DNA from: Candidatus Gastranaerophilales bacterium
Lineage (GTDB): Bacteria > Cyanobacteriota > Vampirovibrionia > Gastranaerophilales > Gastranaerophilaceae
Assembly (NCBI GenBank): GCA_944322725.1
Contig: CALUPU010000003.1
Span: 1-64,000, forward strand
DNA length: 64,000 bases
Reading direction: 5' to 3'
In this document: in pieces, positions 1 to 64,000 of the stretch
How positions within the stretch are numbered: the first letter of the stretch is position 1
Layout of the letters: each line of letters starts with the position of its first letter
Position numbers and translations under genes: made by a program
Notes under the pieces: generated by a model
Told to the model about the DNA's origin: nothing
The model's input: the letters and a program-made list of their open reading frames with translations, nothing else
Databases searched by the model: none

Positions 1-462
1 CTCGGCAGAGTGTCCCGATATTTCTATTCAATTTTCAATCTATAATAATATTTTAATACAGACAAAAAAAAATATAAGCCCCAAACTAAATTTTTTTATA
101 AATATTAAAAAAGTTCTGTCACTATACATAGACAGAACTTTTTATTTTTCTTTTCTCATCCCCAAATATTCTTTCATCCCCTACGGCTAGCAGCCTTAAA
201 CCTTAATCAATAAACTTAATCTTTTTCAAATCTTCCTAATCTAAATCTAAAATCTTTTTTCTTTTTCCTCTTCCACGATTTTACTCAATCCCCGGAATCT
301 GCCATCACCTCTTTCTGTATCGTTCCAGTATGTTAATCATACAAAATAAAAAAACATATACAACAAAGTTTTTGTAAAATAAGTTTTACAATTGACCATG
401 CCTCCTAATACAACTGGATAAAAAAAGTTTTTACAATCTTAATAAAGATTTATTAAAAAATA
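1..462. other. Left-edge gene-free AT-rich stretch
   Basis: No reading frame with coding character was found here on either strand. The only clear structure is the hairpin at 108-143, listed separately. The bases nearest the SRP RNA gene (about 440-462) are A/T-rich and may act as its termination region. Positions 1-60 could belong to the flank of a gene outside the window; I see nothing to identify it. Confidence 0.6.
108..143. terminator. Bidirectional intrinsic terminator
   Basis: A 13-bp perfect stem (108-120 with 131-143) has a 10-nt loop, an A-run on its left arm and a T-run on its right arm. It can therefore terminate transcription from either side. It probably ends a transcript entering from outside the window, or the SRP RNA transcript on the minus strand. 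Confidence 0.75.
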
Positions 463-727
463 AAAGCCGTGCCACTGCCTATCGACCATAATAAAATCGG
501 TTAAAATTATATCTATCTCCCTTTCAAATATCCTTCACCCGAAAGTGAAATCTTAGTGCTGCTTCATTCCTGATCTGACACGGTTCGATTGCTTTCGCCG
601 AAAGAATTCAAACAATCAACAACAAATATAATCCGCCCCTCGTCCATCAAAGCCTCACAGCAGGCTCTGCACCCCGCGTAAGCGTTCGGGTCAAGAGATC
701 CGCCAAGTCCCCGTGGAGCACGGCTAT
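463..727 (-). ncRNA. ffs: Long bacterial signal recognition particle RNA (with Alu domain)
   Basis: This is the RNA scaffold of the signal recognition particle, which binds Ffh and targets nascent membrane proteins. Read on the minus strand, the S-domain signature GTCAGATCAGGAATGAAGCA followed by GCACTAAG lies at about 551-582, with the GGAA apical loop. The 5' end starts AGCCGTGC and pairs with a 3' GCACGGCT (718-725 with 465-472), closing the molecule at about 263 nt. The 5' part (GCCGTGCTCC, GGGGACTTGGCGG, then GACCCGAAC) resembles the Alu domain of the Bacillus-type scRNA, not the short 4.5S form. The ends are inferred from the terminal helix. The gene lies 45 bases downstream of the GH13-type gene on the same strand. 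Confidence 0.9.
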
Positions 728-771
728 ATTATATTACCCTAAAAAATTATGCTAATCAATCAGTAGTTTTA

Positions 772-3700
772 TTATTTATTCATATATGAAAAATTATATT
801 TAGTATTGGCAAGTTTTATATTAGGATTTTCTAATCTTCCTTTAAATGAAAATTTCTTTCCGTCAAAACTGCTTTCTCTAAGAAGAATTAACCCTTGCGA
901 ACCAAGATTAATTTCTTCCAAAACTTTATTTGTGTCATTATCATCTACTTTTTTAATTTCATATTCATTAGTAACTTTATATTTACTTGAAGTATTTGTT
1001 GCATCAACATAAATTGTGCCTTTTTTCAAACCGTACGGCAAGCCGCCGAGATCAATCCTTTTTACATTAATTTTTTCTGGATTATTAGCGCCAAATCCTT
1101 TATTATGAACGATACAAATTGCATCTGTTTTGTCATTATAACGATAGAAAGCTGCGGAATTTTGTGCAGGTGCAGTTATCGGAATCAATGCACCATTAGA
1201 AAGTGCAGAGGCACCATCTTTTTTTCTGATATTTGTAATTTTATCAATTTCATCTTTGAAGTCTTTAATAAACTTATAATCAGGATCATTTAATCTGTCA
1301 TGGCGCAATGCATTTCTATTTTCTTGCTTTTCATTTTTCGAAGCAGTTTCCCAGCCGGTCATACCGAGTTCATCACCTGCATAATTTGTAGGTGTTCCGG
1401 GCAGAGCGTTTAATGCAAACCAGAGAGCTTTATATCTTTCCAAACCGGTCTTAAGCATTGATTCAAGAGTTTCAGCCTTCAATTTATTAATCACAGGTGC
1501 ATTTATGTAATTGTTATCTTTATCTTTAGCGTTAACAAATGCCGCAAACTCTTTATTTTGCGCCATTGCCTCATCAATTACAGAATCTATATTAAAATCA
1601 AAAGGTCTGACACCAAAATTCTCAGAATCAAATTCTACACTGGCGCCATTTATTGTTTTATGACCTCCTTGAAGAGTTCTGACAGCATCATAAATAGATT
1701 GTTTCCATTTTTCATCTAAATTTTTAAATGTATTACTGTTGCTAAAACCTGAATTCAACACATTAGCCATTTCCTGACCTTTATTCTTCGCAAATTCCGG
1801 CATATTCATAGAGAATAAATGAAGGATTCTTGGTTTGTCATGGTTTCCTGAAAATCTGTGTATAAAATTAACATTATCAGGAGTACCCGCACTTAAGAAT
1901 TGCTTCATTGTGTCATAAAGAGTGTTTGTTAAATTTGAATTATGTGCATTTTCAGCATTGTATCCAAAATAAGAAGGCAGTAAATTATACAAAAATTCGT
2001 AATCAGTAATTGTTGAAAAATAAGAGTTTCTTGTAAATTTAGAATCAGTTGAAAGATGGCTCTTATCGGTAAGTTCACCTACTGTGTATGAATTTGGGTT
2101 ATATTCTCTGACACCTTTATTAAATTTTTTCCAGAAAGTCATAATGAAGTTTTCATTTTCTTCATTATCAAAAACACCATCTTCAACAGAATCAATACTG
2201 CTTACGTCTTTAGCTGCATCAATTCTCCAATCAAGACCAGCCTCAGTTGTTTCAAGAATCAATTTAGCTACATTTATAGAATCGGAATCAATATGCTTCA
2301 CTCTATCGCTCAAATGCTGAACAAAAATACCAATTTTTTCATCTGAGATATTTTTTACACCTTTTTGAAGTTTTTCAATAAGTCTTTTGGCAACCTCCTC
2401 TGGTGCAGTTTCGTATTGTAGATTCAGAGAATTTAAACTAATTTGTTTTAAGTCATTGATATCATAAGTAAAATTCTCTTTATTTGAATAAAAAGGATTA
2501 ATTTCAGGAGCAAGAGCAGACACAACAAGAAATTTTGATATATCTGCAGCAATCAGTGAATATATTTCTTTTCCTGTTTCTGTCAGGTCGCCTTTTTCAT
2601 CAAAGAATGTTTTATGAGTTTTTGCTTCTAGTTTTTGCAGGATATTAATTGCCTGATTTGTCATATCATTAGCAATAACTTTATCCGTTTTTTTATACAA
2701 ATCTCTGTATTTTGCAGGTATAAGATTGTAGTAATCGTCACCCATTTTATACATTTCATATCTTGATTTACCAACTGTATCATCGGTAACAGCAAGATTT
2801 TTTATGTACGGATAAGCAAATATGCTAACTAAATCAGGTGAAAACTCAATTGCATCAAACGGATAAGACATTATGCCGTCTGTAACGGAAACAGGCATTT
2901 TAACATTTTTTAGCTGATAATTTCTGCCGCCGTCCCACGGGTCTTTTGTCAATATATTATCAAGAGCGGATATACCGTCTATTTTTTCAAGAATTTTTTC
3001 TGCACCTTCCGGCAGTTTGCCTTCGTTAATGAGTGACATCAGCGCATCTTGATAGGAAATTTTATTTTCTTCCGATCTAATTTTGTCTGAAATTGCTTTT
3101 GCTGTATATTCAGTCAAAGTACGGGCTACTTCGCTTGTCCAGAATTTACCGATTTGTACAATATCATCTTGCACCTGATATTGTGCAGCAAGTTTTTGCA
3201 TACGTTTTTCCAAAGATAAATCCTCAGGCAGCGTTTTTTCTGGAATCAGGAATTGTTTTTTTGCAATGTCACTGTTACCTACCCACAAAGCAATTCCGCC
3301 GTCTTTATTTGATTCTACAAATTCAAAGTTTGACCATTTTGAAAGAATATTTTTAAATTCAACATTTTTATCAGCTTTCTTAGCTTCTTTATATCTGTCA
3401 TGATTTGTTTTAACTTCTTTTAAAGAAACTCTGTGATAGTAAGGCTGTACAGCGTCTCTGTAACTGGCAATTTCAAAATTATCTCCTGTATCTTTTTTAT
3501 CATATACAGAAAATACATTTTCGCTGTCATTCATCTGGGCTTTAGATGCCAGTCTGTCATCAAAAATCTGTACGTAAGTCGGCTTTGTAGGATCAACTTT
3601 ACTGCTTTTTATTTCTTTTTCACGATAAGTTCCATCATTTGCTTTTTCAAAAATTATTTTATAAGGAGCGTTTACAAGCTTGAAATGAGTATGCTTAGCA

Positions 3701-4617
3701 ACTTCCTCGTTTTTTGATATAACACCGAATCGTACAGGAAGATTCTCCAAATCTTTTGTTTCAAACATGTCAACATACGGGCTTTGAGCACCCCAGTTAA
3801 CAATGTCTTTTATATGTATACCCTGCAATCCCTCGTTTACAAAAGCACCGTCAGCAGTCCATTTCATATCATGCTTGTATAAATTCACGATAAGCTTTTT
3901 AAAATCATCAATATTGCCAAGGTTGTCCGTAATTTGGTAAGCATTATTTGTCCAGTAGCCATGGCTCGATGTATTATCCTGACCGAATACAGGAGTACTC
4001 AATATAGCAGTAAATCCCTGCTTTGAAAGTTCATCTACCATTTCATTAATATTTTGAATCTTACCGCCAAACACATTAAAATGATTCCTTTTAGCAGTTT
4101 TCTTATCAGGGTTGTATGAGTCCGGCATCAAATGCTGCATAACACGGGGCCTTGTAGGATTTGCACTCCATAAAGGTGTTGCCATAGTATATTTTGTTTC
4201 ATCATTTTTAGCATCAGTAACAAATGCTGCTGCAGTGTTATCAAAATAATATCTGCCGTCAGGCAATTTAAACTTATATCCGATCATTGTTGAGGGACTA
4301 AGATTCCAATCATCTGCAAATAGAGTATAAGAAGGGATATCTCCGGTTAAATCTTTTTCAACTGTTTTTACGATTAATTTACCGTCTTTATATGAAGTCA
4401 GCCCCTTAAAATCGCCGTTGCCATCCTGTTCAAGTCTTGTAATAACTACTTTTGTGTCTTTTGGTGCGTTAGGGAGGAAAAATTTATATACATTATTTCC
4501 ATAAACATCTTTTGTCAGTACATGACCTGAAAAACTCGGTACAGAACTTTTATTATTTTTCTTCAAAGGATTAGATTGTTTTGAATTACCGTCAAAAATT
4601 ACACCTTTTATATTCAC
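772..4617 (-). CDS. Very large GH13-type (alpha-amylase family) protein
   Basis: A 1281-residue protein with GH13 hallmarks: HGYWTNNAYQI near 219, region I-like ADGAFVNEG (255-263), region II DWRIDAAKDV with the likely nucleophile D800, region III YTVGEL with the likely acid E848, region IV SGNHDKPR with D927, and GTPTNYAGDE (1074-1083). The catalytic triad looks complete. About 530 residues separate regions I and II, normally under 100, so a large inserted domain interrupts the barrel. The C-terminus (about 1140-1281) looks like a beta domain. No signal peptide is seen, so it is probably cytoplasmic and acts on alpha-glucan or glycogen. SFSG (28-31) and SFKG (1257-1260) motifs occur near both ends. 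The start is GTG with a GAGG Shine-Dalgarno sequence. Substrate and exact activity are unknown. Confidence 0.8.
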   Translation of the reverse strand: MNIKGVIFDGNSKQSNPLKKNNKSSVPSFSGHVLTKDVYGNNVYKFFLPNAPKDTKVVITRLEQDGNGDFKGLTSYKDGKLIVKTVEKDLTGDIPSYTLFADDWNLSPSTMIGYKFKLPDGRYYFDNTAAAFVTDAKNDETKYTMATPLWSANPTRPRVMQHLMPDSYNPDKKTAKRNHFNVFGGKIQNINEMVDELSKQGFTAILSTPVFGQDNTSSHGYWTNNAYQITDNLGNIDDFKKLIVNLYKHDMKWTADGAFVNEGLQGIHIKDIVNWGAQSPYVDMFETKDLENLPVRFGVISKNEEVAKHTHFKLVNAPYKIIFEKANDGTYREKEIKSSKVDPTKPTYVQIFDDRLASKAQMNDSENVFSVYDKKDTGDNFEIASYRDAVQPYYHRVSLKEVKTNHDRYKEAKKADKNVEFKNILSKWSNFEFVESNKDGGIALWVGNSDIAKKQFLIPEKTLPEDLSLEKRMQKLAAQYQVQDDIVQIGKFWTSEVARTLTEYTAKAISDKIRSEENKISYQDALMSLINEGKLPEGAEKILEKIDGISALDNILTKDPWDGGRNYQLKNVKMPVSVTDGIMSYPFDAIEFSPDLVSIFAYPYIKNLAVTDDTVGKSRYEMYKMGDDYYNLIPAKYRDLYKKTDKVIANDMTNQAINILQKLEAKTHKTFFDEKGDLTETGKEIYSLIAADISKFLVVSALAPEINPFYSNKENFTYDINDLKQISLNSLNLQYETAPEEVAKRLIEKLQKGVKNISDEKIGIFVQHLSDRVKHIDSDSINVAKLILETTEAGLDWRIDAAKDVSSIDSVEDGVFDNEENENFIMTFWKKFNKGVREYNPNSYTVGELTDKSHLSTDSKFTRNSYFSTITDYEFLYNLLPSYFGYNAENAHNSNLTNTLYDTMKQFLSAGTPDNVNFIHRFSGNHDKPRILHLFSMNMPEFAKNKGQEMANVLNSGFSNSNTFKNLDEKWKQSIYDAVRTLQGGHKTINGASVEFDSENFGVRPFDFNIDSVIDEAMAQNKEFAAFVNAKDKDNNYINAPVINKLKAETLESMLKTGLERYKALWFALNALPGTPTNYAGDELGMTGWETASKNEKQENRNALRHDRLNDPDYKFIKDFKDEIDKITNIRKKDGASALSNGALIPITAPAQNSAAFYRYNDKTDAICIVHNKGFGANNPEKINVKRIDLGGLPYGLKKGTIYVDATNTSSKYKVTNEYEIKKVDDNDTNKVLEEINLGSQGLILLRESSFDGKKFSFKGRLENPNIKLANTKYNFSYMNK

Positions 4618-4738
4618 AATAAAAACCTCATATCACGCACTGACGATTATACAAAGACCGAAAAGAAAAAAATTTGCTAATCATGCCTGTATTTTTAAAA
4701 ACTTTGTTACAATAACTTTACTAACCTGAAAATACAGA

Positions 4739-5704
4739 TTAGAACAGTCCCTTTCTGGCTAATATTGTTCCGATAATACCTGCCAGAATAAGCGAGAACA
4801 GGAGTATACCCAAAAACGCATAATGCATATGCGCCATAGGTACGTCAACATTCATTCCCCAAAAACTTGCAACCATTGTAGGAATTGCAAGTATGATTGT
4901 TACGGATGTCAAAAATTTCATAACCATGTTCAAATTGTTTGAAATAATAGAAGCAAAAGCATCCATCATGCTTTCAAGGATATTTCTGTGCATTTCTACC
5001 ATTTCAACAGCCTGTTTGTTTTCAATAATGACATCTTCCATCAAATCTTCAATTTCTTCATTGTAAGACATAAAAGTTGAAAACCCAGGAAATTTTTGAA
5101 ATCTGCTAAGTTTTTCCAATACCCTACCGTTATCTTTCAGAGCAGTAGTAAAGTATACAAGAGATTTTTGAACATCTAAAAGCTGAAAAAGTGCTTTGTT
5201 TTTCATTGTACGTCTCAGTTCAACTTCTATTTTTTCAGTGTGTCTGTTAATGTGTTCAAGATATCTCAAATAGAATTTTGTTGAACGGAAAAGTATCTGG
5301 AATAAAAATCTTGTTCTGTCAGCAGTATTAAATAACTTTGCTGTATCCTGATTAAAGAAGGAAATAATCCTGTTTTCTTTCAGAGAAACAGTAACGATAT
5401 TATGCGGAGTCATAATAACACCAAGCGGCAGCGTATCAAAGCTGTTTTCATCCTCCATCATAGGAACATTCGTGATTATTAGCAGCTTGTCATCATCCAA
5501 TTCGATACGGGAACGTTCTTCCGAGTCAAGAGAATCTCTTAAAAAGTCTGCTTCAATGTTCAATGCAGCAGCAACATCTTTGATTTCGTCAGCGGTAGGT
5601 TTAATAAGATTAAACCATGAGCCCTGCTCAAATTCGTTTATAGAAAGTTCTTTTAAGGTTTTATCTTCCTGTGTTTTAAAAATCTGAAGCATAGGATCCG
5701 CCAA
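4739..5704 (-). CDS. corA: CorA-family magnesium/divalent cation transporter
   Basis: An inner-membrane channel for Mg2+ or related cations. The 321-residue protein has a long charged cytoplasmic N-terminal domain ending in a stalk helix, then two transmembrane segments (about 262-282 and 296-315). The family selectivity motif GMN sits at 283-285, directly after the first segment, as in CorA. Length and topology fit the family. The frame opens with TTG at 5704. An ATG four codons in (5692) is an alternative start, preceded by a weak GGCGGA. It is a stand-alone gene with 82 bases to the symporter gene upstream. CorA-like zinc exporters (ZntB) share the fold, so ion specificity is not settled. 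Confidence 0.85.
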   Translation of the reverse strand: MADPMLQIFKTQEDKTLKELSINEFEQGSWFNLIKPTADEIKDVAAALNIEADFLRDSLDSEERSRIELDDDKLLIITNVPMMEDENSFDTLPLGVIMTPHNIVTVSLKENRIISFFNQDTAKLFNTADRTRFLFQILFRSTKFYLRYLEHINRHTEKIEVELRRTMKNKALFQLLDVQKSLVYFTTALKDNGRVLEKLSRFQKFPGFSTFMSYNEEIEDLMEDVIIENKQAVEMVEMHRNILESMMDAFASIISNNLNMVMKFLTSVTIILAIPTMVASFWGMNVDVPMAHMHYAFLGILLFSLILAGIIGTILARKGLF

Positions 5705-5786
5705 TCACGAAACAATCTCTTTACAACTTTATTATACAACAAGCATGGAAATAAAAAAGATATTACTAAATCATTTATTGAAAATA

Positions 5787-7037
5787 CTAATCATTTGATA
5801 CAAGGTATTCATTCATTTTGTCATAGTCAAATTCATTTTCCCATCTTGCAATAAAAATAGTTGCAATACAGTTTCCTACAAGATTGACTGTTGTTCTACC
5901 CATATCAAGAATCTGGTCGATACCAAGAAGTATGGCAACACCAATTAGCGGATAATTCAAACTTGATAATGTTCCGGCAAGAACAACAAGTGCTGCCCTA
6001 GGGACACCTGCAACACCTTTTGATGTAAACATTAATGCAAACATAATAATCAACTGATGCTGAAAAGATAAATCTATTCCTACCAGCTGTGTTGCAAACA
6101 AAACTGCCATAGAAAGGTACAGAGTACTTCCGTCAAGGTTGAAAGTATATCCGGTAGGCATAACAAAACCTACAATATTTTTGGGCACACCGAATTTTTC
6201 CATCTGTTCCATTGCTTTAGGCAAAGCAGCTTCTGAACTTGCTGTGGAAAATGCCAAAAGTGCTGGATCTTTCAATGTCCTGATTAAACCGAGCAGAGGA
6301 ATTTTAACTATTTTGCACACCAGCACAATTATAAAAATCAAAAATACAATTAACGCAAAATACAAAGAAAAAACTATCTTTACGTAATTTTTAAGAATAC
6401 TTATTCCGCTGCTTCCGATAGTACTGGCAATAGCAGCAAATACGCCGACCGGAGCGAACCACATTACATATTCCGTAAACTTAAACATTATTTCTGAAAC
6501 GGAATTAAGTAAATCCATCACAGGTTTTGCCTTTTGGCCGACAGCACAAATTGCAAGTGCAAAGAATAAACTGAAAACTACAATTTGCAGCAGGTTTCCA
6601 TCTGCCATAGACTTAACTACACTGGAAGGAAATATATTAACGACAAGTTCTCTTAATGAAGAATGACCTCCACCATGGCTCATTGCCGTAACAGCATCCA
6701 TATACTCGGTGGAGACGCTTGCTGCATTACCCAAACCCGCACCCGGCTGTGTAAAATGTCCTATACCAAGACCTATTAGTAAAGCGGCAATTGTCACAAG
6801 TTCAAAATAAATTATGGTCTTGAACCCTATTTTACCAAGACTCTTTATATCACCATGACCGGCAATACCTATAACAAGTGTTGCAAACAGCAGCGGAGCG
6901 ATAATCATCTTGACCATATTTAAAAACATCATTGCAAGAGGGGCGAGTTTTACGGCAAAAGGCGGGAACAAAACACCAACAATCACACCCAGTATCAATG
7001 AAATTAAAATATATCTAGTCAATTTAATGTTATGCAA
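5787..7037 (-). CDS. Dicarboxylate/amino acid:cation symporter (DAACS family)
   Basis: A secondary transporter of the GltP/DctA/glutamate transporter fold that takes up glutamate, aspartate or C4-dicarboxylates with Na+ or H+. The 416 residues contain many hydrophobic segments. Family motifs in the C-terminal half are the serine-rich hairpin AFSTASSEAALPKAM, the NLDGS segment following PTGYTF, and DQILDMGRTTVNLVGN, which carries the Asp, Arg and Asn that bind substrate and cation. The start is TTG at 7037 with an AAGAGGA Shine-Dalgarno sequence about eight bases upstream. It is a single gene. The exact substrate cannot be read from the sequence. Confidence 0.88.
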   Translation of the reverse strand: MHNIKLTRYILISLILGVIVGVLFPPFAVKLAPLAMMFLNMVKMIIAPLLFATLVIGIAGHGDIKSLGKIGFKTIIYFELVTIAALLIGLGIGHFTQPGAGLGNAASVSTEYMDAVTAMSHGGGHSSLRELVVNIFPSSVVKSMADGNLLQIVVFSLFFALAICAVGQKAKPVMDLLNSVSEIMFKFTEYVMWFAPVGVFAAIASTIGSSGISILKNYVKIVFSLYFALIVFLIFIIVLVCKIVKIPLLGLIRTLKDPALLAFSTASSEAALPKAMEQMEKFGVPKNIVGFVMPTGYTFNLDGSTLYLSMAVLFATQLVGIDLSFQHQLIIMFALMFTSKGVAGVPRAALVVLAGTLSSLNYPLIGVAILLGIDQILDMGRTTVNLVGNCIATIFIARWENEFDYDKMNEYLVSND

Positions 7038-7086
7038 AAAATTGTCCTCTTAAACGCATCACCCGATAGAATATATTATAGAATAA

Positions 7087-7129
7087 AAATAAAAATGCTA
7101 AAATTTAAATCTAAAGATTAATTTTTAGC
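7087..7129 (-). terminator. Intrinsic terminator after motAB
   Basis: Arms 7097-7108 and 7118-7129 pair over 12 bp with one mismatch and a 9-nt loop. On the minus strand a T-rich tail follows (7085-7096). The motB stop codon lies inside the stem. Confidence 0.6.
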
Positions 7130-8113
7130 CGGATTTGACAATTTTTCCAGACGTGCGGATTCGTCAAGAAAATCACTGTTTACATCCTGATATGCAGAAG
7201 ATTTCTTTGACATTTCAGAAGAATGTTTTATATCTTCGCCAAGAGATTCAAGTTCCTGGTTATCAATCTCTCTTATAATACGAATTTGCTCATTGCGTCT
7301 CTTTTGTTGTTCAGTTTTACCCATTTTTATATATGTGTTCTGGTAATGATCAAGTTTTTTGTACTGATTTCGCTGTACAACGATTTCAACCCTTCTGTTT
7401 TCTGCAAGCGAAGCGGAATCTTTAGACTTTTCAACAGGTCTTGTATCTGCATAGCCCACAGCAGACATCAAATCAGGCAAAATATGAAAGCGTTTTATCA
7501 AATATCTTACAATAGAAGATGCTCTGGCTGACGAAAGTTCCCAGTTTGAAGGATATTTACCTTTTATAGGAACACTGTCCGTATGCCCCTCTACCCTTAT
7601 TGAATGCATTGCAAATTTTTCAACAATAAGTTTACCTATCTTATCCAGAACTTTCTGAGCATTTTTAGGTAATTCCGCAGAACCTGAGGCAAATAAAATA
7701 CCTTTGTCTGTAATTGTAATTACAAGTCCTCTTTCATCTATAGTCGCACTCACTCCATCAAGATTTCCTGACTTTGCAAGATCTTCCACTTCTTTTTTAA
7801 TCTGGTCATAAGATTCCTGCTCATATCTGGGGCTTATATATTCCATCATAAGCGAATCAATCATTGAATTTGCAGCGCTTGCATCCATCACAGATTGTCC
7901 CGAAGACATAACACCGCTGCCTCCGTCAAGAATTGATTGAACAGAAAAAGCTTTTTTTAAAGATTCTTCAACTTTTTTGAATTCATTAACATTAATTTGA
8001 GACAATGCATACAACACAACAAATGTGGCAAAAAGCAGAGTCATAAAATCCGCATAAGAAACTAGCCAGCGCTCTAAATTTTCATGTTCTTCAGGTTTCT
8101 TTTTTCTTGCCAT
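7118..8113 (-). CDS. motB: MotB-type stator protein (OmpA-like)
   Basis: This is the peptidoglycan-anchoring half of a proton- or sodium-driven stator. The 331-residue protein starts MARKKKPEEHENLERWL. A single transmembrane segment (about 17-39) contains the ion-carrying aspartate D22 in SYADFMTLLFA. The OmpA-like peptidoglycan-binding domain covers about 130-250, with EGHTDSVP (175-182) and NRRVEI (239-244). A charged tail rich in Lys, Arg, Glu and Ser follows. The gene starts three bases after motA, so the two are co-transcribed. No other flagellar gene lies in the window, so the motor it powers (flagellum or another machine) is not shown here. Confidence 0.9.
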   Translation of the reverse strand: MARKKKPEEHENLERWLVSYADFMTLLFATFVVLYALSQINVNEFKKVEESLKKAFSVQSILDGGSGVMSSGQSVMDASAANSMIDSLMMEYISPRYEQESYDQIKKEVEDLAKSGNLDGVSATIDERGLVITITDKGILFASGSAELPKNAQKVLDKIGKLIVEKFAMHSIRVEGHTDSVPIKGKYPSNWELSSARASSIVRYLIKRFHILPDLMSAVGYADTRPVEKSKDSASLAENRRVEIVVQRNQYKKLDHYQNTYIKMGKTEQQKRRNEQIRIIREIDNQELESLGEDIKHSSEMSKKSSAYQDVNSDFLDESARLEKLSNPAKN

Positions 8114-8116
8114 TGT

Positions 8117-8884
8117 TTATACAGCTTCTACTTTCATATGACTGTCAAGAATGTATGCTTGCAGTTTTCTTTCTATCAATGCAGGGCTTTCTCCTGCCTG
8201 AATAGCAAGGATACCCTCTATAATCATTTCTTTTTTAAGAAAAACTTTTTTAAATTTAAATTTCAACTTAGTTGAAAACGGAATAAATATTAAGTTCGCA
8301 GCACCAACACCGTATACAGTTGCCACAAAAGCGACAGCAATACCTGCACCAAGCTTGGAAGGGTCGGAAAGGTTCTGCATTACCTGAATCAAACCAAGAA
8401 CCGCACCTATGATACCAATTGTTGGAGAAAAACCGCCAGCAGATTCCCATACTTTTGCACCGCCTGCAACTTTATCCTCTAACAATGAAACCTGTGTCTC
8501 CATCATCTGACGAACAAGTGCAGGGTCTGTACCGTCAGCAACTGCTTCCAACCCCATAACCATCAGAGAATCCGATGCTGATCTTGCTTCTTTTTCAAGA
8601 GAAATCGCACCTTCTCTTCTTGCTTTAGTTGCAAATTTTATAATCTCTGCAATTAGTTCATCAAAATTAACTTTTTCTCCGAAGAATACCTCTTTTAAAA
8701 GAACAAGTGCATTTTTTAACTCAACCACAGAAAAACTTAAAATAACAGCGCCTATTGTGCCCCCGAATACAATGAAAGCAGCCGTAATTTGAAGAAGCTG
8801 TCCTATATTTCCGCCTTCCAACGCCTGTCCTATGAGGATACAAACTATCCCGAAAAATACACCCACTAATGAGGTCAAATCCAT
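8117..8884 (-). CDS. motA: MotA-type stator protein
   Basis: The ion-channel partner of MotB. The 255-residue protein has four predicted transmembrane segments (about 1-20, 31-52, 150-170 and 182-203). A cytoplasmic loop separates the two pairs. Segment 3 carries GGFSPTIGIIGAVLGL with conserved Pro154, the equivalent of the functional proline next to the MotB aspartate. The length is typical of MotA. It is the first gene of a two-gene operon with motB. The family also includes ExbB/TolQ, but the length and the MotB partner favour MotA. Confidence 0.9.
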   Translation of the reverse strand: MDLTSLVGVFFGIVCILIGQALEGGNIGQLLQITAAFIVFGGTIGAVILSFSVVELKNALVLLKEVFFGEKVNFDELIAEIIKFATKARREGAISLEKEARSASDSLMVMGLEAVADGTDPALVRQMMETQVSLLEDKVAGGAKVWESAGGFSPTIGIIGAVLGLIQVMQNLSDPSKLGAGIAVAFVATVYGVGAANLIFIPFSTKLKFKFKKVFLKKEMIIEGILAIQAGESPALIERKLQAYILDSHMKVEAV

Positions 8885-8981
8885 ACTAATCTAATCTCCA
8901 ATATATATTATTATGTATTATTAAATAATAGTTTTAAGATTTTGTAATCGTTTATTTATATTAATTAGGCAGCATGGCAAA

Positions 8982-9662
8982 TTAAAAGTCAGACTTGTTT
9001 TTTGCACTGATTGTAACAGGAGGAGCCTGTAAATAAAGGGGTTTCAGTTTTGCCCATACAAATTCTTCATTAGAGGCTCTTTTTATTTTTTCACAAACAA
9101 TTTTATTTAAATATTTACCTAAATCCATATTCAAATCCGTATAAACAGAAGCATTTACCCCAAATTCTTTTAAAAACTCACAAGATGTCTTATCAGCAAT
9201 TACAAAAGTATTTTCAAAATCCATTGATTTAACAGTATCGGCAGAAGTTAGTTCCGGTTTTTTCAACTCTTTACTGTTTTCATATACTGCCGTATAGAAC
9301 TGTTTTTTTCTTGCATCTAAAACAACTATTGTTTTTTTGCAGCTTTCATTAATTTTAGACAGTATCTCAAGCGAACTTACCCCGACAAGAGGACAATTAA
9401 TCTGCTGGGCCATAACGCGCGCTACAGTAACACATGATCTGATACCTGTAAAGCTTCCCGGTCCGATATTGGTGCCTATTACATCAATATCCTGCATTGT
9501 CAGGCTATTATTTTTGAGAATATTCACAAGAGCAGGAATCAAATATGCCGAGTGATATTTTTCGTCATGGTTCTCTATAACAACATCAGAAACCATCTGT
9601 TCATCAATTGAAAGTGTAATATATGTTTTATCAAGACTTGTATCAAAAGTAAGAATCTTCAA
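8982..9662 (-). CDS. tsaB: tRNA threonylcarbamoyladenosine biosynthesis protein TsaB
   Basis: TsaB is the inactive TsaD paralogue that scaffolds the TsaBDE complex, which forms t6A at position 37 of tRNAs decoding ANN codons. The 226-residue protein begins MKILTFDTS, the ASKHA-fold start. It contains GPGSFTGIRSCVTVA (about 68-82), the family signature. Its start overlaps the tsaE stop by four bases, giving a tsaE-tsaB pair likely to be translationally coupled. The TsaD and TsaC partners are not in the window. Confidence 0.9.
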   Translation of the reverse strand: MKILTFDTSLDKTYITLSIDEQMVSDVVIENHDEKYHSAYLIPALVNILKNNSLTMQDIDVIGTNIGPGSFTGIRSCVTVARVMAQQINCPLVGVSSLEILSKINESCKKTIVVLDARKKQFYTAVYENSKELKKPELTSADTVKSMDFENTFVIADKTSCEFLKEFGVNASVYTDLNMDLGKYLNKIVCEKIKRASNEEFVWAKLKPLYLQAPPVTISAKNKSDF

Positions 9663-10132
9663 TTGTTCAGCCCTTCCAAAAGTTTTATGTAATTTGCACC
9701 TTCTGCATAAAAGTCGAATTTTCTGATTGTGTCATTCACATATTCGATTTTTATTTCTATCCTGTCAAAAGGAAGTTCAAAATCTGAAAACTCAGCCCAT
9801 TCAACACAAGTTAAAACATTGGGGCGTGAGTATTCAGTGAGTTCGTCTATAATAGTACGAACACCCTCTTTTTCCAGTCTGTACAAGTCAAAATGATATA
9901 CAGGCAAATCTCCCGACAAATATTCGTTTATAATTACGAAACTCGGGCTTGTTACTTTTTCTTTAACATTCAGATGTTTAGCGACAAGTTTTGTAAAAGC
10001 AGTTTTTCCTGCACCTATATCACCGTACAAGCAAACAAATGCGCCATTATCTTTGACTGCATTTGCAAATTTTTCAGCAAGAATATTAGTCTCATCTAAA
10101 TTATTAACGGTGATTGTAAAAATCTTTTTCAT
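9659..10132 (-). CDS. tsaE: tRNA threonylcarbamoyladenosine biosynthesis ATPase TsaE
   Basis: TsaE is the small ATPase that resets the TsaBDE complex during t6A synthesis. At 157 residues it has the usual family length. The P-loop is GDIGAGKTAFTK (about 41-52). SPSFVIINEY and the HFDLYRLE segment that follow are typical of TsaE/YjeE. It overlaps tsaB by four bases and is the promoter-proximal gene of the pair. The divergent gene at 10226 leaves 93 bases for promoters. Confidence 0.92.
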   Translation of the reverse strand: MKKIFTITVNNLDETNILAEKFANAVKDNGAFVCLYGDIGAGKTAFTKLVAKHLNVKEKVTSPSFVIINEYLSGDLPVYHFDLYRLEKEGVRTIIDELTEYSRPNVLTCVEWAEFSDFELPFDRIEIKIEYVNDTIRKFDFYAEGANYIKLLEGLNN

Positions 10133-10225
10133 AACAAAAGAATATCATGAACACATTCAGAAAAGTTCCACACATTTTTTGAACGTAAAAATTGAAATTA
10201 TTTTATAAAACCTTATAAAGAAATT

Positions 10226-10750
10226 ATGAAAAAATTCCTGTATACATTTTTAATATTTATTATGATATCACCTGCACCATGCGTCTATGCAGATGATAAA
10301 GGGACAAACATGGTTTTGAGAGCGGGAGTATCTTTGTCCGACAAAGTACCTCAGGGCTTTTTCGGAACATGGAGGATTCGCTCTACAATAACATATACAA
10401 ATAATAAAGAAATGTTTAACGAAATTACCACAGATTTCTGGAACTTATCAAAGGTCGGTGACGTCATTACATTAACAAACCCTGTTTCCGGAGCGGAAGC
10501 TTCCGTGACCGTTGAGGACGTTAAAGGCAACCAGATAAAATTTACACACACCACCAAAAGTAAAAATGCAAAGATGATTGAAACACCAACTTTGACATTA
10601 AATGGTGAAAATTTTTATGGAACTGATAAAATAGTTATAGAAAAATACAAATATGGGGAAAAGATAAGCACGGATGTTGTAGTTTACAGCATAAAAGCGC
10701 AGAAAATATCCGGAAGTTCTGCCCAATCCATATTTATGAGTGAGAGATAG
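10226..10750 (+). CDS. Secreted protein of unknown function
   Basis: A 174-residue protein with a clear signal peptide: basic MKK, hydrophobic core about 4-16, likely cleavage after VYA (about 22). The mature part is beta-strand-rich, with alternating polar/hydrophobic stretches and no cysteine. It contains a segment around 35-110 (SDKVPQGFFGTW, then ITLTNPVSGAEASVTV) that reads like a small beta-sandwich or lipocalin-like fold. No catalytic motif was seen. It lies 24 bases upstream of trxB on the same strand and may share its transcript. I do not recognise the family. Confidence 0.75.
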   Translation: MKKFLYTFLIFIMISPAPCVYADDKGTNMVLRAGVSLSDKVPQGFFGTWRIRSTITYTNNKEMFNEITTDFWNLSKVGDVITLTNPVSGAEASVTVEDVKGNQIKFTHTTKSKNAKMIETPTLTLNGENFYGTDKIVIEKYKYGEKISTDVVVYSIKAQKISGSSAQSIFMSER

Positions 10751-10774
10751 TTTTAATCAGATAGAGAGAGAAAT

Positions 10775-11725
10775 ATGAGCGCAAAACAAACACTGACATA
10801 TGATGTTGTAATTCTCGGCGGAGGACCTGCAGGTCTTTCTGCTGCAATTTATGCGGCAAGGGGTAATGCAAAGACTGCTGTTATCGACATTTCAATGTTC
10901 GGAGGACAGCCGTCAAATTATCTTGAATTGGAAAACTACCCTGCACTCGGCAAAATCGGCGGATATGACATGATGGAAAAATTTGAAGAGCATGCCGACA
11001 TGTTTGCCATAGACAAATACCCTATGCAGGAAATTGAAAAAATCGACCTCCAGCCTGAAACCAAAATTATTGAGACAAAAGATACTATTTATAAAACAAA
11101 AACAGTTATCATAGCAACAGGTGCACAGGCTAAAAAACTCGGAATCCCAGGAGAAAAAGAATTTATAGGCAGAGGCGTAAGCTACTGTGCAGTGTGTGAC
11201 GGTGCATTCTACCGTGACAAAGTTGTTGCAGTAGTAGGCGGCGGCAATGCTGCTGTTGAAGAAGGCTGCTACTTAACAAAATTTGCTAAAAAAGTTTATA
11301 TAATCCACAGACGAGACCAGCTTAGAGCTGATAAAATTGTGCAGGAACGAGCATTCAAAAATGAAAAAGTTGAGTTTATATATGACACAATACCGGTAGA
11401 AATAAAAGGTACGGATTGTGTGGAAAAATTCGAACTTAAAAACGTAAAAACAAACGAAACCTTTGAAATAGAAACAGACGGAGTATTCCCGTACATAGGT
11501 TTTTCACCGAATATTGATTTTATCAATGCACAGGTTGAACAAAATGAAGCAGGATTTATTGTAACTAACGACCGCATGGAGACATCAGTAAAAGGCGTTT
11601 ATGCAATAGGAGATGTCAGAACGACTCCCTTAAGACAGGTTATTACCGCAGCAGCAGACGGTGCCGTTGCAGGCTGCTACGCAGTTAAGTACCTTGAAGA
11701 AATGACAGAAAAGACAGCGGTTTAG
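10775..11725 (+). CDS. trxB: Thioredoxin reductase
   Basis: An FAD-dependent enzyme that reduces thioredoxin with NADPH in the cytoplasm. The 316 residues match the family. FAD-binding GGGPAG lies at 15-20, the redox-active pair is CAVC (138-141, followed by DGA), and the NADPH-binding site GGGNAA starts near 154. The C-terminal FAD motif is YAIGDVRTTPLRQV. A Shine-Dalgarno-like AGAGAGAG precedes the ATG. The stop codon abuts the stop codon of hisD on the opposite strand with no spacer. Confidence 0.93.
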   Translation: MSAKQTLTYDVVILGGGPAGLSAAIYAARGNAKTAVIDISMFGGQPSNYLELENYPALGKIGGYDMMEKFEEHADMFAIDKYPMQEIEKIDLQPETKIIETKDTIYKTKTVIIATGAQAKKLGIPGEKEFIGRGVSYCAVCDGAFYRDKVVAVVGGGNAAVEEGCYLTKFAKKVYIIHRRDQLRADKIVQERAFKNEKVEFIYDTIPVEIKGTDCVEKFELKNVKTNETFEIETDGVFPYIGFSPNIDFINAQVEQNEAGFIVTNDRMETSVKGVYAIGDVRTTPLRQVITAAADGAVAGCYAVKYLEEMTEKTAV

Positions 11726-12967
11726 CTATTTTCTTATATCAGCTGCTTTTTTGTGAGCAAAAAGCCCCTCTTGTTCTGCAATAATTGAGGCTGTTTTTGC
11801 TAATTTTTTTGCACCAGTTTTATCAACACACTGGTACGTTTGAATTTTCACAAAGTCAAACACACTCAATCCGCCCGAGTATCTGGAAACCATATTTGTG
11901 GGCAGTGTATGATTTGTACCCGCACAATAGTCTCCGAATACCTCAGCAGAATAATTGCCCACGAATAATGAGCCGTAATTTCTAAATTTGTCTATGCTGT
12001 TTTGCGCATTTTTAAAGCAAATCTCAAGATGTTCAGGCGCGCGTTTTTCTGACAATTCAACTGCCAGTTCCAGATTATCAACGACCAGAGCAATTGATTT
12101 TCCATAGGAATCAGAAGCAATATCGGCCGTTTTCAAGGTTTTCAGCATTTCTTTTGCATGCCTGTCAACTTCCTTTGCAAAGCTTTCGGAAAAACATAAA
12201 AGGTAAGAGCGTGCATCTACATCATGCTCACATTGAGCAAGCAAATCTGCCGCAACAAACTGCGGATTTGCAGTTTCATCAGCAATCACCAGCACCTCTG
12301 AAGGGCCTGCAAGAAAATCTATACCGCATTCTCCATACACCTGTTTTTTTGCTGCAGTTACAAATTTATTGCCGGGTCCGACAATTTTATCAACTTTTTC
12401 TATAGTCTCTGTTCCGTATGCCATAGCAGCAATTGCTTGAACACCGCCTGCTTTATAAATTTTATCCGCACCTGCAAGGTCACACGCAACAATTGTCACA
12501 TCCTGAATCTTGGGAGAACAAGCAACAACTGTTTTTACCCCTGCCACCTTAGCAGGAACAATTGTCATAACCGCAGTACTCGGCAGAGGATAGTTCCCAC
12601 CTGGTATGTAACATCCGGCTTTTTCAACAGGGATAATCCTGTGCCCGAGATTTATGCCGTCAATCTCCGTATCAAGGTTACGAATCGAAGCAAGCTGCTT
12701 TTGTGCAAATTCTTTTACGTTTTTTATAGCAATTTTTATAGCGTCTATCGTGTTTTTATCCACATTTTTATACGCATTTTTTATTTCATCTTTAGTAACT
12801 TCCAGAGAATCAAGCATTCCGTCGCCAAATTTTCTTGAATATTTAACAACAGCGCCGTCACCTGATTTTTTCACATCTTCAATAATTTCATTTACCGAAG
12901 TAATTGTTTCAAACTCAATATTGTGAAAAAACTCTTCAGGCACTTCTTTGTAAGAGTATATTTTCAT
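11726..12967 (-). CDS. hisD: Histidinol dehydrogenase
   Basis: A zinc-dependent NAD enzyme that catalyses the last two steps of histidine synthesis, histidinol to histidine. The 413-residue protein carries [31 protein letters not shown] and LLAQCEHD, the core of the HisD signature, plus [10 protein letters not shown] near the C-terminus. Length is normal. The start overlaps the rnpA stop by four bases, so it is the third gene of an rpmH-rnpA-hisD transcript. No other his gene is nearby, so the histidine pathway is dispersed. Confidence 0.95.
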
Positions 12968-13326
12968 TTTATCCTCTCAATCAATTTATAAAAAGACTTC
13001 TGTACATCAGCAAGTTTTAATGTAAAATTATTTTCGTTAACTTTTGGCATAATTATAAAAGACATATAATTGTTTAGCCTGCCCAGCTTTTCTTCTTTTA
13101 TTGCAAGCCTCACGCATTCTCTCATCAGCCTTTTTATTCTGTTTCTTTTTACTGCTCTTTTATGATACTTCTTGCTTACAACAAACCCGAAACGTGTTGT
13201 TGAAGCAGGTGTGGTTTTAGGCTTACCTGTATAGATAATCATTACCGAATCAGACACAACCCTGTGATTTCTGTATGTTGCATCAAATGCTTTTTTATTT
13301 TTTAAACGAAATTTTTCTGGCAGCAT
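12964..13326 (-). CDS. rnpA: Ribonuclease P protein component
   Basis: The basic protein subunit of RNase P, which supports the catalytic RNA in maturing tRNA 5' ends. At 120 residues it has family length. The signature lies at about 45-76: RFGFVVSKKYHKRAVKRNR followed by IKRLMREC. It lies between rpmH and hisD on the minus strand, the conserved order for the first two. A hairpin in the rpmH-rnpA gap may set the relative expression of the two. Confidence 0.95.
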   Translation of the reverse strand: MLPEKFRLKNKKAFDATYRNHRVVSDSVMIIYTGKPKTTPASTTRFGFVVSKKYHKRAVKRNRIKRLMRECVRLAIKEEKLGRLNNYMSFIIMPKVNENNFTLKLADVQKSFYKLIERIK

Positions 13327-13344
13327 AATAATTATATAAACACA

Positions 13345-13385
13345 AAACAGGTCTGCTTGTACAATAATGTGCGGCAGACCTGTTT
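13345..13385 (-). terminator. Attenuator-like hairpin between rpmH and rnpA
   Basis: A perfect 12-bp stem (13345-13356 with 13374-13385) encloses a 17-nt loop. On the minus strand it is followed by a T-rich tail (TTTTGTGTTT). It sits between the rpmH stop and the rnpA start, so partial termination here would make more L34 message than rnpA-hisD message. Confidence 0.6.
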
Positions 13386-13408
13386 ATAAACTTTTTTCAG
13401 TGATTAAA

Positions 13409-13561
13409 CTAAGCTCTTTTTTTAGCTTGAATTGCCAATCTATGACGGCCTTTAGCTCTTCTTCTGTTTAAAACTGTTCTTCCGCCGGGCGTAGCCATTC
13501 TTGCTCTAAATCCGCTGACGTTTTGTCTTTTTCTTTTTGTTCCTTCTAATGTACGTCTCAT
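13409..13561 (-). CDS. rpmH: 50S ribosomal protein L34
   Basis: A 50-residue, very basic protein that reads [20 protein letters not shown] at its start and contains [18 protein letters not shown], the L34 signature, ending KKRA. It is a component of the large ribosomal subunit. It lies upstream of rnpA in the classic rpmH-rnpA order. An AAGGAGCAATAAA Shine-Dalgarno region precedes the ATG. About 100 bases separate it from the divergent proC, which should hold both promoters. Confidence 0.97.
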
Positions 13562-13664
13562 TTTATTGCTCCTTGAATTAATTTTTTCGCGTTATATCAT
13601 GATAAAAAAGACACAGACAATTGTCAAATACAGATAACACAAGAATTAATAAAGGTTTACACAT

Positions 13665-14477
13665 ATGGATAGAAAAATTGCTTTCATCGGCGCAGGAAAA
13701 ATGGCTACGGCAATAATAAAAGGGCTTTTATCCTCTGGATTGTTTGATAAAAATCATATTATAGCGTCTGAACCAAATAAAGATTATGCACACAAAGTTG
13801 AAAAAGAACTCGGCATAAAAATGGTGCACAACAACCGCGAAGCTGCTGCACAGGCTGATATTATTCTTCTTGCGGTTAAGCCGTTTGTTGTCAAAGATGT
13901 CTTAACTGAAATCGAAGACAGAATAGATGACTCAAAACTTATAATAACTATTGCTGCTGGCATCTCTACAAACAGAGTGGAAGAAATACTTGAAAAAACA
14001 GCAAGAGTGGTCAAAGTTATGCCCAATACTCCTGCACTTCTGGGTGAAGGTATGAGTGCGGTTTGTAAAGGTGTTCACGCAACAGAAGATGATTTTGGAT
14101 GTGTTAAAAAAATCTTTTCAAAAGTAGGAAAAATAATCAGTGCCAATGAAGATGATATTGACGCTATCACAGGAGTAAGCGGTTCCGGTCCTGCTTTTTA
14201 TTATTATATTATTAATGAAATCGCAAAAGCAGGAGAAAAACTGGGACTCGATTACAAAACAGCACTTACTCTGTCAGCACAAACTGCGCTGGGTGCAGCA
14301 AGGATGATTCTTGAAACAGACACTGACCCGCAGCAGCTTATTACAAATGTTACGACCCCGGGCGGCACAACAGCAGAAGGCAACAAAGTTCTCAACGAAA
14401 GCAATATTTCACAGATACTTTTTGAAACAGTTAACAAAACTGCTCAAAAATCTGAACTTATGGGTAAGCAATTATAA
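13665..14477 (+). CDS. proC: Pyrroline-5-carboxylate reductase
   Basis: An NAD(P)H enzyme for the final step of proline synthesis. The 270-residue protein begins MDRKIAFIGAGKMATAII, the Rossmann dinucleotide site. The C-terminal signature runs from ITGVSGSGPAFYYYIINE through KAGEKLGL (about 165-190), followed by TTPGGTTAEG. It is monocistronic, ended by the terminator at 14520-14552. Confidence 0.94.
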   Translation: MDRKIAFIGAGKMATAIIKGLLSSGLFDKNHIIASEPNKDYAHKVEKELGIKMVHNNREAAAQADIILLAVKPFVVKDVLTEIEDRIDDSKLIITIAAGISTNRVEEILEKTARVVKVMPNTPALLGEGMSAVCKGVHATEDDFGCVKKIFSKVGKIISANEDDIDAITGVSGSGPAFYYYIINEIAKAGEKLGLDYKTALTLSAQTALGAARMILETDTDPQQLITNVTTPGGTTAEGNKVLNESNISQILFETVNKTAQKSELMGKQL

Positions 14478-14519
14478 CAATTTCGGCGATTAAATATTTG
14501 CCTTAATAATTTATTCTTT

Positions 14520-14552
14520 AAACAAGTCCTTATCAAAGAAAGGGACTTGTTT
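14520..14552 (+). terminator. Intrinsic terminator after proC
   Basis: A 10-bp stem (14520-14529 with 14543-14552) is followed by T residues on the plus strand. It ends the proC transcript 43 bases after the stop and 33 bases before the next gene. Confidence 0.75.
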
Positions 14553-14585
14553 TCACATGAAAAAGATGAATAGAAAGGTAAAAAA

Positions 14586-15893
14586 ATGAGTTTTAATCCG
14601 TTAACAGAAAAAGGGATTCCTGTTGAAAAACAGCTTAGAAGCTGGCATGAGATTGCACGCAAACCCTTTAATAAAACAGAAGTAGACTGTTATTCAAGAA
14701 CAAGACAAATTTTGATGAACGGTATCGAAGTTGAAGCGTGGAACTTTAAGCATAATTTTTCCCGTAACTGTCCTGATATAGAGGTAAATAAATTTATAGC
14801 CCAAACCCGCCGAATAGAAGATATGCAGCAGACAACAGTTAACTGGCTTACACCGGCAGACCAGTCAGTACTTGAGACGACACTGGGTTACGAACAGGTA
14901 GCGGTAGATCTTACAGCATGGATGGCGCAAAATGAGCCGGATCCTTATGTAAAAGAAACTTTTGATTTTGGTTTGTTAGAAGACTTTGACCACCTTTACA
15001 GATACAGCCAGTGGGCATATTTTGAACATGGAATAAGCCCTAATGATATTGTTCAGGGGCAAACAGATATTATGCTAAGCCGCCCCACACAAAACCATCA
15101 CAATGATAACAGGTTAAGACTGAGAAAGCACTATGACAAAAGAAGTGCAGACCCTCAGACAAAAGTAAACATCTATACACTTGTTGCAGGCGAGCAGCAG
15201 ACACACAACTACTATGCCGAACACGGTATGGAATACGGAAACCAGTGTATCAGAGAAACTTACGCAGAGATTAAAGACGTTGAAGAAGAACACGTTTCAA
15301 TGTACGAATCTTTGATTGACCCGACAGAATCCTGGTTCGAAAAACTGCTTCTTCACGAGTTTGTAGAGGTTTGTACATACTACAACTGCATGGAAGACGA
15401 AGAAAATGAAAGATTGAAAAAAATCTGGGAAATGTTTATGGAATACGAAATAGGTCATTTGCAGATTGCAGCTGATTTATTCAGAAAATTTGAAAAACGC
15501 GACCCTGAGGAAGTTATCGGTACAAAGGTTGTTCTGCCCTGCCATTTTGAGTCACAAAAAACTTATGTAACAAATATCCTTGAAAATGAGATAGACAAGA
15601 GACTTGATACAGAAATGGGCTATACAACAATTGATAAACTTCCTGAAGATTGGCCGAGTTATGATGTACAAGAAACTGTTAACGAAGAAGGCTCTCCGAC
15701 AGAAATGGTCATTCAGGTAATGGCGGCATCTAAAGGCAGAGACCTTGTAATTGCGGATAAAAAACTCAAGAAAAAAGAAGCGGAACTTCTTCAAAAAGGT
15801 CTTGAGCCAAAGGCTCAAGCGCCTGATACGGTTTCTCCGGAACAAATGAAAGAAATGATGGAAGAAGAAGAAATCGAACACGAATGTGATTAG
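14586..15893 (+). CDS. Ferritin-like helical protein with three metal-ligand helix pairs
   Basis: A 435-residue soluble protein that I do not recognise by name. Its central part (about 95-305) is helical, and three pairs of possible metal ligands recur with the same spacing: E103 with D133xxH136; E203 with E233xxH236; E258 (or E261) with E288xxH291. In each pair the Glu precedes the [D/E]xxH by 30 residues, which is the helix A/helix B pattern of ferritin-like diiron proteins. A standard bundle uses two such pairs. The last two, about 55 residues apart, could form a complete site and the first would be extra. The C-terminal 130 residues are charged and Glu/Lys-rich. It is monocistronic, with terminators on both sides. 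Iron or manganese binding is inferred from the motifs only. Confidence 0.75.
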   Translation: MSFNPLTEKGIPVEKQLRSWHEIARKPFNKTEVDCYSRTRQILMNGIEVEAWNFKHNFSRNCPDIEVNKFIAQTRRIEDMQQTTVNWLTPADQSVLETTLGYEQVAVDLTAWMAQNEPDPYVKETFDFGLLEDFDHLYRYSQWAYFEHGISPNDIVQGQTDIMLSRPTQNHHNDNRLRLRKHYDKRSADPQTKVNIYTLVAGEQQTHNYYAEHGMEYGNQCIRETYAEIKDVEEEHVSMYESLIDPTESWFEKLLLHEFVEVCTYYNCMEDEENERLKKIWEMFMEYEIGHLQIAADLFRKFEKRDPEEVIGTKVVLPCHFESQKTYVTNILENEIDKRLDTEMGYTTIDKLPEDWPSYDVQETVNEEGSPTEMVIQVMAASKGRDLVIADKKLKKKEAELLQKGLEPKAQAPDTVSPEQMKEMMEEEEIEHECD

Positions 15894-15902
15894 CCTCACA
15901 AC

Positions 15903-15935
15903 AAAATCCCCCGACTATTTTAATCGGGGGATTTT
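15903..15935 (+). terminator. Strong intrinsic terminator
   Basis: A perfect 12-bp stem (15903-15914 with 15924-15935) has a CCCCCG/CGGGGG core and a T-run. It terminates the ferritin-like gene ten bases after its stop codon. Confidence 0.85.
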
Positions 15936-16007
15936 TAATATAAATTGTAATTTGGTATTTTATTGCTTATCAGGTTAAGACTTCTTGTGCTTTTTGTAAT
16001 TAAGATG

Positions 16008-16088
16008 CATAAGGTGTTTGCTTCGGAGTGACTTAAAATCCTACCCGCAAGGGCGGATTTTTCGGAACGAAGAAGTAAATTCCTTATG
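16008..16088. repeat. Long nested hairpin in a gene-free stretch
   Basis: Four helices nest in order: CATAAGG/CCTTATG (16008-16014, 16082-16088), CTTCG/CGAAG (16021-16025, 16068-16072), AAAATCC/GGATTTT (16035-16041, 16055-16061) and CCC-GCAA-GGG (16044-16053). The 81-nt element could be a small structured RNA, a palindromic repeat or a DNA element. The surrounding gap (15936-16168) holds no other feature I can support. Confidence 0.45.
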
Positions 16089-16168
16089 ACTCCTTAAAAC
16101 CAAACTTCTTACATAATACATATTATAGTTATACTCGGCACTGTTTTTTGTACTAAAATAGAATCATT

Positions 16169-16321
16169 ATGGAAAACAAAAACAACAAAGACAAAAAGAA
16201 AAAAGCCCCTGAAATAAAAATAAAAAATATGGGTGTTGATATAGATAAAAACGAGTACAGAGAAATTGTACTTTCAAACTCTGCCCGCCCCGAAGCTTCC
16301 TTTTATGACAGATACAGATAA
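16169..16321 (+). CDS. Possible 50-residue lysine-rich small protein
   Basis: An ATG-started frame of 50 residues with a very basic N-terminus (MENKNNKDKKKKAPEIKIK) and a tail ending SFYDRYR. Amino-acid composition looks protein-like, but no clear Shine-Dalgarno sequence precedes the ATG. It ends 74 bases before the 234-residue gene on the same strand. Function is unknown and no homologue is recognised by eye. Conservation in relatives would decide whether it is real. Confidence 0.45.
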   Translation: MENKNNKDKKKKAPEIKIKNMGVDIDKNEYREIVLSNSARPEASFYDRYR

Positions 16322-16395
16322 TGAAAATCCATTATCCATTCGATGAAAATTATAAAAAATATTGATAAATTTATAATCGGGAATGGAGGTTTAAG

Positions 16396-17100
16396 ATGGT
16401 TGGTTCTGTATCTTCAACAAATTGGTATTCCGCAATATCTACAATCAATGAAAGCGGAAAATATCTGCACAGGGGAAATAACTTCGATAATTCAGAAGCA
16501 GTACAAATCGATTTGTCAGACGGTATGTATGTAGAGGATGAAGCTGCGAGAAAACGTATAGCAACCGGAATTTATTCAAAATCGGAATTTGCAATGAATT
16601 ATCTGTTTTTAAATGAGCATGTAAACGGTATGGGCTATGATTTGGATGCTGAATTTGAAGCATTTATGAAACAAAGAGGCTGTGAAAACGAAAGAGAACT
16701 TGAAATAATTGCAAAATCAGGCTGCTATACAATGGACGAATTTAAGGAAAAAGCCGCTAATTGTATACAAAATGACATAAATATCATGCAATCACTGGGG
16801 TTTGCCAAAAGTGATATGTCCTCTTTAAAGAATTACATTATAGATAACACATCAGTTGAAGATTTGTATGAATACATAAATCACAACAATTTTGAAAACA
16901 GAATGAATATTTTGTCAAAAATAATCGACAGTTTGCCGGTAAACACCGCTATGAATTTTAATAAACAGCACGCTAGCGATATGGTCGACAAAATGCTTGA
17001 TTATCTCAAAGATAATAAAATGCCGGACAATCCACCGCTTTCAGCCGGTCAAATACAGTATAACCTATATTTAATGTCTCAATATACAAAACTGCAATAA
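16396..17100 (+). CDS. Hypothetical helical protein
   Basis: A 234-residue protein without signal peptide or transmembrane segment. It is mostly helical and mildly acidic, beginning MVGSVSSTNWYSAIST. No catalytic motif was seen and I do not recognise the family. The ATG is supported by a strong GGAGG Shine-Dalgarno sequence nine bases upstream. The gene is closed by a terminator right after the stop. It converges with dnaK. Confidence 0.75.
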   Translation: MVGSVSSTNWYSAISTINESGKYLHRGNNFDNSEAVQIDLSDGMYVEDEAARKRIATGIYSKSEFAMNYLFLNEHVNGMGYDLDAEFEAFMKQRGCENERELEIIAKSGCYTMDEFKEKAANCIQNDINIMQSLGFAKSDMSSLKNYIIDNTSVEDLYEYINHNNFENRMNILSKIIDSLPVNTAMNFNKQHASDMVDKMLDYLKDNKMPDNPPLSAGQIQYNLYLMSQYTKLQ

Positions 17101-17101
17101 G

Positions 17102-17131
17102 AAAAAGCCCTCAAGAAATTGAGGGCTTTTT
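17102..17131. terminator. Bidirectional terminator between hypothetical gene and dnaK
   Basis: A perfect 12-bp stem (17102-17113 with 17120-17131) has an A-run on the left arm and a T-run on the right. It can serve both the plus-strand gene ending at 17100 and the minus-strand dnaK ending at 17155. Confidence 0.85.
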
Positions 17132-17154
17132 AATTATTAGGGTAAGTGAAATTA

Positions 17155-19005
17155 TTACTCTTTAGTATACTCAGCGTCGATTACATCATCATCCGAACCG
17201 CCTGCATTATTGTCTGCAGAGCCCGCATCAGATGCAGAACCTGCATCACCTGCACCTTGAGATTCCTGTTGAACCTGAGAGTATGCTGCCTGAGAAATAC
17301 CGTACATTGTCTGCTGTAATTCTTCTGACATCTTTTTCAATTCGTCAGCAGGTTTATTAGTTTTCAATGCTTCTTCAAGAGCTTTTCTTTGTTCTTCAAG
17401 TTTAGACTTGTCAGCTTCTGAGATTTTTCCTTCAAAGTCTTTTACGATTCTTTCTGCAGAAGATATCAAGCTGTTAGCATTGTTTCTGATTTCAGCTTCT
17501 TCTTTATGTTTTTTATCTTCTTCAGCGTTAGCTTCAGCTTCTTTAACCATTCTGTCAATATCCTGTTCGGAAAGGTTAGAAGAGTTTGTAATCGTAATTT
17601 TTTGTTCCTTGTTAGTTGCTTTATCTTTAGCAGATACATTAACAATACCGTTGGCATCGATGTCAAATGTAACTTCGATTTGCGGCAAACCTCTCATTGC
17701 CGGCGGAATACCGTCTAATCTGAACATACCTAAAGATTTGTTATCTTTAGCCATCGGTCTTTCACCTTGAAGTACATGAACATCAACGGCAGTCTGGTTA
17801 TTTTCAGCTGTTGAGAACACCTGAGATTTTGAAACAGGTATTGTCGTATTTCTCGGTACCAGCGGAGTCATTACACCGCCGAGAGTTTCAATACCGAGTG
17901 TCAACGGAGTAACATCGAGCAATACTATGTCTTTAACTTCACCGGCTAGTACACCTGCCTGAACAGCAGCACCTACAGCTACAACTTCATCAGGGTTAAC
18001 CGATTGGTTAGGATCTTTACCGGTGTATTCTTTAACAAGTGCCTGTACAGCAGGAATACGTGTAGAACCGCCGACTAACACAACTTCATCAATGTCGCCT
18101 TTTGAAAGACCTGCTTCTTGCAAAGCATCAGCAACAGGCTTTTTACATCTTTCAAGCAAGTCGTGAGACAGTTCTTCAAATTTTGCTCTTGTCAATTGCA
18201 TATCAAGGTGTTTAGGTCCGTTTGCATCAGCTGTGATGAACGGAAGGTTGATATTTGTTTCAACAACAGAAGACAATTCGCATTTTGCTTTTTCTGCAGC
18301 TTCTTTTAAACGCTGCATAGCCTGTTTATCATTTCTGAGGTCAATACCTTCCTGTTTTTTAAATTCTTCAACAAGCCAATCAATAATTTTCTGGTCAAAG
18401 TCATCACCACCGAGGTGAGTATCACCTGATGTAGAAAGTACTTCGTGTACACCATCGCCGATTTCAAGAACAGAAACATCGAATGTACCGCCGCCTAAGT
18501 CAAATACAAGAACTTTTTCCGGTTTATCTTTTTCAAGACCGTAAGCCAGAGCAGCTGCTGTCGGTTCGTTTACGATACGTAAAACATCTAAGCCTGCAAT
18601 TTTACCGGCATCTTTTGTTGCCTGTCTTTGAGCATCATTAAAGTATGCAGGAACTGTAATTACAGCAGAAGTAACTTTTTCTCCGAGGTATGCGGAAGCA
18701 TCATCAGCAAGTTTTCTCAAAATCATTGCAGAGATTTCCTGAGGAGTATAGTCTTTGCCGTTAATTTCTTTTTTATAATCAGTACCCATTTCTCTTTTAA
18801 TAGAAATGACTGTTTTATCAGGGTTTAATATTGCCTGACGTTTTGCAAGCTGTCCGACAAGTTTTTCGCCTGTCTTTGAAAAGCCTACGATTGACGGTGT
18901 GGTTCTGGAACCTTCCGCATTTGCAATAACTGTAGGTTTGCCGCCTTCCATTACTGCAACTACGGAGTTTGTTGTACCTAAGTCAATACCAATTGTTTTT
19001 GCCAT
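17155..19005 (-). CDS. dnaK: Chaperone DnaK (Hsp70)
   Basis: An ATP-driven chaperone for folding and stress survival. The 616-residue protein starts [14 protein letters not shown], the Hsp70 phosphate-binding signature. [15 protein letters not shown]-type and [13 protein letters not shown] motifs follow, then the substrate-binding domain and a Gly/Ala/Asp-rich tail ending [12 protein letters not shown]. The frame is open for 11 codons further upstream (to 19038). The ATG at 19005 is preferred because AAAGGAG lies eight bases before it and MAKTIG is the normal start. No grpE or dnaJ is adjacent, and no CIRCE operator is visible upstream. Confidence 0.97.
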
Positions 19006-19238
19006 AGTTTTATTTCTCCTTTGAATTAATAAATTCATCCGCTATTTTTTATACCTAATATATACCATCGTTTTATGAGAAAAATTAAAAAATAAACAAA
19101 AAATTAATATTTCAGGCATGGACTTTTTTAATAAAAATAATTAATTTAGTAAAGAAATGTAAAAACAGTTATAAATTATGCACCAAGGCTATATAAAAAT
19201 AATATACTAAATGGTAGGATAAATTTAAATTAATATAA
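19006..19238. other. Divergent promoter region dnaK/malQ
   Basis: An AT-rich gap with no reading frame of coding character. It must hold the promoters of dnaK (minus) and malQ (plus). No CIRCE palindrome or clear sigma-32 element was found by eye. Confidence 0.5.
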
Positions 19239-19351
19239 GTGTCCTAGAAAAATTCGTGATAAGGAGTAAACGACGTGAACGAATTTTTTGAGTGACGAAT
19301 TGAAAAGGTGAGTCTTTGAGCTTCGAAGGCTCGAAGCGAAAAAGACGACAC
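19239..19351 (+). promoter_or_regulatory. Structured 5' leader of malQ (possible cis-regulatory RNA)
   Basis: A closing helix GTGTC/GACAC (19239-19243 with 19347-19351) encloses two hairpins. One is a perfect 10-bp stem AAAAATTCGT/ACGAATTTTT (19248-19257, 19279-19288). The other is a compound stem of GTCTTT/AAAGAC (19312-19317, 19341-19346) and GCTTCGA/TCGAAGC (19320-19326, 19331-19337). This three-way-junction-like layout sits 39 bases before the malQ ATG. It matches no riboswitch consensus I know. It could equally be a small RNA or a repeat element. Confidence 0.4.
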
Positions 19352-19390
19352 TAGATTAGATAGAAAGAGTCTAAGAAGGGGTATAATTTT

Positions 19391-21307
19391 ATGATTTGTT
19401 GCGAAGAAAAAGCAGAAAAAAAAGATATGAAAAAGTTCAAAAAAGTATGCCGCAAAGCACTTAAAGAACTCGGTAAAAAGAATTTTGCTTTAATCGTACA
19501 CGGTAACAGTTTTCCTTCGGAACAGGGAAAAAACACAGGGTTTGGCACTCCAAATTCACAGGCCGGCAAAAACCTTATGGATTTTGCATCAGGAGTATTT
19601 AATGCAATCCAGCTTGGACCGCAGGGCAAGACAAAAGCCTGTGATTCATCACCCTACACAGGTACAATATTTTCCATAAATCCTCTGTTCATTGACCTTG
19701 AACAGTTAACAACAAAAGAATGGGGAAATATTTTATCAGAAGAAACTTACAAAAGAATCTGCAACGAAAATCCTAATAAAGATAAAAATAAAACAGCATA
19801 CTCTTATATTTATAAAGTACAGGAGGAAGCTTTACAGGAAGCTTATGTCAACTTTAAACAATGGAATGACAAAAAATTAAACAAAGAATTTGAAAAATTC
19901 AAAAAAGAAAATGAATTCTGGCTGGAAAAAGATGCTCTATATGAAGCACTTGTAATTGAAAACAATAATGATTACTGGCCGTTATGGGATAGCAAAACTG
20001 ACAGAAATCTTTTCAACCCGAAAACTGAAGAAGAAAAGAAAGCAGCATTCTTGAGAGAAAAAGAATTAAGACTCAAATATGCTGATACAATCAATTACTA
20101 CGCTTTTTGCCAGTTTGTTGCAGCAAAACAGAATGAACAGACTAAAAAATATGCTCTTAAACATGATTTAAAACTTATTGCTGACAGACAGGTAGCGTTC
20201 TCTGACAGAGACAGCTGGGCATACCAGTCATTATTCCTCGAAGGATGGATGCTCGGATGTCCGCCGGATTATTTTTCAAAAGATGGTCAGGCATGGGGAT
20301 TCCCTGTTGTTGATCCGAAAAAAATGTTTAACGAAGACGGTTCTCTGGGAGAAGCAGGAGAACTTCTCAAACGTTTATACAAAAAAATGTTCAAAGAAAA
20401 CCCGGGCGGTGTAAGAATTGACCACATTGTAGGCTTGATTGACCCGTGGGTATACAAAGCAGGTAAAAAGCCAATGCCGGAGCAGGGAGCAGGACGTCTA
20501 TACTCTTCACCTGAACATCCGGAATTGTCACAGTACGCAATTGCAACAATGGATGACCTTAATCTTGAAGTAGGCTCTGATAAAGAGAAAAGAATCAAAC
20601 AGCTGTCTAAAGAACAGATTAAAAAATACGGAGCAATGATTGAAAAAATCGTTATTGCAGCAGCAAAAGAAGAAGGGCTGAATAAAGATGCAATAGTATG
20701 CGAAGACCTTGGAACCCTTACCTTCCCTGTTGAATCTGTTATGAAAGAATACGACTTGCAGGGTATGAGATTGACCCAGTTTGTTAAACATGAAATGCCC
20801 GAACACCCTTACAGATGCTGCAATATAGTTGAAAGATGCTGGGCTATGGTAGGTACCCATGACAACCAGCCTGTATCTATGTGGGCAGATGAAATGATTA
20901 ACACTCACGAAGGTTACTTAAATGTTGTAAATCTTGTTGATGATATGTTCTCTGAGATTCAGGGACAAGAAAGAGACAATTTAATCGTAAAACTCACAAC
21001 AGATGCAAAAGCTTTAATGAACGTAAAACTTGCAGAAATATTTGCATCTAAATCTGCCAATATTCAGGTATTCTTCACTGATTTCTTCGGCATCAAAGAT
21101 ACCTACAACAAGCCCGGTACATCAGGTGACAAAAACTGGTCGCTTAGAGTTCCGGACAACTTTGAAGAAGTATACTGCAGCAACCTCAAAGATAACGGAC
21201 TTGCTCTCAATCTTCCTTTGATTCTAAAAATGGCAATTGAAGCAAGAGGTTCAAAATTTGCATCAAAACACAAAGGACTGTTGAAAGATTTGCAAGAACT
21301 TATATAA
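19391..21307 (+). CDS. malQ: 4-alpha-glucanotransferase (amylomaltase, GH77)
   Basis: This enzyme transfers alpha-1,4-glucan segments between malto-oligosaccharides in glycogen or maltodextrin metabolism. The 638-residue protein has the GH77 motifs GVRIDHIVGL (catalytic Asp), VCEDLGTL (catalytic Glu) and GTHDNQPV (transition-state Asp), in order. An N-terminal extension (about 1-30) is Lys-rich. An AGAAGGGG Shine-Dalgarno sequence precedes the ATG. It is followed eight bases later by nagA and preceded by a structured leader. It probably cooperates with the GH13-type protein at 772-4617. Confidence 0.92.
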   Translation: MICCEEKAEKKDMKKFKKVCRKALKELGKKNFALIVHGNSFPSEQGKNTGFGTPNSQAGKNLMDFASGVFNAIQLGPQGKTKACDSSPYTGTIFSINPLFIDLEQLTTKEWGNILSEETYKRICNENPNKDKNKTAYSYIYKVQEEALQEAYVNFKQWNDKKLNKEFEKFKKENEFWLEKDALYEALVIENNNDYWPLWDSKTDRNLFNPKTEEEKKAAFLREKELRLKYADTINYYAFCQFVAAKQNEQTKKYALKHDLKLIADRQVAFSDRDSWAYQSLFLEGWMLGCPPDYFSKDGQAWGFPVVDPKKMFNEDGSLGEAGELLKRLYKKMFKENPGGVRIDHIVGLIDPWVYKAGKKPMPEQGAGRLYSSPEHPELSQYAIATMDDLNLEVGSDKEKRIKQLSKEQIKKYGAMIEKIVIAAAKEEGLNKDAIVCEDLGTLTFPVESVMKEYDLQGMRLTQFVKHEMPEHPYRCCNIVERCWAMVGTHDNQPVSMWADEMINTHEGYLNVVNLVDDMFSEIQGQERDNLIVKLTTDAKALMNVKLAEIFASKSANIQVFFTDFFGIKDTYNKPGTSGDKNWSLRVPDNFEEVYCSNLKDNGLALNLPLILKMAIEARGSKFASKHKGLLKDLQELI

Positions 21308-21315
21308 TATAAGTT

Positions 21316-22296
21316 ATGAATCAATTTACAGAAAAATTACATAATTTAATTGAAACCAATGCCCTCATTGAACAACATCTTCATGGGGGCTTTGGTATAG
21401 ATTTTGCTGTTTGCAGCGCAGAAGAATATCTTGAATTTGCAAAAAAAATCATCAAATACGGTGTATGCGGATTCTTTCCGACACTTGCAACAGACAGTGT
21501 AGAGAATTTAAAACATCAGATTGCAGAAATAAAAAAGGCAATGGTTTATCAAGAATCTGCAGTAGAACCTATGGCAAAGATTATCGGAGTACATTTAGAA
21601 GCATGCTTCTTAAATCCGGCAAAAAAGGGGATTCATGATGAAACACAGCTTCTCTCTCCGACAATTGAAAACTACAGGCTGATAGAAGATGGCATTATAA
21701 AAATAGTGACGCTTGCGCCTGAATTGGATGAAAATTTTAACCTTTGCAGGTATTTAAAATCAAAAGGTGTAAGAGTTTCTGCAGGACATTGTACAGGAAG
21801 CGATCTTTCAGAAGTTGAACAGGTTACACATTTGTACAATGCCATGGGTGAATTTTCACACAAAAACCCGTCAACGGTTGTGTCAGCACTCTCAAATTAC
21901 AGGATTTACACAGAACTTATTGCTGACGGCAAACATGTACAGGATGATGTTCTTAAAATTACCTTTAAAACTAAACCTTTAGACAAAATTATTTTAATAA
22001 GCGATGCGCTGCCAATAACGCACAGTGAGAAAGAATCAATGGAATTTTGCGGTAAAACTGTGTTTTTAAAAGACGGTAAAGCTGTTGATGCAAACGGAAC
22101 AATGGCGGGCAGCACAACATTTGTTAGTGGCATAATAAAACAACTTGTTAAACAAGAAATTATTGAACTCAATACAGCAGTATCTATGGCATCAAAAAAT
22201 ATAAACTACATACAAAAACCTGATTCTAAAATATATTGGGATAAAGATTTAAATATTAAAGCAATAACGATTAACGGTAATATGATTAACTTTTAG
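21316..22296 (+). CDS. nagA: N-acetylglucosamine-6-phosphate deacetylase
   Basis: A metal-dependent amidohydrolase that deacetylates GlcNAc-6-P during amino-sugar or cell-wall recycling. The 326 residues are somewhat shorter than usual. HLHGG lies at 21-25, the Glu metal ligand is in GVHLEACFLN (typically GxHLEGPF), the His ligands are in SAGHC and THLYNAM, and the catalytic Asp is in LISDALP. AGSTTF follows. The short N-terminus lacks the usual beta-sandwich half. It begins eight bases after malQ and is likely co-transcribed with it. The family call is good; the substrate is inferred. Confidence 0.85.
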   Translation: MNQFTEKLHNLIETNALIEQHLHGGFGIDFAVCSAEEYLEFAKKIIKYGVCGFFPTLATDSVENLKHQIAEIKKAMVYQESAVEPMAKIIGVHLEACFLNPAKKGIHDETQLLSPTIENYRLIEDGIIKIVTLAPELDENFNLCRYLKSKGVRVSAGHCTGSDLSEVEQVTHLYNAMGEFSHKNPSTVVSALSNYRIYTELIADGKHVQDDVLKITFKTKPLDKIILISDALPITHSEKESMEFCGKTVFLKDGKAVDANGTMAGSTTFVSGIIKQLVKQEIIELNTAVSMASKNINYIQKPDSKIYWDKDLNIKAITINGNMINF

Positions 22297-22400
22297 GCCA
22301 TTTGTTAAGATATATTAATCAAAGTATATATAAATTAAGCAATTTTTATATACTTTTTGACTTTATATATATACAAGAGAGAAACAAGAGGTCAGAGAAA

Positions 22401-22589
22401 ATGATTAACGCAACAAACCCATTCGCAAACTACACTTTAGCTATCGCAGCACAATATAACGAAACAAAAACAGGCATTGAAGAAGCAGAACAAAAACCAA
22501 GAAGAAAGGTATACAGAAGCCTTGATTCAATGCTCGAAGAATGTGTTTTATTAGGGGCAACAAGATTCGGTACTAACTTCATCGCTTAA
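22401..22589 (+). CDS. Small hypothetical protein (62 residues)
   Basis: A 62-residue protein beginning MINATNPFANYTLAIAAQYN, with a basic middle (KPRRKVYRS) and a hydrophobic C-terminal third. No signal peptide or cysteine pair is evident. The frame is open upstream to 22302, but the ATG at 22401 is preferred because a GAGGTCAGAG purine-rich site lies just before it. An intrinsic terminator follows. Family unknown. Confidence 0.65.
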   Translation: MINATNPFANYTLAIAAQYNETKTGIEEAEQKPRRKVYRSLDSMLEECVLLGATRFGTNFIA

Positions 22590-22636
22590 TTAAAATAATA
22601 AAATATTGAGAAATCGGCTACTAGACTTGGGAAAAT

Positions 22637-22665
22637 AAAAAACTGAACAATATGTTCAGTTTTTT
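22637..22665. terminator. Bidirectional terminator
   Basis: A 13-bp palindrome (AAAA plus AACTGAACA, loop ATA, then the complement and a T-run). It ends the small gene at 22589 on the plus strand and can also end the exonuclease gene at 22669 on the minus strand. Confidence 0.8.
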
Positions 22666-22668
22666 TTA

Positions 22669-23604
22669 TTATTTGCAATCACAATGATGTCTGTCAGGCT
22701 TTATGACTTGTATATTTCTTGTTTCCGAAAAATCACATCTTGCCTGTTTGATTTTTTCTCTTATTTCTTCATCAAGGCTCTTGCCGTTTACAAGCCTATC
22801 AACAAATCCGTTATTAAGTTTTACGGCTTTTGGCAGTGCACCAATATCATCTAAAATATCTTTAATCTGAACAAAATCATAAGAGTATGACTGTTTAGAC
22901 TGATAAACAAGAGTCTCGCCCGTTGTGGCTTCAACAGGTTTGCCGCCTTCATCGAAATACAATTTAAATATAGATTTCAAATCCTGCAGTTCGGATTGCA
23001 TTGTTTGTACAGCCTGCTGAATACGAAGAAATCTTTCAAAAAGATAGTCAATGTTATCAATCTGTTTTAACTGCCAGTCATACTTTTTCTCATAGAGTTT
23101 TTTGAGTTTGGGATAAGCCTGTGCCAGTCCTATAGTATCAGCCATTGCACGATGGCGTGTATCAAATTCTACACCGAACTTAATCATCAAATTTTCAAGC
23201 CCGTGAGATTCAAATTCGGGATAAACTTCTTTAAACAAAAACTGTGAATCAATACGCTGGTTTTCAATAGGTTTGCCGTAAAGACGTTTAGATGCTTCAT
23301 TTATAAAGTTGTAATCAAAAATAGCGTTATGAGCGACTATAGGGTAATCACCTATAAATTCAAGAATTTTAGGCATTACTTCATCTTCTGTCGGCTGGTC
23401 AGCAACCATATCTTCCGTAATACCATGCACAGCCATGCTTGATTTTCTTATGTGCTGCTGCGGGTTTATCAGTGTTTCATATTTATCTTTAATTACACCG
23501 TTTTCAAGCCTTACAGCGGCAAATTCTATAATTCTCTCTTTTTTATAATCAAGTCCTGTTGTTTCTACATCCAGAACGATTTCTATACATTTTTTTCTTG
23601 GCAT
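22669..23604 (-). CDS. DEDDh 3'-5' exonuclease (DnaQ/PolC epsilon-like) with C-terminal extension
   Basis: A two-metal 3'-5' exonuclease of the DNA polymerase III epsilon type, for proofreading or DNA/RNA turnover. The exonuclease domain (about 1-175) has DVETTGLD (Exo I), IVAHNAIFDYNF (Exo II) and HRAMADTIG (Exo III, with catalytic His and Asp). A C-terminal extension of about 130 residues ends in a Cys/His-rich tail (HHCDCK). The frame opens at 23622, but ATG 23604 follows GGGAGAAG and gives MPRKKC. Without a clamp-binding check, its role as the replicative proofreader is not assured. Confidence 0.85.
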   Translation of the reverse strand: MPRKKCIEIVLDVETTGLDYKKERIIEFAAVRLENGVIKDKYETLINPQQHIRKSSMAVHGITEDMVADQPTEDEVMPKILEFIGDYPIVAHNAIFDYNFINEASKRLYGKPIENQRIDSQFLFKEVYPEFESHGLENLMIKFGVEFDTRHRAMADTIGLAQAYPKLKKLYEKKYDWQLKQIDNIDYLFERFLRIQQAVQTMQSELQDLKSIFKLYFDEGGKPVEATTGETLVYQSKQSYSYDFVQIKDILDDIGALPKAVKLNNGFVDRLVNGKSLDEEIREKIKQARCDFSETRNIQVIKPDRHHCDCK

Positions 23605-23864
23605 ATTAAAATCTTCTCCCATATTATATTAACACAAATGAATATTCAGTCATCTAATTAACAAAATTTATACTTTGAATAAAGATAAAACAGTTAGAAA
23701 AAGCAGTCCAGCAAAGGCTCAAAAGGGTGAAAAGAGTCTTGGGGCTTGACTTTTTATCTTTATGAAGTAATATAACATAGAACTCGGATTTAAAATCGAC
23801 TGTGAAAGTCAAAGCAGAAGATCAAGAAGAAGAGATTTCAAGTCACAAAACAGAGGATTATCAT

Positions 23865-24476
23865 TTGATTAGAAAGTTACTAACACTAACCTTACTACTC
23901 ATTTTTTGCATTTTAGTAAATCCAAACCAAACAGAAGCAGCAACATCAAAAGCCACAGTCAAAGATTACATTGTAAAACATTCTTTGGAAATGGGTATTG
24001 ATCCTGCGCTTGGATTGAGCATTGCAAAAATGGAATCTGGCTTCGTCCATGAAAAGAGAAGTTCATACGGTGCTGTGGGTGTATTTCAATTAATGCCTTC
24101 CACAGCAAAGAGAATGGGCTACAACCCGTATTATCTTAGCGATAATATTCGCGGAGGATTGATGTACTACAAAATGATGTACCAGAAATTCGGCTCGGTT
24201 GAGCTGGCTTTAGCGGCTTACAACGCCGGCCCTGGTAACGTCAGCAAATACAAAGGCGTGCCTCCTTTTGCCGAAACAAAACGTTTTGTAAAAGGAATTA
24301 TGAATGAATATTATGCACAAAAAGCCAATCCGGATCCGGCAATAACAAAATATCAGGGCGGAAAAGGCACGGTAGCAGCAGTAAACAAAGCCATGGCAAT
24401 CGATAAAGAAAACAATGTATTGAAAAATGTTTCTCAGGAAAGTTTGCCTATAGTAACCCTTTCCGGTGCTCTATAA
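23865..24476 (+). CDS. Lytic transglycosylase (SLT family), secreted
   Basis: It cleaves the MurNAc-GlcNAc bond of peptidoglycan. The SLT domain has the catalytic Glu in AKMESGF, then GVFQLMP and AAYNAGPGNV, the family's three signatures. The frame opens with GTG at 23802 and no Shine-Dalgarno sequence. TTG at 23865 is preferred because AGAGGA lies six bases before it and translation then begins MIRKLLTLTLLLIFCIL, a good signal peptide with cleavage near TEAA. It is a single gene ended by a strong terminator. The upstream gap (23623-23801) shows no known riboswitch. Confidence 0.88.
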   Translation: MIRKLLTLTLLLIFCILVNPNQTEAATSKATVKDYIVKHSLEMGIDPALGLSIAKMESGFVHEKRSSYGAVGVFQLMPSTAKRMGYNPYYLSDNIRGGLMYYKMMYQKFGSVELALAAYNAGPGNVSKYKGVPPFAETKRFVKGIMNEYYAQKANPDPAITKYQGGKGTVAAVNKAMAIDKENNVLKNVSQESLPIVTLSGAL

Positions 24477-24494
24477 TTATTCTTATAAAAAATA

Positions 24495-24540
24495 AAAAAG
24501 CATTTTGTAAATTTTTATAAAAAACTACAAAATGCTTTTT
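24495..24540 (+). terminator. Intrinsic terminator after transglycosylase gene
   Basis: A perfect 15-bp stem (24495-24509 with 24526-24540) with a 16-nt loop ends in five T residues. Confidence 0.85.
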
Positions 24541-24585
24541 GTTTAGACTAAAATATAATAAAACTGGAAAACAAGCCGAGGATGT

Positions 24586-25266
24586 ATGTTTAAAGAAACT
24601 AAAACCCATGAGGTCACTACCGACGTAGTTATTTTTACAATTAAAGACGACAAACTTAAAGTATTGCTGGTTAAACGTGCGCATGAACCATTTAAAAGTA
24701 AATGGGCATTACCCGGCGGCTATGTACGCATCTCTGAAACTCTGGACGATGCGGCGCTTCGTATCCTGAAAGAAAAAACTAACGTGCAAAACATCTACCT
24801 CGAGCAGCTTTACACATTCGGTGATCCTCTTCGTCACCCCACTTCACGTGTAATAACCTGTGCATATTTTGCGCTTATCCGCTCAGATGATATTGTTCTT
24901 TCATTTGAAGAAAATACAGAGATTACAGAAGTTAAATGGCATCCGGTTAACAGCCTTCCCGCTCTGGCATTTGACCACAAAGAGATTATTGAATACTCCT
25001 TAAAAAGAACAAGAGAACGCCTTGAGTTCTGTCCGATTGCGTTCCAATTATTGCCGCAAAAATTCACACTTACAGAACTGCAAAAAGCTTACGAAATGAT
25101 TCTTATGAAAAAATTAGATAAGCGTAATTTCAGAAAAAAATTCCTATCACTTGCCATTTTAAAAGAACTTGATGAATACACAAAATCCGGTTCAAAAAGA
25201 CCTGCGAGATTGTATTCTTTTGACAAAATAACTCTTGACTCAAAAAGAGGACACTTCTTCTCTTAA
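24586..25266 (+). CDS. NrtR-like Nudix/winged-helix transcriptional regulator
   Basis: A 226-residue protein with an N-terminal Nudix domain and a C-terminal winged-helix domain (from about 150; FTLTELQKAYEMIL). The Nudix box at about 45-67 is degenerate: PGGYVRISETLDDAALRIL, then KEKTNV. The REUXEE core reads RILKEK, so hydrolase activity is probably lost, as in NrtR regulators that sense ADP-ribose or NAD precursors. KWALPGGYV and TFGDPLRHP are typical of that family. The target genes are not adjacent. A catalytic ADP-ribose pyrophosphatase is the alternative reading. Confidence 0.8.
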   Translation: MFKETKTHEVTTDVVIFTIKDDKLKVLLVKRAHEPFKSKWALPGGYVRISETLDDAALRILKEKTNVQNIYLEQLYTFGDPLRHPTSRVITCAYFALIRSDDIVLSFEENTEITEVKWHPVNSLPALAFDHKEIIEYSLKRTRERLEFCPIAFQLLPQKFTLTELQKAYEMILMKKLDKRNFRKKFLSLAILKELDEYTKSGSKRPARLYSFDKITLDSKRGHFFS

Positions 25267-25277
25267 AAGGATTTGTT

Positions 25278-27785
25278 CTAAAATTTCTTCAAGCCATAAT
25301 AAAGAGCATCTACGGATTTTCTGCCCTGTTTGCCAAAATCTATTATATAGCTTTTGTTTGAGCCTGTAACTTTAACTTCTTCAATATGACCGATACCAAA
25401 TTTTGAATGAAAAACCCTGTCACCCTTGTTAAAAGTGTTATCAGAACTGTTATCATTCTGTGATGCGGCAAGCGCTGCTTCTTTTGCTTTCTTTTCTTCA
25501 AGCATTCTTTTTATCGGATTATCTTCGAGTAATTTTTTTATTTTTTCTTCATCTTTTGCTTTATTTTGTTCATTTTTTACGACAAACGCCTCACGCTTTA
25601 CAAAATTGCTAGAATGCGAGTTGTCTTGAGGCTTATAATTACTTGTCGGCTTTGGTTTAACAACCTTGCTTATGCTCTGGGTATTTTGATAAGGTTTTGG
25701 TGCAACAAATCCCGCACCAAAAGAGTTTGTCTTCTCAACATAACCGGAACGGTCTGCTTTAGCCTGAGACTTAATTTTATTAACAGCCTGTTTGAAGGTA
25801 CCTCCTGTATATGAGGAAGATTCTTCGGATACATTTCTTTCTGTAAGATTCTGCGGTATCTCTGCAAGAAATCTGCTTGGAGTATAATACCTTGTTTCAC
25901 CCCACATCTGGCGTCTTTTGGCATAGGATATATACAATTTTTGTTTTGCTCTTGTAACACCAACATACATCAAACGGCGTTCTTCTTCCATTTCTGTATT
26001 GTTGTTCAATGAACGGCTATGAGGGAATATACCTTCTTCCAGTCCTGCAAGAAAAACATTTTCAAACTCCAGACCTTTTGCAGCATGCAGGGTCATCAAG
26101 GTAACAGCATTGTCCGCATCGGGAGTTTCATCAAGATCGCTTACAAGAGCAACCTGGGCGAGAAATTCACCCAAAATGTTATCCTCTTCATCAGGTGTAA
26201 AATCCCTTGCAACATTTACAAGTTCCTGCAGGTTTTCAATACGGGATTGAGATTCCTCCGTGTCCTCCTGTTTCAATTCTGCAAGGTATCCTGTTTCTTC
26301 TATAACAAAGGCAATAAATTCAGGCAAAGAGAGTGAATCTTTGTTCTTGTCCAATTTATTCAGCAATTCCACAAAGTTTTTAAGTTTAGACTTAACACCT
26401 GATGAAAAATCTTCGTATTCGTCAATATTTTGGATAACCTCATAGAGCGAATAGTCTATCTGATTGGCAATTTCCTGTATTTTTTTTACAGTAGTATCAC
26501 CGATAGAACGTTTCGGAACATTGATAATTCTTTTCAAACTCTGTGAATCATGCCTGTTATACAGAAGTTTCAAATAAGCTATAATATCTTTAACTTCCTT
26601 ACGGTCATAGAATTTCAAACCGCCAACCATACGATAAGAAATCCCTTGTGAAATAAGTGCTTCTTCAATGGCACGTGATTGTGAGTTTGTACGGTACAGT
26701 ACAGCGTAATCATTGAGATTTCTTGCAAATTGTTTTATTTTGTTGGCTATAAAATAGGCTTCACCGGCTTCATCCTGCGCTTCATAGATATCTATTTTTT
26801 CGCCCTGACCTTTTGTGGAATAAAGATTTTTGCTTACACGCTCAGTGTTGTTGACGATAATTGCATTTGCAGCATCAAGGATTGTCGCAACCGAACGATA
26901 GTTCTTTTCAAGTTTAACAAGTTTGGAATTTCTGTAATCAGACTGGAAATTCAAAATAATTTTGTAATCAGCACCTCTCCAGCTGTAGATAGACTGGTCA
27001 ACATCACCCACAACACAAAGACTTCTGTCTTTTAACTCTTCTTCTGTTTTGCCGTTAGAATAAAGGTGTTTAATCAGCATATACTGGCTTATGTTGGTAT
27101 CTTGGAACTCATCAACAAGTATATGAGAGAATCGTTCATGATATTTCGTCCTGACCTCTTCATTTGTTGACAGAAGATTAACCGTTAAAAGAAGCATATC
27201 GTCAAAGTCTATTGCGTTATTTGCAAGAAGCTGCTTTTCATATTCTTCGTAGACTTCTGATATTTTTTGAGTCCTGTAATCCCGCGCTCTTGTAGAGAAA
27301 GTATAGGCATCCTGCATTTTGCTTTTTGCATTGCTTATAGCAGCTTTGACAAGCTTTGGCGCATACATTTTTTCATCAAGGTTAAGTTTTTTAATAGCAT
27401 TCTTTATAATTGTCGTTGAATCTGTTTCATCATAAATTACATAGTTTTTATCCCACTTTTTGCCGTCAGGACTTTTATAATTTTCTATGTCAAAGCGCAA
27501 TATGCGTCCGCAGATATTGTGGAATGTTCCCACCCACATTTTTTTAACAACTTCTTCGCCAAGCATTTTTGAAAGACGCTCGCGCATTTCTTTTGCAGCT
27601 TTATTAGTAAAAGTTACAGCAAGAATCTTGTATGGATTCACACCTGATTTCACAAGATTTACTATACGTGTTGTTAAAACCTTTGTTTTGCCGCTGCCTG
27701 CTCCTGCAAGAACAAGCAAAGCCCCTTCTTTTTCTACAACAGCTTCTCTTTGCTGTTCATTTAATGATGATAATAATTCTTCCAA
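25278..27785 (-). CDS. pcrA: ATP-dependent DNA helicase PcrA/UvrD
   Basis: A superfamily 1A 3'-5' helicase for excision repair and removal of RecA or transcription blocks. The 835 residues carry LAGAGSGKTKVLTTRI (motif I), VDEFQDTN (motif II), VGDVDQSIYSWRGAD (motif III), TLHAAKGLEFENVF (motif V) and YVGVTRAK (motif VI). A disordered Lys/Ser-rich linker precedes a C-terminal Tudor-like module (about 780-835, GDRVFHSKFGIGHIEEV), as in PcrA. It is a single gene, convergent with the Nudix regulator and divergent from the DprA-like gene. Confidence 0.95.
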   Translation of the reverse strand: MEELLSSLNEQQREAVVEKEGALLVLAGAGSGKTKVLTTRIVNLVKSGVNPYKILAVTFTNKAAKEMRERLSKMLGEEVVKKMWVGTFHNICGRILRFDIENYKSPDGKKWDKNYVIYDETDSTTIIKNAIKKLNLDEKMYAPKLVKAAISNAKSKMQDAYTFSTRARDYRTQKISEVYEEYEKQLLANNAIDFDDMLLLTVNLLSTNEEVRTKYHERFSHILVDEFQDTNISQYMLIKHLYSNGKTEEELKDRSLCVVGDVDQSIYSWRGADYKIILNFQSDYRNSKLVKLEKNYRSVATILDAANAIIVNNTERVSKNLYSTKGQGEKIDIYEAQDEAGEAYFIANKIKQFARNLNDYAVLYRTNSQSRAIEEALISQGISYRMVGGLKFYDRKEVKDIIAYLKLLYNRHDSQSLKRIINVPKRSIGDTTVKKIQEIANQIDYSLYEVIQNIDEYEDFSSGVKSKLKNFVELLNKLDKNKDSLSLPEFIAFVIEETGYLAELKQEDTEESQSRIENLQELVNVARDFTPDEEDNILGEFLAQVALVSDLDETPDADNAVTLMTLHAAKGLEFENVFLAGLEEGIFPHSRSLNNNTEMEEERRLMYVGVTRAKQKLYISYAKRRQMWGETRYYTPSRFLAEIPQNLTERNVSEESSSYTGGTFKQAVNKIKSQAKADRSGYVEKTNSFGAGFVAPKPYQNTQSISKVVKPKPTSNYKPQDNSHSSNFVKREAFVVKNEQNKAKDEEKIKKLLEDNPIKRMLEEKKAKEAALAASQNDNSSDNTFNKGDRVFHSKFGIGHIEEVKVTGSNKSYIIDFGKQGRKSVDALYYGLKKF

Positions 27786-27927
27786 TTTCCCCGTGTTCCG
27801 TAGTGTTTAATAAAAAAACTCTTTCAATTTTGCCAATTTATGATATTATTATGATAATCAAAAAATTATTTTAAGTAAAATCTTATATGTAACAGTTGGT
27901 GTAGATATATTTAATTAGGATAAAGCA

Positions 27928-28512
27928 ATGTCAGAAGAAAACAAAGAAAATCAGGAACAGTCTTCACAAGAACAATCTTCAATTATGGTTCCTATCGATG
28001 ATTTGGATAAAGTCCCGGAAGATGATGCAAACACTGTTGATCAGCTTGCAATGGAACTTGCAACAATTCAGCAGTCTGCAAAACGTATAGCTATTATCGG
28101 AAGCAGAAATTTGCCTATTACGCATCAACAAATTATCGAAACGCTTTCTTTTGCATTGGTTTCACAGGGTAATACAATTATTACATCAGGCGGTTCTTCA
28201 GGTACAAACGCAGCAACCATCCGCGGTGCAATGAAGTCAAACCCTGAAAAATTGAAAGTTATTTTACCGCAGACTATCGGTCAGCAGCCTTCAGATGTTC
28301 AAGATCAGCTTATCGGTGTTCCTAATATCATTGAACACTCAGACAGGGCAATGATGACTCTCGCTGATGCAAGCCGTATCTGCAACAGAGAAATTATTGA
28401 TGACTGCCAGCAGTTGATTTGTTTCTTATCTCATACATCAAACACATTGCATAAGGCAATTGATTACGCTGAAGAATCACATAAAGTAATTACTGCTTTT
28501 TATTTAGATTAG
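27928..28512 (+). CDS. DprA/SMF-like Rossmann protein (cyanobacterial-type)
   Basis: A 194-residue protein with a disordered acidic/Gln-rich N-terminus (1-50). A single SMF/DprA-type Rossmann domain follows: IAIIGSRNLP (nucleotide-binding loop) and ITSGGSSGTNAATIRG. It lacks the extra domains of a full DprA (usually about 290-370 residues). This size and layout match the short proteins annotated in cyanobacteria as DNA recombination-mediator protein A. Binding of nucleotide or ssDNA is inferred. AGGAT serves as the Shine-Dalgarno sequence. The 3' end overlaps a small minus-strand frame by nine bases. Confidence 0.8.
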   Translation: MSEENKENQEQSSQEQSSIMVPIDDLDKVPEDDANTVDQLAMELATIQQSAKRIAIIGSRNLPITHQQIIETLSFALVSQGNTIITSGGSSGTNAATIRGAMKSNPEKLKVILPQTIGQQPSDVQDQLIGVPNIIEHSDRAMMTLADASRICNREIIDDCQQLICFLSHTSNTLHKAIDYAEESHKVITAFYLD

Positions 28513-28656
28513 TTTTAATTGCGGATATTTAGAAGCAAGACTGTTGATTTCTTCTTCAGTCAGAGGAAGCTGCTTTCTTAGAGATATAGTAACTTTTTCA
28601 TTTTCAGCAACGAGTTTCAAATATTTTGAATATTGATTTTTATATTTTGAAAGCAT
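28504..28656 (-). pseudogene. Short frame, possible 3' remnant of a lost gene
   Basis: A 50-residue frame from an ATG at 28656 (MLSKYKNQYSKYLKLVAENE to the end KYPQLKLI). The open frame continues about 15 further codons upstream with protein-like sequence (TWHQDSGFLPQ) to an in-frame TGA near 28700, with no good start there. This looks like the C-terminal stub of a decayed gene. A genuine small gene is the alternative. No Shine-Dalgarno sequence was seen for the ATG. Downstream it overlaps the stop of the DprA-like gene. Confidence 0.35.
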
Positions 28657-28750
28657 TTGAGGTAAAAATCCGCTATCTTGATGCCAAGTAACTATAAATA
28701 ATCATTATTTATACTCAACAATGATAAAACTTGTGAACAAAAAATATTGC

Positions 28751-29419
28751 CTAGTAATACGGACAGGCTCTGTAATATTTACAAAGCTTGCAATTATCGG
28801 TTTTATTACAAAAATAAGTCTTATTTTCAAGGATTTTGTTTATTAAAGACAGAATGAGTGTTCTGTATTGGATATACAAATCCTCATCAAAAGTTATTCT
28901 TACCGTATTATCGGTTGCAAGTTCAATATAATATAAAGAAAGATCAGAGGCTTTTTTAATAAGACCTTTTGCCATTAAAATTTCATACATACAAAACAGA
29001 TAAAAAGATGTCTGAAATTTAACACCCTCAGGAGAAAAATTTTCACCTGTTTTCCAATCCGCAATAATATAGTGACCTCCGTATTCAAACAAAGCATCGA
29101 TTCTGCCTGTAAGCCAGTAAGAATCGATCTTTACATTAAAGGTATATTCGCTTGCAATACAGTTGTAATTACACACATCGGAATTTTTAAAATTGTGCCA
29201 CAAAATCTTTTCATTTTTAGTTAACGCCTGCAAAAGTTTGCTAATATCTGCTTTTTTTAGATAGAAGTTTATCAGATTATGCAGGTTATTTCCTGTTTTT
29301 GTCTTGCTTATCGGCTCTATAACATGCACTTTATCTATATAACATAGTTTATACTTCTGAGGGCATTCATCGTACATTTGCAATTTATTCAGAGTAAAGG
29401 TTGTATTATCAACAGTCAT
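28751..29419 (-). CDS. RecB/AddB/Cas4-type iron-staple nuclease
   Basis: A 222-residue single-domain PD-(D/E)XK nuclease. Motifs appear in order: GRID (105-108), D121-W-K123, and QxxxY (136-140). The four cysteines that form the Fe-S staple in AddB and Cas4 are C19 near the start and C210xxC213xxxxxC219 at the end. It lies immediately downstream of the 1285-residue dual helicase, with an 11-base overlap. The frame opens at 29476, but ATG 29419 is preferred for its GGAG Shine-Dalgarno sequence and smaller overlap. It probably supplies the nuclease of a double-strand-break end-processing complex. There is no CRISPR array nearby, so a Cas4 role is unlikely. Confidence 0.85.
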   Translation of the reverse strand: MTVDNTTFTLNKLQMYDECPQKYKLCYIDKVHVIEPISKTKTGNNLHNLINFYLKKADISKLLQALTKNEKILWHNFKNSDVCNYNCIASEYTFNVKIDSYWLTGRIDALFEYGGHYIIADWKTGENFSPEGVKFQTSFYLFCMYEILMAKGLIKKASDLSLYYIELATDNTVRITFDEDLYIQYRTLILSLINKILENKTYFCNKTDNCKLCKYYRACPYY

Positions 29420-32400
29420 TTGTATTTTTCTCCGGCAAAACCGGTAAATTGTTAAAAAATACCGATTGCGTAACATCTTTTAATTTAGAGAATTTTTTGT
29501 ATCTGCCTGCGCTTGTAATGTAGAGTTTTTTCTTTGCTCTTGTCACAGCTACGTACAGCAGCCTCATATTCTCTCCTGCAATAAAACGTTTTTGCTGAAT
29601 TTCATCTTTTTTGCAGTAATTTAAGTTTAACGCTTTAACAGCTTCAAGAAACCGTTCTTTTGATTTAATTTTTATATTATTAATATCAAAAGGAAGTGTA
29701 TCTTCGCACATCTGCGGCAAAAATACGTAATCAAACTCATCACCCTTTGACTTGTGATATGTCATTATATTAATAACTCCGCTGTTGCCGTTTTGGGCAG
29801 AAGAATCCTCTGCAAAGAATTTATACTTACTTAGAACAGGCTTTTTAGAAAGTTCTTCAAGCTGTTCCAGAAGAACATCCGTACTCCTGTACTGCAGTGA
29901 TAATCTCTTAAGAAGCAGCGCAACCATATAAACATTGGATTTTTCCAGTTCTGAATTGTAATAATAATTACCGATTTTAAGAGCAAGTTCCTCACACTCC
30001 AGAATCGATGACTCCAGCCAGTAATTCATATCCCAGAGGAATTGTATAAGATTTTTTGAATCAAGATTATTTTCATTCAGAAGAATAAAAGGCGTTTTCA
30101 GGTCTTTTATAAACTCGTAATCCTCTGCAGAAAAAGAAAACAGTTTTTGCTGTCTTAGAATATCCAGAATTTTTAAGACATTTTCATTTTGCCAGGGATG
30201 AGAGCAAAATCTTAAAACAGCATAAATCAATGAAAAAATAGGCTGTGCCTCTAGTGTATCATTTCTCGTCATTACACTATATCCGTAATCCGAGAGAAAT
30301 CTGCAGTAATCCTGTATTTGATAGTTATTTCTGACAAGTATTGCAACAGAAGCATTTCTGTCAAAAGAAAAGATATTTCTTACCTTTTCCAGTATGAAAG
30401 ACTGTTCCTGTTTATAATTTTCAAACAGTGCCGTCTGTACAGCATCTTGCGAATCAGGATTTTTCCCCTGAACGCCCTGCATTTTTATATCATAAAAAGA
30501 ATCCTTCAAATTCTCATTAGTCTTTGCATAATCAATAATTTTATTTGCAAGCGTGTAAATATCTTTTGCACAGCGTTGTGAACGGTTCATTTCCACATTA
30601 TTTGAGACGGATACAAAATTTTTAAATCCGTCTAAATCCGCATTTGTAAAAGTTGTTGTAATAGCCTGATTTATATCCCCGCAGCGAATGAGATTACAGA
30701 ATTTGGCACTCAAAATACCTAAAAGTTTCTGCTGAATATATGAAGAATCCTGCGCTTCGTCTTCTATAACATATCTGCAGATGTCCTGATAATATGCTGC
30801 AATATCTTTATTCTCTTCGAGAAGTTGAACGCAATAAGACAACATATCATCGTAATCAATTATATTTCTGTTTTTTAAAGAGTTATTATAAAGCGTATAA
30901 AATTTAAGGAATTTTTTAAGTTCATTATCCTTTGTAAAAGGTATATCATCCAATCCAGAAAGTTTTAGCAAAGATACAGCTTTTTCGTATTTGTCAAAAT
31001 CCTCCTGTTCTATCTGCATTCTGAACATGATTTCTCTTATAATTCTTTGTCTTTCATTGTCGTCACATACTTCAAAATCATCATCAAGACCGACTTTTAC
31101 AAAATTAGAGTTTTCTTTTAAGATTCTCAGAGCAAGCCCGTGTATAGTAGAAATATTGGGCATCTTTTCAAGTGAAGGACACGCATTTTTTATACGTTCT
31201 TTAAAATTTCTTGCAGCGGAATCCATGTATGTAAGAACAAAAATATTTTCGCTTTTCACTCCATCTTTCAGAAGTTTTATTATCAAAGCAAGAAGAATAG
31301 TAGTCTTGCCTGCACCGGGAACCGCAGATATTGCCATATTGCCATCATGATAGTTTAGCACAGGTTTTTGATCTTCTCTTGGTACAAAGTTGAAGTTAAT
31401 TTTTTCACTTACGGTTTGACAAGAACCGATATAACTTTCGATTCCTCCAAAATTTTCATTTCCTTCCATATCAAAAAGACTTGAATAAGCGAAAATCTTC
31501 TCTTTACACAGAAGTGAAAGTTTTCTCAACTGTTTTTTTACTTTTAGAGAAGAAAGTTCAAGATTATCTTCGTACGTAAAATCATTTTTATTCCACGATT
31601 TTTGAAACACCCATGCATTGTAAAGAGTGCCGAAATCATCACGAATCCAGTCTGAAGAGGTTATATCAAGCCAGAATTGATACTTAGTTTTAACGGCAAA
31701 ATCAATAAGCTTTTGCGCAGTAGAAACTATGATACAATCGTCTTTTAATTCAGGAGCAGAAGAAGGGTTCTCTGATATTATAGAATTTTCAAGCTGCTGC
31801 AAAAAAGTTTTCTGAAAAACAGGTTTGGTTTTGTGTTCAGGAAAAACATTCTCAAAATCCTGTATCTGCTTTACAAAGAAATTAAAAGCCTCAAGCTGTG
31901 AAAACTCCTCCTTTTGTATATATACAAGATTTTTATATATACAAAAAATCTTATCGGACAAAGGCATTTGAGGATTTTTAATCTGATTAAGAGTATCAAT
32001 AAGCTTTTGCAATAAAGTGTTATAATCTTGCACCCCTGTATCACAAAAACTGATTTCTCCGTTTTCTTTAAAAGATGAAACAATCTGCATACAGTATCTG
32101 ACAGGAATTTTAAGCAATCCGTTTACAAGTGAACGAATTTTAAAAACATCCTGATTATTTCCGATAGATATATTCAAAAGTGTAATCGTATTTTGGACAA
32201 GAGGAGTAGAACACAGTTTCTCACTTCCTGAAAAATACTGGACTCCTATGTTTTTCGTACCAAAAATCTCCGCTGCACTAAATTTTAAAGATTTATCTAT
32301 AATAGGGGTTATTATGACAATATCAGAAGGTTTTACCCCTGATTCTATTAATTTTGAAGCTTGTTCAAAAATTGAATTAAGCATTTCAAGCCGTCTTGTG

Positions 32401-33266
32401 TATGCAAAATGCTGAGCATTAACCGGCTTATATCCTATATCATCGAAAGATTTGTATTCTTCATTTTTAAACAATTCTTCTATATTTTTAACTATATTAC
32501 AGTCAGTATTCAAAAAGCCCAGCCTGCTTGAACCATGCCTGTCGTACCCGACATAAGCCTTTTTAAGCTGAGGTTTCAGATACTTTATAAAATCAAATTC
32601 ACACTGGGTAATCTCATCAGCATCATCAATAATCAGGTATTTGATATTTTTAAAGTAATACGTATTTTTATATATGTGATTAAAAAGCCCGAGTTGTCTT
32701 ATATAATCAAAAGCCCTGTATTCAAGCGTTTTTTTCTTATATATGTCAATTGCATTAGCCGCATCTAAAGCAAAACTCTCACCCAGCAGTCCGGAACGTA
32801 ATGCAACTTCTCTATCTGTCAGGTTGTTATTAGCAATTAATGAATAACGCCTGAATAACTGATGCATAAGGTTAATTTTAGAATTGTAATCTTTGAAACC
32901 TACTTCCTTAACAGCACTTTTAAAAAATAGCTGTGAAATTTCCAGACCTGATAAATTAGGAATAATTACCGGAAAGCCCTCTTTTATATGCGATTCGACC
33001 ACCGTCCAGTTATTCATTATAGTATTGTAAACAAGTCCGTAAAAAGTATAAATCTGCGGATTTTCGTAATGTTTAACAGATAGCTTGGCTTTAACATAAT
33101 CGGTAAATATATTCTTTTTAAAGGAATTAAGACAAAGCACAAGAATCTCAGATGCTTCAACATCATTTTCAAGAAGATTTATATAAGTATTTGCAAGTTC
33201 TGTTGTTCTTTCTGATAAAGCACTGCCCTGTATAAGCATTTCATACTCCCTATTACATTTTAACAT
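29409..33266 (-). CDS. Dual UvrD-type helicase (AddB-like and AddA-like halves fused)
   Basis: A 1285-residue SF1 helicase protein. The C-terminal half is intact: AVPGAGKTTILLA (motif I, 648-660), IDYDDML (803-809), VIEDEAQD (motif II), RCGDINQAI (motif III), MTYHKSKGDEFDYV (motif V) and LLYVAVTRAK (motif VI). The N-terminal half (1-600) looks like a second helicase that has decayed. Its P-loop region reads IQGSALSERTTELA (12-25), its motif II is LIIDDADE (211-218), and a domain-2-like stretch begins near IVIITP (316-321). The layout resembles AddB plus AddA in one chain, with the nuclease as the next gene. It probably processes broken DNA ends for recombination. No nuclease domain was seen in this protein itself. 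Confidence 0.85.
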   Translation of the reverse strand: MLKCNREYEMLIQGSALSERTTELANTYINLLENDVEASEILVLCLNSFKKNIFTDYVKAKLSVKHYENPQIYTFYGLVYNTIMNNWTVVESHIKEGFPVIIPNLSGLEISQLFFKSAVKEVGFKDYNSKINLMHQLFRRYSLIANNNLTDREVALRSGLLGESFALDAANAIDIYKKKTLEYRAFDYIRQLGLFNHIYKNTYYFKNIKYLIIDDADEITQCEFDFIKYLKPQLKKAYVGYDRHGSSRLGFLNTDCNIVKNIEELFKNEEYKSFDDIGYKPVNAQHFAYTRRLEMLNSIFEQASKLIESGVKPSDIVIITPIIDKSLKFSAAEIFGTKNIGVQYFSGSEKLCSTPLVQNTITLLNISIGNNQDVFKIRSLVNGLLKIPVRYCMQIVSSFKENGEISFCDTGVQDYNTLLQKLIDTLNQIKNPQMPLSDKIFCIYKNLVYIQKEEFSQLEAFNFFVKQIQDFENVFPEHKTKPVFQKTFLQQLENSIISENPSSAPELKDDCIIVSTAQKLIDFAVKTKYQFWLDITSSDWIRDDFGTLYNAWVFQKSWNKNDFTYEDNLELSSLKVKKQLRKLSLLCKEKIFAYSSLFDMEGNENFGGIESYIGSCQTVSEKINFNFVPREDQKPVLNYHDGNMAISAVPGAGKTTILLALIIKLLKDGVKSENIFVLTYMDSAARNFKERIKNACPSLEKMPNISTIHGLALRILKENSNFVKVGLDDDFEVCDDNERQRIIREIMFRMQIEQEDFDKYEKAVSLLKLSGLDDIPFTKDNELKKFLKFYTLYNNSLKNRNIIDYDDMLSYCVQLLEENKDIAAYYQDICRYVIEDEAQDSSYIQQKLLGILSAKFCNLIRCGDINQAITTTFTNADLDGFKNFVSVSNNVEMNRSQRCAKDIYTLANKIIDYAKTNENLKDSFYDIKMQGVQGKNPDSQDAVQTALFENYKQEQSFILEKVRNIFSFDRNASVAILVRNNYQIQDYCRFLSDYGYSVMTRNDTLEAQPIFSLIYAVLRFCSHPWQNENVLKILDILRQQKLFSFSAEDYEFIKDLKTPFILLNENNLDSKNLIQFLWDMNYWLESSILECEELALKIGNYYYNSELEKSNVYMVALLLKRLSLQYRSTDVLLEQLEELSKKPVLSKYKFFAEDSSAQNGNSGVINIMTYHKSKGDEFDYVFLPQMCEDTLPFDINNIKIKSKERFLEAVKALNLNYCKKDEIQQKRFIAGENMRLLYVAVTRAKKKLYITSAGRYKKFSKLKDVTQSVFFNNLPVLPEKNTNDC

Positions 33267-33403
33267 TTAATCAGAATAAGAATGTTAACAAATGTTAAGA
33301 AAACTTTTTAAATAAAGCAATTTCATAAAAGCAATTGTTTTTATATAAGTAAGGTTAGATTAAAAAGGTTATATACCCGCAAGGGTAAATTTGGAGGTTA
33401 GTT

Positions 33404-34291
33404 ATGAACGGAATAACAGGATTTTACGGTTATCCAAACCATTTTCAGGCGATAGCAAATCCGACCGGAGCAGGATTAGCACAGTTAAATGCTGATTTTG
33501 GCGAAGAATTTGGACTGGCAACAACACCGCTTTATAACTTACCTATCGATGTTACAATGGGATATAACAGTATATATGGCGGCGGAATGGGAATGTACGG
33601 TATGGGTATGTACGGAATGTATCCAAGAATGATGATATCCCCCAGATATCTGGAATACATGAACATGGATTACAAAGACCGTTTAGCCTATGACCTCGAC
33701 CTTAGAAATGCAGCCAGAGAAAACCAATATACGGAAGGGAAATCTTCTAAAAATTATGCATCTGCAACAGACGGTTTGACAGGTTCAATAAGAGAAGCCT
33801 GCAACTCACTGCAGACAGTAATAGTACAGGGTGAATCCGATCAAATAGTTGAACAGTTTGAAAGAATTGTTAATACATTGAGACACTCTCCTTTATATAC
33901 AAGATTGCAGGAAGAATTTAAGGATGACCCGGCAAGACTGGAAATGACACTAAGAAATTGTGCCAAAGAACAATTCCAGGCAGCAACTGGTCAGGATTTG
34001 AAAGCAATGATTCAGCAAAACTGCGACAGCACACTTTCAAATGCTTTCTGGAACACAATATCTTTCGGTCACGCACAAACTTACTCTGCAGAAGAAGTAA
34101 TTGCAAGACTCGAAGGAACAGAACCTCCAAAAAGCGAAAAATCAAAGAAAGTGGTCGGAAAAATCGGCGGTGTAACCGCAGCAGCAGGAACAGGTGCAGC
34201 AATCGGTGCGGTAATCGGATTCGGCGTTCCGGGCGCAATTGTAGGCGGTATCATCGGTGGTATTGCAGGAATCTTCGGAGCAGCTTGCTAA
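33404..34291 (+). CDS. Hypothetical protein with C-terminal glycine zipper
   Basis: A 295-residue protein of unknown function. Residues 60-80 are Gly/Met/Tyr-rich (GGGMGMYGMGMYGMYP). A helical middle region follows (about 90-240). The end (about 247-295) is a glycine-zipper hydrophobic segment (GTGAAIGAVIGFGVPGAI, then GGIIGGIAGIFG) that could insert in or associate with membranes. No signal peptide is seen. A GGAGG Shine-Dalgarno sequence precedes the ATG. A small ACCC-GCAA-GGGT hairpin lies about 25 bases upstream, and a terminator follows. Confidence 0.7.
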   Translation: MNGITGFYGYPNHFQAIANPTGAGLAQLNADFGEEFGLATTPLYNLPIDVTMGYNSIYGGGMGMYGMGMYGMYPRMMISPRYLEYMNMDYKDRLAYDLDLRNAARENQYTEGKSSKNYASATDGLTGSIREACNSLQTVIVQGESDQIVEQFERIVNTLRHSPLYTRLQEEFKDDPARLEMTLRNCAKEQFQAATGQDLKAMIQQNCDSTLSNAFWNTISFGHAQTYSAEEVIARLEGTEPPKSEKSKKVVGKIGGVTAAAGTGAAIGAVIGFGVPGAIVGGIIGGIAGIFGAAC

Positions 34292-34326
34292 GAATAAATA
34301 AACCTCAAATTAATAACCTAACCCTC

Positions 34327-34359
34327 AAAAAAGGTCTTACAAAATGTAAGACCTTTTTT
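34327..34359 (+). terminator. Intrinsic terminator
   Basis: A 14-bp stem (AAAAAAGGTCTTAC and its complement, loop AAAAT) ends in T residues. It separates the glycine-zipper gene from the purD-infB operon. Confidence 0.85.
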
Positions 34360-34410
34360 AATATTTGTTTAATGTAGTATAATATTTAAACAGTATTAAG
34401 GATAAAATGT

Positions 34411-35676
34411 ATGAAAATATTAATAATCGGCTCAGGAGCAAAAGAATATTCTCTTGCTAAACTTATTTCTCAATATGAAAACACCTCCCTTGTTTTTGTT
34501 GCACCAGGTAACGAGGCTATAGCCGAATTTGCAAATTGTATTGACATAAAAGCAGACAATATAGAAGAACTGACTGATTTTGCAAAAGCTAATGAGATTG
34601 ACCTTGCCATTGCAGCATCAGAAAAAGCTATAGAAAATAATATTGCACAGCTATTTAATGAAGCAGGTTTGACAATTTTTGCTCCGACGGCTGAAGCAGC
34701 CAGAATTGCAACAAGCAAATCAATAAGCAAAAAATTTATGTATAAAACAAAAATTCCTGCCCCAAAATTCGGTATATTTGACAGAGAAAATATGGCAGCG
34801 GATTACGCCAGAAAGTCTAAATACCCTCTTGTTGTAAAAACAGACTCCCATTTGCACGGTCAAAATGTATACATCTGTGACAATTTTAAAATTGCAAAAC
34901 GTGTTATAGAAGACCTTTTTGACAGCAAAGAAAAAAAGGTTATTCTGGAGGATTATGTTGCAGGACAAGAATTTTCATACTATGTAATAACAGACGGATA
35001 CAATGCAATGCCAATTGCCTCTGCAGTCCCGTATAAAGGCACTCTTGAAGGCAACGGCGGACTAATCACATCAGGCTTGGGAGCATATGCGCCTTTTTAT
35101 ATGATAGACAGGTCGCTTGAAAGCAGAATATTTAAAGAAATCGTTTATCCTGCTCTGGATGAACTCTCAAAAAACAACACACCTTATATAGGAATTCTCG
35201 GTATAGACATTATTATTGACAGAAACGGAAATCTGAATGTTATAGAGTTCAATCCTTTCTTCAAGGAACCTGATGCACAGTGCATTCTTGACCTTTTGGA
35301 TGAAAATCTGACCAACATTATGAAAGCGGCTATTGCAGGTTCTCTCGTTGATGATTACTTCGAAATCAGATTAAAACCATTATTCAGCGCATCAGTTGTT
35401 TTGAACTCAGGCAATTACCCTTCAGAAGGAACCTACGGAAGCCTTATATCAGGTCTTAGTGAAGCTGAAGAACACAGTGAAATTTCACATTTTAACACAA
35501 TAAAAGATTCCGAAGGTAATTTTGTAACATCGGGAGGCAGAACTCTTACGGTAACAGCAAATGCTTCAACACTTGAAAAAGCAGCACAAAGAGTCTATGA
35601 AAGTGTTGAGTTAATAAGTTTTGACTCAATGAAATACAGAAAAGATATCGGAAAAACAATACTGATTGGCTGTTAA
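34411..35676 (+). CDS. purD: Divergent phosphoribosylamine-glycine ligase (PurD-like, ATP-grasp)
   Basis: PurD catalyses the ATP-dependent ligation of glycine to phosphoribosylamine in purine synthesis. The 421-residue protein has the family architecture: Rossmann start ILIIGSGAKEYSLA, ATP-grasp EDYVAGQEFSYYV, GLGAYAPF, and a metal-binding EFNPFFKEPDAQ. Several normally strict positions differ. Usual forms are GREHALA, KADGLAAGKGV (here KTDSHLHGQNV) and EFNxRFGDPEtQ. The protein may be a true but divergent PurD or a related ligase. It is the first gene of the operon with ylxR and infB. The ylxR ATG follows its stop by one base. Confidence 0.7.
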   Translation: MKILIIGSGAKEYSLAKLISQYENTSLVFVAPGNEAIAEFANCIDIKADNIEELTDFAKANEIDLAIAASEKAIENNIAQLFNEAGLTIFAPTAEAARIATSKSISKKFMYKTKIPAPKFGIFDRENMAADYARKSKYPLVVKTDSHLHGQNVYICDNFKIAKRVIEDLFDSKEKKVILEDYVAGQEFSYYVITDGYNAMPIASAVPYKGTLEGNGGLITSGLGAYAPFYMIDRSLESRIFKEIVYPALDELSKNNTPYIGILGIDIIIDRNGNLNVIEFNPFFKEPDAQCILDLLDENLTNIMKAAIAGSLVDDYFEIRLKPLFSASVVLNSGNYPSEGTYGSLISGLSEAEEHSEISHFNTIKDSEGNFVTSGGRTLTVTANASTLEKAAQRVYESVELISFDSMKYRKDIGKTILIGC

Positions 35677-35677
35677 A

Positions 35678-35938
35678 ATGGATGAATCAAAAATAATACG
35701 CAAATGTGCTGCCTGCAATGCAAAAAAAAGCAGAAATGAACTTATAAAGATTACGGCGGATAAAAATAAAGAAGTACGTATTATGCCGGACAGCAGTTTT
35801 TTCGGACATTCCGTATACCTGTGCAAAGATGCGGAATGTATACAAAAAGCCTTTAAAAAAGGAAGATTATATAAAATACTAAAAATCAAACCTGACGAAA
35901 CCCTTGAAGAAAAAATCATGACTGTACTTGAAAATTAG
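35678..35938 (+). CDS. ylxR: YlxR-family (DUF448) RNA-binding protein
   Basis: An 86-residue basic protein with the YlxR core: KCAACNAKKSRNELIKI near the start, then the R/K-rich surface and GHSVYLCKDAECIQKA. The family sits next to nusA and infB and has been linked to RNA binding and RNase P regulation. The ATG at 35678 is chosen. A TTG four codons upstream would overlap purD. No clear Shine-Dalgarno sequence is present, so translation is probably coupled to purD. NusA, its usual neighbour, is replaced by the purD-like gene here. Confidence 0.88.
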   Translation: MDESKIIRKCAACNAKKSRNELIKITADKNKEVRIMPDSSFFGHSVYLCKDAECIQKAFKKGRLYKILKIKPDETLEEKIMTVLEN

Positions 35939-35990
35939 ATTGTGTTAAAAATATAGTATGGCACGATAAATTTGGAGAATAATACATATA

Positions 35991-38459
35991 ATGACAGATA
36001 CAGTAAGAGTTTATGATTTGGCAAAAGAACTTAACTTACCCAACAAAGAAGTTATTGAGTTGTTGGATACTAAGCTTGGCGTAAAAGTTAAGTCTCATTC
36101 AAGTGTTATCTCCGCTTCTCAGGCTAAAAAATTAACTGAAATTATTAAAGAGCCCAAGGTTGAACAAGCTAAAAAACCAAAGGCTTTTATTGTAAAAAAA
36201 TCAAAACAAAAGGTTGAAGAACCGGTCAAAGAAGAAAAAACGGAAAAAACGGAAAATACAGAAAAACCGGCGCAAAAAATAAAATTAGGTAAAATCGAAC
36301 AGCCGGTTCCTGCTCCAAAAGTGAAATTGGGCAAAATTGAACCTGTAATAACCAAGCCGGTAAAAACAGCAAAACCTGCTGAAAAAGAAGTTTCCAGACG
36401 TGATTTAAAACTGGGCAAAGTTGAACCCCAAAAGCCTGAAGCCCAAAAAGACGCTGCGCAGTCAGTACAAAAAGCGGAGAAAAAGCCCATACAGCGTCAT
36501 ATAATTCCTCAGGAAATATATGAATCAAAAGGCGGTTCACGGAAAAAAGGCGGAAAAAGACAGGAAAAATCATACCGTTCAAAAGAAGAAGAACAGGAAA
36601 GAATAAGCTTAGAAAAGGCTAATGCCCAGAAGCATAGAAAAAGAACACATATTCAGGAAGAAGTTGAAGAAGTAAAAAGCGTTGTTATAAACCAGCCTTT
36701 GACAGTAGGAGAACTTTCCGAAAAGATTAATAAAGCCTCTGCAGAGATAGTTAAGTTCTTAATGATGCAGGGTATACTTGCTACAGTAAATCAGGTTATT
36801 GATATACCGACTGCAAAAAAAGTCTGCGAAAACTTTGAAATAGAAGTTCAAGAGGAAGATCTTGATGCTTTTATTGAAGAAGAAATGCAAAAAGAAGAAG
36901 AAGCAAAAGAACTTGCGGCAGTTGACCCCAAACTTTTAAAGAGAAGAGCGCCTGTAATCAGCATCATGGGACACGTTGACCACGGCAAAACAACACTTCT
37001 TGATTCTATCCGTGCGTCAAAACATAAGATTGTATCAACCGAGGTTGGCGGTATTACTCAATCAATCGGTGCTTACACAGTTTATTTAAACAACAAAAAA
37101 ATCGTATTCATAGACACCCCTGGTCACGAAGCATTTACAGAAATGCGTGCCAGAGGAGCAAAGTCAACAGATATTGCAATCCTTGTTGTTGCAGCTGATG
37201 ACGGAATCATGCCTCAAACCATTGAAGCAATCAACCACGCAAAAGCAGCAGAAGTTCCGATTATTGTTGCAGTAAACAAATGCGACAAGCCGGATGCAAA
37301 TCCGGACAAAATACTCCAGCAGTTGACAGAACATGGTCTTGTTCCTGAAGAATGGGGCGGAGACACAGTTTGCGTTAAGGTAAGTGCACTGCAGGGTACA
37401 GGTATTGATGAACTTTTAGAATACATTCTGCTTCTTGCTGAAGTTCAGGATTTAAAAGCCAATCCGGATGCCCCTGCGTCAGGTGTTGTAATTGAAGCTA
37501 ACCTCGACAAAGGTAAAGGACCTGTTGCAACACTCCTCGTTCAAAACGGTACACTTAAAACCGGTCAGTGTGTAGTAGTAGGTAATGTTTGCGGTAAAGT
37601 AAGAGCGTTATTATCCGACGCAGGTGAAAGAGTTAAAAAAGCCGCACCATCTACACCAGTTGAGATTCTCGGTCTTACAGAGGTTCCGCAGGCAGGCGAC
37701 AAATTTGAAGTTGTAGAAAATGAAAAAGTAATGAGAGCAATCGTTGCAGAACGAAAAGAAAAAGAAAGAAACTCACGCCTTGAAGCAATGCTTCCGACTC
37801 ATATCAGAAACGAAGTTGTTGGCGAAGGCGATGACGGATTCCAGCACCTTAACCTTATTATCAAAGCCAATACAAATGGTTCTGCTGAGGCATTATCACA
37901 GGCTATTGGACAGTTTAAGTCAAATGAAATTGTTATCAAGCTTATCCACGTAGGTGTCGGCGATATTTCAGAAGCAGACGTTATGCTTGCTGCAGCAAGT
38001 AATGCAATAATTCTCGGATTTACAGTAAAAGAAGACAATAATGCAGAACTTGCAGCACAAAGAGAAGGTGTTACAATCAAGAAATTTGACATTATTTACC
38101 AGATTCTTGAAGACCTTGAAAAAACAATGCTCAGCCTCTTACAGCCTGAAATAAAAGAAGTCGAACTCGGTAAAGCCGAAGTAAGACAGGTATTCAACGT
38201 AGGTAAAACAGGCAGAATCGCAGGCTGTTACGTTACTGAAGGTAAAATTTTCAGAAACAAAACTGCAAAAATTATCAGAGACGGAGAAGTTATATTCACG
38301 GGTACAATTGACCAGCTCAAACGTTTCAAAGATGATGTTAAAGAAGTCGCAACAGGATTTGAATGCGGTATATCTTTTGCCAAATTCAATGACATTCAAG
38401 AAGGCGATATTATAGAAGTATCAACTACAGAAGAAGTAGAAAGACAGGCTCTGGTATAA
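35991..38459 (+). CDS. infB: Translation initiation factor IF-2
   Basis: A GTPase that places initiator tRNA on the 30S subunit and promotes subunit joining. The 822-residue protein has an N-terminal IF2-N module (about 1-50), a disordered Lys/Pro/Glu-rich linker and a second IF2-N module near 234-284. The G domain has MGHVDHGKTT (G1, about 326-335), DTPGHE (G3) and NKCDKP (G4). Domains II-IV follow. The linker contains three KLGK[IV]E repeats (98, 112, 140). TTTGGAG acts as the Shine-Dalgarno sequence. It belongs to the ylxR-infB-rbfA-truB operon. Confidence 0.97.
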   Translation: MTDTVRVYDLAKELNLPNKEVIELLDTKLGVKVKSHSSVISASQAKKLTEIIKEPKVEQAKKPKAFIVKKSKQKVEEPVKEEKTEKTENTEKPAQKIKLGKIEQPVPAPKVKLGKIEPVITKPVKTAKPAEKEVSRRDLKLGKVEPQKPEAQKDAAQSVQKAEKKPIQRHIIPQEIYESKGGSRKKGGKRQEKSYRSKEEEQERISLEKANAQKHRKRTHIQEEVEEVKSVVINQPLTVGELSEKINKASAEIVKFLMMQGILATVNQVIDIPTAKKVCENFEIEVQEEDLDAFIEEEMQKEEEAKELAAVDPKLLKRRAPVISIMGHVDHGKTTLLDSIRASKHKIVSTEVGGITQSIGAYTVYLNNKKIVFIDTPGHEAFTEMRARGAKSTDIAILVVAADDGIMPQTIEAINHAKAAEVPIIVAVNKCDKPDANPDKILQQLTEHGLVPEEWGGDTVCVKVSALQGTGIDELLEYILLLAEVQDLKANPDAPASGVVIEANLDKGKGPVATLLVQNGTLKTGQCVVVGNVCGKVRALLSDAGERVKKAAPSTPVEILGLTEVPQAGDKFEVVENEKVMRAIVAERKEKERNSRLEAMLPTHIRNEVVGEGDDGFQHLNLIIKANTNGSAEALSQAIGQFKSNEIVIKLIHVGVGDISEADVMLAAASNAIILGFTVKEDNNAELAAQREGVTIKKFDIIYQILEDLEKTMLSLLQPEIKEVELGKAEVRQVFNVGKTGRIAGCYVTEGKIFRNKTAKIIRDGEVIFTGTIDQLKRFKDDVKEVATGFECGISFAKFNDIQEGDIIEVSTTEEVERQALV

Positions 38460-38462
38460 ACT

Positions 38463-38816
38463 ATGTCATTAAGAAACGAACGCGTAAGAAAAACTCTCAT
38501 GAAAGAAATTGCTGATATCATACAAAAAGATATCAGAGATCCGCGTATTGCAGGTGTGATTTCAATAACAGATATAGAACTTGCTCATGACAACTCTTTT
38601 GCAAAAGTGTATTTTTCTGTCTTTGCAACTAATGAAGAATCAAAGCAAAAAACAATTGAAGCTTTAGAAGAAAATGTTTCAAAAATCAGATATGAAGTAG
38701 GTAAAAGAATCAGACTCCGCCTTACTCCGGAACTGCGCTTTATACCCGATGATTCTCTTGAACGCGGAACTCATGTCATGGATTTGATTGATAAAATTTC
38801 CAAAGGGGAATTATAA
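38463..38816 (+). CDS. rbfA: Ribosome-binding factor A
   Basis: A KH-fold protein that binds the 30S precursor near the 16S 5' end and aids its maturation. The 117 residues are typical: RNERVRKTLMKEIADIIQK, DPRIAGVISITDIEL, then a C-terminal RLTPELRFIPDDSLERG. It starts three bases after infB and ends six before truB, the conserved order. Confidence 0.95.
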   Translation: MSLRNERVRKTLMKEIADIIQKDIRDPRIAGVISITDIELAHDNSFAKVYFSVFATNEESKQKTIEALEENVSKIRYEVGKRIRLRLTPELRFIPDDSLERGTHVMDLIDKISKGEL

Positions 38817-38822
38817 TCAATT

Positions 38823-39695
38823 ATGTTCGGCTTTCTCAATATCAATAAGCCTGAAGGAATGACATCACATGATGTTGTTGCAGCATTAAGGCGTGCCTTG
38901 AAAATTAAGCAAATAGGCCACACAGGTACCCTTGACCCTATGGCAGCAGGTGTATTGCCTGTTGCAGTAGGCAAAGCTTCGCGTCTTATCGAATACCTTG
39001 AGGAGAATAAAGGTTATATTGCGGAATTGGAATTTGGTAAAGTTTCCGATACCTTTGATACGGATGGTGCTGTTAAAATTTACAGTGACCAAAAAGTAAC
39101 CAGACAAGATGTTGAAAAAGCACTTGAAAATTTTAGAGGAAAAATTGAACAAATTCCTCCGGCACATTCTGCTGTACACTACAAAGGAAAAAGGCTCTAT
39201 GAACTAGCAAGACAGGGCATTATTCCTGACGATATACCAAAGAGAACAGTATTTATAACAAAATTAGAACTGATAGAATTTGACGAAATAAAACAAACCG
39301 CAAGACTAGACATAGAATGTTCAAAAGGCACATACATTCGTTCTATTGTAAACGATTTAGGGATTACTCTCGGCACGGGCGCTGTTATGAGCGGGCTTGT
39401 CCGCACAAAATCAGGCATGTTTAAAATTGACACAGCCATTCCTCTTGCAGCTATAACAGATATACAGGAAGCTGAAAAATATTTGCTTAATCCTGTTGAA
39501 GTTCTATCATATAAGAGTTATGAACTTTCAGAATTTGAGTATCAAAAGATAATACACGGGCAGAGTCTTGTTACAAAATCCGATTTTGAAGACGAAGAAT
39601 ATATATGCCTGACTTTTGACAATGACCTGTGTGCAATTGCTCAATACGATGAAAATTCAAAGAAATTGGTAACAAAGAAGGTTTTTATATCATGA
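38823..39695 (+). CDS. truB: tRNA pseudouridine(55) synthase TruB
   Basis: It makes pseudouridine 55 in the T-loop of tRNAs. The 290-residue protein opens FGFLNINKPEGMTSHDVV and has GHTGTLDPMAAGVLPVAVG with the catalytic Asp, then CSKGTYIRSIVNDLG. Length is normal. It sits directly after rbfA, and its stop overlaps the next ATG by four bases (ATGA). Confidence 0.95.
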   Translation: MFGFLNINKPEGMTSHDVVAALRRALKIKQIGHTGTLDPMAAGVLPVAVGKASRLIEYLEENKGYIAELEFGKVSDTFDTDGAVKIYSDQKVTRQDVEKALENFRGKIEQIPPAHSAVHYKGKRLYELARQGIIPDDIPKRTVFITKLELIEFDEIKQTARLDIECSKGTYIRSIVNDLGITLGTGAVMSGLVRTKSGMFKIDTAIPLAAITDIQEAEKYLLNPVEVLSYKSYELSEFEYQKIIHGQSLVTKSDFEDEEYICLTFDNDLCAIAQYDENSKKLVTKKVFIS

Positions 39696-40570
39696 ATAAG
39701 CTAAAATTAATAACAACGCTGCTTGCATTTTCCCTTATAACATCTCAGACTTTTGCACAAAACTGTGCAGAAACAGCAGCATCAATGTGTCCTGCAGTAC
39801 CTGAGGTTAACGGTCCTGTATCTTCAACATTGAGCAGAGTTACAGGAATGAATGCTATCATTGCGGCTACTCTTGAATCTCAGGTAAGACGCCAAATGAA
39901 CAAAGCACTTACTGGAAATTTCAAGGTAAATATTACTCCTTTCGGAGCCAGAAGCATGCTTCAGGGCAAATTTAAAAGTATAAGCGCTCATTCTGATTCT
40001 GCATATATTGACGGCTTTTACCTTTCCAATGTTACGGCAGAATCTTTATGCGGTTACAACCATTTTATTTATAAAAACGGAGAAGTTTATACAAATGAAA
40101 ACTTTCTTCTCGGTTTCAGTGCAGACATAACCTCGGCTGACCTTCAAAAATCTATATCTACACCTGAATATACAAAGCTGCTTAATTCAATGAATGTAAA
40201 TGTAGGCAACATGTCTTTATTTAAGATTTTTGATCCTAAAGCAGAAATAAAATATGACAGACTTGTTTTTTCGGTCAAAGTTTCGTCACCATTAACATTT
40301 AACGAACCCCGCCTTGTATCTACCAGCATGGGGCTGGCTGTAGAAAACGGCAAATTTTTGTTTACTGATATAAAAACAACGCCGGCAATCGCTTCGACAA
40401 ATCTCAATACAATATTACCGATTATTAACAAATTAAACCCGTTTGTTTTTAATGCTGCAATACTGAATAACCCTCAAAGCAGTATCAAAATAAACGATGT
40501 TAACATTATAGGCGACAAAATTGTTATAAAAGGTCTGGTTATTGTGCCGAAAAACTATTATAATAACTAG
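39692..40570 (+). CDS. Secreted DUF2993/LmeA-like lipid-binding protein
   Basis: A 292-residue protein with a signal peptide (hydrophobic 5-20, cleavage near TFAQ). The mature part has the DUF2993 character: a long helix (TLESQVRRQMNKALTGN), then repeated beta-strands with paired motifs (LQGKFKSISAHSDSAYIDGF, followed by NVTAESLCGY). The family includes mycobacterial LmeA and many cyanobacterial proteins that bind lipids in the periplasm. The fold call is by pattern and has not been checked by search. It overlaps truB by four bases. Confidence 0.7.
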   Translation: MNKLKLITTLLAFSLITSQTFAQNCAETAASMCPAVPEVNGPVSSTLSRVTGMNAIIAATLESQVRRQMNKALTGNFKVNITPFGARSMLQGKFKSISAHSDSAYIDGFYLSNVTAESLCGYNHFIYKNGEVYTNENFLLGFSADITSADLQKSISTPEYTKLLNSMNVNVGNMSLFKIFDPKAEIKYDRLVFSVKVSSPLTFNEPRLVSTSMGLAVENGKFLFTDIKTTPAIASTNLNTILPIINKLNPFVFNAAILNNPQSSIKINDVNIIGDKIVIKGLVIVPKNYYNN

Positions 40571-40599
40571 GTAAATCGGTTTAGCAAAAGGACATTTAT

Positions 40600-41211
40600 A
40601 TGGGATTCTGGTCAAAATTAGTAATACTTGCACTTGCTGCGCTCGCTTTCTTTTATGTCAAAACAAATTTCTTTGACACTCCACATGCAAAAGTTGAAAA
40701 GAAACTTGTAACAGAAGAGCAGGTTGTAGAACCTGTCAAAAAAACAGAGCCTGTAAATTCACAGAAAACAGTTGAAAAAAAGGTACCAAAAACATACGTA
40801 ACAGTATATTTTTTAGGTATGGATAAAAATGATACAGGCATCTTTAAAAAAGTACAAAGAGAGTTGCCACAGGGGCAGTCAAAGTTAAAATTTGCACTTA
40901 ACCAGCTGATTGCAGGACCGTCAGCTTATGAAAAGAATGTCGGAGTTTACTCTGAAATCCCTAAAAATGTAAAAATACTCGGTATAGTAGAAAGTAAAAA
41001 CAAAATAATAATAAATGTTTCAGGCAATATACAAACCGGCGGCGGTGCAGACAGCATATACAGCCGTATGAAACAGTTTATAAAAACCGCACTGGCTAAC
41101 AGCCCTAAAAAGCCAATATATCTATACATTGACGGCAAACAGGCAGAAGTCCTCGGCGGTGAAGGTATAATGATTTCACAACCTTTAAATGAGAATTCAC
41201 TTGATGGATAA
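40600..41211 (+). CDS. GerMN-domain membrane-anchored protein
   Basis: A 203-residue protein with one N-terminal hydrophobic segment (about 5-23, signal anchor). A Lys/Glu/Pro/Val-rich linker (29-65) leads to a GerMN domain (about 66-195), seen in TVYFLGMDKN, LKFALNQLIAGPSAYEK and INVSGNIQTGGG. The domain is found in spore germination GerM and in lipoproteins such as LpqB, usually facing the cell wall. Nothing suggests sporulation here. AAAGGAC precedes the ATG. It overlaps the HicB-like gene by eight bases. Confidence 0.78.
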   Translation: MGFWSKLVILALAALAFFYVKTNFFDTPHAKVEKKLVTEEQVVEPVKKTEPVNSQKTVEKKVPKTYVTVYFLGMDKNDTGIFKKVQRELPQGQSKLKFALNQLIAGPSAYEKNVGVYSEIPKNVKILGIVESKNKIIINVSGNIQTGGGADSIYSRMKQFIKTALANSPKKPIYLYIDGKQAEVLGGEGIMISQPLNENSLDG

Positions 41212-41473
41212 AGACATAGAATACTATCTCAATTTAGATTGGACGCTTGTTGAAGGAACGGATTTAGACTTCAACGGAAACCCTTATCATTATATTGAAA
41301 TAAAAGAATTTCCGAGTTTTGCGTTTTGCGCCAAAACAAGAGAGATTGCTCTTGCAAATTACAAAAAACAACTCGCTCTTATGCTTCAAATTATGATCGA
41401 GGACGGAGAAAGAATACCAGAACCCGGCGAAGATGACGATGACGGAATCGACTGGGAAAGCATTTGTCCCTAG
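41204..41473 (+). CDS. HicB-like small protein without a HicA partner
   Basis: An 89-residue acidic protein with the degraded-RNase-H-fold pattern of HicB antitoxins: YYLNLDWTLVEG, YHYIEIKEFPSFAFCAKT, then the helix ALANYKKQLALMLQIMIEDG and the family's RIPEPGE. There is no DNA-binding domain at the C-terminus, which is only DDDDGIDWESICP, and no adjacent HicA toxin. It is therefore probably not an active toxin-antitoxin pair. ATG 41204 is chosen; ATG 41189 would overlap the previous gene further. It is the last gene of the operon. Confidence 0.65.
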   Translation: MDKDIEYYLNLDWTLVEGTDLDFNGNPYHYIEIKEFPSFAFCAKTREIALANYKKQLALMLQIMIEDGERIPEPGEDDDDGIDWESICP

Positions 41474-41491
41474 CATTGTATTTAGACAAAT

Positions 41492-41522
41492 AAAAACGCC
41501 CTCATTTATAAAAAACAGGGCG
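41492..41522 (-). terminator. Intrinsic terminator of the sigma factor gene
   Basis: CGCCCT/AGGGCG (41497-41502 with 41517-41522) pairs over six bases with a 14-nt loop. On the minus strand it is followed by TTTTTA. It ends the sigma factor transcript. Confidence 0.65.
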
Positions 41523-41545
41523 CAGATGTATGTTTGTAGTGTTTA

Positions 41546-42454
41546 TTAGTACATGTATGATGTGAGTAAAGCGTTTGTATCAGATATTTCACGCAGTTTT
41601 CTGAGTGCTCTGTTTTCTGTCTGACGGATACATTCTTTTGTCACACCGTAAAGTTTTCCGATTTCTTCCAATGTTTTTCTGCCCCATTCTCCCAGCCCGA
41701 ATCGCATTCTTACAACCGCCTGTTCGCGCTCTTTTAACTGCGAAACAACATATTCAATATCTTTTTTCAGATTTTCGTATTCAGCATTTGCATACACAGA
41801 TGCCTTAGGGTCTTCAAGAATATCGGAAAGAGTAACTTCACTGCCCGAGTTTAATTCGTAAGCTGAATCCATAGAGATTGATTTAGTATAAGCATTTAAG
41901 AAATTATCAATTTTTTCTGCTGAGATATTCATATGTTTTGCAACATCTTCATTTTTTACCTGTGTATTGTATTTTTGTTCAAGAGAAGCTTTTACTTTTG
42001 AAAATTTTGATAGTGTTTCTTGAATATAAACGGGAATCTTCACACAATGTGACTGTTCTGATATAGCTTTAAAAATAGCCTGCTTAATCCACCAGGCAGC
42101 ATAAGTGGAAAAACGATAGCCAAGTTTGTAATCAAATTTTTCTACTGCAACCATAAGCCCGAGATTGCCTTCCTGAATAAGGTCAATCATAGGCAAATGA
42201 GAAATGTGAATAGTTTTTCTGGCAATATTAACAACAAGTTTTAAATTTGCCTGTACCAGTTTTTGTTTTGCTGCCAAAGATTCCTGAGGATTTCCTTCTT
42301 TAGCTTTTTGGGCGGTTTCTTTCTCTTCATCAGGAGACAAAACAGATAATGAAGAAATTTTTCTGATGTACAGATTCAATGAATCATCCTGTGATTGCGG
42401 GACAATGTTGTTAGAATACGGCTTTGTTGAGACTTTGGAAGAACATTTAGACAT
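41546..42454 (-). CDS. RNA polymerase sigma-70 family factor (group 2-like)
   Basis: A 302-residue sigma factor that lacks region 1.1. Region 1.2 is seen in [20 protein letters not shown]. Region 2 is seen in [34 protein letters not shown] and [14 protein letters not shown]. Region 3 follows, and region 4 ends in [18 protein letters not shown] and [18 protein letters not shown], the helix-turn-helix. Size and regions fit the group 2 (SigB/SigC-type) factors of cyanobacteria. It could instead be a main RpoD with a short N-terminus. Its promoter would lie in the 265-base gap shared with tadA. Confidence 0.85.
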
Positions 42455-42602
42455 ACACTTACTCCTAATTTATACTTAATATCTGATTTGTATTGTGATG
42501 AGCGCACGACAATTGCACAGTACAGAAACATCTATCTGCCGTGCATTTTGCGGATAAACAAAAATAAACTAAAGTGACTTAACCTAAAATTTGACCATTT
42601 GT

Positions 42603-42633
42603 GTATATACTTAATATATCACTTAGTATATAC
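42603..42633. promoter_or_regulatory. Paired palindromes GTATATAC, possible operator
   Basis: Two copies of the self-complementary octamer GTATATAC (42603-42610 and 42626-42633) have centres 23 bases apart, about two helical turns. They lie in the divergent region between the sigma factor gene and tadA. A dimeric repressor site is one explanation. The sequence is AT-rich, so chance cannot be excluded. Confidence 0.35.
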
Positions 42634-42655
42634 AAATGCAAGCTTTTTATTAAGA

Positions 42656-42698
42656 AATATTACAAAAATGCATAAAAAAAATGAATTTTTGTAATATT
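42656..42698 (+). promoter_or_regulatory. Stem-loop before tadA
   Basis: A perfect 14-bp inverted repeat AATATTACAAAAAT (42656-42669) with its complement (42685-42698) has a 15-nt loop. A further GTAATAT copy follows at 42701-42707. It lies 22 bases before the tadA ATG, so it could hold an operator or occlude ribosome entry. No named motif is recognised. Confidence 0.4.
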
Positions 42699-42719
42699 TT
42701 GTAATATATTAAGTAGCAT

Positions 42720-43157
42720 ATGGATAAACTATTTATGCTAAAAGCGCTTGATTCTGCCAGAAAATCGGGTGATGACATACCAGTAGGTGCAGTTATAGTT
42801 AAAGACGGCAAAGTTATTGCACAAGCACATAATGAAAAAGAAGCACGCAATGATGTTAGTGCACACGCAGAAATACTTGCCATCAGAAAAGCAGAAGAAA
42901 TTACAGGAAACTGGAGACTGAACGGATGTGAAATGTATGTCACACTGGAGCCTTGCCCTATGTGTATGTGGGCAATTCTGCAATCCAGAATAGACCGTTT
43001 GTTTTTCGGTTCGTATGACACCGTATACGGAGCATTATCAGTTCTGCCGGAAATGATAACAATGTCAAATTCGAAATTATACCACAAAGGGGGTATAATG
43101 GAGCAGGAATGTGACAGTATTCTAAATGAATATTTTAACAAAATGAGAGCGAGATAA
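42720..43157 (+). CDS. tadA: tRNA-specific adenosine deaminase
   Basis: It converts A34 to inosine in tRNA-Arg(ACG) so it can read CGN codons. The 145 residues carry the zinc deaminase motifs: HAEILAIRKAEE (His ligand and catalytic Glu) and TLEPCPMCMWAI (PCxxC Cys ligands). Length is standard. It ends one base before the next gene, so the two are probably co-transcribed. Confidence 0.92.
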   Translation: MDKLFMLKALDSARKSGDDIPVGAVIVKDGKVIAQAHNEKEARNDVSAHAEILAIRKAEEITGNWRLNGCEMYVTLEPCPMCMWAILQSRIDRLFFGSYDTVYGALSVLPEMITMSNSKLYHKGGIMEQECDSILNEYFNKMRAR

Positions 43158-43158
43158 T

Positions 43159-43917
43159 ATGGATTTACAGACAAAAGAATATCTTGATTTACTTGTACAA
43201 ACATACGAAACAAAGGATTTTATAAAAGATGACCCTGTGCAGTTTCCACACAGATTTCAAAACAAAAATGATATTGAAATAGCTGCATTTCTTGCTTCCA
43301 TATTTGCGTACGGGAAACGTGAAGTATTTATCGAAAAGCTTAATAAACTGTTTGAAAAAATGGGAAATAAGCCTTATGAATTTGTTGCATCATTCAACAG
43401 CAACAATCATATTTTAGATGATTTTGATTACAGATTTTCGATTGGTATAGATATTGTTCAAATAGTGCTGATTTTAAAGGCATTATACACTTCAAATGAA
43501 ACTCTGGAATCTTTATTTGCTTATGGCTGGAAAAATACAAAGACTGTTCAAGGAACATTGCAAACAGTGGTTGACTACTTTTATTCAAGGGTTACATTGC
43601 CGGTAACAAAGGGTTTTTACCACTTGCTCCCAAACCCTGCAAAGAAAAGTGCCTGCAAACGATTAAATATGTTTTTAAGATGGATGGTAAGAGACGGAGA
43701 AGTCGACCTCGGGTTATGGAAATTTATGCCGAAGTCAGAACTTTTAATACCGCTCGATGTCCATGTAGCAAAGATTTCCCGTTCTTTAGGACTGCTTGAA
43801 AGAAGCCAGAACGATTACACAGCCGTGCTTGAACTTATGCACAATCTCAAAGAATTTGACTCCAATGATCCTGTAAAATATGATTTTGCAATGTTCGGAT
43901 ACGGCGTTAACAATTGA
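43159..43917 (+). CDS. TIGR02757/DUF2400-family protein
   Basis: A 252-residue soluble protein that matches my memory of the TIGR02757 family. It has a helix-rich N-terminus with FLASIFAYGKREVF, then SACKRLNMFLRWMVRDGEVD and SELLIPLDVHVAKISRSLGL. The helix-hairpin-helix-like C-terminus resembles that of base-excision glycosylases, but the function is not established. It follows tadA by one base. It ends one base from the pseudopilin gene on the opposite strand. Confidence 0.8.
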   Translation: MDLQTKEYLDLLVQTYETKDFIKDDPVQFPHRFQNKNDIEIAAFLASIFAYGKREVFIEKLNKLFEKMGNKPYEFVASFNSNNHILDDFDYRFSIGIDIVQIVLILKALYTSNETLESLFAYGWKNTKTVQGTLQTVVDYFYSRVTLPVTKGFYHLLPNPAKKSACKRLNMFLRWMVRDGEVDLGLWKFMPKSELLIPLDVHVAKISRSLGLLERSQNDYTAVLELMHNLKEFDSNDPVKYDFAMFGYGVNN

Positions 43918-43918
43918 T

Positions 43919-44659
43919 TTAACTTGAGAAGTTTATCATTTCCTGAGTTGTAAGTCCGCCTTTTTCAATATATTCACAGTTCCATGGCGCTCCGAAAGAC
44001 GGAATTTCGCCTGAACCTCCGAACAGCTGCAAAAAGAATACATCATAACCGAATCTGTTAGGTGCTTTTTTACCGTTAACATCTACAGCAAAAATAGGCC
44101 ATTCACTAAAATCATTTACATAAGGAATAAATATCATACCGTCTGTTGTAACTATTGCGGCTTTATTTTGCATGCTGTCATATGACCAGCCGCCACAACC
44201 CGCGGTTGAAGCTTCCAATCCCTCTTCATATTTGTCTTTATCCTCCTGTGAGGCATCTTCCGGCGGAGCAGGATTGTTTTCTTTATAGACTGTATCCTTA
44301 CCCTTGTATTGGGGCATACAACCCTTAGCCACTCCATTATCATTGCAGATTTTTGAGACTCTTAAATTTTCTTTCATAAAATTATATAGTTCCGCACACT
44401 GGCTAAATTGTCTGTCACCATTGTTAGTTCTTGAGTAAAAGCATTTAGGATAAGGTTGAAATCTCGATTCAGCAATAGAGAACTCCACAACCTCATCAAG
44501 TTTTACAACCGCTTTTTTTAATAAAGCAGCGTTTGCACGTTTTTGAGAATTATTTACAACTGCCGGAACAGTAAGTGCAGCTATAACACCTATAATACTC
44601 AGTGAAATAAGCATCTCCGCGAGTGTAAACGCCTTTATTTTTGATATCAGTTTTTCCAT
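43919..44659 (-). CDS. Type IV pilin-like (pseudopilin) protein
   Basis: A 246-residue protein with a prepilin N-terminus: short basic leader MEKLISKIKA, cleavage before F11, then FTLAEMLISLSIIGVIAAL with Glu at mature position 5 and a long hydrophobic helix. The globular part has several cysteines (CFYSR, QCAEL, ICNDN, GCMPQY, GCGGW, WNCEY) suitable for disulphides. Such proteins are displayed by type IV pilus or type II secretion machinery after processing by a prepilin peptidase. It is the last gene of the minus-strand envelope cluster. Confidence 0.88.
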   Translation of the reverse strand: MEKLISKIKAFTLAEMLISLSIIGVIAALTVPAVVNNSQKRANAALLKKAVVKLDEVVEFSIAESRFQPYPKCFYSRTNNGDRQFSQCAELYNFMKENLRVSKICNDNGVAKGCMPQYKGKDTVYKENNPAPPEDASQEDKDKYEEGLEASTAGCGGWSYDSMQNKAAIVTTDGMIFIPYVNDFSEWPIFAVDVNGKKAPNRFGYDVFFLQLFGGSGEIPSFGAPWNCEYIEKGGLTTQEMINFSS

Positions 44660-44701
44660 CTTATAATCCTTTTATATTTAAAATACCCGATTTAATAAAA
44701 A

Positions 44702-45871
44702 TTATGCTTTTTTACTTTTCTTTTTCTTGGATTTTTTCTTTTTTGCCTGAATATCTTTATAAGCATTATCTATCGAAAGTTTGGCAATAGGTTTTCTTTG
44801 TGCTCTGTCATAAAAAACAAGCCAGTGTTTTCTTTTAACATTATCAACTGAAAAAGAAATTCTTCCTGATGTTCTGTCACCGGGTTTTATTTTTGAAAAA
44901 AGAATTGTGGTATCACCAAACACTGACGGATAAAAAGAGGCATTCAAATCATTAACCAACGATATATCGAATCCGGTAAAATACTTGTCTGTCAGGTTTG
45001 TTATTACAATAGCAATCGTAATTGTATTTAATTCACCAAAAGGATCCTCTTCAAAGTCAATATTTGTTATTTTTACATTCAAACCTTCGCAGCAAAATTC
45101 TTCCTGCTTTAAGGCTTCCGCTTTAAAAACAGGAAGCTGCAGTTCTTTTGTTACTTTAACTCTTATTTCATCACCCGGAGAAATTAAAACATCCTTACCT
45201 TTCTTGTATAAAGCCATACCAAGTCCTACTGCACCGCCCAAGGCAGCTCCGCCTGCAAGAGTATAGCCCTGACTGACAACAGCTGCAGGCAATCCAAACA
45301 TATTCAATGCAAGAAAGCCTCCGACTACGCCGCCTGCTGCCGTATAGCCGGCACTTTTTGCAAGAACTTTTGTAGTGCCAACCACAGGATTAAGCTTTGT
45401 ACTCATTTTACCCTGAATCGGGATTTCTCTCCCATCCGGTGTAATCAGATAATCAAAATTTACTTCTATCCAGCCGTCTCTACCGAGTCTCTTAGATTCT
45501 TGAATTTCTTTTACAGTACCATGCGCAATAGTACCGGCAGGAAGTATGACCCCTTTATCACCTGAAACTTCTGTTGAAATCTCAGCAAAAAACTCATCCC
45601 CTTCTTCTGTATAACCGGAACTCAAAACCTGTGATACAGTCATTTTTATCACATCTTTTGTATCAAGCTGGTCAATTTCACCGGTAAAAAGTTCTTTATT
45701 TTCTTTTTCCAGCCTGTCATTTATTTCCGCACGCCCCTTAAAAGTATCATCAGATACAGAATTATTTACTGATGCAGACACAGCATCAACTGCACAATAA
45801 GCTGCATTTCCAATACCTGAGTGAACCATAATAAAGGCGGATAATAATATGTAGCAAATAATCTTTCTCAT
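44702..45871 (-). CDS. Secreted beta-module protein with glycine zipper
   Basis: A 389-residue protein with a signal peptide (about 1-27). A beta-type module (about 90-158; VILPAGTIAHGTVKEIQES, then LITPDGREIPIQGKM) resembles those of the 264- and 193-residue neighbours. A glycine-zipper hydrophobic region follows (about 165-223), then a second domain (245-365; DRTSGRISFSVD). The tail is extremely Lys/Ser-rich (KKKKSKKKKSKK). The module has the look of envelope beta-barrel or VirB10-like repeats. Function is unknown, and outer-envelope anchoring is inferred from the zipper. Confidence 0.7.
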   Translation of the reverse strand: MRKIICYILLSAFIMVHSGIGNAAYCAVDAVSASVNNSVSDDTFKGRAEINDRLEKENKELFTGEIDQLDTKDVIKMTVSQVLSSGYTEEGDEFFAEISTEVSGDKGVILPAGTIAHGTVKEIQESKRLGRDGWIEVNFDYLITPDGREIPIQGKMSTKLNPVVGTTKVLAKSAGYTAAGGVVGGFLALNMFGLPAAVVSQGYTLAGGAALGGAVGLGMALYKKGKDVLISPGDEIRVKVTKELQLPVFKAEALKQEEFCCEGLNVKITNIDFEEDPFGELNTITIAIVITNLTDKYFTGFDISLVNDLNASFYPSVFGDTTILFSKIKPGDRTSGRISFSVDNVKRKHWLVFYDRAQRKPIAKLSIDNAYKDIQAKKKKSKKKKSKKA

Positions 45872-45918
45872 ATTATAAATTTTACCCTACATAGCAAATT
45901 AAATCACGTATGTAAAAA

Positions 45919-46500
45919 TTATTTGCAATAAAGAGTGTAGACTTTACCTTTTGGCAGAGATGCCCGCAACGAAGGCAATCCCATTATGAAAATTTGGAAT
46001 AATCCGGTCTGCTTACCTTCCTGTATAACAGAACCGTATAGCGAGACCTTTTGATTATTAACATCTCTTGTTTCAAAGAAAGAAACCTGAATTTCATCCG
46101 GGGCAGTAAACACGCCCATACCAATCTGCGCCTCTCTTATAATACCTATCGCTTCTGTACCTTTTTTTATATAGATTTTATTATTTTTTATTACATCCTC
46201 TGCAACTATAAACTTTATTTTATCACCTATGTCATAGTTCTGGCTGTATACATAAGAACCGCTGGCATCTTTTCTGTATTGAGTCTTTAGTGTAATCCTT
46301 TGAGGAGAATATACCGGCACAGCAAGTGATTTTTCAATATCAAATACAGGAAGTGCCTGTTTATAATTCAGCGGTTTTGTATTTTTTACTTTATTTATAT
46401 ATGCCTGAGGGATTTCATCCCTATAAACAGGTATTGCATTCGCTGAATTAACACACAAAACACACAGTAATAAAGCTGTAATAAAAGAAAAATTTTTCAT
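45919..46500 (-). CDS. Secreted beta-module protein (193 residues)
   Basis: Signal peptide 1-22 (cleavage near ANA). The mature part contains the shared module at about 90-160: YDIGDKIKFIVAEDVI, IKKGTEAIGIIREA, then VSFFETRDVNNQKVSLYG. A short hydrophobic stretch (167-180) and LPKGKVYTLYCK end the protein. It follows the intact M48 gene by 17 bases and pairs with it as the 264-residue protein pairs with the degenerate M48 copy. Family name unknown. Confidence 0.7.
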   Translation of the reverse strand: MKNFSFITALLLCVLCVNSANAIPVYRDEIPQAYINKVKNTKPLNYKQALPVFDIEKSLAVPVYSPQRITLKTQYRKDASGSYVYSQNYDIGDKIKFIVAEDVIKNNKIYIKKGTEAIGIIREAQIGMGVFTAPDEIQVSFFETRDVNNQKVSLYGSVIQEGKQTGLFQIFIMGLPSLRASLPKGKVYTLYCK

Positions 46501-46517
46501 TATCTGCTCCGATACAA

Positions 46518-47189
46518 TTATTTTTTGTTACTAACAGGAACCGTATTGCTGTGTCTTTGTCTTACTAAGGCTCTTTCTTTTTTAGTTGTCAAAAGAAAGT
46601 TTTGATAATAAAGATTATTTTTATACTCATTATCCACAAGATATTCCGGATATTTTGAATATATGTAATCATATACGGTTATTAATCGTTGTGAACCAAT
46701 AGGATGACTAATTGGACGCTCAAACCAATTTTGTTCTCCCAAAATTTTATTAAGCACAACAATCATTGCAACCGGATTATATCCTGCATTTACCATTAAA
46801 TCTACGCCTTTTTTATCAGCTTTAAACTCATATGATTTTGACGAAGCAGCCATTGTTAATCTTCTCCATAATCCTTTATGAGCATCCAATGCATGTGCAA
46901 TTTCATGGCTCAACACAGCTGCCAGTTCATCATCAGAATCAAAAAAAGGAATAATACCTTTATACAGACATATAGTTTTATTACTCATCGCTGTTGCCGC
47001 ATTGACATCTTTGTTATTTATATAGTAGAAAGTCATTCTTTTTTCTATCTGGTTGGCATTTAATATTCTAAAACCAACCTGCATGACCTGTTTCTGATAT
47101 TTAGCTTCCTTATCAAGCCTTAATTCATCAGCAAAACACACATTAAAAGTTAAGAAGAGTGCAAACACACATAAAATAAATTTTTTCAT
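46518..47189 (-). CDS. M48-type metallopeptidase, secreted
   Basis: A zinc endopeptidase of the Ste24/HtpX/BepA superfamily. Signal peptide 1-20 (cleavage FA/DE). The zinc-binding HEIAHALDAH has H95, E96 and H99, and the third ligand E121 lies in YEFKADKKGVDLM (ExxAD). At 223 residues it consists of the minimal catalytic domain with a short tail, without the TPRs of BepA. It is probably periplasmic and may process or degrade outer-membrane proteins. It aligns over its whole length with the pseudoenzyme at 48070-48756. Confidence 0.85.
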   Translation of the reverse strand: MKKFILCVFALFLTFNVCFADELRLDKEAKYQKQVMQVGFRILNANQIEKRMTFYYINNKDVNAATAMSNKTICLYKGIIPFFDSDDELAAVLSHEIAHALDAHKGLWRRLTMAASSKSYEFKADKKGVDLMVNAGYNPVAMIVVLNKILGEQNWFERPISHPIGSQRLITVYDYIYSKYPEYLVDNEYKNNLYYQNFLLTTKKERALVRQRHSNTVPVSNKK

Positions 47190-47269
47190 AATTCTCTCCT
47201 GATTAATTACACTTATTTTAGTATTACATCCATGGAAATGTCAATACTAAACATTGAATAATTTAGTTA

Positions 47270-48064
47270 TTAATAATAAACTACATAATTTTTTCTCGGA
47301 GAGAATACAGCCTGCCCTCCTGGAATCAGACGCAAAAGAGGCACAGCAAGACCAAAAAGAAACGGCGTAGTGGCTAGTTCTGCAAGACCAATCCAAAAAG
47401 AGAGCGAATACCCGCTTGAGGCTATTTCTCCGTCCAAAGGAACAAGATTACCCTTTTTATCATACATTTCAAAACTTTCAATAGTCATTTCAGCAGGAGC
47501 ACCGCCCATAGCACGCGGTGAAACTTCGGAAATTTTTGCATAAACTATTGTATCTTTAGCAACAATCAGTTTTCCGTCTTTTTCAACATCTTTAACAACT
47601 CTAAAAGCAACTCTGTCGCCTATATAAGGAAAAGCAGTTTTACAAGATGCTTCTTTATCTATCTTTAATCTTTTATTTTTTGTGGCAATCTTATCAACAG
47701 GGCTAAGAACAACAGCAATCCCGTTTTCGGTCTTTACGTATTTTCTGTAATCAGAGCGTTTATATTTTTTATTTTCCGAACTTATCACAACAGGCTCATC
47801 CTGCATAATTTCTTTTTTATATTTACGTTTTTTGTTTTTTAAATCAGAAGGCAATGAGGAAGCTATGTCATCTTCTATCACCGGCATGCGAAACTCCCGC
47901 TTTTTGGGAATTTCTTTTTTAACATCTTTTTTAATACCTGTTTTAAGAACAGTATTTTTAGAATGTTTAAGTGAAATTTGAGCACAAGCATCTAATTTGC
48001 CGAAAGAAAAGATTATACTCATCAGCAAAAATGAACTTATGAACTTTTTTAAATTGTCAATCAT
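47270..48064 (-). CDS. Secreted beta-module protein (264 residues)
   Basis: N-terminal signal sequence about 1-28. A long Lys-rich disordered region (30-140) leads to the shared beta-type module (147-215; PYIGDRVAFRVVKDV, then MYDKKGNLVPLDGEI). A hydrophobic helix pair follows (about 220-248), and the tail is SPRKNYVVYY. The module is like those of the 193- and 389-residue proteins. The gene begins five bases after the degenerate M48 gene. Function is unknown; the basic region could bind peptidoglycan or polysaccharide. Confidence 0.68.
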   Translation of the reverse strand: MIDNLKKFISSFLLMSIIFSFGKLDACAQISLKHSKNTVLKTGIKKDVKKEIPKKREFRMPVIEDDIASSLPSDLKNKKRKYKKEIMQDEPVVISSENKKYKRSDYRKYVKTENGIAVVLSPVDKIATKNKRLKIDKEASCKTAFPYIGDRVAFRVVKDVEKDGKLIVAKDTIVYAKISEVSPRAMGGAPAEMTIESFEMYDKKGNLVPLDGEIASSGYSLSFWIGLAELATTPFLFGLAVPLLRLIPGGQAVFSPRKNYVVYY

Positions 48065-48069
48065 TGCGT

Positions 48070-48756
48070 TTAAAAATGCCTCAAGGTTTCTTTTTTCTCG
48101 TTTTTAATTTTTTGTTCCTGTATTTTTCTTACTTTCCTGCGTTCTGAGCGGGTCGTTCTCAAAAAATTCTGGTAATAAGCTGTATCCAGATATTGATTTT
48201 CAGCCAGATACACAGGATATTTTTCATAAATATATTGATAAATATATTTCACTCTTTCCGAGCCGTTGTGATGGAAGATATTATACTCAAACCAGGATTT
48301 TTCCGCTGCTGTTTTATTTATTATATTAATCAAAGCAACAGGGTCATATCCCGCCTTTACCATCAAATCTACTGCTTTTTTATCCGATTTTACTTCATAT
48401 TTTCTGGGAGAAAAGCTTATTGAAAAACGCCTGAAAAATCCGGCATGAGAATCAAGAAGCTTTGCAATATCTGTACTTAATATTGCAGCCAGTTCGTTTT
48501 CATTATCTATTACAGGAAATATTCCTTTATACACATAAATTGTTTTACATCTTGTATTAATCTTAGTTTTAAGTTTATTATCGCTTACGTAATAAAAAGT
48601 AATACGTTTTTCTATATTATTGGAATTAAGAATGCGAAAGCCTGTTTCCATAATATTTTTTTGAAACTGTACATCTTTATCAATGCGAAGTTCATCCGCA
48701 TTGCCAATATTTATAGCAAAAAAGAAAAAAGCGATTATCGTTAAGACTATTCGCAC
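48070..48756 (-). CDS. Degenerate M48-like protein (probable pseudoenzyme)
   Basis: A 228-residue secreted paralogue of the intact M48 peptidase at 46518-47189. The two align without gaps from the signal peptide through the core: DELRIDKDVQ versus DELRLDKEAK, both at 21. The zinc site HEIAH is replaced by TDIAK (T95, D96, K99), while E121 is retained in YEVKSDKK. Peptidase activity should be lost. The start is GTG at 48756, supported by AGGAG nine bases upstream and by exact colinearity with the paralogue. The frame opens eight codons earlier with TTG. The gene is intact, so selection for a non-catalytic role is likely. Confidence 0.8.
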   Translation of the reverse strand: MRIVLTIIAFFFFAINIGNADELRIDKDVQFQKNIMETGFRILNSNNIEKRITFYYVSDNKLKTKINTRCKTIYVYKGIFPVIDNENELAAILSTDIAKLLDSHAGFFRRFSISFSPRKYEVKSDKKAVDLMVKAGYDPVALINIINKTAAEKSWFEYNIFHHNGSERVKYIYQYIYEKYPVYLAENQYLDTAYYQNFLRTTRSERRKVRKIQEQKIKNEKKETLRHF

Positions 48757-48795
48757 TTCCGCAATCTCCTGTTCTTTCAAAGAAATTTTAGCATA

Positions 48796-48822
48796 AAAAA
48801 GACCCCGTTATACGGGGTCTTT
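48796..48822 (-). terminator. Intrinsic terminator after the Spy-like gene
   Basis: An 8-bp GC-rich stem GACCCCGT/ACGGGGTC (48801-48808 with 48812-48819) is extended by A/T pairs, with a three-base loop. On the minus strand seven T residues follow. It separates the sigma/Spy operon from the envelope cluster downstream. Confidence 0.85.
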
Positions 48823-48835
48823 ACAATTTTTTAAT

Positions 48836-49402
48836 TTATTTTTTTATTGGTTGAACACCTTTTACAGGGCAGGGGTGTTTTTTCATATGGTGTTGTTTTG
48901 CTCTTTCTCTGCCTTCCTGTTTAATTTTTTCAAATTCAGCCTTTTGCTCCGGTGTTAAGATAGCTTCAAATTCTTTTGTATTTTCAATGCGAATTTTTCT
49001 TGCTTCCTGTTTTAGCTGCTTCATGTCTTTTTTCAATTCAGCTATTTTTTTATCTTTTTTATCTTGAGCAAGATCACTTTCAGCTACTTTTTTTATCTCT
49101 GCTCTTTTAGCCATCATTTTCTCAAAGACAGGTTTCATTTTTTCATGACCTTTCATTCTAATATCATGTGCCTGTTTCTTTTGTTCATCTGTTAATTTCA
49201 AGCGTTCATCAAGATTTGATCTTGCTGGTTTATTCATTTTTTTATGTTTGTTTGCTTTAAAATCACCTTTTTTGCAGGGTAATTTCTTTTCACATGCGGG
49301 TTGTTTTTTTGTATCAACGGTTGTATTTGTTGCAGCATAAGATAAAGATGAAGTCATTAAAATTGCTGCAGCCATGCCTGCTATTACCAGAGTTTTTTTC
49401 AT
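48836..49402 (-). CDS. Spy/CpxP-like periplasmic LTXXQ protein
   Basis: A 188-residue protein with signal peptide (MKKTLVIAGMAAAILMTSSL, cleavage near SYA). The mature part is highly charged and helical, with LTXXQ motifs: LKLTDEQKKQ (about 73-82) and ILTPEQKAEFEKI (about 150-162). Spy and CpxP are periplasmic chaperones or stress sensors. The frame opens upstream at 49495 inside the sigma gene, but ATG 49402 has an AAAGGAT Shine-Dalgarno sequence and a proper signal peptide. It is the third gene of the anti-sigma/sigma operon and so probably under its control. Confidence 0.85.
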   Translation of the reverse strand: MKKTLVIAGMAAAILMTSSLSYAATNTTVDTKKQPACEKKLPCKKGDFKANKHKKMNKPARSNLDERLKLTDEQKKQAHDIRMKGHEKMKPVFEKMMAKRAEIKKVAESDLAQDKKDKKIAELKKDMKQLKQEARKIRIENTKEFEAILTPEQKAEFEKIKQEGRERAKQHHMKKHPCPVKGVQPIKK

Positions 49403-49416
49403 AATTAATATCCTTT

Positions 49417-49914
49417 CTAGATTAGTTCCTGCAGAGCAGTTGCCAGTTCTTTTTTTGCATTGTATAAACGTGATTTCACTGTGCCTATAGGACATTTGAG
49501 TTGTTTTGATATATCTTCGTATGATTTGTTTTCGATTTCATAGAGCATAACAACTTCTTTGAATTTGGGTTTCAAGTTATTGATAGCATTAGAAATCATT
49601 TTTTGGCGTTCTCTTTTAAGCAAAAGAGATTCCGGTGTGTCTTTTGTATCTTTAACAAGCGACATTACAGTTTCATCGCCTGTTGTATTGTCTTCCAGTT
49701 TTTTTTGAGAAGACTTTAAATAATCCTTGGACAAGTTAGCGCTAATAGTCCTTATCCAAGCAGCTAAAGTTCCTTTTTCCTCATATTTGTCCGAATTTTT
49801 CCAAACTCTTGTGTAGACCTCCTGTTCAAGGTCTTCGTTGTGTTCGTTTGTAATACGTTTTATGATAGTTCTCACGGTACTTCCGTGATTAATTATTATT
49901 TCTTTTAAATCCAT
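49417..49914 (-). CDS. ECF-type sigma factor
   Basis: A 165-residue extracytoplasmic-function sigma factor. Region 2 is seen in EDLEQEVYTRVWKNSDKY and LAAWIRTISANLSKDYL. The linker is followed by region 4: KFKEVVMLYEIENKSYEDIS, then CPIGTVKSRLYNAKKEL, the helix-turn-helix. It lies four bases after the anti-sigma gene and 14 before the Spy-like gene. The expected role is an envelope-stress response. A promoter it would recognise has not been identified upstream of the operon. Confidence 0.9.
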   Translation of the reverse strand: MDLKEIIINHGSTVRTIIKRITNEHNEDLEQEVYTRVWKNSDKYEEKGTLAAWIRTISANLSKDYLKSSQKKLEDNTTGDETVMSLVKDTKDTPESLLLKRERQKMISNAINNLKPKFKEVVMLYEIENKSYEDISKQLKCPIGTVKSRLYNAKKELATALQELI

Positions 49915-49918
49915 ATTG

Positions 49919-50272
49919 CTATTCTATATATAAAAATCCGTATTCATCTACAGGAAGCCCGAGTTCCTGAACATCATAGGTGTTTTGAGCGACAAGATTG
50001 TCATACACATCAACACCTACCATGCAAAGCGGAACGCTCAATGTTGCAAACACTGCAACAAAGAAAGCAGCTGCCGTTACAAGAATCCTTGCCTGTTTTT
50101 TCTTTTCTTTGATATATGGCTTGGCTTCCTGGATTAGGTCAGATACTTTTTGCATTCTCGCGTGTTCTTTTGCACACTCTTCACAAACTTCGAGGTGATG
50201 ATTAAAGTCCTCTTCGTTTAAGAATGTGAACATTGCTTCGTATCCGTTACAGTTTTTGTTTTGGTTATCCAT
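49919..50272 (-). CDS. Zinc-finger anti-sigma factor (ZAS type)
   Basis: A 117-residue protein with the zf-HC2 motif H26xxxC30xxC33 (FNHHLEVCEECA) in the cytoplasmic half, one transmembrane segment (about 66-86; TAAAFFVAVFATLSVP) and a short outer tail of about 30 residues. Such proteins hold an ECF sigma factor inactive at the membrane until redox or envelope stress releases it. The gene precedes its sigma factor, the reverse of the usual sigma-then-anti-sigma order. Confidence 0.85.
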   Translation of the reverse strand: MDNQNKNCNGYEAMFTFLNEEDFNHHLEVCEECAKEHARMQKVSDLIQEAKPYIKEKKKQARILVTAAAFFVAVFATLSVPLCMVGVDVYDNLVAQNTYDVQELGLPVDEYGFLYIE

Positions 50273-50349
50273 ATTTTTTATTCCTTACATATACTATAAC
50301 GAATAAAAAATAAAATTGTTCATTTTTTGTTTAAAAAGTTTCCAACCAA

Positions 50350-50373
50350 AAAGGAACTCTTACGAGTTCCTTT
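50350..50373 (-). terminator. Intrinsic terminator after tRNA-Leu
   Basis: A perfect 10-bp stem AAAGGAACTC/GAGTTCCTTT (50350-50359 with 50364-50373) with a 4-nt loop is followed on the minus strand by T residues. Confidence 0.8.
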
Positions 50374-50380
50374 GAAAGAG

Positions 50381-50466
50381 TGCCCTGAGCCAGACTTGAA
50401 CTGGCACTGGGGGTGAGCCCAATCGGATTTTAAGTCCGACGCGTCTACCGATTCCGCCACCAGGGC
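50381..50466 (-). tRNA. tRNA-Leu (anticodon TAA)
   Basis: The class II tRNA reads on the minus strand GCCCTGGTGGCGGAATCGG at its 5' end. The anticodon loop is CTTAAAA, with anticodon TAA and stem TCGGA/TCCGA. It has a long variable arm, a T-arm GCCAG-TTCAAGT-CTGGC, and an acceptor stem GCCCTGG/TCAGGGC with one G-T pair and discriminator A. No CCA is encoded. It decodes UUA and UUG leucine codons. Confidence 0.97.
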
Positions 50467-50483
50467 AAATTATATTCGATTTT

Positions 50484-50598
50484 CAATACGTGTATTGTGG
50501 CGGAGCACTATGTGCGTTCTGAGCGCCTAATTCGAAAACAACATTTAGTTGTTTTCTCCAGGTGACATCCTATATCAGGTTCCTGCCACCAGGGCAAA
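50484..50598 (-). other. Structured leader of tRNA-Leu with a 14-base copy of its 5' end
   Basis: On the minus strand this stretch begins with TTTGCCCTGGTGGC (50585-50598), identical to the tRNA-Leu 5' end and its two flanking bases (50456-50469). Three hairpins follow: GAAAACAAC/GTTGTTTTC (50534-50542, 50548-50556), a GGCG/CGCC plus GCAC/GTGC compound stem (50499-50527), and the palindrome CAATAC-GT-GTATTG (50484-50497). A TTGACA (50633-50638) lies upstream, followed by an AT-rich -10 region. It could be a processed tRNA leader, a small RNA, or a scar of an integration or duplication event. Confidence 0.4.
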
Positions 50599-50704
50599 GT
50601 TGTATAAATATATTCCTTTAAAATATTGAATATGTCAAGCAGTTATTGATTTGTTGAATATTTACAGCTTTGCAAATATCTGTAAAAGACATTAAAATAA
50701 ATAT

Positions 50705-51628
50705 ATGGAAGATATAGCTAAAATTACCGAATTAAACGAAAAGCTTGAGCAAAATCCAACTGATTTTAAAACAAGAAGGGAACTTGCCGTTGAACTTATT
50801 GAAAACGGCTATAATGAAGATGCATTAAAACAGCTGTATTATCTGCTAAAAAGATTCCCTGAAGACTCCCGTCTGCATTACAACGCAGGAATAGTACTGG
50901 AAAACCTGAAAAAATTTGATAAAGCAATAATTTCATATCAAAATGCTCTTGAGATTAATCCTGATGAACCTGATTTTTTGTATAATCTGGGTTATGCATA
51001 TCTTCAGACAGGAGAATTTGATAAGGCAGTCCCCTTTTTTAAAAGGGTTTTACAGATTGAAGAAGATGATGCAAATTCTTATTTCAACCTTGGTTATCTT
51101 TATTCAAAAAAAGAAGAGCATGCTCTTGCTATTACATGCCTGAAAGCAGCAATAGACTTAAATCCTAATGACCATCTGGCGCATTTTTATCTTGCCTATG
51201 AGTATGACAAAACCGGACGCAGAGATTTATGCAAACAGTATTATGAAAAAGTGCTGGAACTTTCACCTGACTACAGCTGGGCGTATTTTAACCTCGGTTC
51301 CATATATTATGAAGAAGGCGAAACAGACAAAGCAGAAGAATATCTAAAAAAGACACTCGAATTAAATCCCAAAGATGACAATGCGTCCATTATTCTCGCA
51401 AAGATATATGCACAGCAGAATCGTCTGGATGATGCGATAGAATTGTTAAAAAATGCACTCCTTAATAATCCGTACAACGGGGATGTGAACTACACAATGG
51501 CTCACCTTTATAAAGAAACAGGCAATACAGAGCAGTACAAATACTACCTCAAAGAGGCATTAAACAATCATGATACGCTCTCCGTAAATATTAAGCAGCT
51601 GCAAATTGAGTACGAGCAGGTACAGTAA
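50705..51628 (+). CDS. Tetratricopeptide-repeat protein
   Basis: A 307-residue soluble protein made almost entirely of TPR units (about eight), for example FDKAIISYQNALEINPDEPD, FLYNLGYAYLQTGEFDKAVP and AEEYLKKTLELNPKD. No signal peptide was seen. It should be a protein-protein interaction scaffold; the partner is unknown. Its last 38 bases overlap the end of the HD-domain gene on the other strand. Confidence 0.85.
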   Translation: MEDIAKITELNEKLEQNPTDFKTRRELAVELIENGYNEDALKQLYYLLKRFPEDSRLHYNAGIVLENLKKFDKAIISYQNALEINPDEPDFLYNLGYAYLQTGEFDKAVPFFKRVLQIEEDDANSYFNLGYLYSKKEEHALAITCLKAAIDLNPNDHLAHFYLAYEYDKTGRRDLCKQYYEKVLELSPDYSWAYFNLGSIYYEEGETDKAEEYLKKTLELNPKDDNASIILAKIYAQQNRLDDAIELLKNALLNNPYNGDVNYTMAHLYKETGNTEQYKYYLKEALNNHDTLSVNIKQLQIEYEQVQ

Positions 51629-52574
51629 TCCCTTGTTTTTCTGGCTTGCCGTACAATTTATCGAGTGCGGAAAGAATGGAAGAATTGATGTTCATATTAT
51701 TTAATACGGCCATCGCTTCATCATGTGTTTTAGCTGTTTTATACGGACGTTCTTCCCTCATTGCAGAGTACACATCAGCTGCTCTGACAATTTGAGCATA
51801 TTTATTGGTTGAATTGGGATTGTGATGGTCTCTTGCTATTTCGGCAACATTTGTACCCAAACCCAGTCCTTTTAACAATTCATATCCTAGAACTGAATGA
51901 AGATTAATAATTTTTCTTTCTTCAGGTGTCAATCTGCCCTGTTTATTCAAAATTTCAGAAGGTACAAGGGATTTGCCGATATCATGCAACGCAGCACCTG
52001 TTTCCATTTCTTTTATTTCAGAATCACTCAGTCCGAGTTCTTTTCCTATTGCAGTAGAAAACTCGGTTGTTGTTGCAAGATGGGTATGTTTTATTGTTTT
52101 TAAATTGTTATAATTCATTTTTACCGGTAAACCATTTTCAGAAAGAATTGCAGCAATTCTCGGGTTGGAATGTGCCAAAATTTCCAGGTCACCGGCTTTA
52201 GGAATAACCTTTAATGTATGGCTGACAGCAGCATCATACTGGTTTACCTTATCGCCTGCTTCTTTAAATGCCGGGACTATATTTTTTAAATAGTTAGACA
52301 GAACCCCGAACGAAGATGTCTTCTTAGAAGAAGCAGTTACAGAAGAATTATCAGGTTTAACCTCTTTTTCTTTGACAATTCCGTTTCCAAAAAGGAAATT
52401 AGAAGAAGATGTCTTTTGCGTACCTGTCTGCTGATCTTTCGCAGGAGCCGTAAACTGTTCTTTTACGAAAAGGTTTCCAAATGAAGTATTAAAATTGTTT
52501 TCGCCTGCCTGAGGGGTAAAGCCTGCCGGATTAGTTGCCGGAGTTCCCTGCAGCGTAACTTTTTCTACTGCCAA
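51591..52574 (-). CDS. HD-domain phosphohydrolase-like protein (HD-GYP relative without GYP)
   Basis: A 327-residue protein. The first 90 residues are disordered (Ser/Thr/Phe-rich; AGFTPQAGENNFN). The HD domain (about 155-310) has KHTH (162-165), the metal pair in AALHDIGKSLVPSEIL (H197, D198), LHSVLGYELLK, ARDHHNPN and RAADVYSAM with ERPYK. Metal ligands are largely present, but the HHExxxGxGYP loop of cyclic-di-GMP phosphodiesterases is replaced by HHNPNSTNK. The substrate is therefore uncertain. The start is TTG with AAGGAA upstream. It converges on the TPR gene. Confidence 0.75.
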   Translation of the reverse strand: MAVEKVTLQGTPATNPAGFTPQAGENNFNTSFGNLFVKEQFTAPAKDQQTGTQKTSSSNFLFGNGIVKEKEVKPDNSSVTASSKKTSSFGVLSNYLKNIVPAFKEAGDKVNQYDAAVSHTLKVIPKAGDLEILAHSNPRIAAILSENGLPVKMNYNNLKTIKHTHLATTTEFSTAIGKELGLSDSEIKEMETGAALHDIGKSLVPSEILNKQGRLTPEERKIINLHSVLGYELLKGLGLGTNVAEIARDHHNPNSTNKYAQIVRAADVYSAMREERPYKTAKTHDEAMAVLNNMNINSSILSALDKLYGKPEKQGITVPARTQFAAA

Positions 52575-52703
52575 AATTAAATATTCCTTTTTTCCTTCGG
52601 TTTCCTATATACTTATAAAAAAATTTTTTTCCAATGAATTTACCGAATTTGAGGAATTGTTAATATATTTTTACAATTTTATATGTCAGCTGCCTGCGGT
52701 TAA

Positions 52704-54098
52704 CTATGCAAAATATTTTTCTAATGCCTGTTTGTCAAATACCTCTATACTATCCTTGCTGTGCAGAAACACAAGACAGGTCAAAAGTGATTTAAACATA
52801 GAAAACTCACTCAAAGAAAGTTTTTTCATTAAATCTGCTATATTTTCTGCGAGAAATTCCGTTATAAGAGTTTTATTCTTAAATACAAGTGAAGTAAAAT
52901 AGTCCAGCCCCTCTTTAGTGTTAATCCCTTCAAAATACAAGATATCCGGAGACTGAAACTCAATAAAACGCATAGCTTTATCAAGATTAAAACCGATATG
53001 TTCGTTTAGTTCGCACTGATTAACATTTTCTAGATTATATTTGGTAATTGACTCAATTGTCATTATATTTTTAGAATCATCAGCTATATCAGAGAGAATA
53101 GAATAAATCATATGTGTTTTTCCGCACAATCCCGAGCCGCAAACAAGAACAATACCAGGATTGTTAACAGAATTTCTTATGATATTAATCTTTTTGGCAT
53201 CAAGGTTTATATCCTGAAGTTTTTTGGGCGGTTTATATATTTTTATGGAAATACGTTCTCCGTGGATAGTCGGAAATGCAGAGATGCTGGCAATCAGCGC
53301 CACATCATCCACCTTAAAACTCAGTTTACCGAGCTGGGGCAGTTCCGAAACTGTCGGATCAAGATTTGAAAGAGTTTTCAAACGGGCAATAAACGGAGCA
53401 ACAATAATAGAAGGAATATCCCCTGTTGAAACATTTTGTGAATTTTTTCTGAAAATAACACTCAAACCGTTTGGTACATGTTCAAAGAAAAGTTCATGGA
53501 TATCATCAGAAATAGCCTGTTTTAATATTGCACGGATAAGTTTTTGTATATGTTCATCTGACAGACTTGTTGTCAATTCTTCATTATTTAAAACCTCACG
53601 CCAGTCATATTTTGGACGATTTTCATCTATAAAAATCTGCCCTACAGAACTTCCGCTTGAATAATATTCTTCAATCTTTTTCAAAATAGCATTTTCTGAT
53701 GAGATTACAGGTTCTATTTCACACTTTGCATCCTCAACAATTTTATCAATTGCAAACAAATCCAGAGGATCTGACATTGCAACCGTAAGTATGCCTTCAA
53801 TTTCAAAAAGAGGGATAACCTTATATTTTTGAGCATTATTAAGATTAATGTAACTGAGGCATTTTTTATCCAGTGAATAATCATCAAGATTTACGTATGG
53901 TATATGAAGTTTGCTCTCCAAAAATTTTAACAGTGTATCCTCAGCTATAATGCCCGAAGAAATTAACACCTGACCGATGTTAACATGCTGGGCTTCCGAG
54001 ACCTGTTGTGCAGTCTCTAAATCCTCATATTTAATGAGATTATCTCTGACAAGGTCATATTTAAGTTTTTCCAATGTTTTGTTACGTACAAACTCCAT
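52704..54098 (-). CDS. Degenerate PilB/GspE-like ATPase
   Basis: A 464-residue relative of type IV pilus or type II secretion motor ATPases. The N-terminal MshEN-like domain (about 1-140) is clear: IGQVLISSGIIAEDTLLKFL and VIPLFEIEGILTVAMSDP. The motor domain is eroded. The Walker A reads GSGLCGKTHM (321-330; GPTGSGKTTT in the family). The Asp box is weak (MTIESITKYN), the Walker B region is SPDILYFEGI (383-392) instead of DPDxIxxGEIRD, and the zinc tetracysteine is absent. It may be a regulatory paralogue and not a motor. It follows the response regulator by 25 bases in the same direction. Confidence 0.75.
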   Translation of the reverse strand: MEFVRNKTLEKLKYDLVRDNLIKYEDLETAQQVSEAQHVNIGQVLISSGIIAEDTLLKFLESKLHIPYVNLDDYSLDKKCLSYINLNNAQKYKVIPLFEIEGILTVAMSDPLDLFAIDKIVEDAKCEIEPVISSENAILKKIEEYYSSGSSVGQIFIDENRPKYDWREVLNNEELTTSLSDEHIQKLIRAILKQAISDDIHELFFEHVPNGLSVIFRKNSQNVSTGDIPSIIVAPFIARLKTLSNLDPTVSELPQLGKLSFKVDDVALIASISAFPTIHGERISIKIYKPPKKLQDINLDAKKINIIRNSVNNPGIVLVCGSGLCGKTHMIYSILSDIADDSKNIMTIESITKYNLENVNQCELNEHIGFNLDKAMRFIEFQSPDILYFEGINTKEGLDYFTSLVFKNKTLITEFLAENIADLMKKLSLSEFSMFKSLLTCLVFLHSKDSIEVFDKQALEKYFA

Positions 54099-54123
54099 GA
54101 TTTTTATAAATCTCCAAAAACCT

Positions 54124-54504
54124 TTATGCCAGATATTCTTTAACCTTTGATATCACTTCATCTAATTCAAAAGGCTTTGTTATATATTCGTTAACGCCGG
54201 TTTCATGCCCGATTGCCTTATCATCTTCCTGAGAACGTGCAGTTACCATAATGATGGGTATATCTTTATACTTATTGTCATACTTTAAAAGACGGCTGAT
54301 TTTATAACCGTTAATTTTAGGCATCATAACATCCAGTATCATCAAATCCGGTATGATTTCTTTTGCAAGATTAAGCCCTGTCTCTCCGTCATACGCACAA
54401 AAACACTCATAGCCCTGAGCCTCAAGCATAAATTTAAGAGTTTCAACAATATCCTGCTCATCATCTACAATAAGAATTTTTTTATTAATGCCCGAATCGG
54501 TCAT
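54124..54504 (-). CDS. Single-domain response regulator
   Basis: A 126-residue receiver domain without an output domain (CheY/PilG type). The acidic pocket is IVDDEQD (12-18), the phospho-acceptor is D58 in MILDVMMP, T and K are in VTARSQ and TKPFEL. It follows the histidine kinase by four bases and is probably its phosphorylation target. Output may be through the PilB-like protein encoded next. Confidence 0.9.
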   Translation of the reverse strand: MTDSGINKKILIVDDEQDIVETLKFMLEAQGYECFCAYDGETGLNLAKEIIPDLMILDVMMPKINGYKISRLLKYDNKYKDIPIIMVTARSQEDDKAIGHETGVNEYITKPFELDEVISKVKEYLA

Positions 54505-54508
54505 ATAA

Positions 54509-56611
54509 CTATACCTCCACCATTTTATTATTTTTAAGATTTTCTTTTGATACTACCATCAAGGTTTGCGCATCTTCTCCGTTATCGGGGAAAAGTACCG
54601 TTGAATACACTATATCATATTTTTGAGAGTTTGTTTCTTCACCTTGAGCCATCAGCGTGCTCTCAATTTTCTTTTCTATAAAACTCTGTGCAAACTTATC
54701 AGCCTCAGGTATCATTACACACATAAAGCGTTTTGTATCTTCTTCAAAATACACTTCTTTTGTGTTTGCAGTTTTTCTTATTATAGAAATTTTTTCCTCT
54801 CTTATCTCATTTATAAACGACTTTGCCGTATTTTTCCGCTCACAAACAGTAAGAAGAAGGACATTTTGTTCGCAGGTTCTAGCCTTTGCTATTTCTTTAT
54901 CAAGGTCAATAATAAATTTTTCTTTCTCGCTCAAAACAGGTATCACAAAAGCAAATGTCGTACCGCAGTTGAGTTCGCTTTCTACCCAGATAAAACCCTT
55001 ATGCGCCTCGATAAGCTGCTTTGCAATAGGCAGCCCGAGCCCTGTACCGCCGTTTTTGCGATTAAGCGAGTTTTCAATCTGCTGAAACTGGTCAAATACT
55101 TTTTTCAAATCCTCATGAGCAATACCTATACCGTTATCTGCAACAGAAACCTTAATATAGTTTTCATAGAAAACCGGATTTTCCACGCCGATAAGTTTTG
55201 ATTTATCTATATCAGCACGCGCTATATTTTCAGTTTTTACAGTAATTCTGCCGTTTTCATTAGTAAATTTAATGGCATTTGATATAAGATTTGACACAAC
55301 CTGCTCAATACGCTGGCAATCCAGATAGGTTGAAGCAATATGTTCATCTTTTTCAAGTACAAGTTCAATATTCTTTTCCTTTGCAAGATTTTCAAACGTA
55401 TTTTTAATAAATTCAACAGGCGTATTTATACTTCCGCGTTCAAATTTAAAATCCATTTTGCCTGCTTCAACTTTAGATAAATCAAGCAGGTCATTAATAA
55501 TACCGGACAGTCTTGTCACATTACGCTTAGCCATATTAAGAAACTTATCCATAATAGAACTTACATCGCCGGCTTTTCCGCTCAAGCAGATTTCAAGCGA
55601 GTTTTTAATAGCGGTCAAAGGCGTTCTCAATTCGTGAGACACGATAGATATAAACTCGGATTTTAAACGTTCGAGTTTTTCAAGCTTTGTATTGGTATTT
55701 TTGATTTCCTCGTACAATGATGCATTTTCCAAAGGCAAAGACACCTGCCTTGCAAGTGTTTGAAAACATGTTGTGTCTTCTTGCGAAAAATCGGTTTCTC
55801 TAAATACTTCAATCAGCCCGAAAAATTTTTCGCCGACATTTATGGGAGCAAAAAGATTATCAAACTTCAAAACATTCAAATCATACTCTTCCAGAGGATA
55901 TTTAACATTTTGGGTCACCGTAATATCATTGACATTCAGGTCATAGGGTATTTTTTTCTTGTCAAAAAGAGCCCTGTAACTCAATATTGCTCTCAATTTT
56001 AAAGAATGCTCAAGCCGCGGTGATATTCCGTACAGAGAATTAATAATTAAATCTATATGATGTTCATCGTTAAATACAAGCGTGGAAGAAAGAGAAAAAC
56101 TCAAACTCTTTTCAAGCCCGTCAATCATGATACTTATAAGTTTTTGCTTATCTAATGAACCTGCAAGCTGCGTAGAAGTATTATAGAGAACATCCAGCTG
56201 ATACAGGCTTTTTGCCAGTTCACTGTTGTTTGTTGAAAGAGTATCAACAGCTTTTTTCAGTTTCAAGTTCGATGCAACACAGGCACTCAAAATTCTTTCA
56301 TTAACCGGCTTTGTTACACACGCATTTGTCAATTTTAACAGTTCTGTGTTTTCAGTTGCTGCATTTACCAGCGCAACTACAGCTATATTATCTTTAAGCG
56401 TATCTGGCTGCATTTTTTTGCATAAAAGAGAAACATCCTGATTTTTAATATTTTCATCAACAATAACAAGCGAAACAAGTGATTTTTTAACATAATTCAG
56501 AATTGCTTCTTCATCAACGGACACAATAACCGCAGCAGAAATCTTTGAGAGCACCTGTGTTATAAGTTTATTTTGTTTTTCATTATCTGATACTAACAAT
56601 ATTTTTGGCAT
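54509..56611 (-). CDS. Hybrid sensor histidine kinase (REC-GAF-HisKA-HATPase)
   Basis: A 700-residue cytoplasmic kinase. The N-terminal receiver domain (1-118) has D52 and K101. A GAF domain (about 135-300) is followed by the dimerisation/phosphorylation helix with H326 in SHELRTPLTAIKN, then the ATPase domain with N box VSNLISNAIKFTN, VADNGIGI and GGTGLGLPIAKQL. About 130 C-terminal residues are an extra domain of unknown type. No transmembrane segment was seen, so it senses an internal signal. It is the first gene of the kinase-regulator-PilB-like cluster. Confidence 0.9.
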   Translation of the reverse strand: MPKILLVSDNEKQNKLITQVLSKISAAVIVSVDEEAILNYVKKSLVSLVIVDENIKNQDVSLLCKKMQPDTLKDNIAVVALVNAATENTELLKLTNACVTKPVNERILSACVASNLKLKKAVDTLSTNNSELAKSLYQLDVLYNTSTQLAGSLDKQKLISIMIDGLEKSLSFSLSSTLVFNDEHHIDLIINSLYGISPRLEHSLKLRAILSYRALFDKKKIPYDLNVNDITVTQNVKYPLEEYDLNVLKFDNLFAPINVGEKFFGLIEVFRETDFSQEDTTCFQTLARQVSLPLENASLYEEIKNTNTKLEKLERLKSEFISIVSHELRTPLTAIKNSLEICLSGKAGDVSSIMDKFLNMAKRNVTRLSGIINDLLDLSKVEAGKMDFKFERGSINTPVEFIKNTFENLAKEKNIELVLEKDEHIASTYLDCQRIEQVVSNLISNAIKFTNENGRITVKTENIARADIDKSKLIGVENPVFYENYIKVSVADNGIGIAHEDLKKVFDQFQQIENSLNRKNGGTGLGLPIAKQLIEAHKGFIWVESELNCGTTFAFVIPVLSEKEKFIIDLDKEIAKARTCEQNVLLLTVCERKNTAKSFINEIREEKISIIRKTANTKEVYFEEDTKRFMCVMIPEADKFAQSFIEKKIESTLMAQGEETNSQKYDIVYSTVLFPDNGEDAQTLMVVSKENLKNNKMVEV

Positions 56612-56763
56612 GATGACATGTTAACACGCTGTAAAATTAACGGCTAGTTCTTAAAATTTTTAAAAATTTATCATATAATTAAAGGAAGAATGTCATGAAA
56701 AAGTTTGTTTTCATGTGAATGTAAATTTAAAATTTTTATCAGGGGATTTGAGGGATTATTAAA

Positions 56764-57378
56764 ATGGGATACACTTTCGAAATAATAACAGGACCTATGA
56801 GCTGCGGAAAAACAGAAGAACTTCTGCGCCGTGTAAAAAGGTGTATTATTGCCCAGAAAAAAGTAAAAGTTATTTCACCTGAAGTCGACACAAGAACAAA
56901 AGGTGATTATATAGAATCCAGAAACGGACTATGGCTCGATGCAATAACAGTAAAAAGCGCCAGAGATATATTAAGCCATATTTCAACCGATGATGAAGTA
57001 ATTGCTATTGATGAAATTCAGTTCTTTGATTCGGAAATTGTTTCTGTCGTTAAAAGGCTTGCAGAACACGGCAAAAGAGTAATTGCATCTGGTCTGGATT
57101 TGGATTTTAAAGGAGAGCCTTTTGGTTCAATGCCCGAGTTGCTCTGTATAGCCGACAGAGTAGACAAACTCACAGCCGTATGCATGAAATGCGGTTCTGA
57201 CCACGCAACAAGAACTCAAAGACTCATAAACGGTTTTCCTGCTGACAAATCATCCCCGCTTATTATGATTGGCGGAGACGAAACATACGAAGCAAGATGC
57301 CTCAAATGCTATGAATTACCGGACAGAGAAGCGGAAAATAAGAAAAAATCCTTCAGACTTTTAAATTTTACAAAATAA
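56764..57378 (+). CDS. tdk: Thymidine kinase
   Basis: A type II thymidine kinase that salvages thymidine to dTMP. The 204 residues contain the P-loop GPMSCGKTEELLRR (10-23), VIAIDEIQFFD (Walker B with catalytic Glu), and two zinc cysteine pairs in VCMKCGSDHATRTQRL and EARCLKCYEL. Size fits the family. It is a single gene; its stop lies one base from the stop of a small minus-strand gene. Confidence 0.94.
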   Translation: MGYTFEIITGPMSCGKTEELLRRVKRCIIAQKKVKVISPEVDTRTKGDYIESRNGLWLDAITVKSARDILSHISTDDEVIAIDEIQFFDSEIVSVVKRLAEHGKRVIASGLDLDFKGEPFGSMPELLCIADRVDKLTAVCMKCGSDHATRTQRLINGFPADKSSPLIMIGGDETYEARCLKCYELPDREAENKKKSFRLLNFTK

Positions 57379-57379
57379 A

Positions 57380-57631
57380 TTAAGATTTAAAATAATCGCA
57401 TATCAATTTGGCGTCTTTATTCGGATTGTGAGCAAATTTCTTAAAAAATTTCTGTATCAAAGAGGTTCTTGCACTATCCAGTTCTTTTTTGCAGATGGCT
57501 TTTTTTATCACAAGTTTATTATATTTAATATTGGCTTCTTCTGATGTTTCAAGATCACTTTTAAGATTACTCAATTCTGTATTATATTTGAGTATGGATT
57601 GACGGAGCTTAAGAACTTTTTTGCTGCTCAT
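57380..57631 (-). CDS. Small coiled-coil protein
   Basis: An 83-residue basic protein beginning MSSKKVLKLRQSILKYNTEL. Residues about 8-60 form a helical coiled coil (heptad-like Leu/Ile), and the end contains FFKKFAHNPN. The frame opens at 57712 with TTG, but ATG 57631 is preferred because a GCAGGAAGG site lies upstream. That choice also avoids overlap with the opposite gene. Function unknown. Confidence 0.6.
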   Translation of the reverse strand: MSSKKVLKLRQSILKYNTELSNLKSDLETSEEANIKYNKLVIKKAICKKELDSARTSLIQKFFKKFAHNPNKDAKLICDYFKS

Positions 57632-57823
57632 TATTGATATAGCCTTCCTGCTTATCTTTTGTGGGGTAAATACATTTTGCCCTTTGTTACTCACTACGGG
57701 CGACGATTTCAACTTTTTTATAATAATAAATCTGCAAAAATTATGACTCCACCAAAAAGTCTAAAAAACATTAAGAAGAGTAAATCTTTCGTATGGTTCT
57801 TGCTTTTTACTTATAATAAATAT

Positions 57824-58894
57824 ATGAATAAACAGGAAATAAAAAAGGTTTTAATACTTCGTTTGAGCGCTCTGGGCGACACTATCCATACTCTGCCGGC
57901 AGCTTATGCGATAAAAAAAACATACCCTGACTGTGAAATTGGCTGGGTTGTAGAAGATAAAGCACAACTGTTTATCAAGGATAATCCTTTGATTGACCAT
58001 TGTTATGTGATACCTAAAAAACAATGGAAAAAACGCGGCATACTGTCATTAGAAAATATAAAAGAGTTCAAAAATATAATTGAACAAATAAATAAAGAAA
58101 ACTATGACGTTGTTCTTGACACCCAGCAGTTGTTTAAAAGTGCAAGTCTTCTGCCCTTTTTAAATATAAAAAGAAAAATAACACTGACCGGTGGAAGAGA
58201 GGGTTCTCGTTTTTTCTCCAACGAAATCTATCCGGAATATCACAAGCTTTTTGACCCTGAATACCATGTTGTAAAAAGGAATCTGGAGTTTGCACAGCAT
58301 ATCGGAGCAGATACCTCAGAAGTAAAAATTATTCTAAAAGAAGCTGCCTGTGAGATAAAGACAAAAATCGACGAACTTTTGTCAAACACTGACCTGAACA
58401 AAAAAACAGTGGTAATTTCTCCGGCAACGACCTGGGAGAACAAACACTGGGCAGAAATGCACTGGAAAGACACCATCAAATGGCTTAAAGATAAGGCAAA
58501 TATAATTTTTACCGGTATGGAGGCAGATAAGGCTCTTATTGAACGAATACTCGAAGATACAGACTGCAATTCATACATTAATCTTGCCGGTAAAACCAAT
58601 CTTGAGGAACTTGCAGAAGTATTCAGACGCGCGCATATAGTTATTTCACCGGATTCAGGCAGTGCACATATTGCCTGGGCTGTATCAAAACCCGTCATCA
58701 TAACCCTTTTCAGTGCAACAGCAGAAAGAAGAAGTGCACCTTTCGGTGAAAACTGTTACGTACTTGCACCGCAATTAGAGTGCAGACCTTGTTTAAAGAA
58801 AAAATGCAGGCTAAAGAACAAACAAGATAAAAACAAATGCTGTTCGCTTGTAACAGCAGAGGATTTGATACAACTATTACAAAAACTTCTCTGA
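57824..58894 (+). CDS. Lipopolysaccharide heptosyltransferase-like glycosyltransferase (GT9)
   Basis: A 356-residue GT-B enzyme of the WaaC/WaaF/heptosyltransferase family, adding heptose or another sugar to the outer-membrane lipopolysaccharide core. KVLILRLSALGDTIHTLPAA lies at the start, SPATTWENKHWAEMHW in the middle and ISPDSGSAHIAWAVSKP with TLFSATAERRSAPFG in the donor-binding part. The C-terminus is Cys/Lys-rich (CRPCLKKKCRLKN). ATG 57824 is chosen because family members start this way; the frame is open upstream to 57659. A glycosyltransferase with a different acceptor is possible. Confidence 0.85.
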   Translation: MNKQEIKKVLILRLSALGDTIHTLPAAYAIKKTYPDCEIGWVVEDKAQLFIKDNPLIDHCYVIPKKQWKKRGILSLENIKEFKNIIEQINKENYDVVLDTQQLFKSASLLPFLNIKRKITLTGGREGSRFFSNEIYPEYHKLFDPEYHVVKRNLEFAQHIGADTSEVKIILKEAACEIKTKIDELLSNTDLNKKTVVISPATTWENKHWAEMHWKDTIKWLKDKANIIFTGMEADKALIERILEDTDCNSYINLAGKTNLEELAEVFRRAHIVISPDSGSAHIAWAVSKPVIITLFSATAERRSAPFGENCYVLAPQLECRPCLKKKCRLKNKQDKNKCCSLVTAEDLIQLLQKLL

Positions 58895-58971
58895 TAAATA
58901 TTTTACTTTTCTACAAAAATAGTAGTATAATAGACAGCGAAACACTACTTTAATTCATTTAACCGGTACAT

Positions 58972-60897
58972 ATGGATTTATTTAAAAAATTCAAAGAATA
59001 CACACAAAAAGTTAACGAAATAGAATACAGCATCTCTAATAATAAAAAAGAGTTTATTGAAATTTATGAGAGAAATCTTGCACTGGAAAAAGAAATAGTC
59101 CAGCGCACTCAGGAACTTGATCAGGCAAACAAGGCTTTTTTAACATTAAAACATGTATGGGAATTAATGAACTCTGCAGAACCTTTATCAAGTGTTTTGC
59201 AAAAACTGGTTAACTCCCTGCACGGAGAAATGGGCTATATTAACAGTACAATTCTTCAGGTATGTAATGATGAAAAAGGCAAATATTATAAAGTAAAAGC
59301 TTTTTCAGAAAGTCCTATATATAAAAAACTGGTAGGCTATCTGAATGAAAAGAATATAGATATTCATGAATATCATCTTAAATATGATTCAAAAATGCTT
59401 ATTACAAAAGCTATAGAAGAAAAGAGCATTCTCTACACAAAAGACTATTTAAATGTTATAAACAGCCTTTTATATGATTTCAAGCCTGAAAACATAGAAG
59501 CAATAAACAAACTTGGTGTAAGCAGAAATGTTATATGCATTCCTCTGAATCCGTCAAACACTCCATTCGGGGTCATGATGGTATTTTCACCGAGAGAAGA
59601 AGTTACTGATAAAGAATTAAACTTCCTTACTCTCTTTGCAAACCAGGTTGAAATGGCAATTACAATAGCTAATCTCTTTGAAAACCTGAAAAAAGAAGCT
59701 GTAACAGATTCTTTAACGGAACTGTACAACAGACGTTATTTTAATCAGGCACTGCAAAAAGAAACTGAACGTGCTCAACGCCTGCATCAGCCGTTTTCTT
59801 TAATAAGTCTGGATTTAGACTATTTAAAGAAAATCAACGACACATACGGACACTTTTTCGGAGACCTTGCAATAAGAACAATAGCCGATATTTTAAGAAA
59901 AAATGCCCGTTCTATTGATGTACCGGCAAGACTCGGCGGAGAAGAATTTTCCGTTCTTCTGCCGGGTGTTGATTCGTCAGGCGCTATGATTGCAGCAGAA
60001 AGAATACGCGCAGCAATTGAAGCACAAGAACTTGATACAATAGGACATGTTACTGCAAGTATAGGGGTCGGAACATTCCCCGAACACTCTATAAAACTTG
60101 ATGAACTTCTTGATATGACTGACCAGGCAATGTATAAGTCTAAAATCAACGGCAGAAACAGAGTTACTCTGGCAAAATCAGTACATGATGAGGCAGAATG
60201 GCACGAAGTTGCTTTCGGTGCATTTATGGATATTCTTACCAAACAAAAAGTGCCAATACCTGATAAAATTGCAAAAGAAATCACCTCAAAGCTTAAATCC
60301 ATTAACACAACAGAGACAAAAGATACAATATTTTCTGTGGCAGATACACTTGCCCAGACTTATAATAATCATTACAAAAAAGGTATTACAAAGGCAAAAG
60401 TATCTCTTGCAATCGAATTGGGGAGAAAAATGGAGTTGTCAAAAGAAGATATTGATAAATTAAAAATAGCAATGCTTCTCTATGACATAGGCAAATTAAT
60501 GATTCCGGAAGAAATACTTAACAAAAAAGAACCTTTGTCGGAAGAGGAAAAGCAAAAAATTAAAGAACATCCTCTTATAGCAGCAAGAAAAATCCTGAAA
60601 CCGATAAGTTCCATTGCAGAAATAGTTCCTATAATTGAGGCTCACCATGAAAACTGGGACGGCACAGGATATCCGCAGAAGCTTAGCGGTGAGGCAATAC
60701 CGATATCTTCCCAGATTATATTGCTTATTGATGCGTTTTTTGCACTGACGCAGAATCGTCCTTACAGGATTGCAAGATCAAAAGAAGAAGCTGTTGAAAT
60801 AATAAAACTAGAATCCGGCAAAAAATGGAATGAAAAACTTGTTGAAGAATTTACGGGACTGATGAATGAACACAAACAATCAAAACAGCAGGCTTGA
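58972..60897 (+). CDS. GAF-GGDEF-HD-GYP cyclic-di-GMP signalling protein
   Basis: A 641-residue protein with a coiled-coil start (about 1-60), GAF domain (about 65-235), GGDEF diguanylate cyclase domain (240-400) and HD-GYP-type domain (about 450-635). The cyclase site is LGGEEF (321-326), with an inhibitory-site RSID (313-316) five residues upstream. Both are intact, so cyclic-di-GMP synthesis with product feedback is likely. In the HD-GYP domain, the HD pair reads YD (LLYDIGK, 504-505). AHHENWDGTGYP and LLIDAFFALTQNRPYR are kept. Hydrolysis may thus be impaired. Membrane segments were not seen. Confidence 0.88.
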   Translation: MDLFKKFKEYTQKVNEIEYSISNNKKEFIEIYERNLALEKEIVQRTQELDQANKAFLTLKHVWELMNSAEPLSSVLQKLVNSLHGEMGYINSTILQVCNDEKGKYYKVKAFSESPIYKKLVGYLNEKNIDIHEYHLKYDSKMLITKAIEEKSILYTKDYLNVINSLLYDFKPENIEAINKLGVSRNVICIPLNPSNTPFGVMMVFSPREEVTDKELNFLTLFANQVEMAITIANLFENLKKEAVTDSLTELYNRRYFNQALQKETERAQRLHQPFSLISLDLDYLKKINDTYGHFFGDLAIRTIADILRKNARSIDVPARLGGEEFSVLLPGVDSSGAMIAAERIRAAIEAQELDTIGHVTASIGVGTFPEHSIKLDELLDMTDQAMYKSKINGRNRVTLAKSVHDEAEWHEVAFGAFMDILTKQKVPIPDKIAKEITSKLKSINTTETKDTIFSVADTLAQTYNNHYKKGITKAKVSLAIELGRKMELSKEDIDKLKIAMLLYDIGKLMIPEEILNKKEPLSEEEKQKIKEHPLIAARKILKPISSIAEIVPIIEAHHENWDGTGYPQKLSGEAIPISSQIILLIDAFFALTQNRPYRIARSKEEAVEIIKLESGKKWNEKLVEEFTGLMNEHKQSKQQA

Positions 60898-61228
60898 TAC
60901 AATAATCACAAAATTGTATAAATGGTGCACCACTTACAAAGACCAGTCTCTTGTAAGAGATACTACAAAACTTCGAAATACAATGTTTGATGCGTACATA
61001 GACAGCAATCTTACAACACCTTTGTCTTTTACCATATTTGAACTCTCTGACAAAGGCGAACTAATAATAGATAAACAACAAAGGATTCTGGAAAGCCAGG
61101 CAGCGTTTTTCCTCTTTATAAATCCCAAAACAGGCTGGATTTTCTCCATAAAAAATACGCTGGAAAACCAGAAAAAACTTCTGACAAACCAGCCTCTTCA
61201 AAATTTTAAAATAAAAATAGTAGAATAA
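60866..61228 (+). CDS. Hypothetical protein
   Basis: A 120-residue soluble protein that starts inside the last 32 bases of the cyclic-di-GMP gene, in another frame (MNTNNQNSRLDTIITKLYKW). It has a helical first half and beta-rich second half, with FTIFELSDKGELIIDKQQR and TGWIFSIKN. No motif was recognised. The long overlap suggests translational coupling. It ends flush with the stop of the next minus-strand gene. Confidence 0.6.
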   Translation: MNTNNQNSRLDTIITKLYKWCTTYKDQSLVRDTTKLRNTMFDAYIDSNLTTPLSFTIFELSDKGELIIDKQQRILESQAAFFLFINPKTGWIFSIKNTLENQKKLLTNQPLQNFKIKIVE

Positions 61229-61483
61229 CTATTCTTCTATATCATAGCTGACGCCGGCATCGTCTTTTGCCGCCATTTCAATGAGAAGATAAGTCATATA
61301 AGCACCAAGAGCAACTGCTTTGGGATCAAGGTCTGTATTATTGGCTGCTTCTATTATTGCACTGTTTATTTCAGGATTTTCATCCTTGATATAATGAATC
61401 ATTTTTTTTCTCCAGCCGTGAACATCCTGGAAAATCTCCGCAAAAGCCAAAGACGCGTGCTCTTCTGTTATTATAGGCAGCAT
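61229..61483 (-). CDS. Small hypothetical helical protein
   Basis: An 84-residue acidic helical protein (MLPIITEEHASLAFAEIFQD to DAGVSYDIEE). No cysteine, signal peptide or known motif was seen. The ATG has a strong AAGGAGAG Shine-Dalgarno sequence. Its stop codon abuts that of the preceding plus-strand gene. Function unknown. Confidence 0.65.
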   Translation of the reverse strand: MLPIITEEHASLAFAEIFQDVHGWRKKMIHYIKDENPEINSAIIEAANNTDLDPKAVALGAYMTYLLIEMAAKDDAGVSYDIEE

Positions 61484-61637
61484 ATATTCTCTCCTTATAT
61501 CAGTAACGTATGTCTTATATTATATACTAAATTAAAATCAATATATCCACTATTTCAAGTATATCGTTACATTCCAAACCTCAAATATATATATTATATA
61601 TATTTCTTAACATTTTATAAAAAAAGAGGCAATTTTT

Positions 61638-61892
61638 ATGAGTCCAAAAACTTTATTAAAATATAGAGTTTTTAGAGGAACGATTATTATGCAAGAACAT
61701 GAATTGAATACAATAATGGACGTAGTATCAGACCCAATTAAAAATGTTTATGATATTTCGTCACGTAAAAATGTAGAAGAAATTCAACGTATCATAAGAA
61801 TTTTTAAAATAAACGAAGAACAAAATATGAAGACAAAACTGTTTGCGATAAAAAATATTGCAACCTTCAAATTAGTCATGAGCAATAACTAG
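61638..61892 (+). CDS. Small hypothetical protein
   Basis: An 84-residue basic helical protein. ATG 61638 has GAGG eight bases upstream. An internal ATG (61689, MQEHELNTIMDVV) also has a possible AGAGGA site and would give 67 residues. The sequence ends KNIATFKLVMSNN. No motif was recognised. The last four bases overlap the stop of the coiled-coil gene on the minus strand. Confidence 0.55.
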   Translation: MSPKTLLKYRVFRGTIIMQEHELNTIMDVVSDPIKNVYDISSRKNVEEIQRIIRIFKINEEQNMKTKLFAIKNIATFKLVMSNN

Positions 61893-64000
61893 TTTACCGG
61901 CTCATCTTCATCAAAGTAATCATCTTCTTCCGTATCTTCATCAATATATTCGGTAATTACAGCAACATTCTTTTCTATTTTTTTAAGCTGTTTTTCCATA
62001 CTTGCAATTTTCCCGGCAAGATTGTCATTTTCTATTATTTTTTCATTTGCAGCACTAACCTGTGAAGCAATATACTCCATCAAAGATTTAATTTCATTGG
62101 TATCCTGCTGATGTTCAATAAGAGTATTAAGCTTGTTATCTATTGCAGCGACTTTTTCTGAAAGTGCAGCAACTGAATATTCAAGCTTCTCTGAATCACC
62201 GGAATCGTCAAGCAAAAGGCTTTTCTTAATTTTTGTAACATCAGTTTTGATTTCATCAAAAGAATCACTCGCAGAATCAATCCATTCACCCATATACATG
62301 AATACTTCATTCATAATCTGGTCAGATTGAACAAGTTGTGTTGCCATCTGCGAAAGGGTTTCGAGTTTAGAGTTTAAGTCTTTGATAATATTTGAATTGT
62401 AAAATTCTTTACTTCTCTTATCAAATCCGTTTATCAATGATGTAAACGAAGAGATATTGGCTCTGAGTGCCTTATTAACCTCATCTGAAGCAATGATAAG
62501 TTTATTTGTTCTCTTGCTTATGCTTGACACATCTTCATTAAGAGCACAGAACCTACCTCTGATATCGGAGATATCCTCGTTTAAAGATTTATCCTCTAAT
62601 TTCTCGTTAACGGACTTTTGTATATTATTCAATTCAAGTCTGATTTTTGACAAATCAGATTCAACATCAGGCATTGTATATACGTATTCTTTATCTTCTT
62701 TCAAACCGCTTGTAAGAAGATTAAAGCCCGAGACAAGTGTTCTTAACTCTTTTGCAATATCAGCATGAAGAGAGTTATCGATTTTTGTCAAAAGTTCCTT
62801 TATGGATGCACCATCAGAAGCGCTATTCTCTTTAAAAGTGTCAATTGCCTGTTTAATATCAGTTATGTCGGAAGATATTTTTTCTTTTACCTCATCAGCA
62901 GCTCCATATACAGCATCATTAATTTGTTCCGCATCATCGGCAAAAGAAATGTTATCCGCAATTTGAACAAGCTGTGTGGCAAATTTGGACTGCACATTTT
63001 TAAGTGCTTCTGCTATCTTTGCATCCTGTTCCACCAATACGATATCTGCAATTTCTTTTTTCAAAGCTTCGATAGTCGCAGCAATCTGTGACAGCTGCTC
63101 AGAGGCTGCAACGCTTTCTTCCGAAATAACATCAGTAATATCTTCTTTTATTGAAGAATTAAGTATTTTTAAATCTGCAATTTCTTTGTCAAAAGCCTCT
63201 TTTGTAAGAGAATCAGACTGAACCTCTTTCACGGAGTCTTTTATTGCCCAGATATCTTCCTTTAAAACTTCCGTACCCTGGAAGAACATTTTTTCCGTAT
63301 AGTTTTTGATATCCTCTATTGCAGACAAATCAAGACTTGAAAGCAATTTTGACTCTAAAGAGGAAACGAGTTCTTCATTATGTTTTTTAATTTCTTCTTT
63401 ATTTTTTTCAGAGTTTGCAAGCACTTCATCTTTATCAGGGATATTTTTAATTTCTGCAGAAATACTATCCTTGATATCTTCTTTGATTTTATTCAGAATA
63501 TCAAGCTGTTTATTAACATTTTCATTAATAATCGTATTTTGTTCTTTTACAATACCGAAATTAGAAATAAGCTGCTCGTTGGTTTCTTTAAGCGTCCCAA
63601 ATTTTTCAATATGAGAAATTATAGAGTTAAATGCAAATTTTTGATTTTCCTGCTCTTCTGCAAAGTAGTGAATCTGGTTTTCAATTTTATTAAAAACAGA
63701 GATTAATTCAGGAGTTTTCAAAGAATTTTCGAGCAAAGAATTAAGATTGTCAAACTCACCTTTTATTGCATTGAATTTGGCATCAACAGCCTCCTGACGT
63801 TCTTTGAGCAGCCTGCTCAATTCCGTGCCGAGAACACCAATATGTTCTGCCGTATCATCGTTAGAGAATACGTCCATCTTTGTATTAATCTTTTCAAGAA
63901 TTTGCGCATATGTAATACGAAAATCCTCATCCAGATTTTCTTTTTGTATAATTTTTTCAACCAGTGCGTCCAGTTTGTTCTGTATAATTTCAAAATTATT
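61889..64000 (-). CDS. Long coiled-coil protein, 5' end beyond the window
   Basis: At least 703 residues of a very acidic, Lys/Glu/Ser/Asn-rich coiled-coil protein without enzyme motifs. The internal Met at 63877 (MDVFSNDDTAEHIGVLG) is probably not the start. The frame stays open with protein-like sequence for the 41 codons upstream to the window edge (for example LDALVEKIIQKEN). The C-terminus is extremely acidic (DEDTEEDDYFDEDEPVN). Repeating patterns of the type LNKIKEDIKDSISAEIKN and DITDIKQAIDTFKE recur about every 30-50 residues. It is probably structural or scaffold-like. The N-terminal domain, if any, lies outside the window. Confidence 0.75.
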   Translation of the reverse strand, partial: NNFEIIQNKLDALVEKIIQKENLDEDFRITYAQILEKINTKMDVFSNDDTAEHIGVLGTELSRLLKERQEAVDAKFNAIKGEFDNLNSLLENSLKTPELISVFNKIENQIHYFAEEQENQKFAFNSIISHIEKFGTLKETNEQLISNFGIVKEQNTIINENVNKQLDILNKIKEDIKDSISAEIKNIPDKDEVLANSEKNKEEIKKHNEELVSSLESKLLSSLDLSAIEDIKNYTEKMFFQGTEVLKEDIWAIKDSVKEVQSDSLTKEAFDKEIADLKILNSSIKEDITDVISEESVAASEQLSQIAATIEALKKEIADIVLVEQDAKIAEALKNVQSKFATQLVQIADNISFADDAEQINDAVYGAADEVKEKISSDITDIKQAIDTFKENSASDGASIKELLTKIDNSLHADIAKELRTLVSGFNLLTSGLKEDKEYVYTMPDVESDLSKIRLELNNIQKSVNEKLEDKSLNEDISDIRGRFCALNEDVSSISKRTNKLIIASDEVNKALRANISSFTSLINGFDKRSKEFYNSNIIKDLNSKLETLSQMATQLVQSDQIMNEVFMYMGEWIDSASDSFDEIKTDVTKIKKSLLLDDSGDSEKLEYSVAALSEKVAAIDNKLNTLIEHQQDTNEIKSLMEYIASQVSAANEKIIENDNLAGKIASMEKQLKKIEKNVAVITEYIDEDTEEDDYFDEDEPVN

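Follow-up and report, generated by a model that had tools for sequence, protein, structure and literature searches.

Several machines that process double-strand DNA ends have been described. AddAB (RexAB) pairs an inactive with an active SF1 helicase and has PD-(D/E)XK nuclease and a C...CxxCxxxxxC staple; the inactive helicase and the Fe-S nuclease are found in one chain, AddB, and the active helicase, AddA, carries its own C-terminal nuclease. In AdnAB, each subunit contains a UvrD-like motor and its own nuclease, and the system has been reported only from Actinobacteria (PMC6452273). RecBCD has three parts, including a nuclease fused to a motor, a second motor of the RecD type and a non-motor helicase-like arm (RecC). 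The inactive helicases of AddB and RecC are used for Chi reading (PMC4824097). The common model cyanobacteria Synechocystis 6803, Anabaena 7120 and Synechococcus 7942 and 7002 are reported to lack a complete recBCD (PMC5101192), S. elongatus has been stated to encode AddAB, without checkable detail (PMC10269773), and the conclusion of comparative surveys was that there must be presynaptic systems yet to be discovered (PMC1193525). In Clostridiales, outside defence contexts, an unfused UvrD gene is followed by that of a Cas4-like nuclease (pfam12705), and DNA repair was already suspected there (PMC5704561).

The window (the whole stretch of 64,000 nucleotides analyzed here, from a Candidatus Gastranaerophilales bacterium) encodes an active SF1 motor, an inactive helicase-like arm and a RecB-family nuclease together, which is the composition of the AddAB/RecBCD-type class. 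The two helicases, designated N and C, are halves of one protein, and the nuclease (Nuc) is the product of the next, overlapping gene (Table 1). The original prediction of a 1285-residue helicase and a 222-residue nuclease overlapping by 11 bases was confirmed for both ORFs on the minus strand, and every sequence motif that it listed (QGSALSERTT, LIIDDADE, GRID, DxK in the form DWK, QxxxY and C...CxxCxxxxxC) was found. The listed helicase ORF, 29409-33266, corresponds to 1285 aa; the most likely start is M10 (33239), since relatives begin there and a GGAG precedes it, and the protein would then have 1276 aa. The nuclease ORF spans 28751-29476, and its 222 aa are counted from M20 at 29419, the start common to relatives. 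An overlap of 8 bp was observed in 20 of 30 relatives, compared with 11 in the window. The pair was unbroken in all of the 30 first relatives, and in a second, partly overlapping set the nuclease lay downstream of the fused helicase in 78 of the 79 loci with downstream room. Conservation of the wider neighborhood was also sought, and none was found outside the genus. We estimate a probability of about 70% that this pair is a double-strand DNA-end resection machine of the AddAB/RecBCD/AdnAB type, representing a lineage of its own with the parts N, C and Nuc. The computed basis of this reading comprises the anatomy, fold and active sites of the proteins, the orthology of the parts, their co-occurrence and co-loss, and their complementarity to RecC.

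Table 1. Features of the helicase-nuclease locus, with positions in the window.
Feature	Position	Strand	Basis or remark
Fused helicase CDS	29409..33239 (ORF to 33266)	minus	1276-1285 aa; ORF call, relatives' start, order-wide conservation
N half, decayed UvrD-type helicase (N-subunit)	31401..33239	minus	PF00580 matches, AlphaFold model, fold search
Degenerate Walker A, GSALSERT	33204..33227	minus	Motif table
Motif II of N half, YLIIDDADEIT	32607..32639	minus	DD.DE invariant in 30 order members
Motif III region of N half, GYDRHGSSRLGFL	32511..32549	minus	Nearly all N-subunits retain GxxR and L
C half, intact UvrD-type SF1A helicase (C-subunit)	29412..31400	minus	PF00580, UvrD_C
Walker A of C half, PGAGKTT	31299..31319	minus	Invariant in 30 sequences
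Motif II of C half, EDEAQD	30747..30764	minus	Motif comparison
Motif VI of C half, VAVTRAK (arginine finger)	29532..29552	minus	Motif comparison
Overlap of helicase and nuclease genes, 11 bases	29409..29419	minus	Helicase stop codon included
PD-(D/E)XK nuclease, 222 aa (Nuc subunit)	28751..29419	minus	PF12705 E 2e-15; AlphaFold pLDDT 93.4
Cys19, first of the four putative Fe-S cysteines	29363..29365	minus	Invariant
GRID, nuclease motif II	29096..29107	minus	R and D invariant
DWK, nuclease motif III	29051..29059	minus	D and K invariant
CxxCxxxxxC (Cys210, Cys213, Cys219)	28763..28792	minus	Invariant in 30 sequences

The C half was matched far above chance by PF00580 (E 1e-52) and UvrD_C (E 1e-22), and contained every SF1 motif, all of them invariant in distant relatives, as expected from its original description as an intact UvrD-type helicase. 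In a tree made with a quick method (SH-aLRT support, without bootstrap), the C subunits, fused or not, formed one clade (SH-aLRT 100), separate from PcrA, from a Rep-like protein and from the sampled nuclease-bearing UvrD proteins. The fused C subunits constituted one clade (SH-aLRT 98) that takes in G341, a member of another family in the class, and this is consistent with a single fusion.

The N half, when searched alone, was matched by PF00580 in 14 of 30 members, with a best E of 1.4e-6 and a value of 2e-4 for the window sequence. Its AlphaFold model (m6d3a0d801814; pLDDT 82.9, pTM 0.81) predicts the fold of a complete SF1 helicase, and the nearest solved structures over the whole length were UvrD/PcrA/Rep (Z 22-26), followed by AdnB (21-23), RecB (17-21) and AddB (about 20). 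The description of this half as a decayed helicase was borne out for residues 1-620 by the PF00580 matches and the predicted fold, and the structure prediction requested for this part did yield a helicase fold. No match was obtained when an order-level profile of the N half was searched against PDB sequences, and the wider N-subunit profile matched PcrA/UvrD. The comparison of the N half with the C half by hhalign gave a probability of 41 and E 3e-4. No named family for this decayed helicase of about 700 aa was found in Pfam or NCBIfam.

The helicase motifs of the N subunits have been lost piecemeal and independently, and the non-motif blocks were kept. The GDxxQ of motif III is lost in the N half. 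The P-loop site is partly kept in order relatives (GTISSGKT or GDLSTNKT), and its lysine is lost in the four examined members of the window genus (ERT, GRT, DRT). A P-loop was present in all nine of the aligned cyanobacterial N subunits (GxSRSGKT, GxxxxGKT or close variants); "cyanobacterial" (photosynthetic) is here an assumed label, taken from the phylum, the large or small genomes and the match to the RecBCD pattern of PMC5101192. In several N subunits of families f9, f12 and f13 the P-loop is gone (GLPGQGLR) and the other blocks persist. Since independent losses recur, the ATP hydrolysis of N appears to be dispensable and its body does not. By analogy with AddB and RecC, we infer that the N subunit may act as a scanner.

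The nuclease was described originally as a stand-alone protein with an Fe-S-type cysteine pattern, and this agrees with its being a separate gene in each of the 30 relatives and 78 of 79 loci mentioned above. The residues C19, G43, H47, R106, D108, D121, K123, Q136, Y140, C210, C213 and C219 were invariant in 30 relatives. The four cysteines have the staple layout, with one on the N-terminal and three on the C-terminal side of the nuclease core, and are invariant in 30 order members; they are kept in most cyanobacterial Nuc homologues, and an Fe-S cluster is predicted from this pattern. In the fold search, the nuclease model came nearest to the AdnA nuclease (Z 16.9), ahead of Argonaute-associated ACE1 nucleases (16.4) and AddB (13.5), and the closest relative in a profile comparison was the AdnA/AdnB nuclease (E 1e-9).

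Together, these parts suggest how the proposed resection machine could work. The three proteins would form a complex in which C would be an intact 3'-5' UvrD-type motor, and N, no longer in need of ATP, would probably play the part of AddB and RecC, a non-motor arm by which the unwound strand is held or read. Nuc would bind an Fe-S cluster and cut the unwound strands, so that ends would be resected or degraded, possibly under Chi-like control.

The same three parts were found as separate genes elsewhere in the phylum, in the majority of its sampled genomes. The N-half profile detected stand-alone ORFs of about 660-740 aa, which align end to end and share blocks such as QFWLD..S..W and GxxRxG; the matches of the wider N profile ranged from E 1e-150 to 1e-254, values to which several matched sequences contributed by having helped to build the profile. 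The unfused parts are a decayed helicase of about 700 aa, a UvrD-like helicase of about 770 aa and a nuclease of about 270 aa. They occur in the order N, C, Nuc with overlapping frames in families f9, f12 and f13 (L192-L196). In family f3 one locus has N-C-Nuc with its ends cut by the contig (L165), and another has N-C at a contig end (L199). C adjoins Nuc in G035, with N elsewhere. In the large-genome cyanobacterial families the genes are mostly apart, and 30 cyanobacterial genomes have separate N, C and Nuc, with Nuc not clearly found in two of them. In one genome N is apparently split into two ORFs of 334 and 361 aa (G177:C1:2697049-2698974), with C and Nuc intact; this could be a frameshift, a pseudogene or a true split.

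Outside the phylum, plasmid pSR56 of Salinibacter ruber M8 (L251, Rhodothermota) contains in a row the genes of a hypothetical protein, an ATP-dependent helicase, a PD-(D/E)XK nuclease and recJ, and the N, C and Nuc profiles matched there with E 3e-80, 7e-126 and 3e-50, respectively. An N-subunit homologue (E 1e-71) was also detected on pILYOP01 of Ilyobacter polytropus (Fusobacteriota; L252:5989-7962). It is annotated as a UvrD-helicase domain-containing protein and stands alone on this megaplasmid. The N-half scan of the genome contigs matched close relatives only, and therefore the reach beyond the phylum was seen through plasmid records only. In phage records, matches were limited to the generic UvrD half.

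Because relatives deep in the phylum have three separate genes, the simplest assumption is that Nuc was already a gene of its own when N and C fused. The earlier proposal of a nuclease domain turned into a stand-alone subunit is hence upheld as regards the separate subunit, but not as regards a split within this lineage. The ancestral state would be three genes ordered N, C, Nuc; N and C would have fused in Gastranaerophilales and one sister family, with Nuc remaining separate and overlapping. This fusion apparently happened once. The fused gene was present in all of the sampled family members except three (G115, G285 and G290) and also occurs in two other families of the order; it is single-copy in almost every member of the family, in many genera. 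As an old operon of the chromosome, the helicase-nuclease pair belongs to the core genome and not to an island. The suspicion that the layout is lineage-specific proved right. Gastranaerophilales genes were also found under two other taxon names, Fusobacterium sp. CAG:439 (L093, FR900441.1) and Heliobacteriaceae bacterium (L122, JAIRZW010000105.1), which are probably misnamed metagenome bins.

The original prediction identified the halves with AddB and AddA. A true fusion of these two proteins, with a nuclease domain shed, would account for the AddB-like topology, for the inactive helicase beside the active one, for the cysteine pattern, which is the AddB staple, and for a nuclease fold like that of AddB. 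The N half indeed has an SF1 fold with decayed motifs that aligns with AddB over its length. However, no AddB or AddA family model was satisfied: the AddB models gave no match among the window proteins (E 0.011 for one distant nuclease only), the AddA model scored 113 bits on the fused helicase against a cut-off of 707.65, and PF12705 is absent from the helicase chain. The N-subunit profile scored the AddB-like protein of the same genome at E 0.26 and PcrA at 4e-9, PcrA thus being nearer by sequence, and the nuclease is nearer to AdnA than to AddB. The isolated position of the C clade and the three split genes in other families and phyla also count against such an origin, which we consider unlikely.

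The proposed machine probably shares its working principle with AddB/AddA, AdnAB and RecBCD, although membership of each fails on the features tested. Unlike in AddAB, its helicases, fused or separate, bear no nuclease, and the single nuclease is a separate protein; the inactive helicase and the Fe-S nuclease are not in one chain as in AddB, and the active helicase lacks the C-terminal nuclease of AddA. It resembles AdnAB in its UvrD-like motors and in the nuclease, but neither helicase carries one of its own as AdnA and AdnB do. With RecBCD it has in common three parts, a non-motor helicase-like arm and a complementary phylogenetic pattern, but not a RecD-type second motor, a nuclease fused to the motor or, in the window genome, a RecC homologue. 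The Clostridiales UvrD/Cas4-like operons (PMC5704561), compared by their description only, differ in that no decayed helicase partner was described.

The co-occurrence of the parts was analyzed in 66 genomes, picked from two earlier searches partly on the presence of N, and therefore the tests show concordance, not frequency. N and C agreed in 65 of them (45-1-0-20) and N and Nuc in 63 (43-3-0-20); the Fisher tests ignore shared ancestry, and the co-occurrence rests on about five to seven independent losses. Joint losses of N, C and Nuc were found in the small cyanobacterial genomes of family f28, in G085, in families f2 and f35, in G001 and G047, and in at least two events inside Gastranaerophilaceae (G115; G285/G290). 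N and C without a clear Nuc were present in G051, G027 and G007; the last may be due to a contig end, and the other two are possibly a nuclease-less or nuclease-swapped form.

RecC (PF04257) was detected in all five of the small f28 genomes that lack N, C and Nuc; the 30 cyanobacterial genomes with the system are all without it. The exceptions were four f5 genomes with RecC and N, three of which also have C and Nuc. G085 has neither RecC nor the N/C/Nuc system, and no known system was found in it. Most f2 genomes are without any known double-strand-end system, and neither RecC nor a PF12705 nuclease was found in the near-complete f2 genomes G077, G096, G236, G240, G321, G325 and G351. Since N, C and Nuc occur mainly in genomes without RecBCD, they may stand in for RecBCD in cyanobacteria, which were believed to have no such substitute. 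With somewhat better than even confidence, we propose that this unnamed three-protein end machine, made of a decayed helicase, a motor and an Fe-S nuclease, serves as the substitute in most cyanobacteria, and that it also occurs in Rhodothermota and possibly in Fusobacteriota, with its helicases fused in Gastranaerophilales.

The same anatomy would suit end-processing tasks outside break repair, for example the handling of DNA taken up in transformation or work at stalled forks; recJ adjoins the system in Salinibacter, and the absence from the RecC-bearing small genomes fits either reading. A core role in repair is favored by the complementarity to RecC and by the near-universal presence in Gastranaerophilales of the gut, and no connection with competence genes was noticed. 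Such another task seems quite improbable.

Other end-processing candidates were found in the same genomes. In the window genome (L016:4700-9719, contig C10), an 843-aa AddB-like protein with a C-terminal PDDEXK domain and cysteines adjoins an 848-aa AddA-like helicase without a nuclease domain. recA lies a few genes from this pair, which is a single-nuclease AddAB variant seen in the genus. An ORF of this kind (846-865 aa) was present in 5/5 sampled genomes of the window genus, and many other members of family f1 have instead an ORF of 1003-1041 aa with a nuclease domain. Examples of the latter were found in G071:C22, G031:C32, L240, L242 and L243, and those examined are UvrD-PDDEXK proteins. 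The three genomes that lost the window system (G115, G285 and G290) keep an ORF of this kind of 1019-1032 aa. Therefore, other candidates exist beside the window system in some genomes. By a hand count of genomes whose one match lay in an ORF of less than 300 aa, at least 25 of the 117 family genomes gave no PF12705 protein other than the window-type nuclease. No match to RecC (PF04257) was found in the window genome.

A complete addAB or recBCD elsewhere, together with a grouping of the window pair among unrelated defence helicases, had been named beforehand as evidence against the original prediction; the AddB-like/AddA-like pair is of the first sort, though without a nuclease domain in its AddA-like chain, and the second did not materialize because the window pair is unlike a defence system in its behavior. 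An anti-phage helicase-nuclease, Gabija-like or of the UvrD-Cas4 kind of PMC5704561, is a doubtful reading and was rejected: PADLOC GajB models do match the C half via the shared UvrD fold and stand-alone Cas4-like nucleases with UvrD are found in defence contexts (PMC5704561), but the spread is not patchy given the single copy in nearly all family members, the neighbors vary or are housekeeping genes (IF2, PcrA) with no defence partner gene among them, occurrence is complementary to RecC, N is unlike anything in GajAB, and the partner of the helicase is a PD-(D/E)XK nuclease matching Cas4 models, not the GajA ATPase-TOPRIM.

No named machine of N/C/Nuc composition was found in the literature covered, which excluded subscription papers and preprints. 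The decayed partner and the cyanobacterial link appear to be new in the searchable literature, and the unfused UvrD/Cas4-like operons were already known (PMC5704561).

Three concrete genes that track the cyanobacterial recBCD gap can now be named, and the fused Gastranaerophilales operon is the key that links them. That these genes escaped notice would be explained by their mostly scattered positions in cyanobacteria and by the absence of any Pfam or NCBIfam family for the decayed helicase. If the proposal is true, this system would be another architecture beside RecBCD, AddAB and AdnAB, with a helicase arm that has decayed and is retained despite the loss of its ATP site, and break repair and recombination would become directly testable in genetically tractable cyanobacteria.
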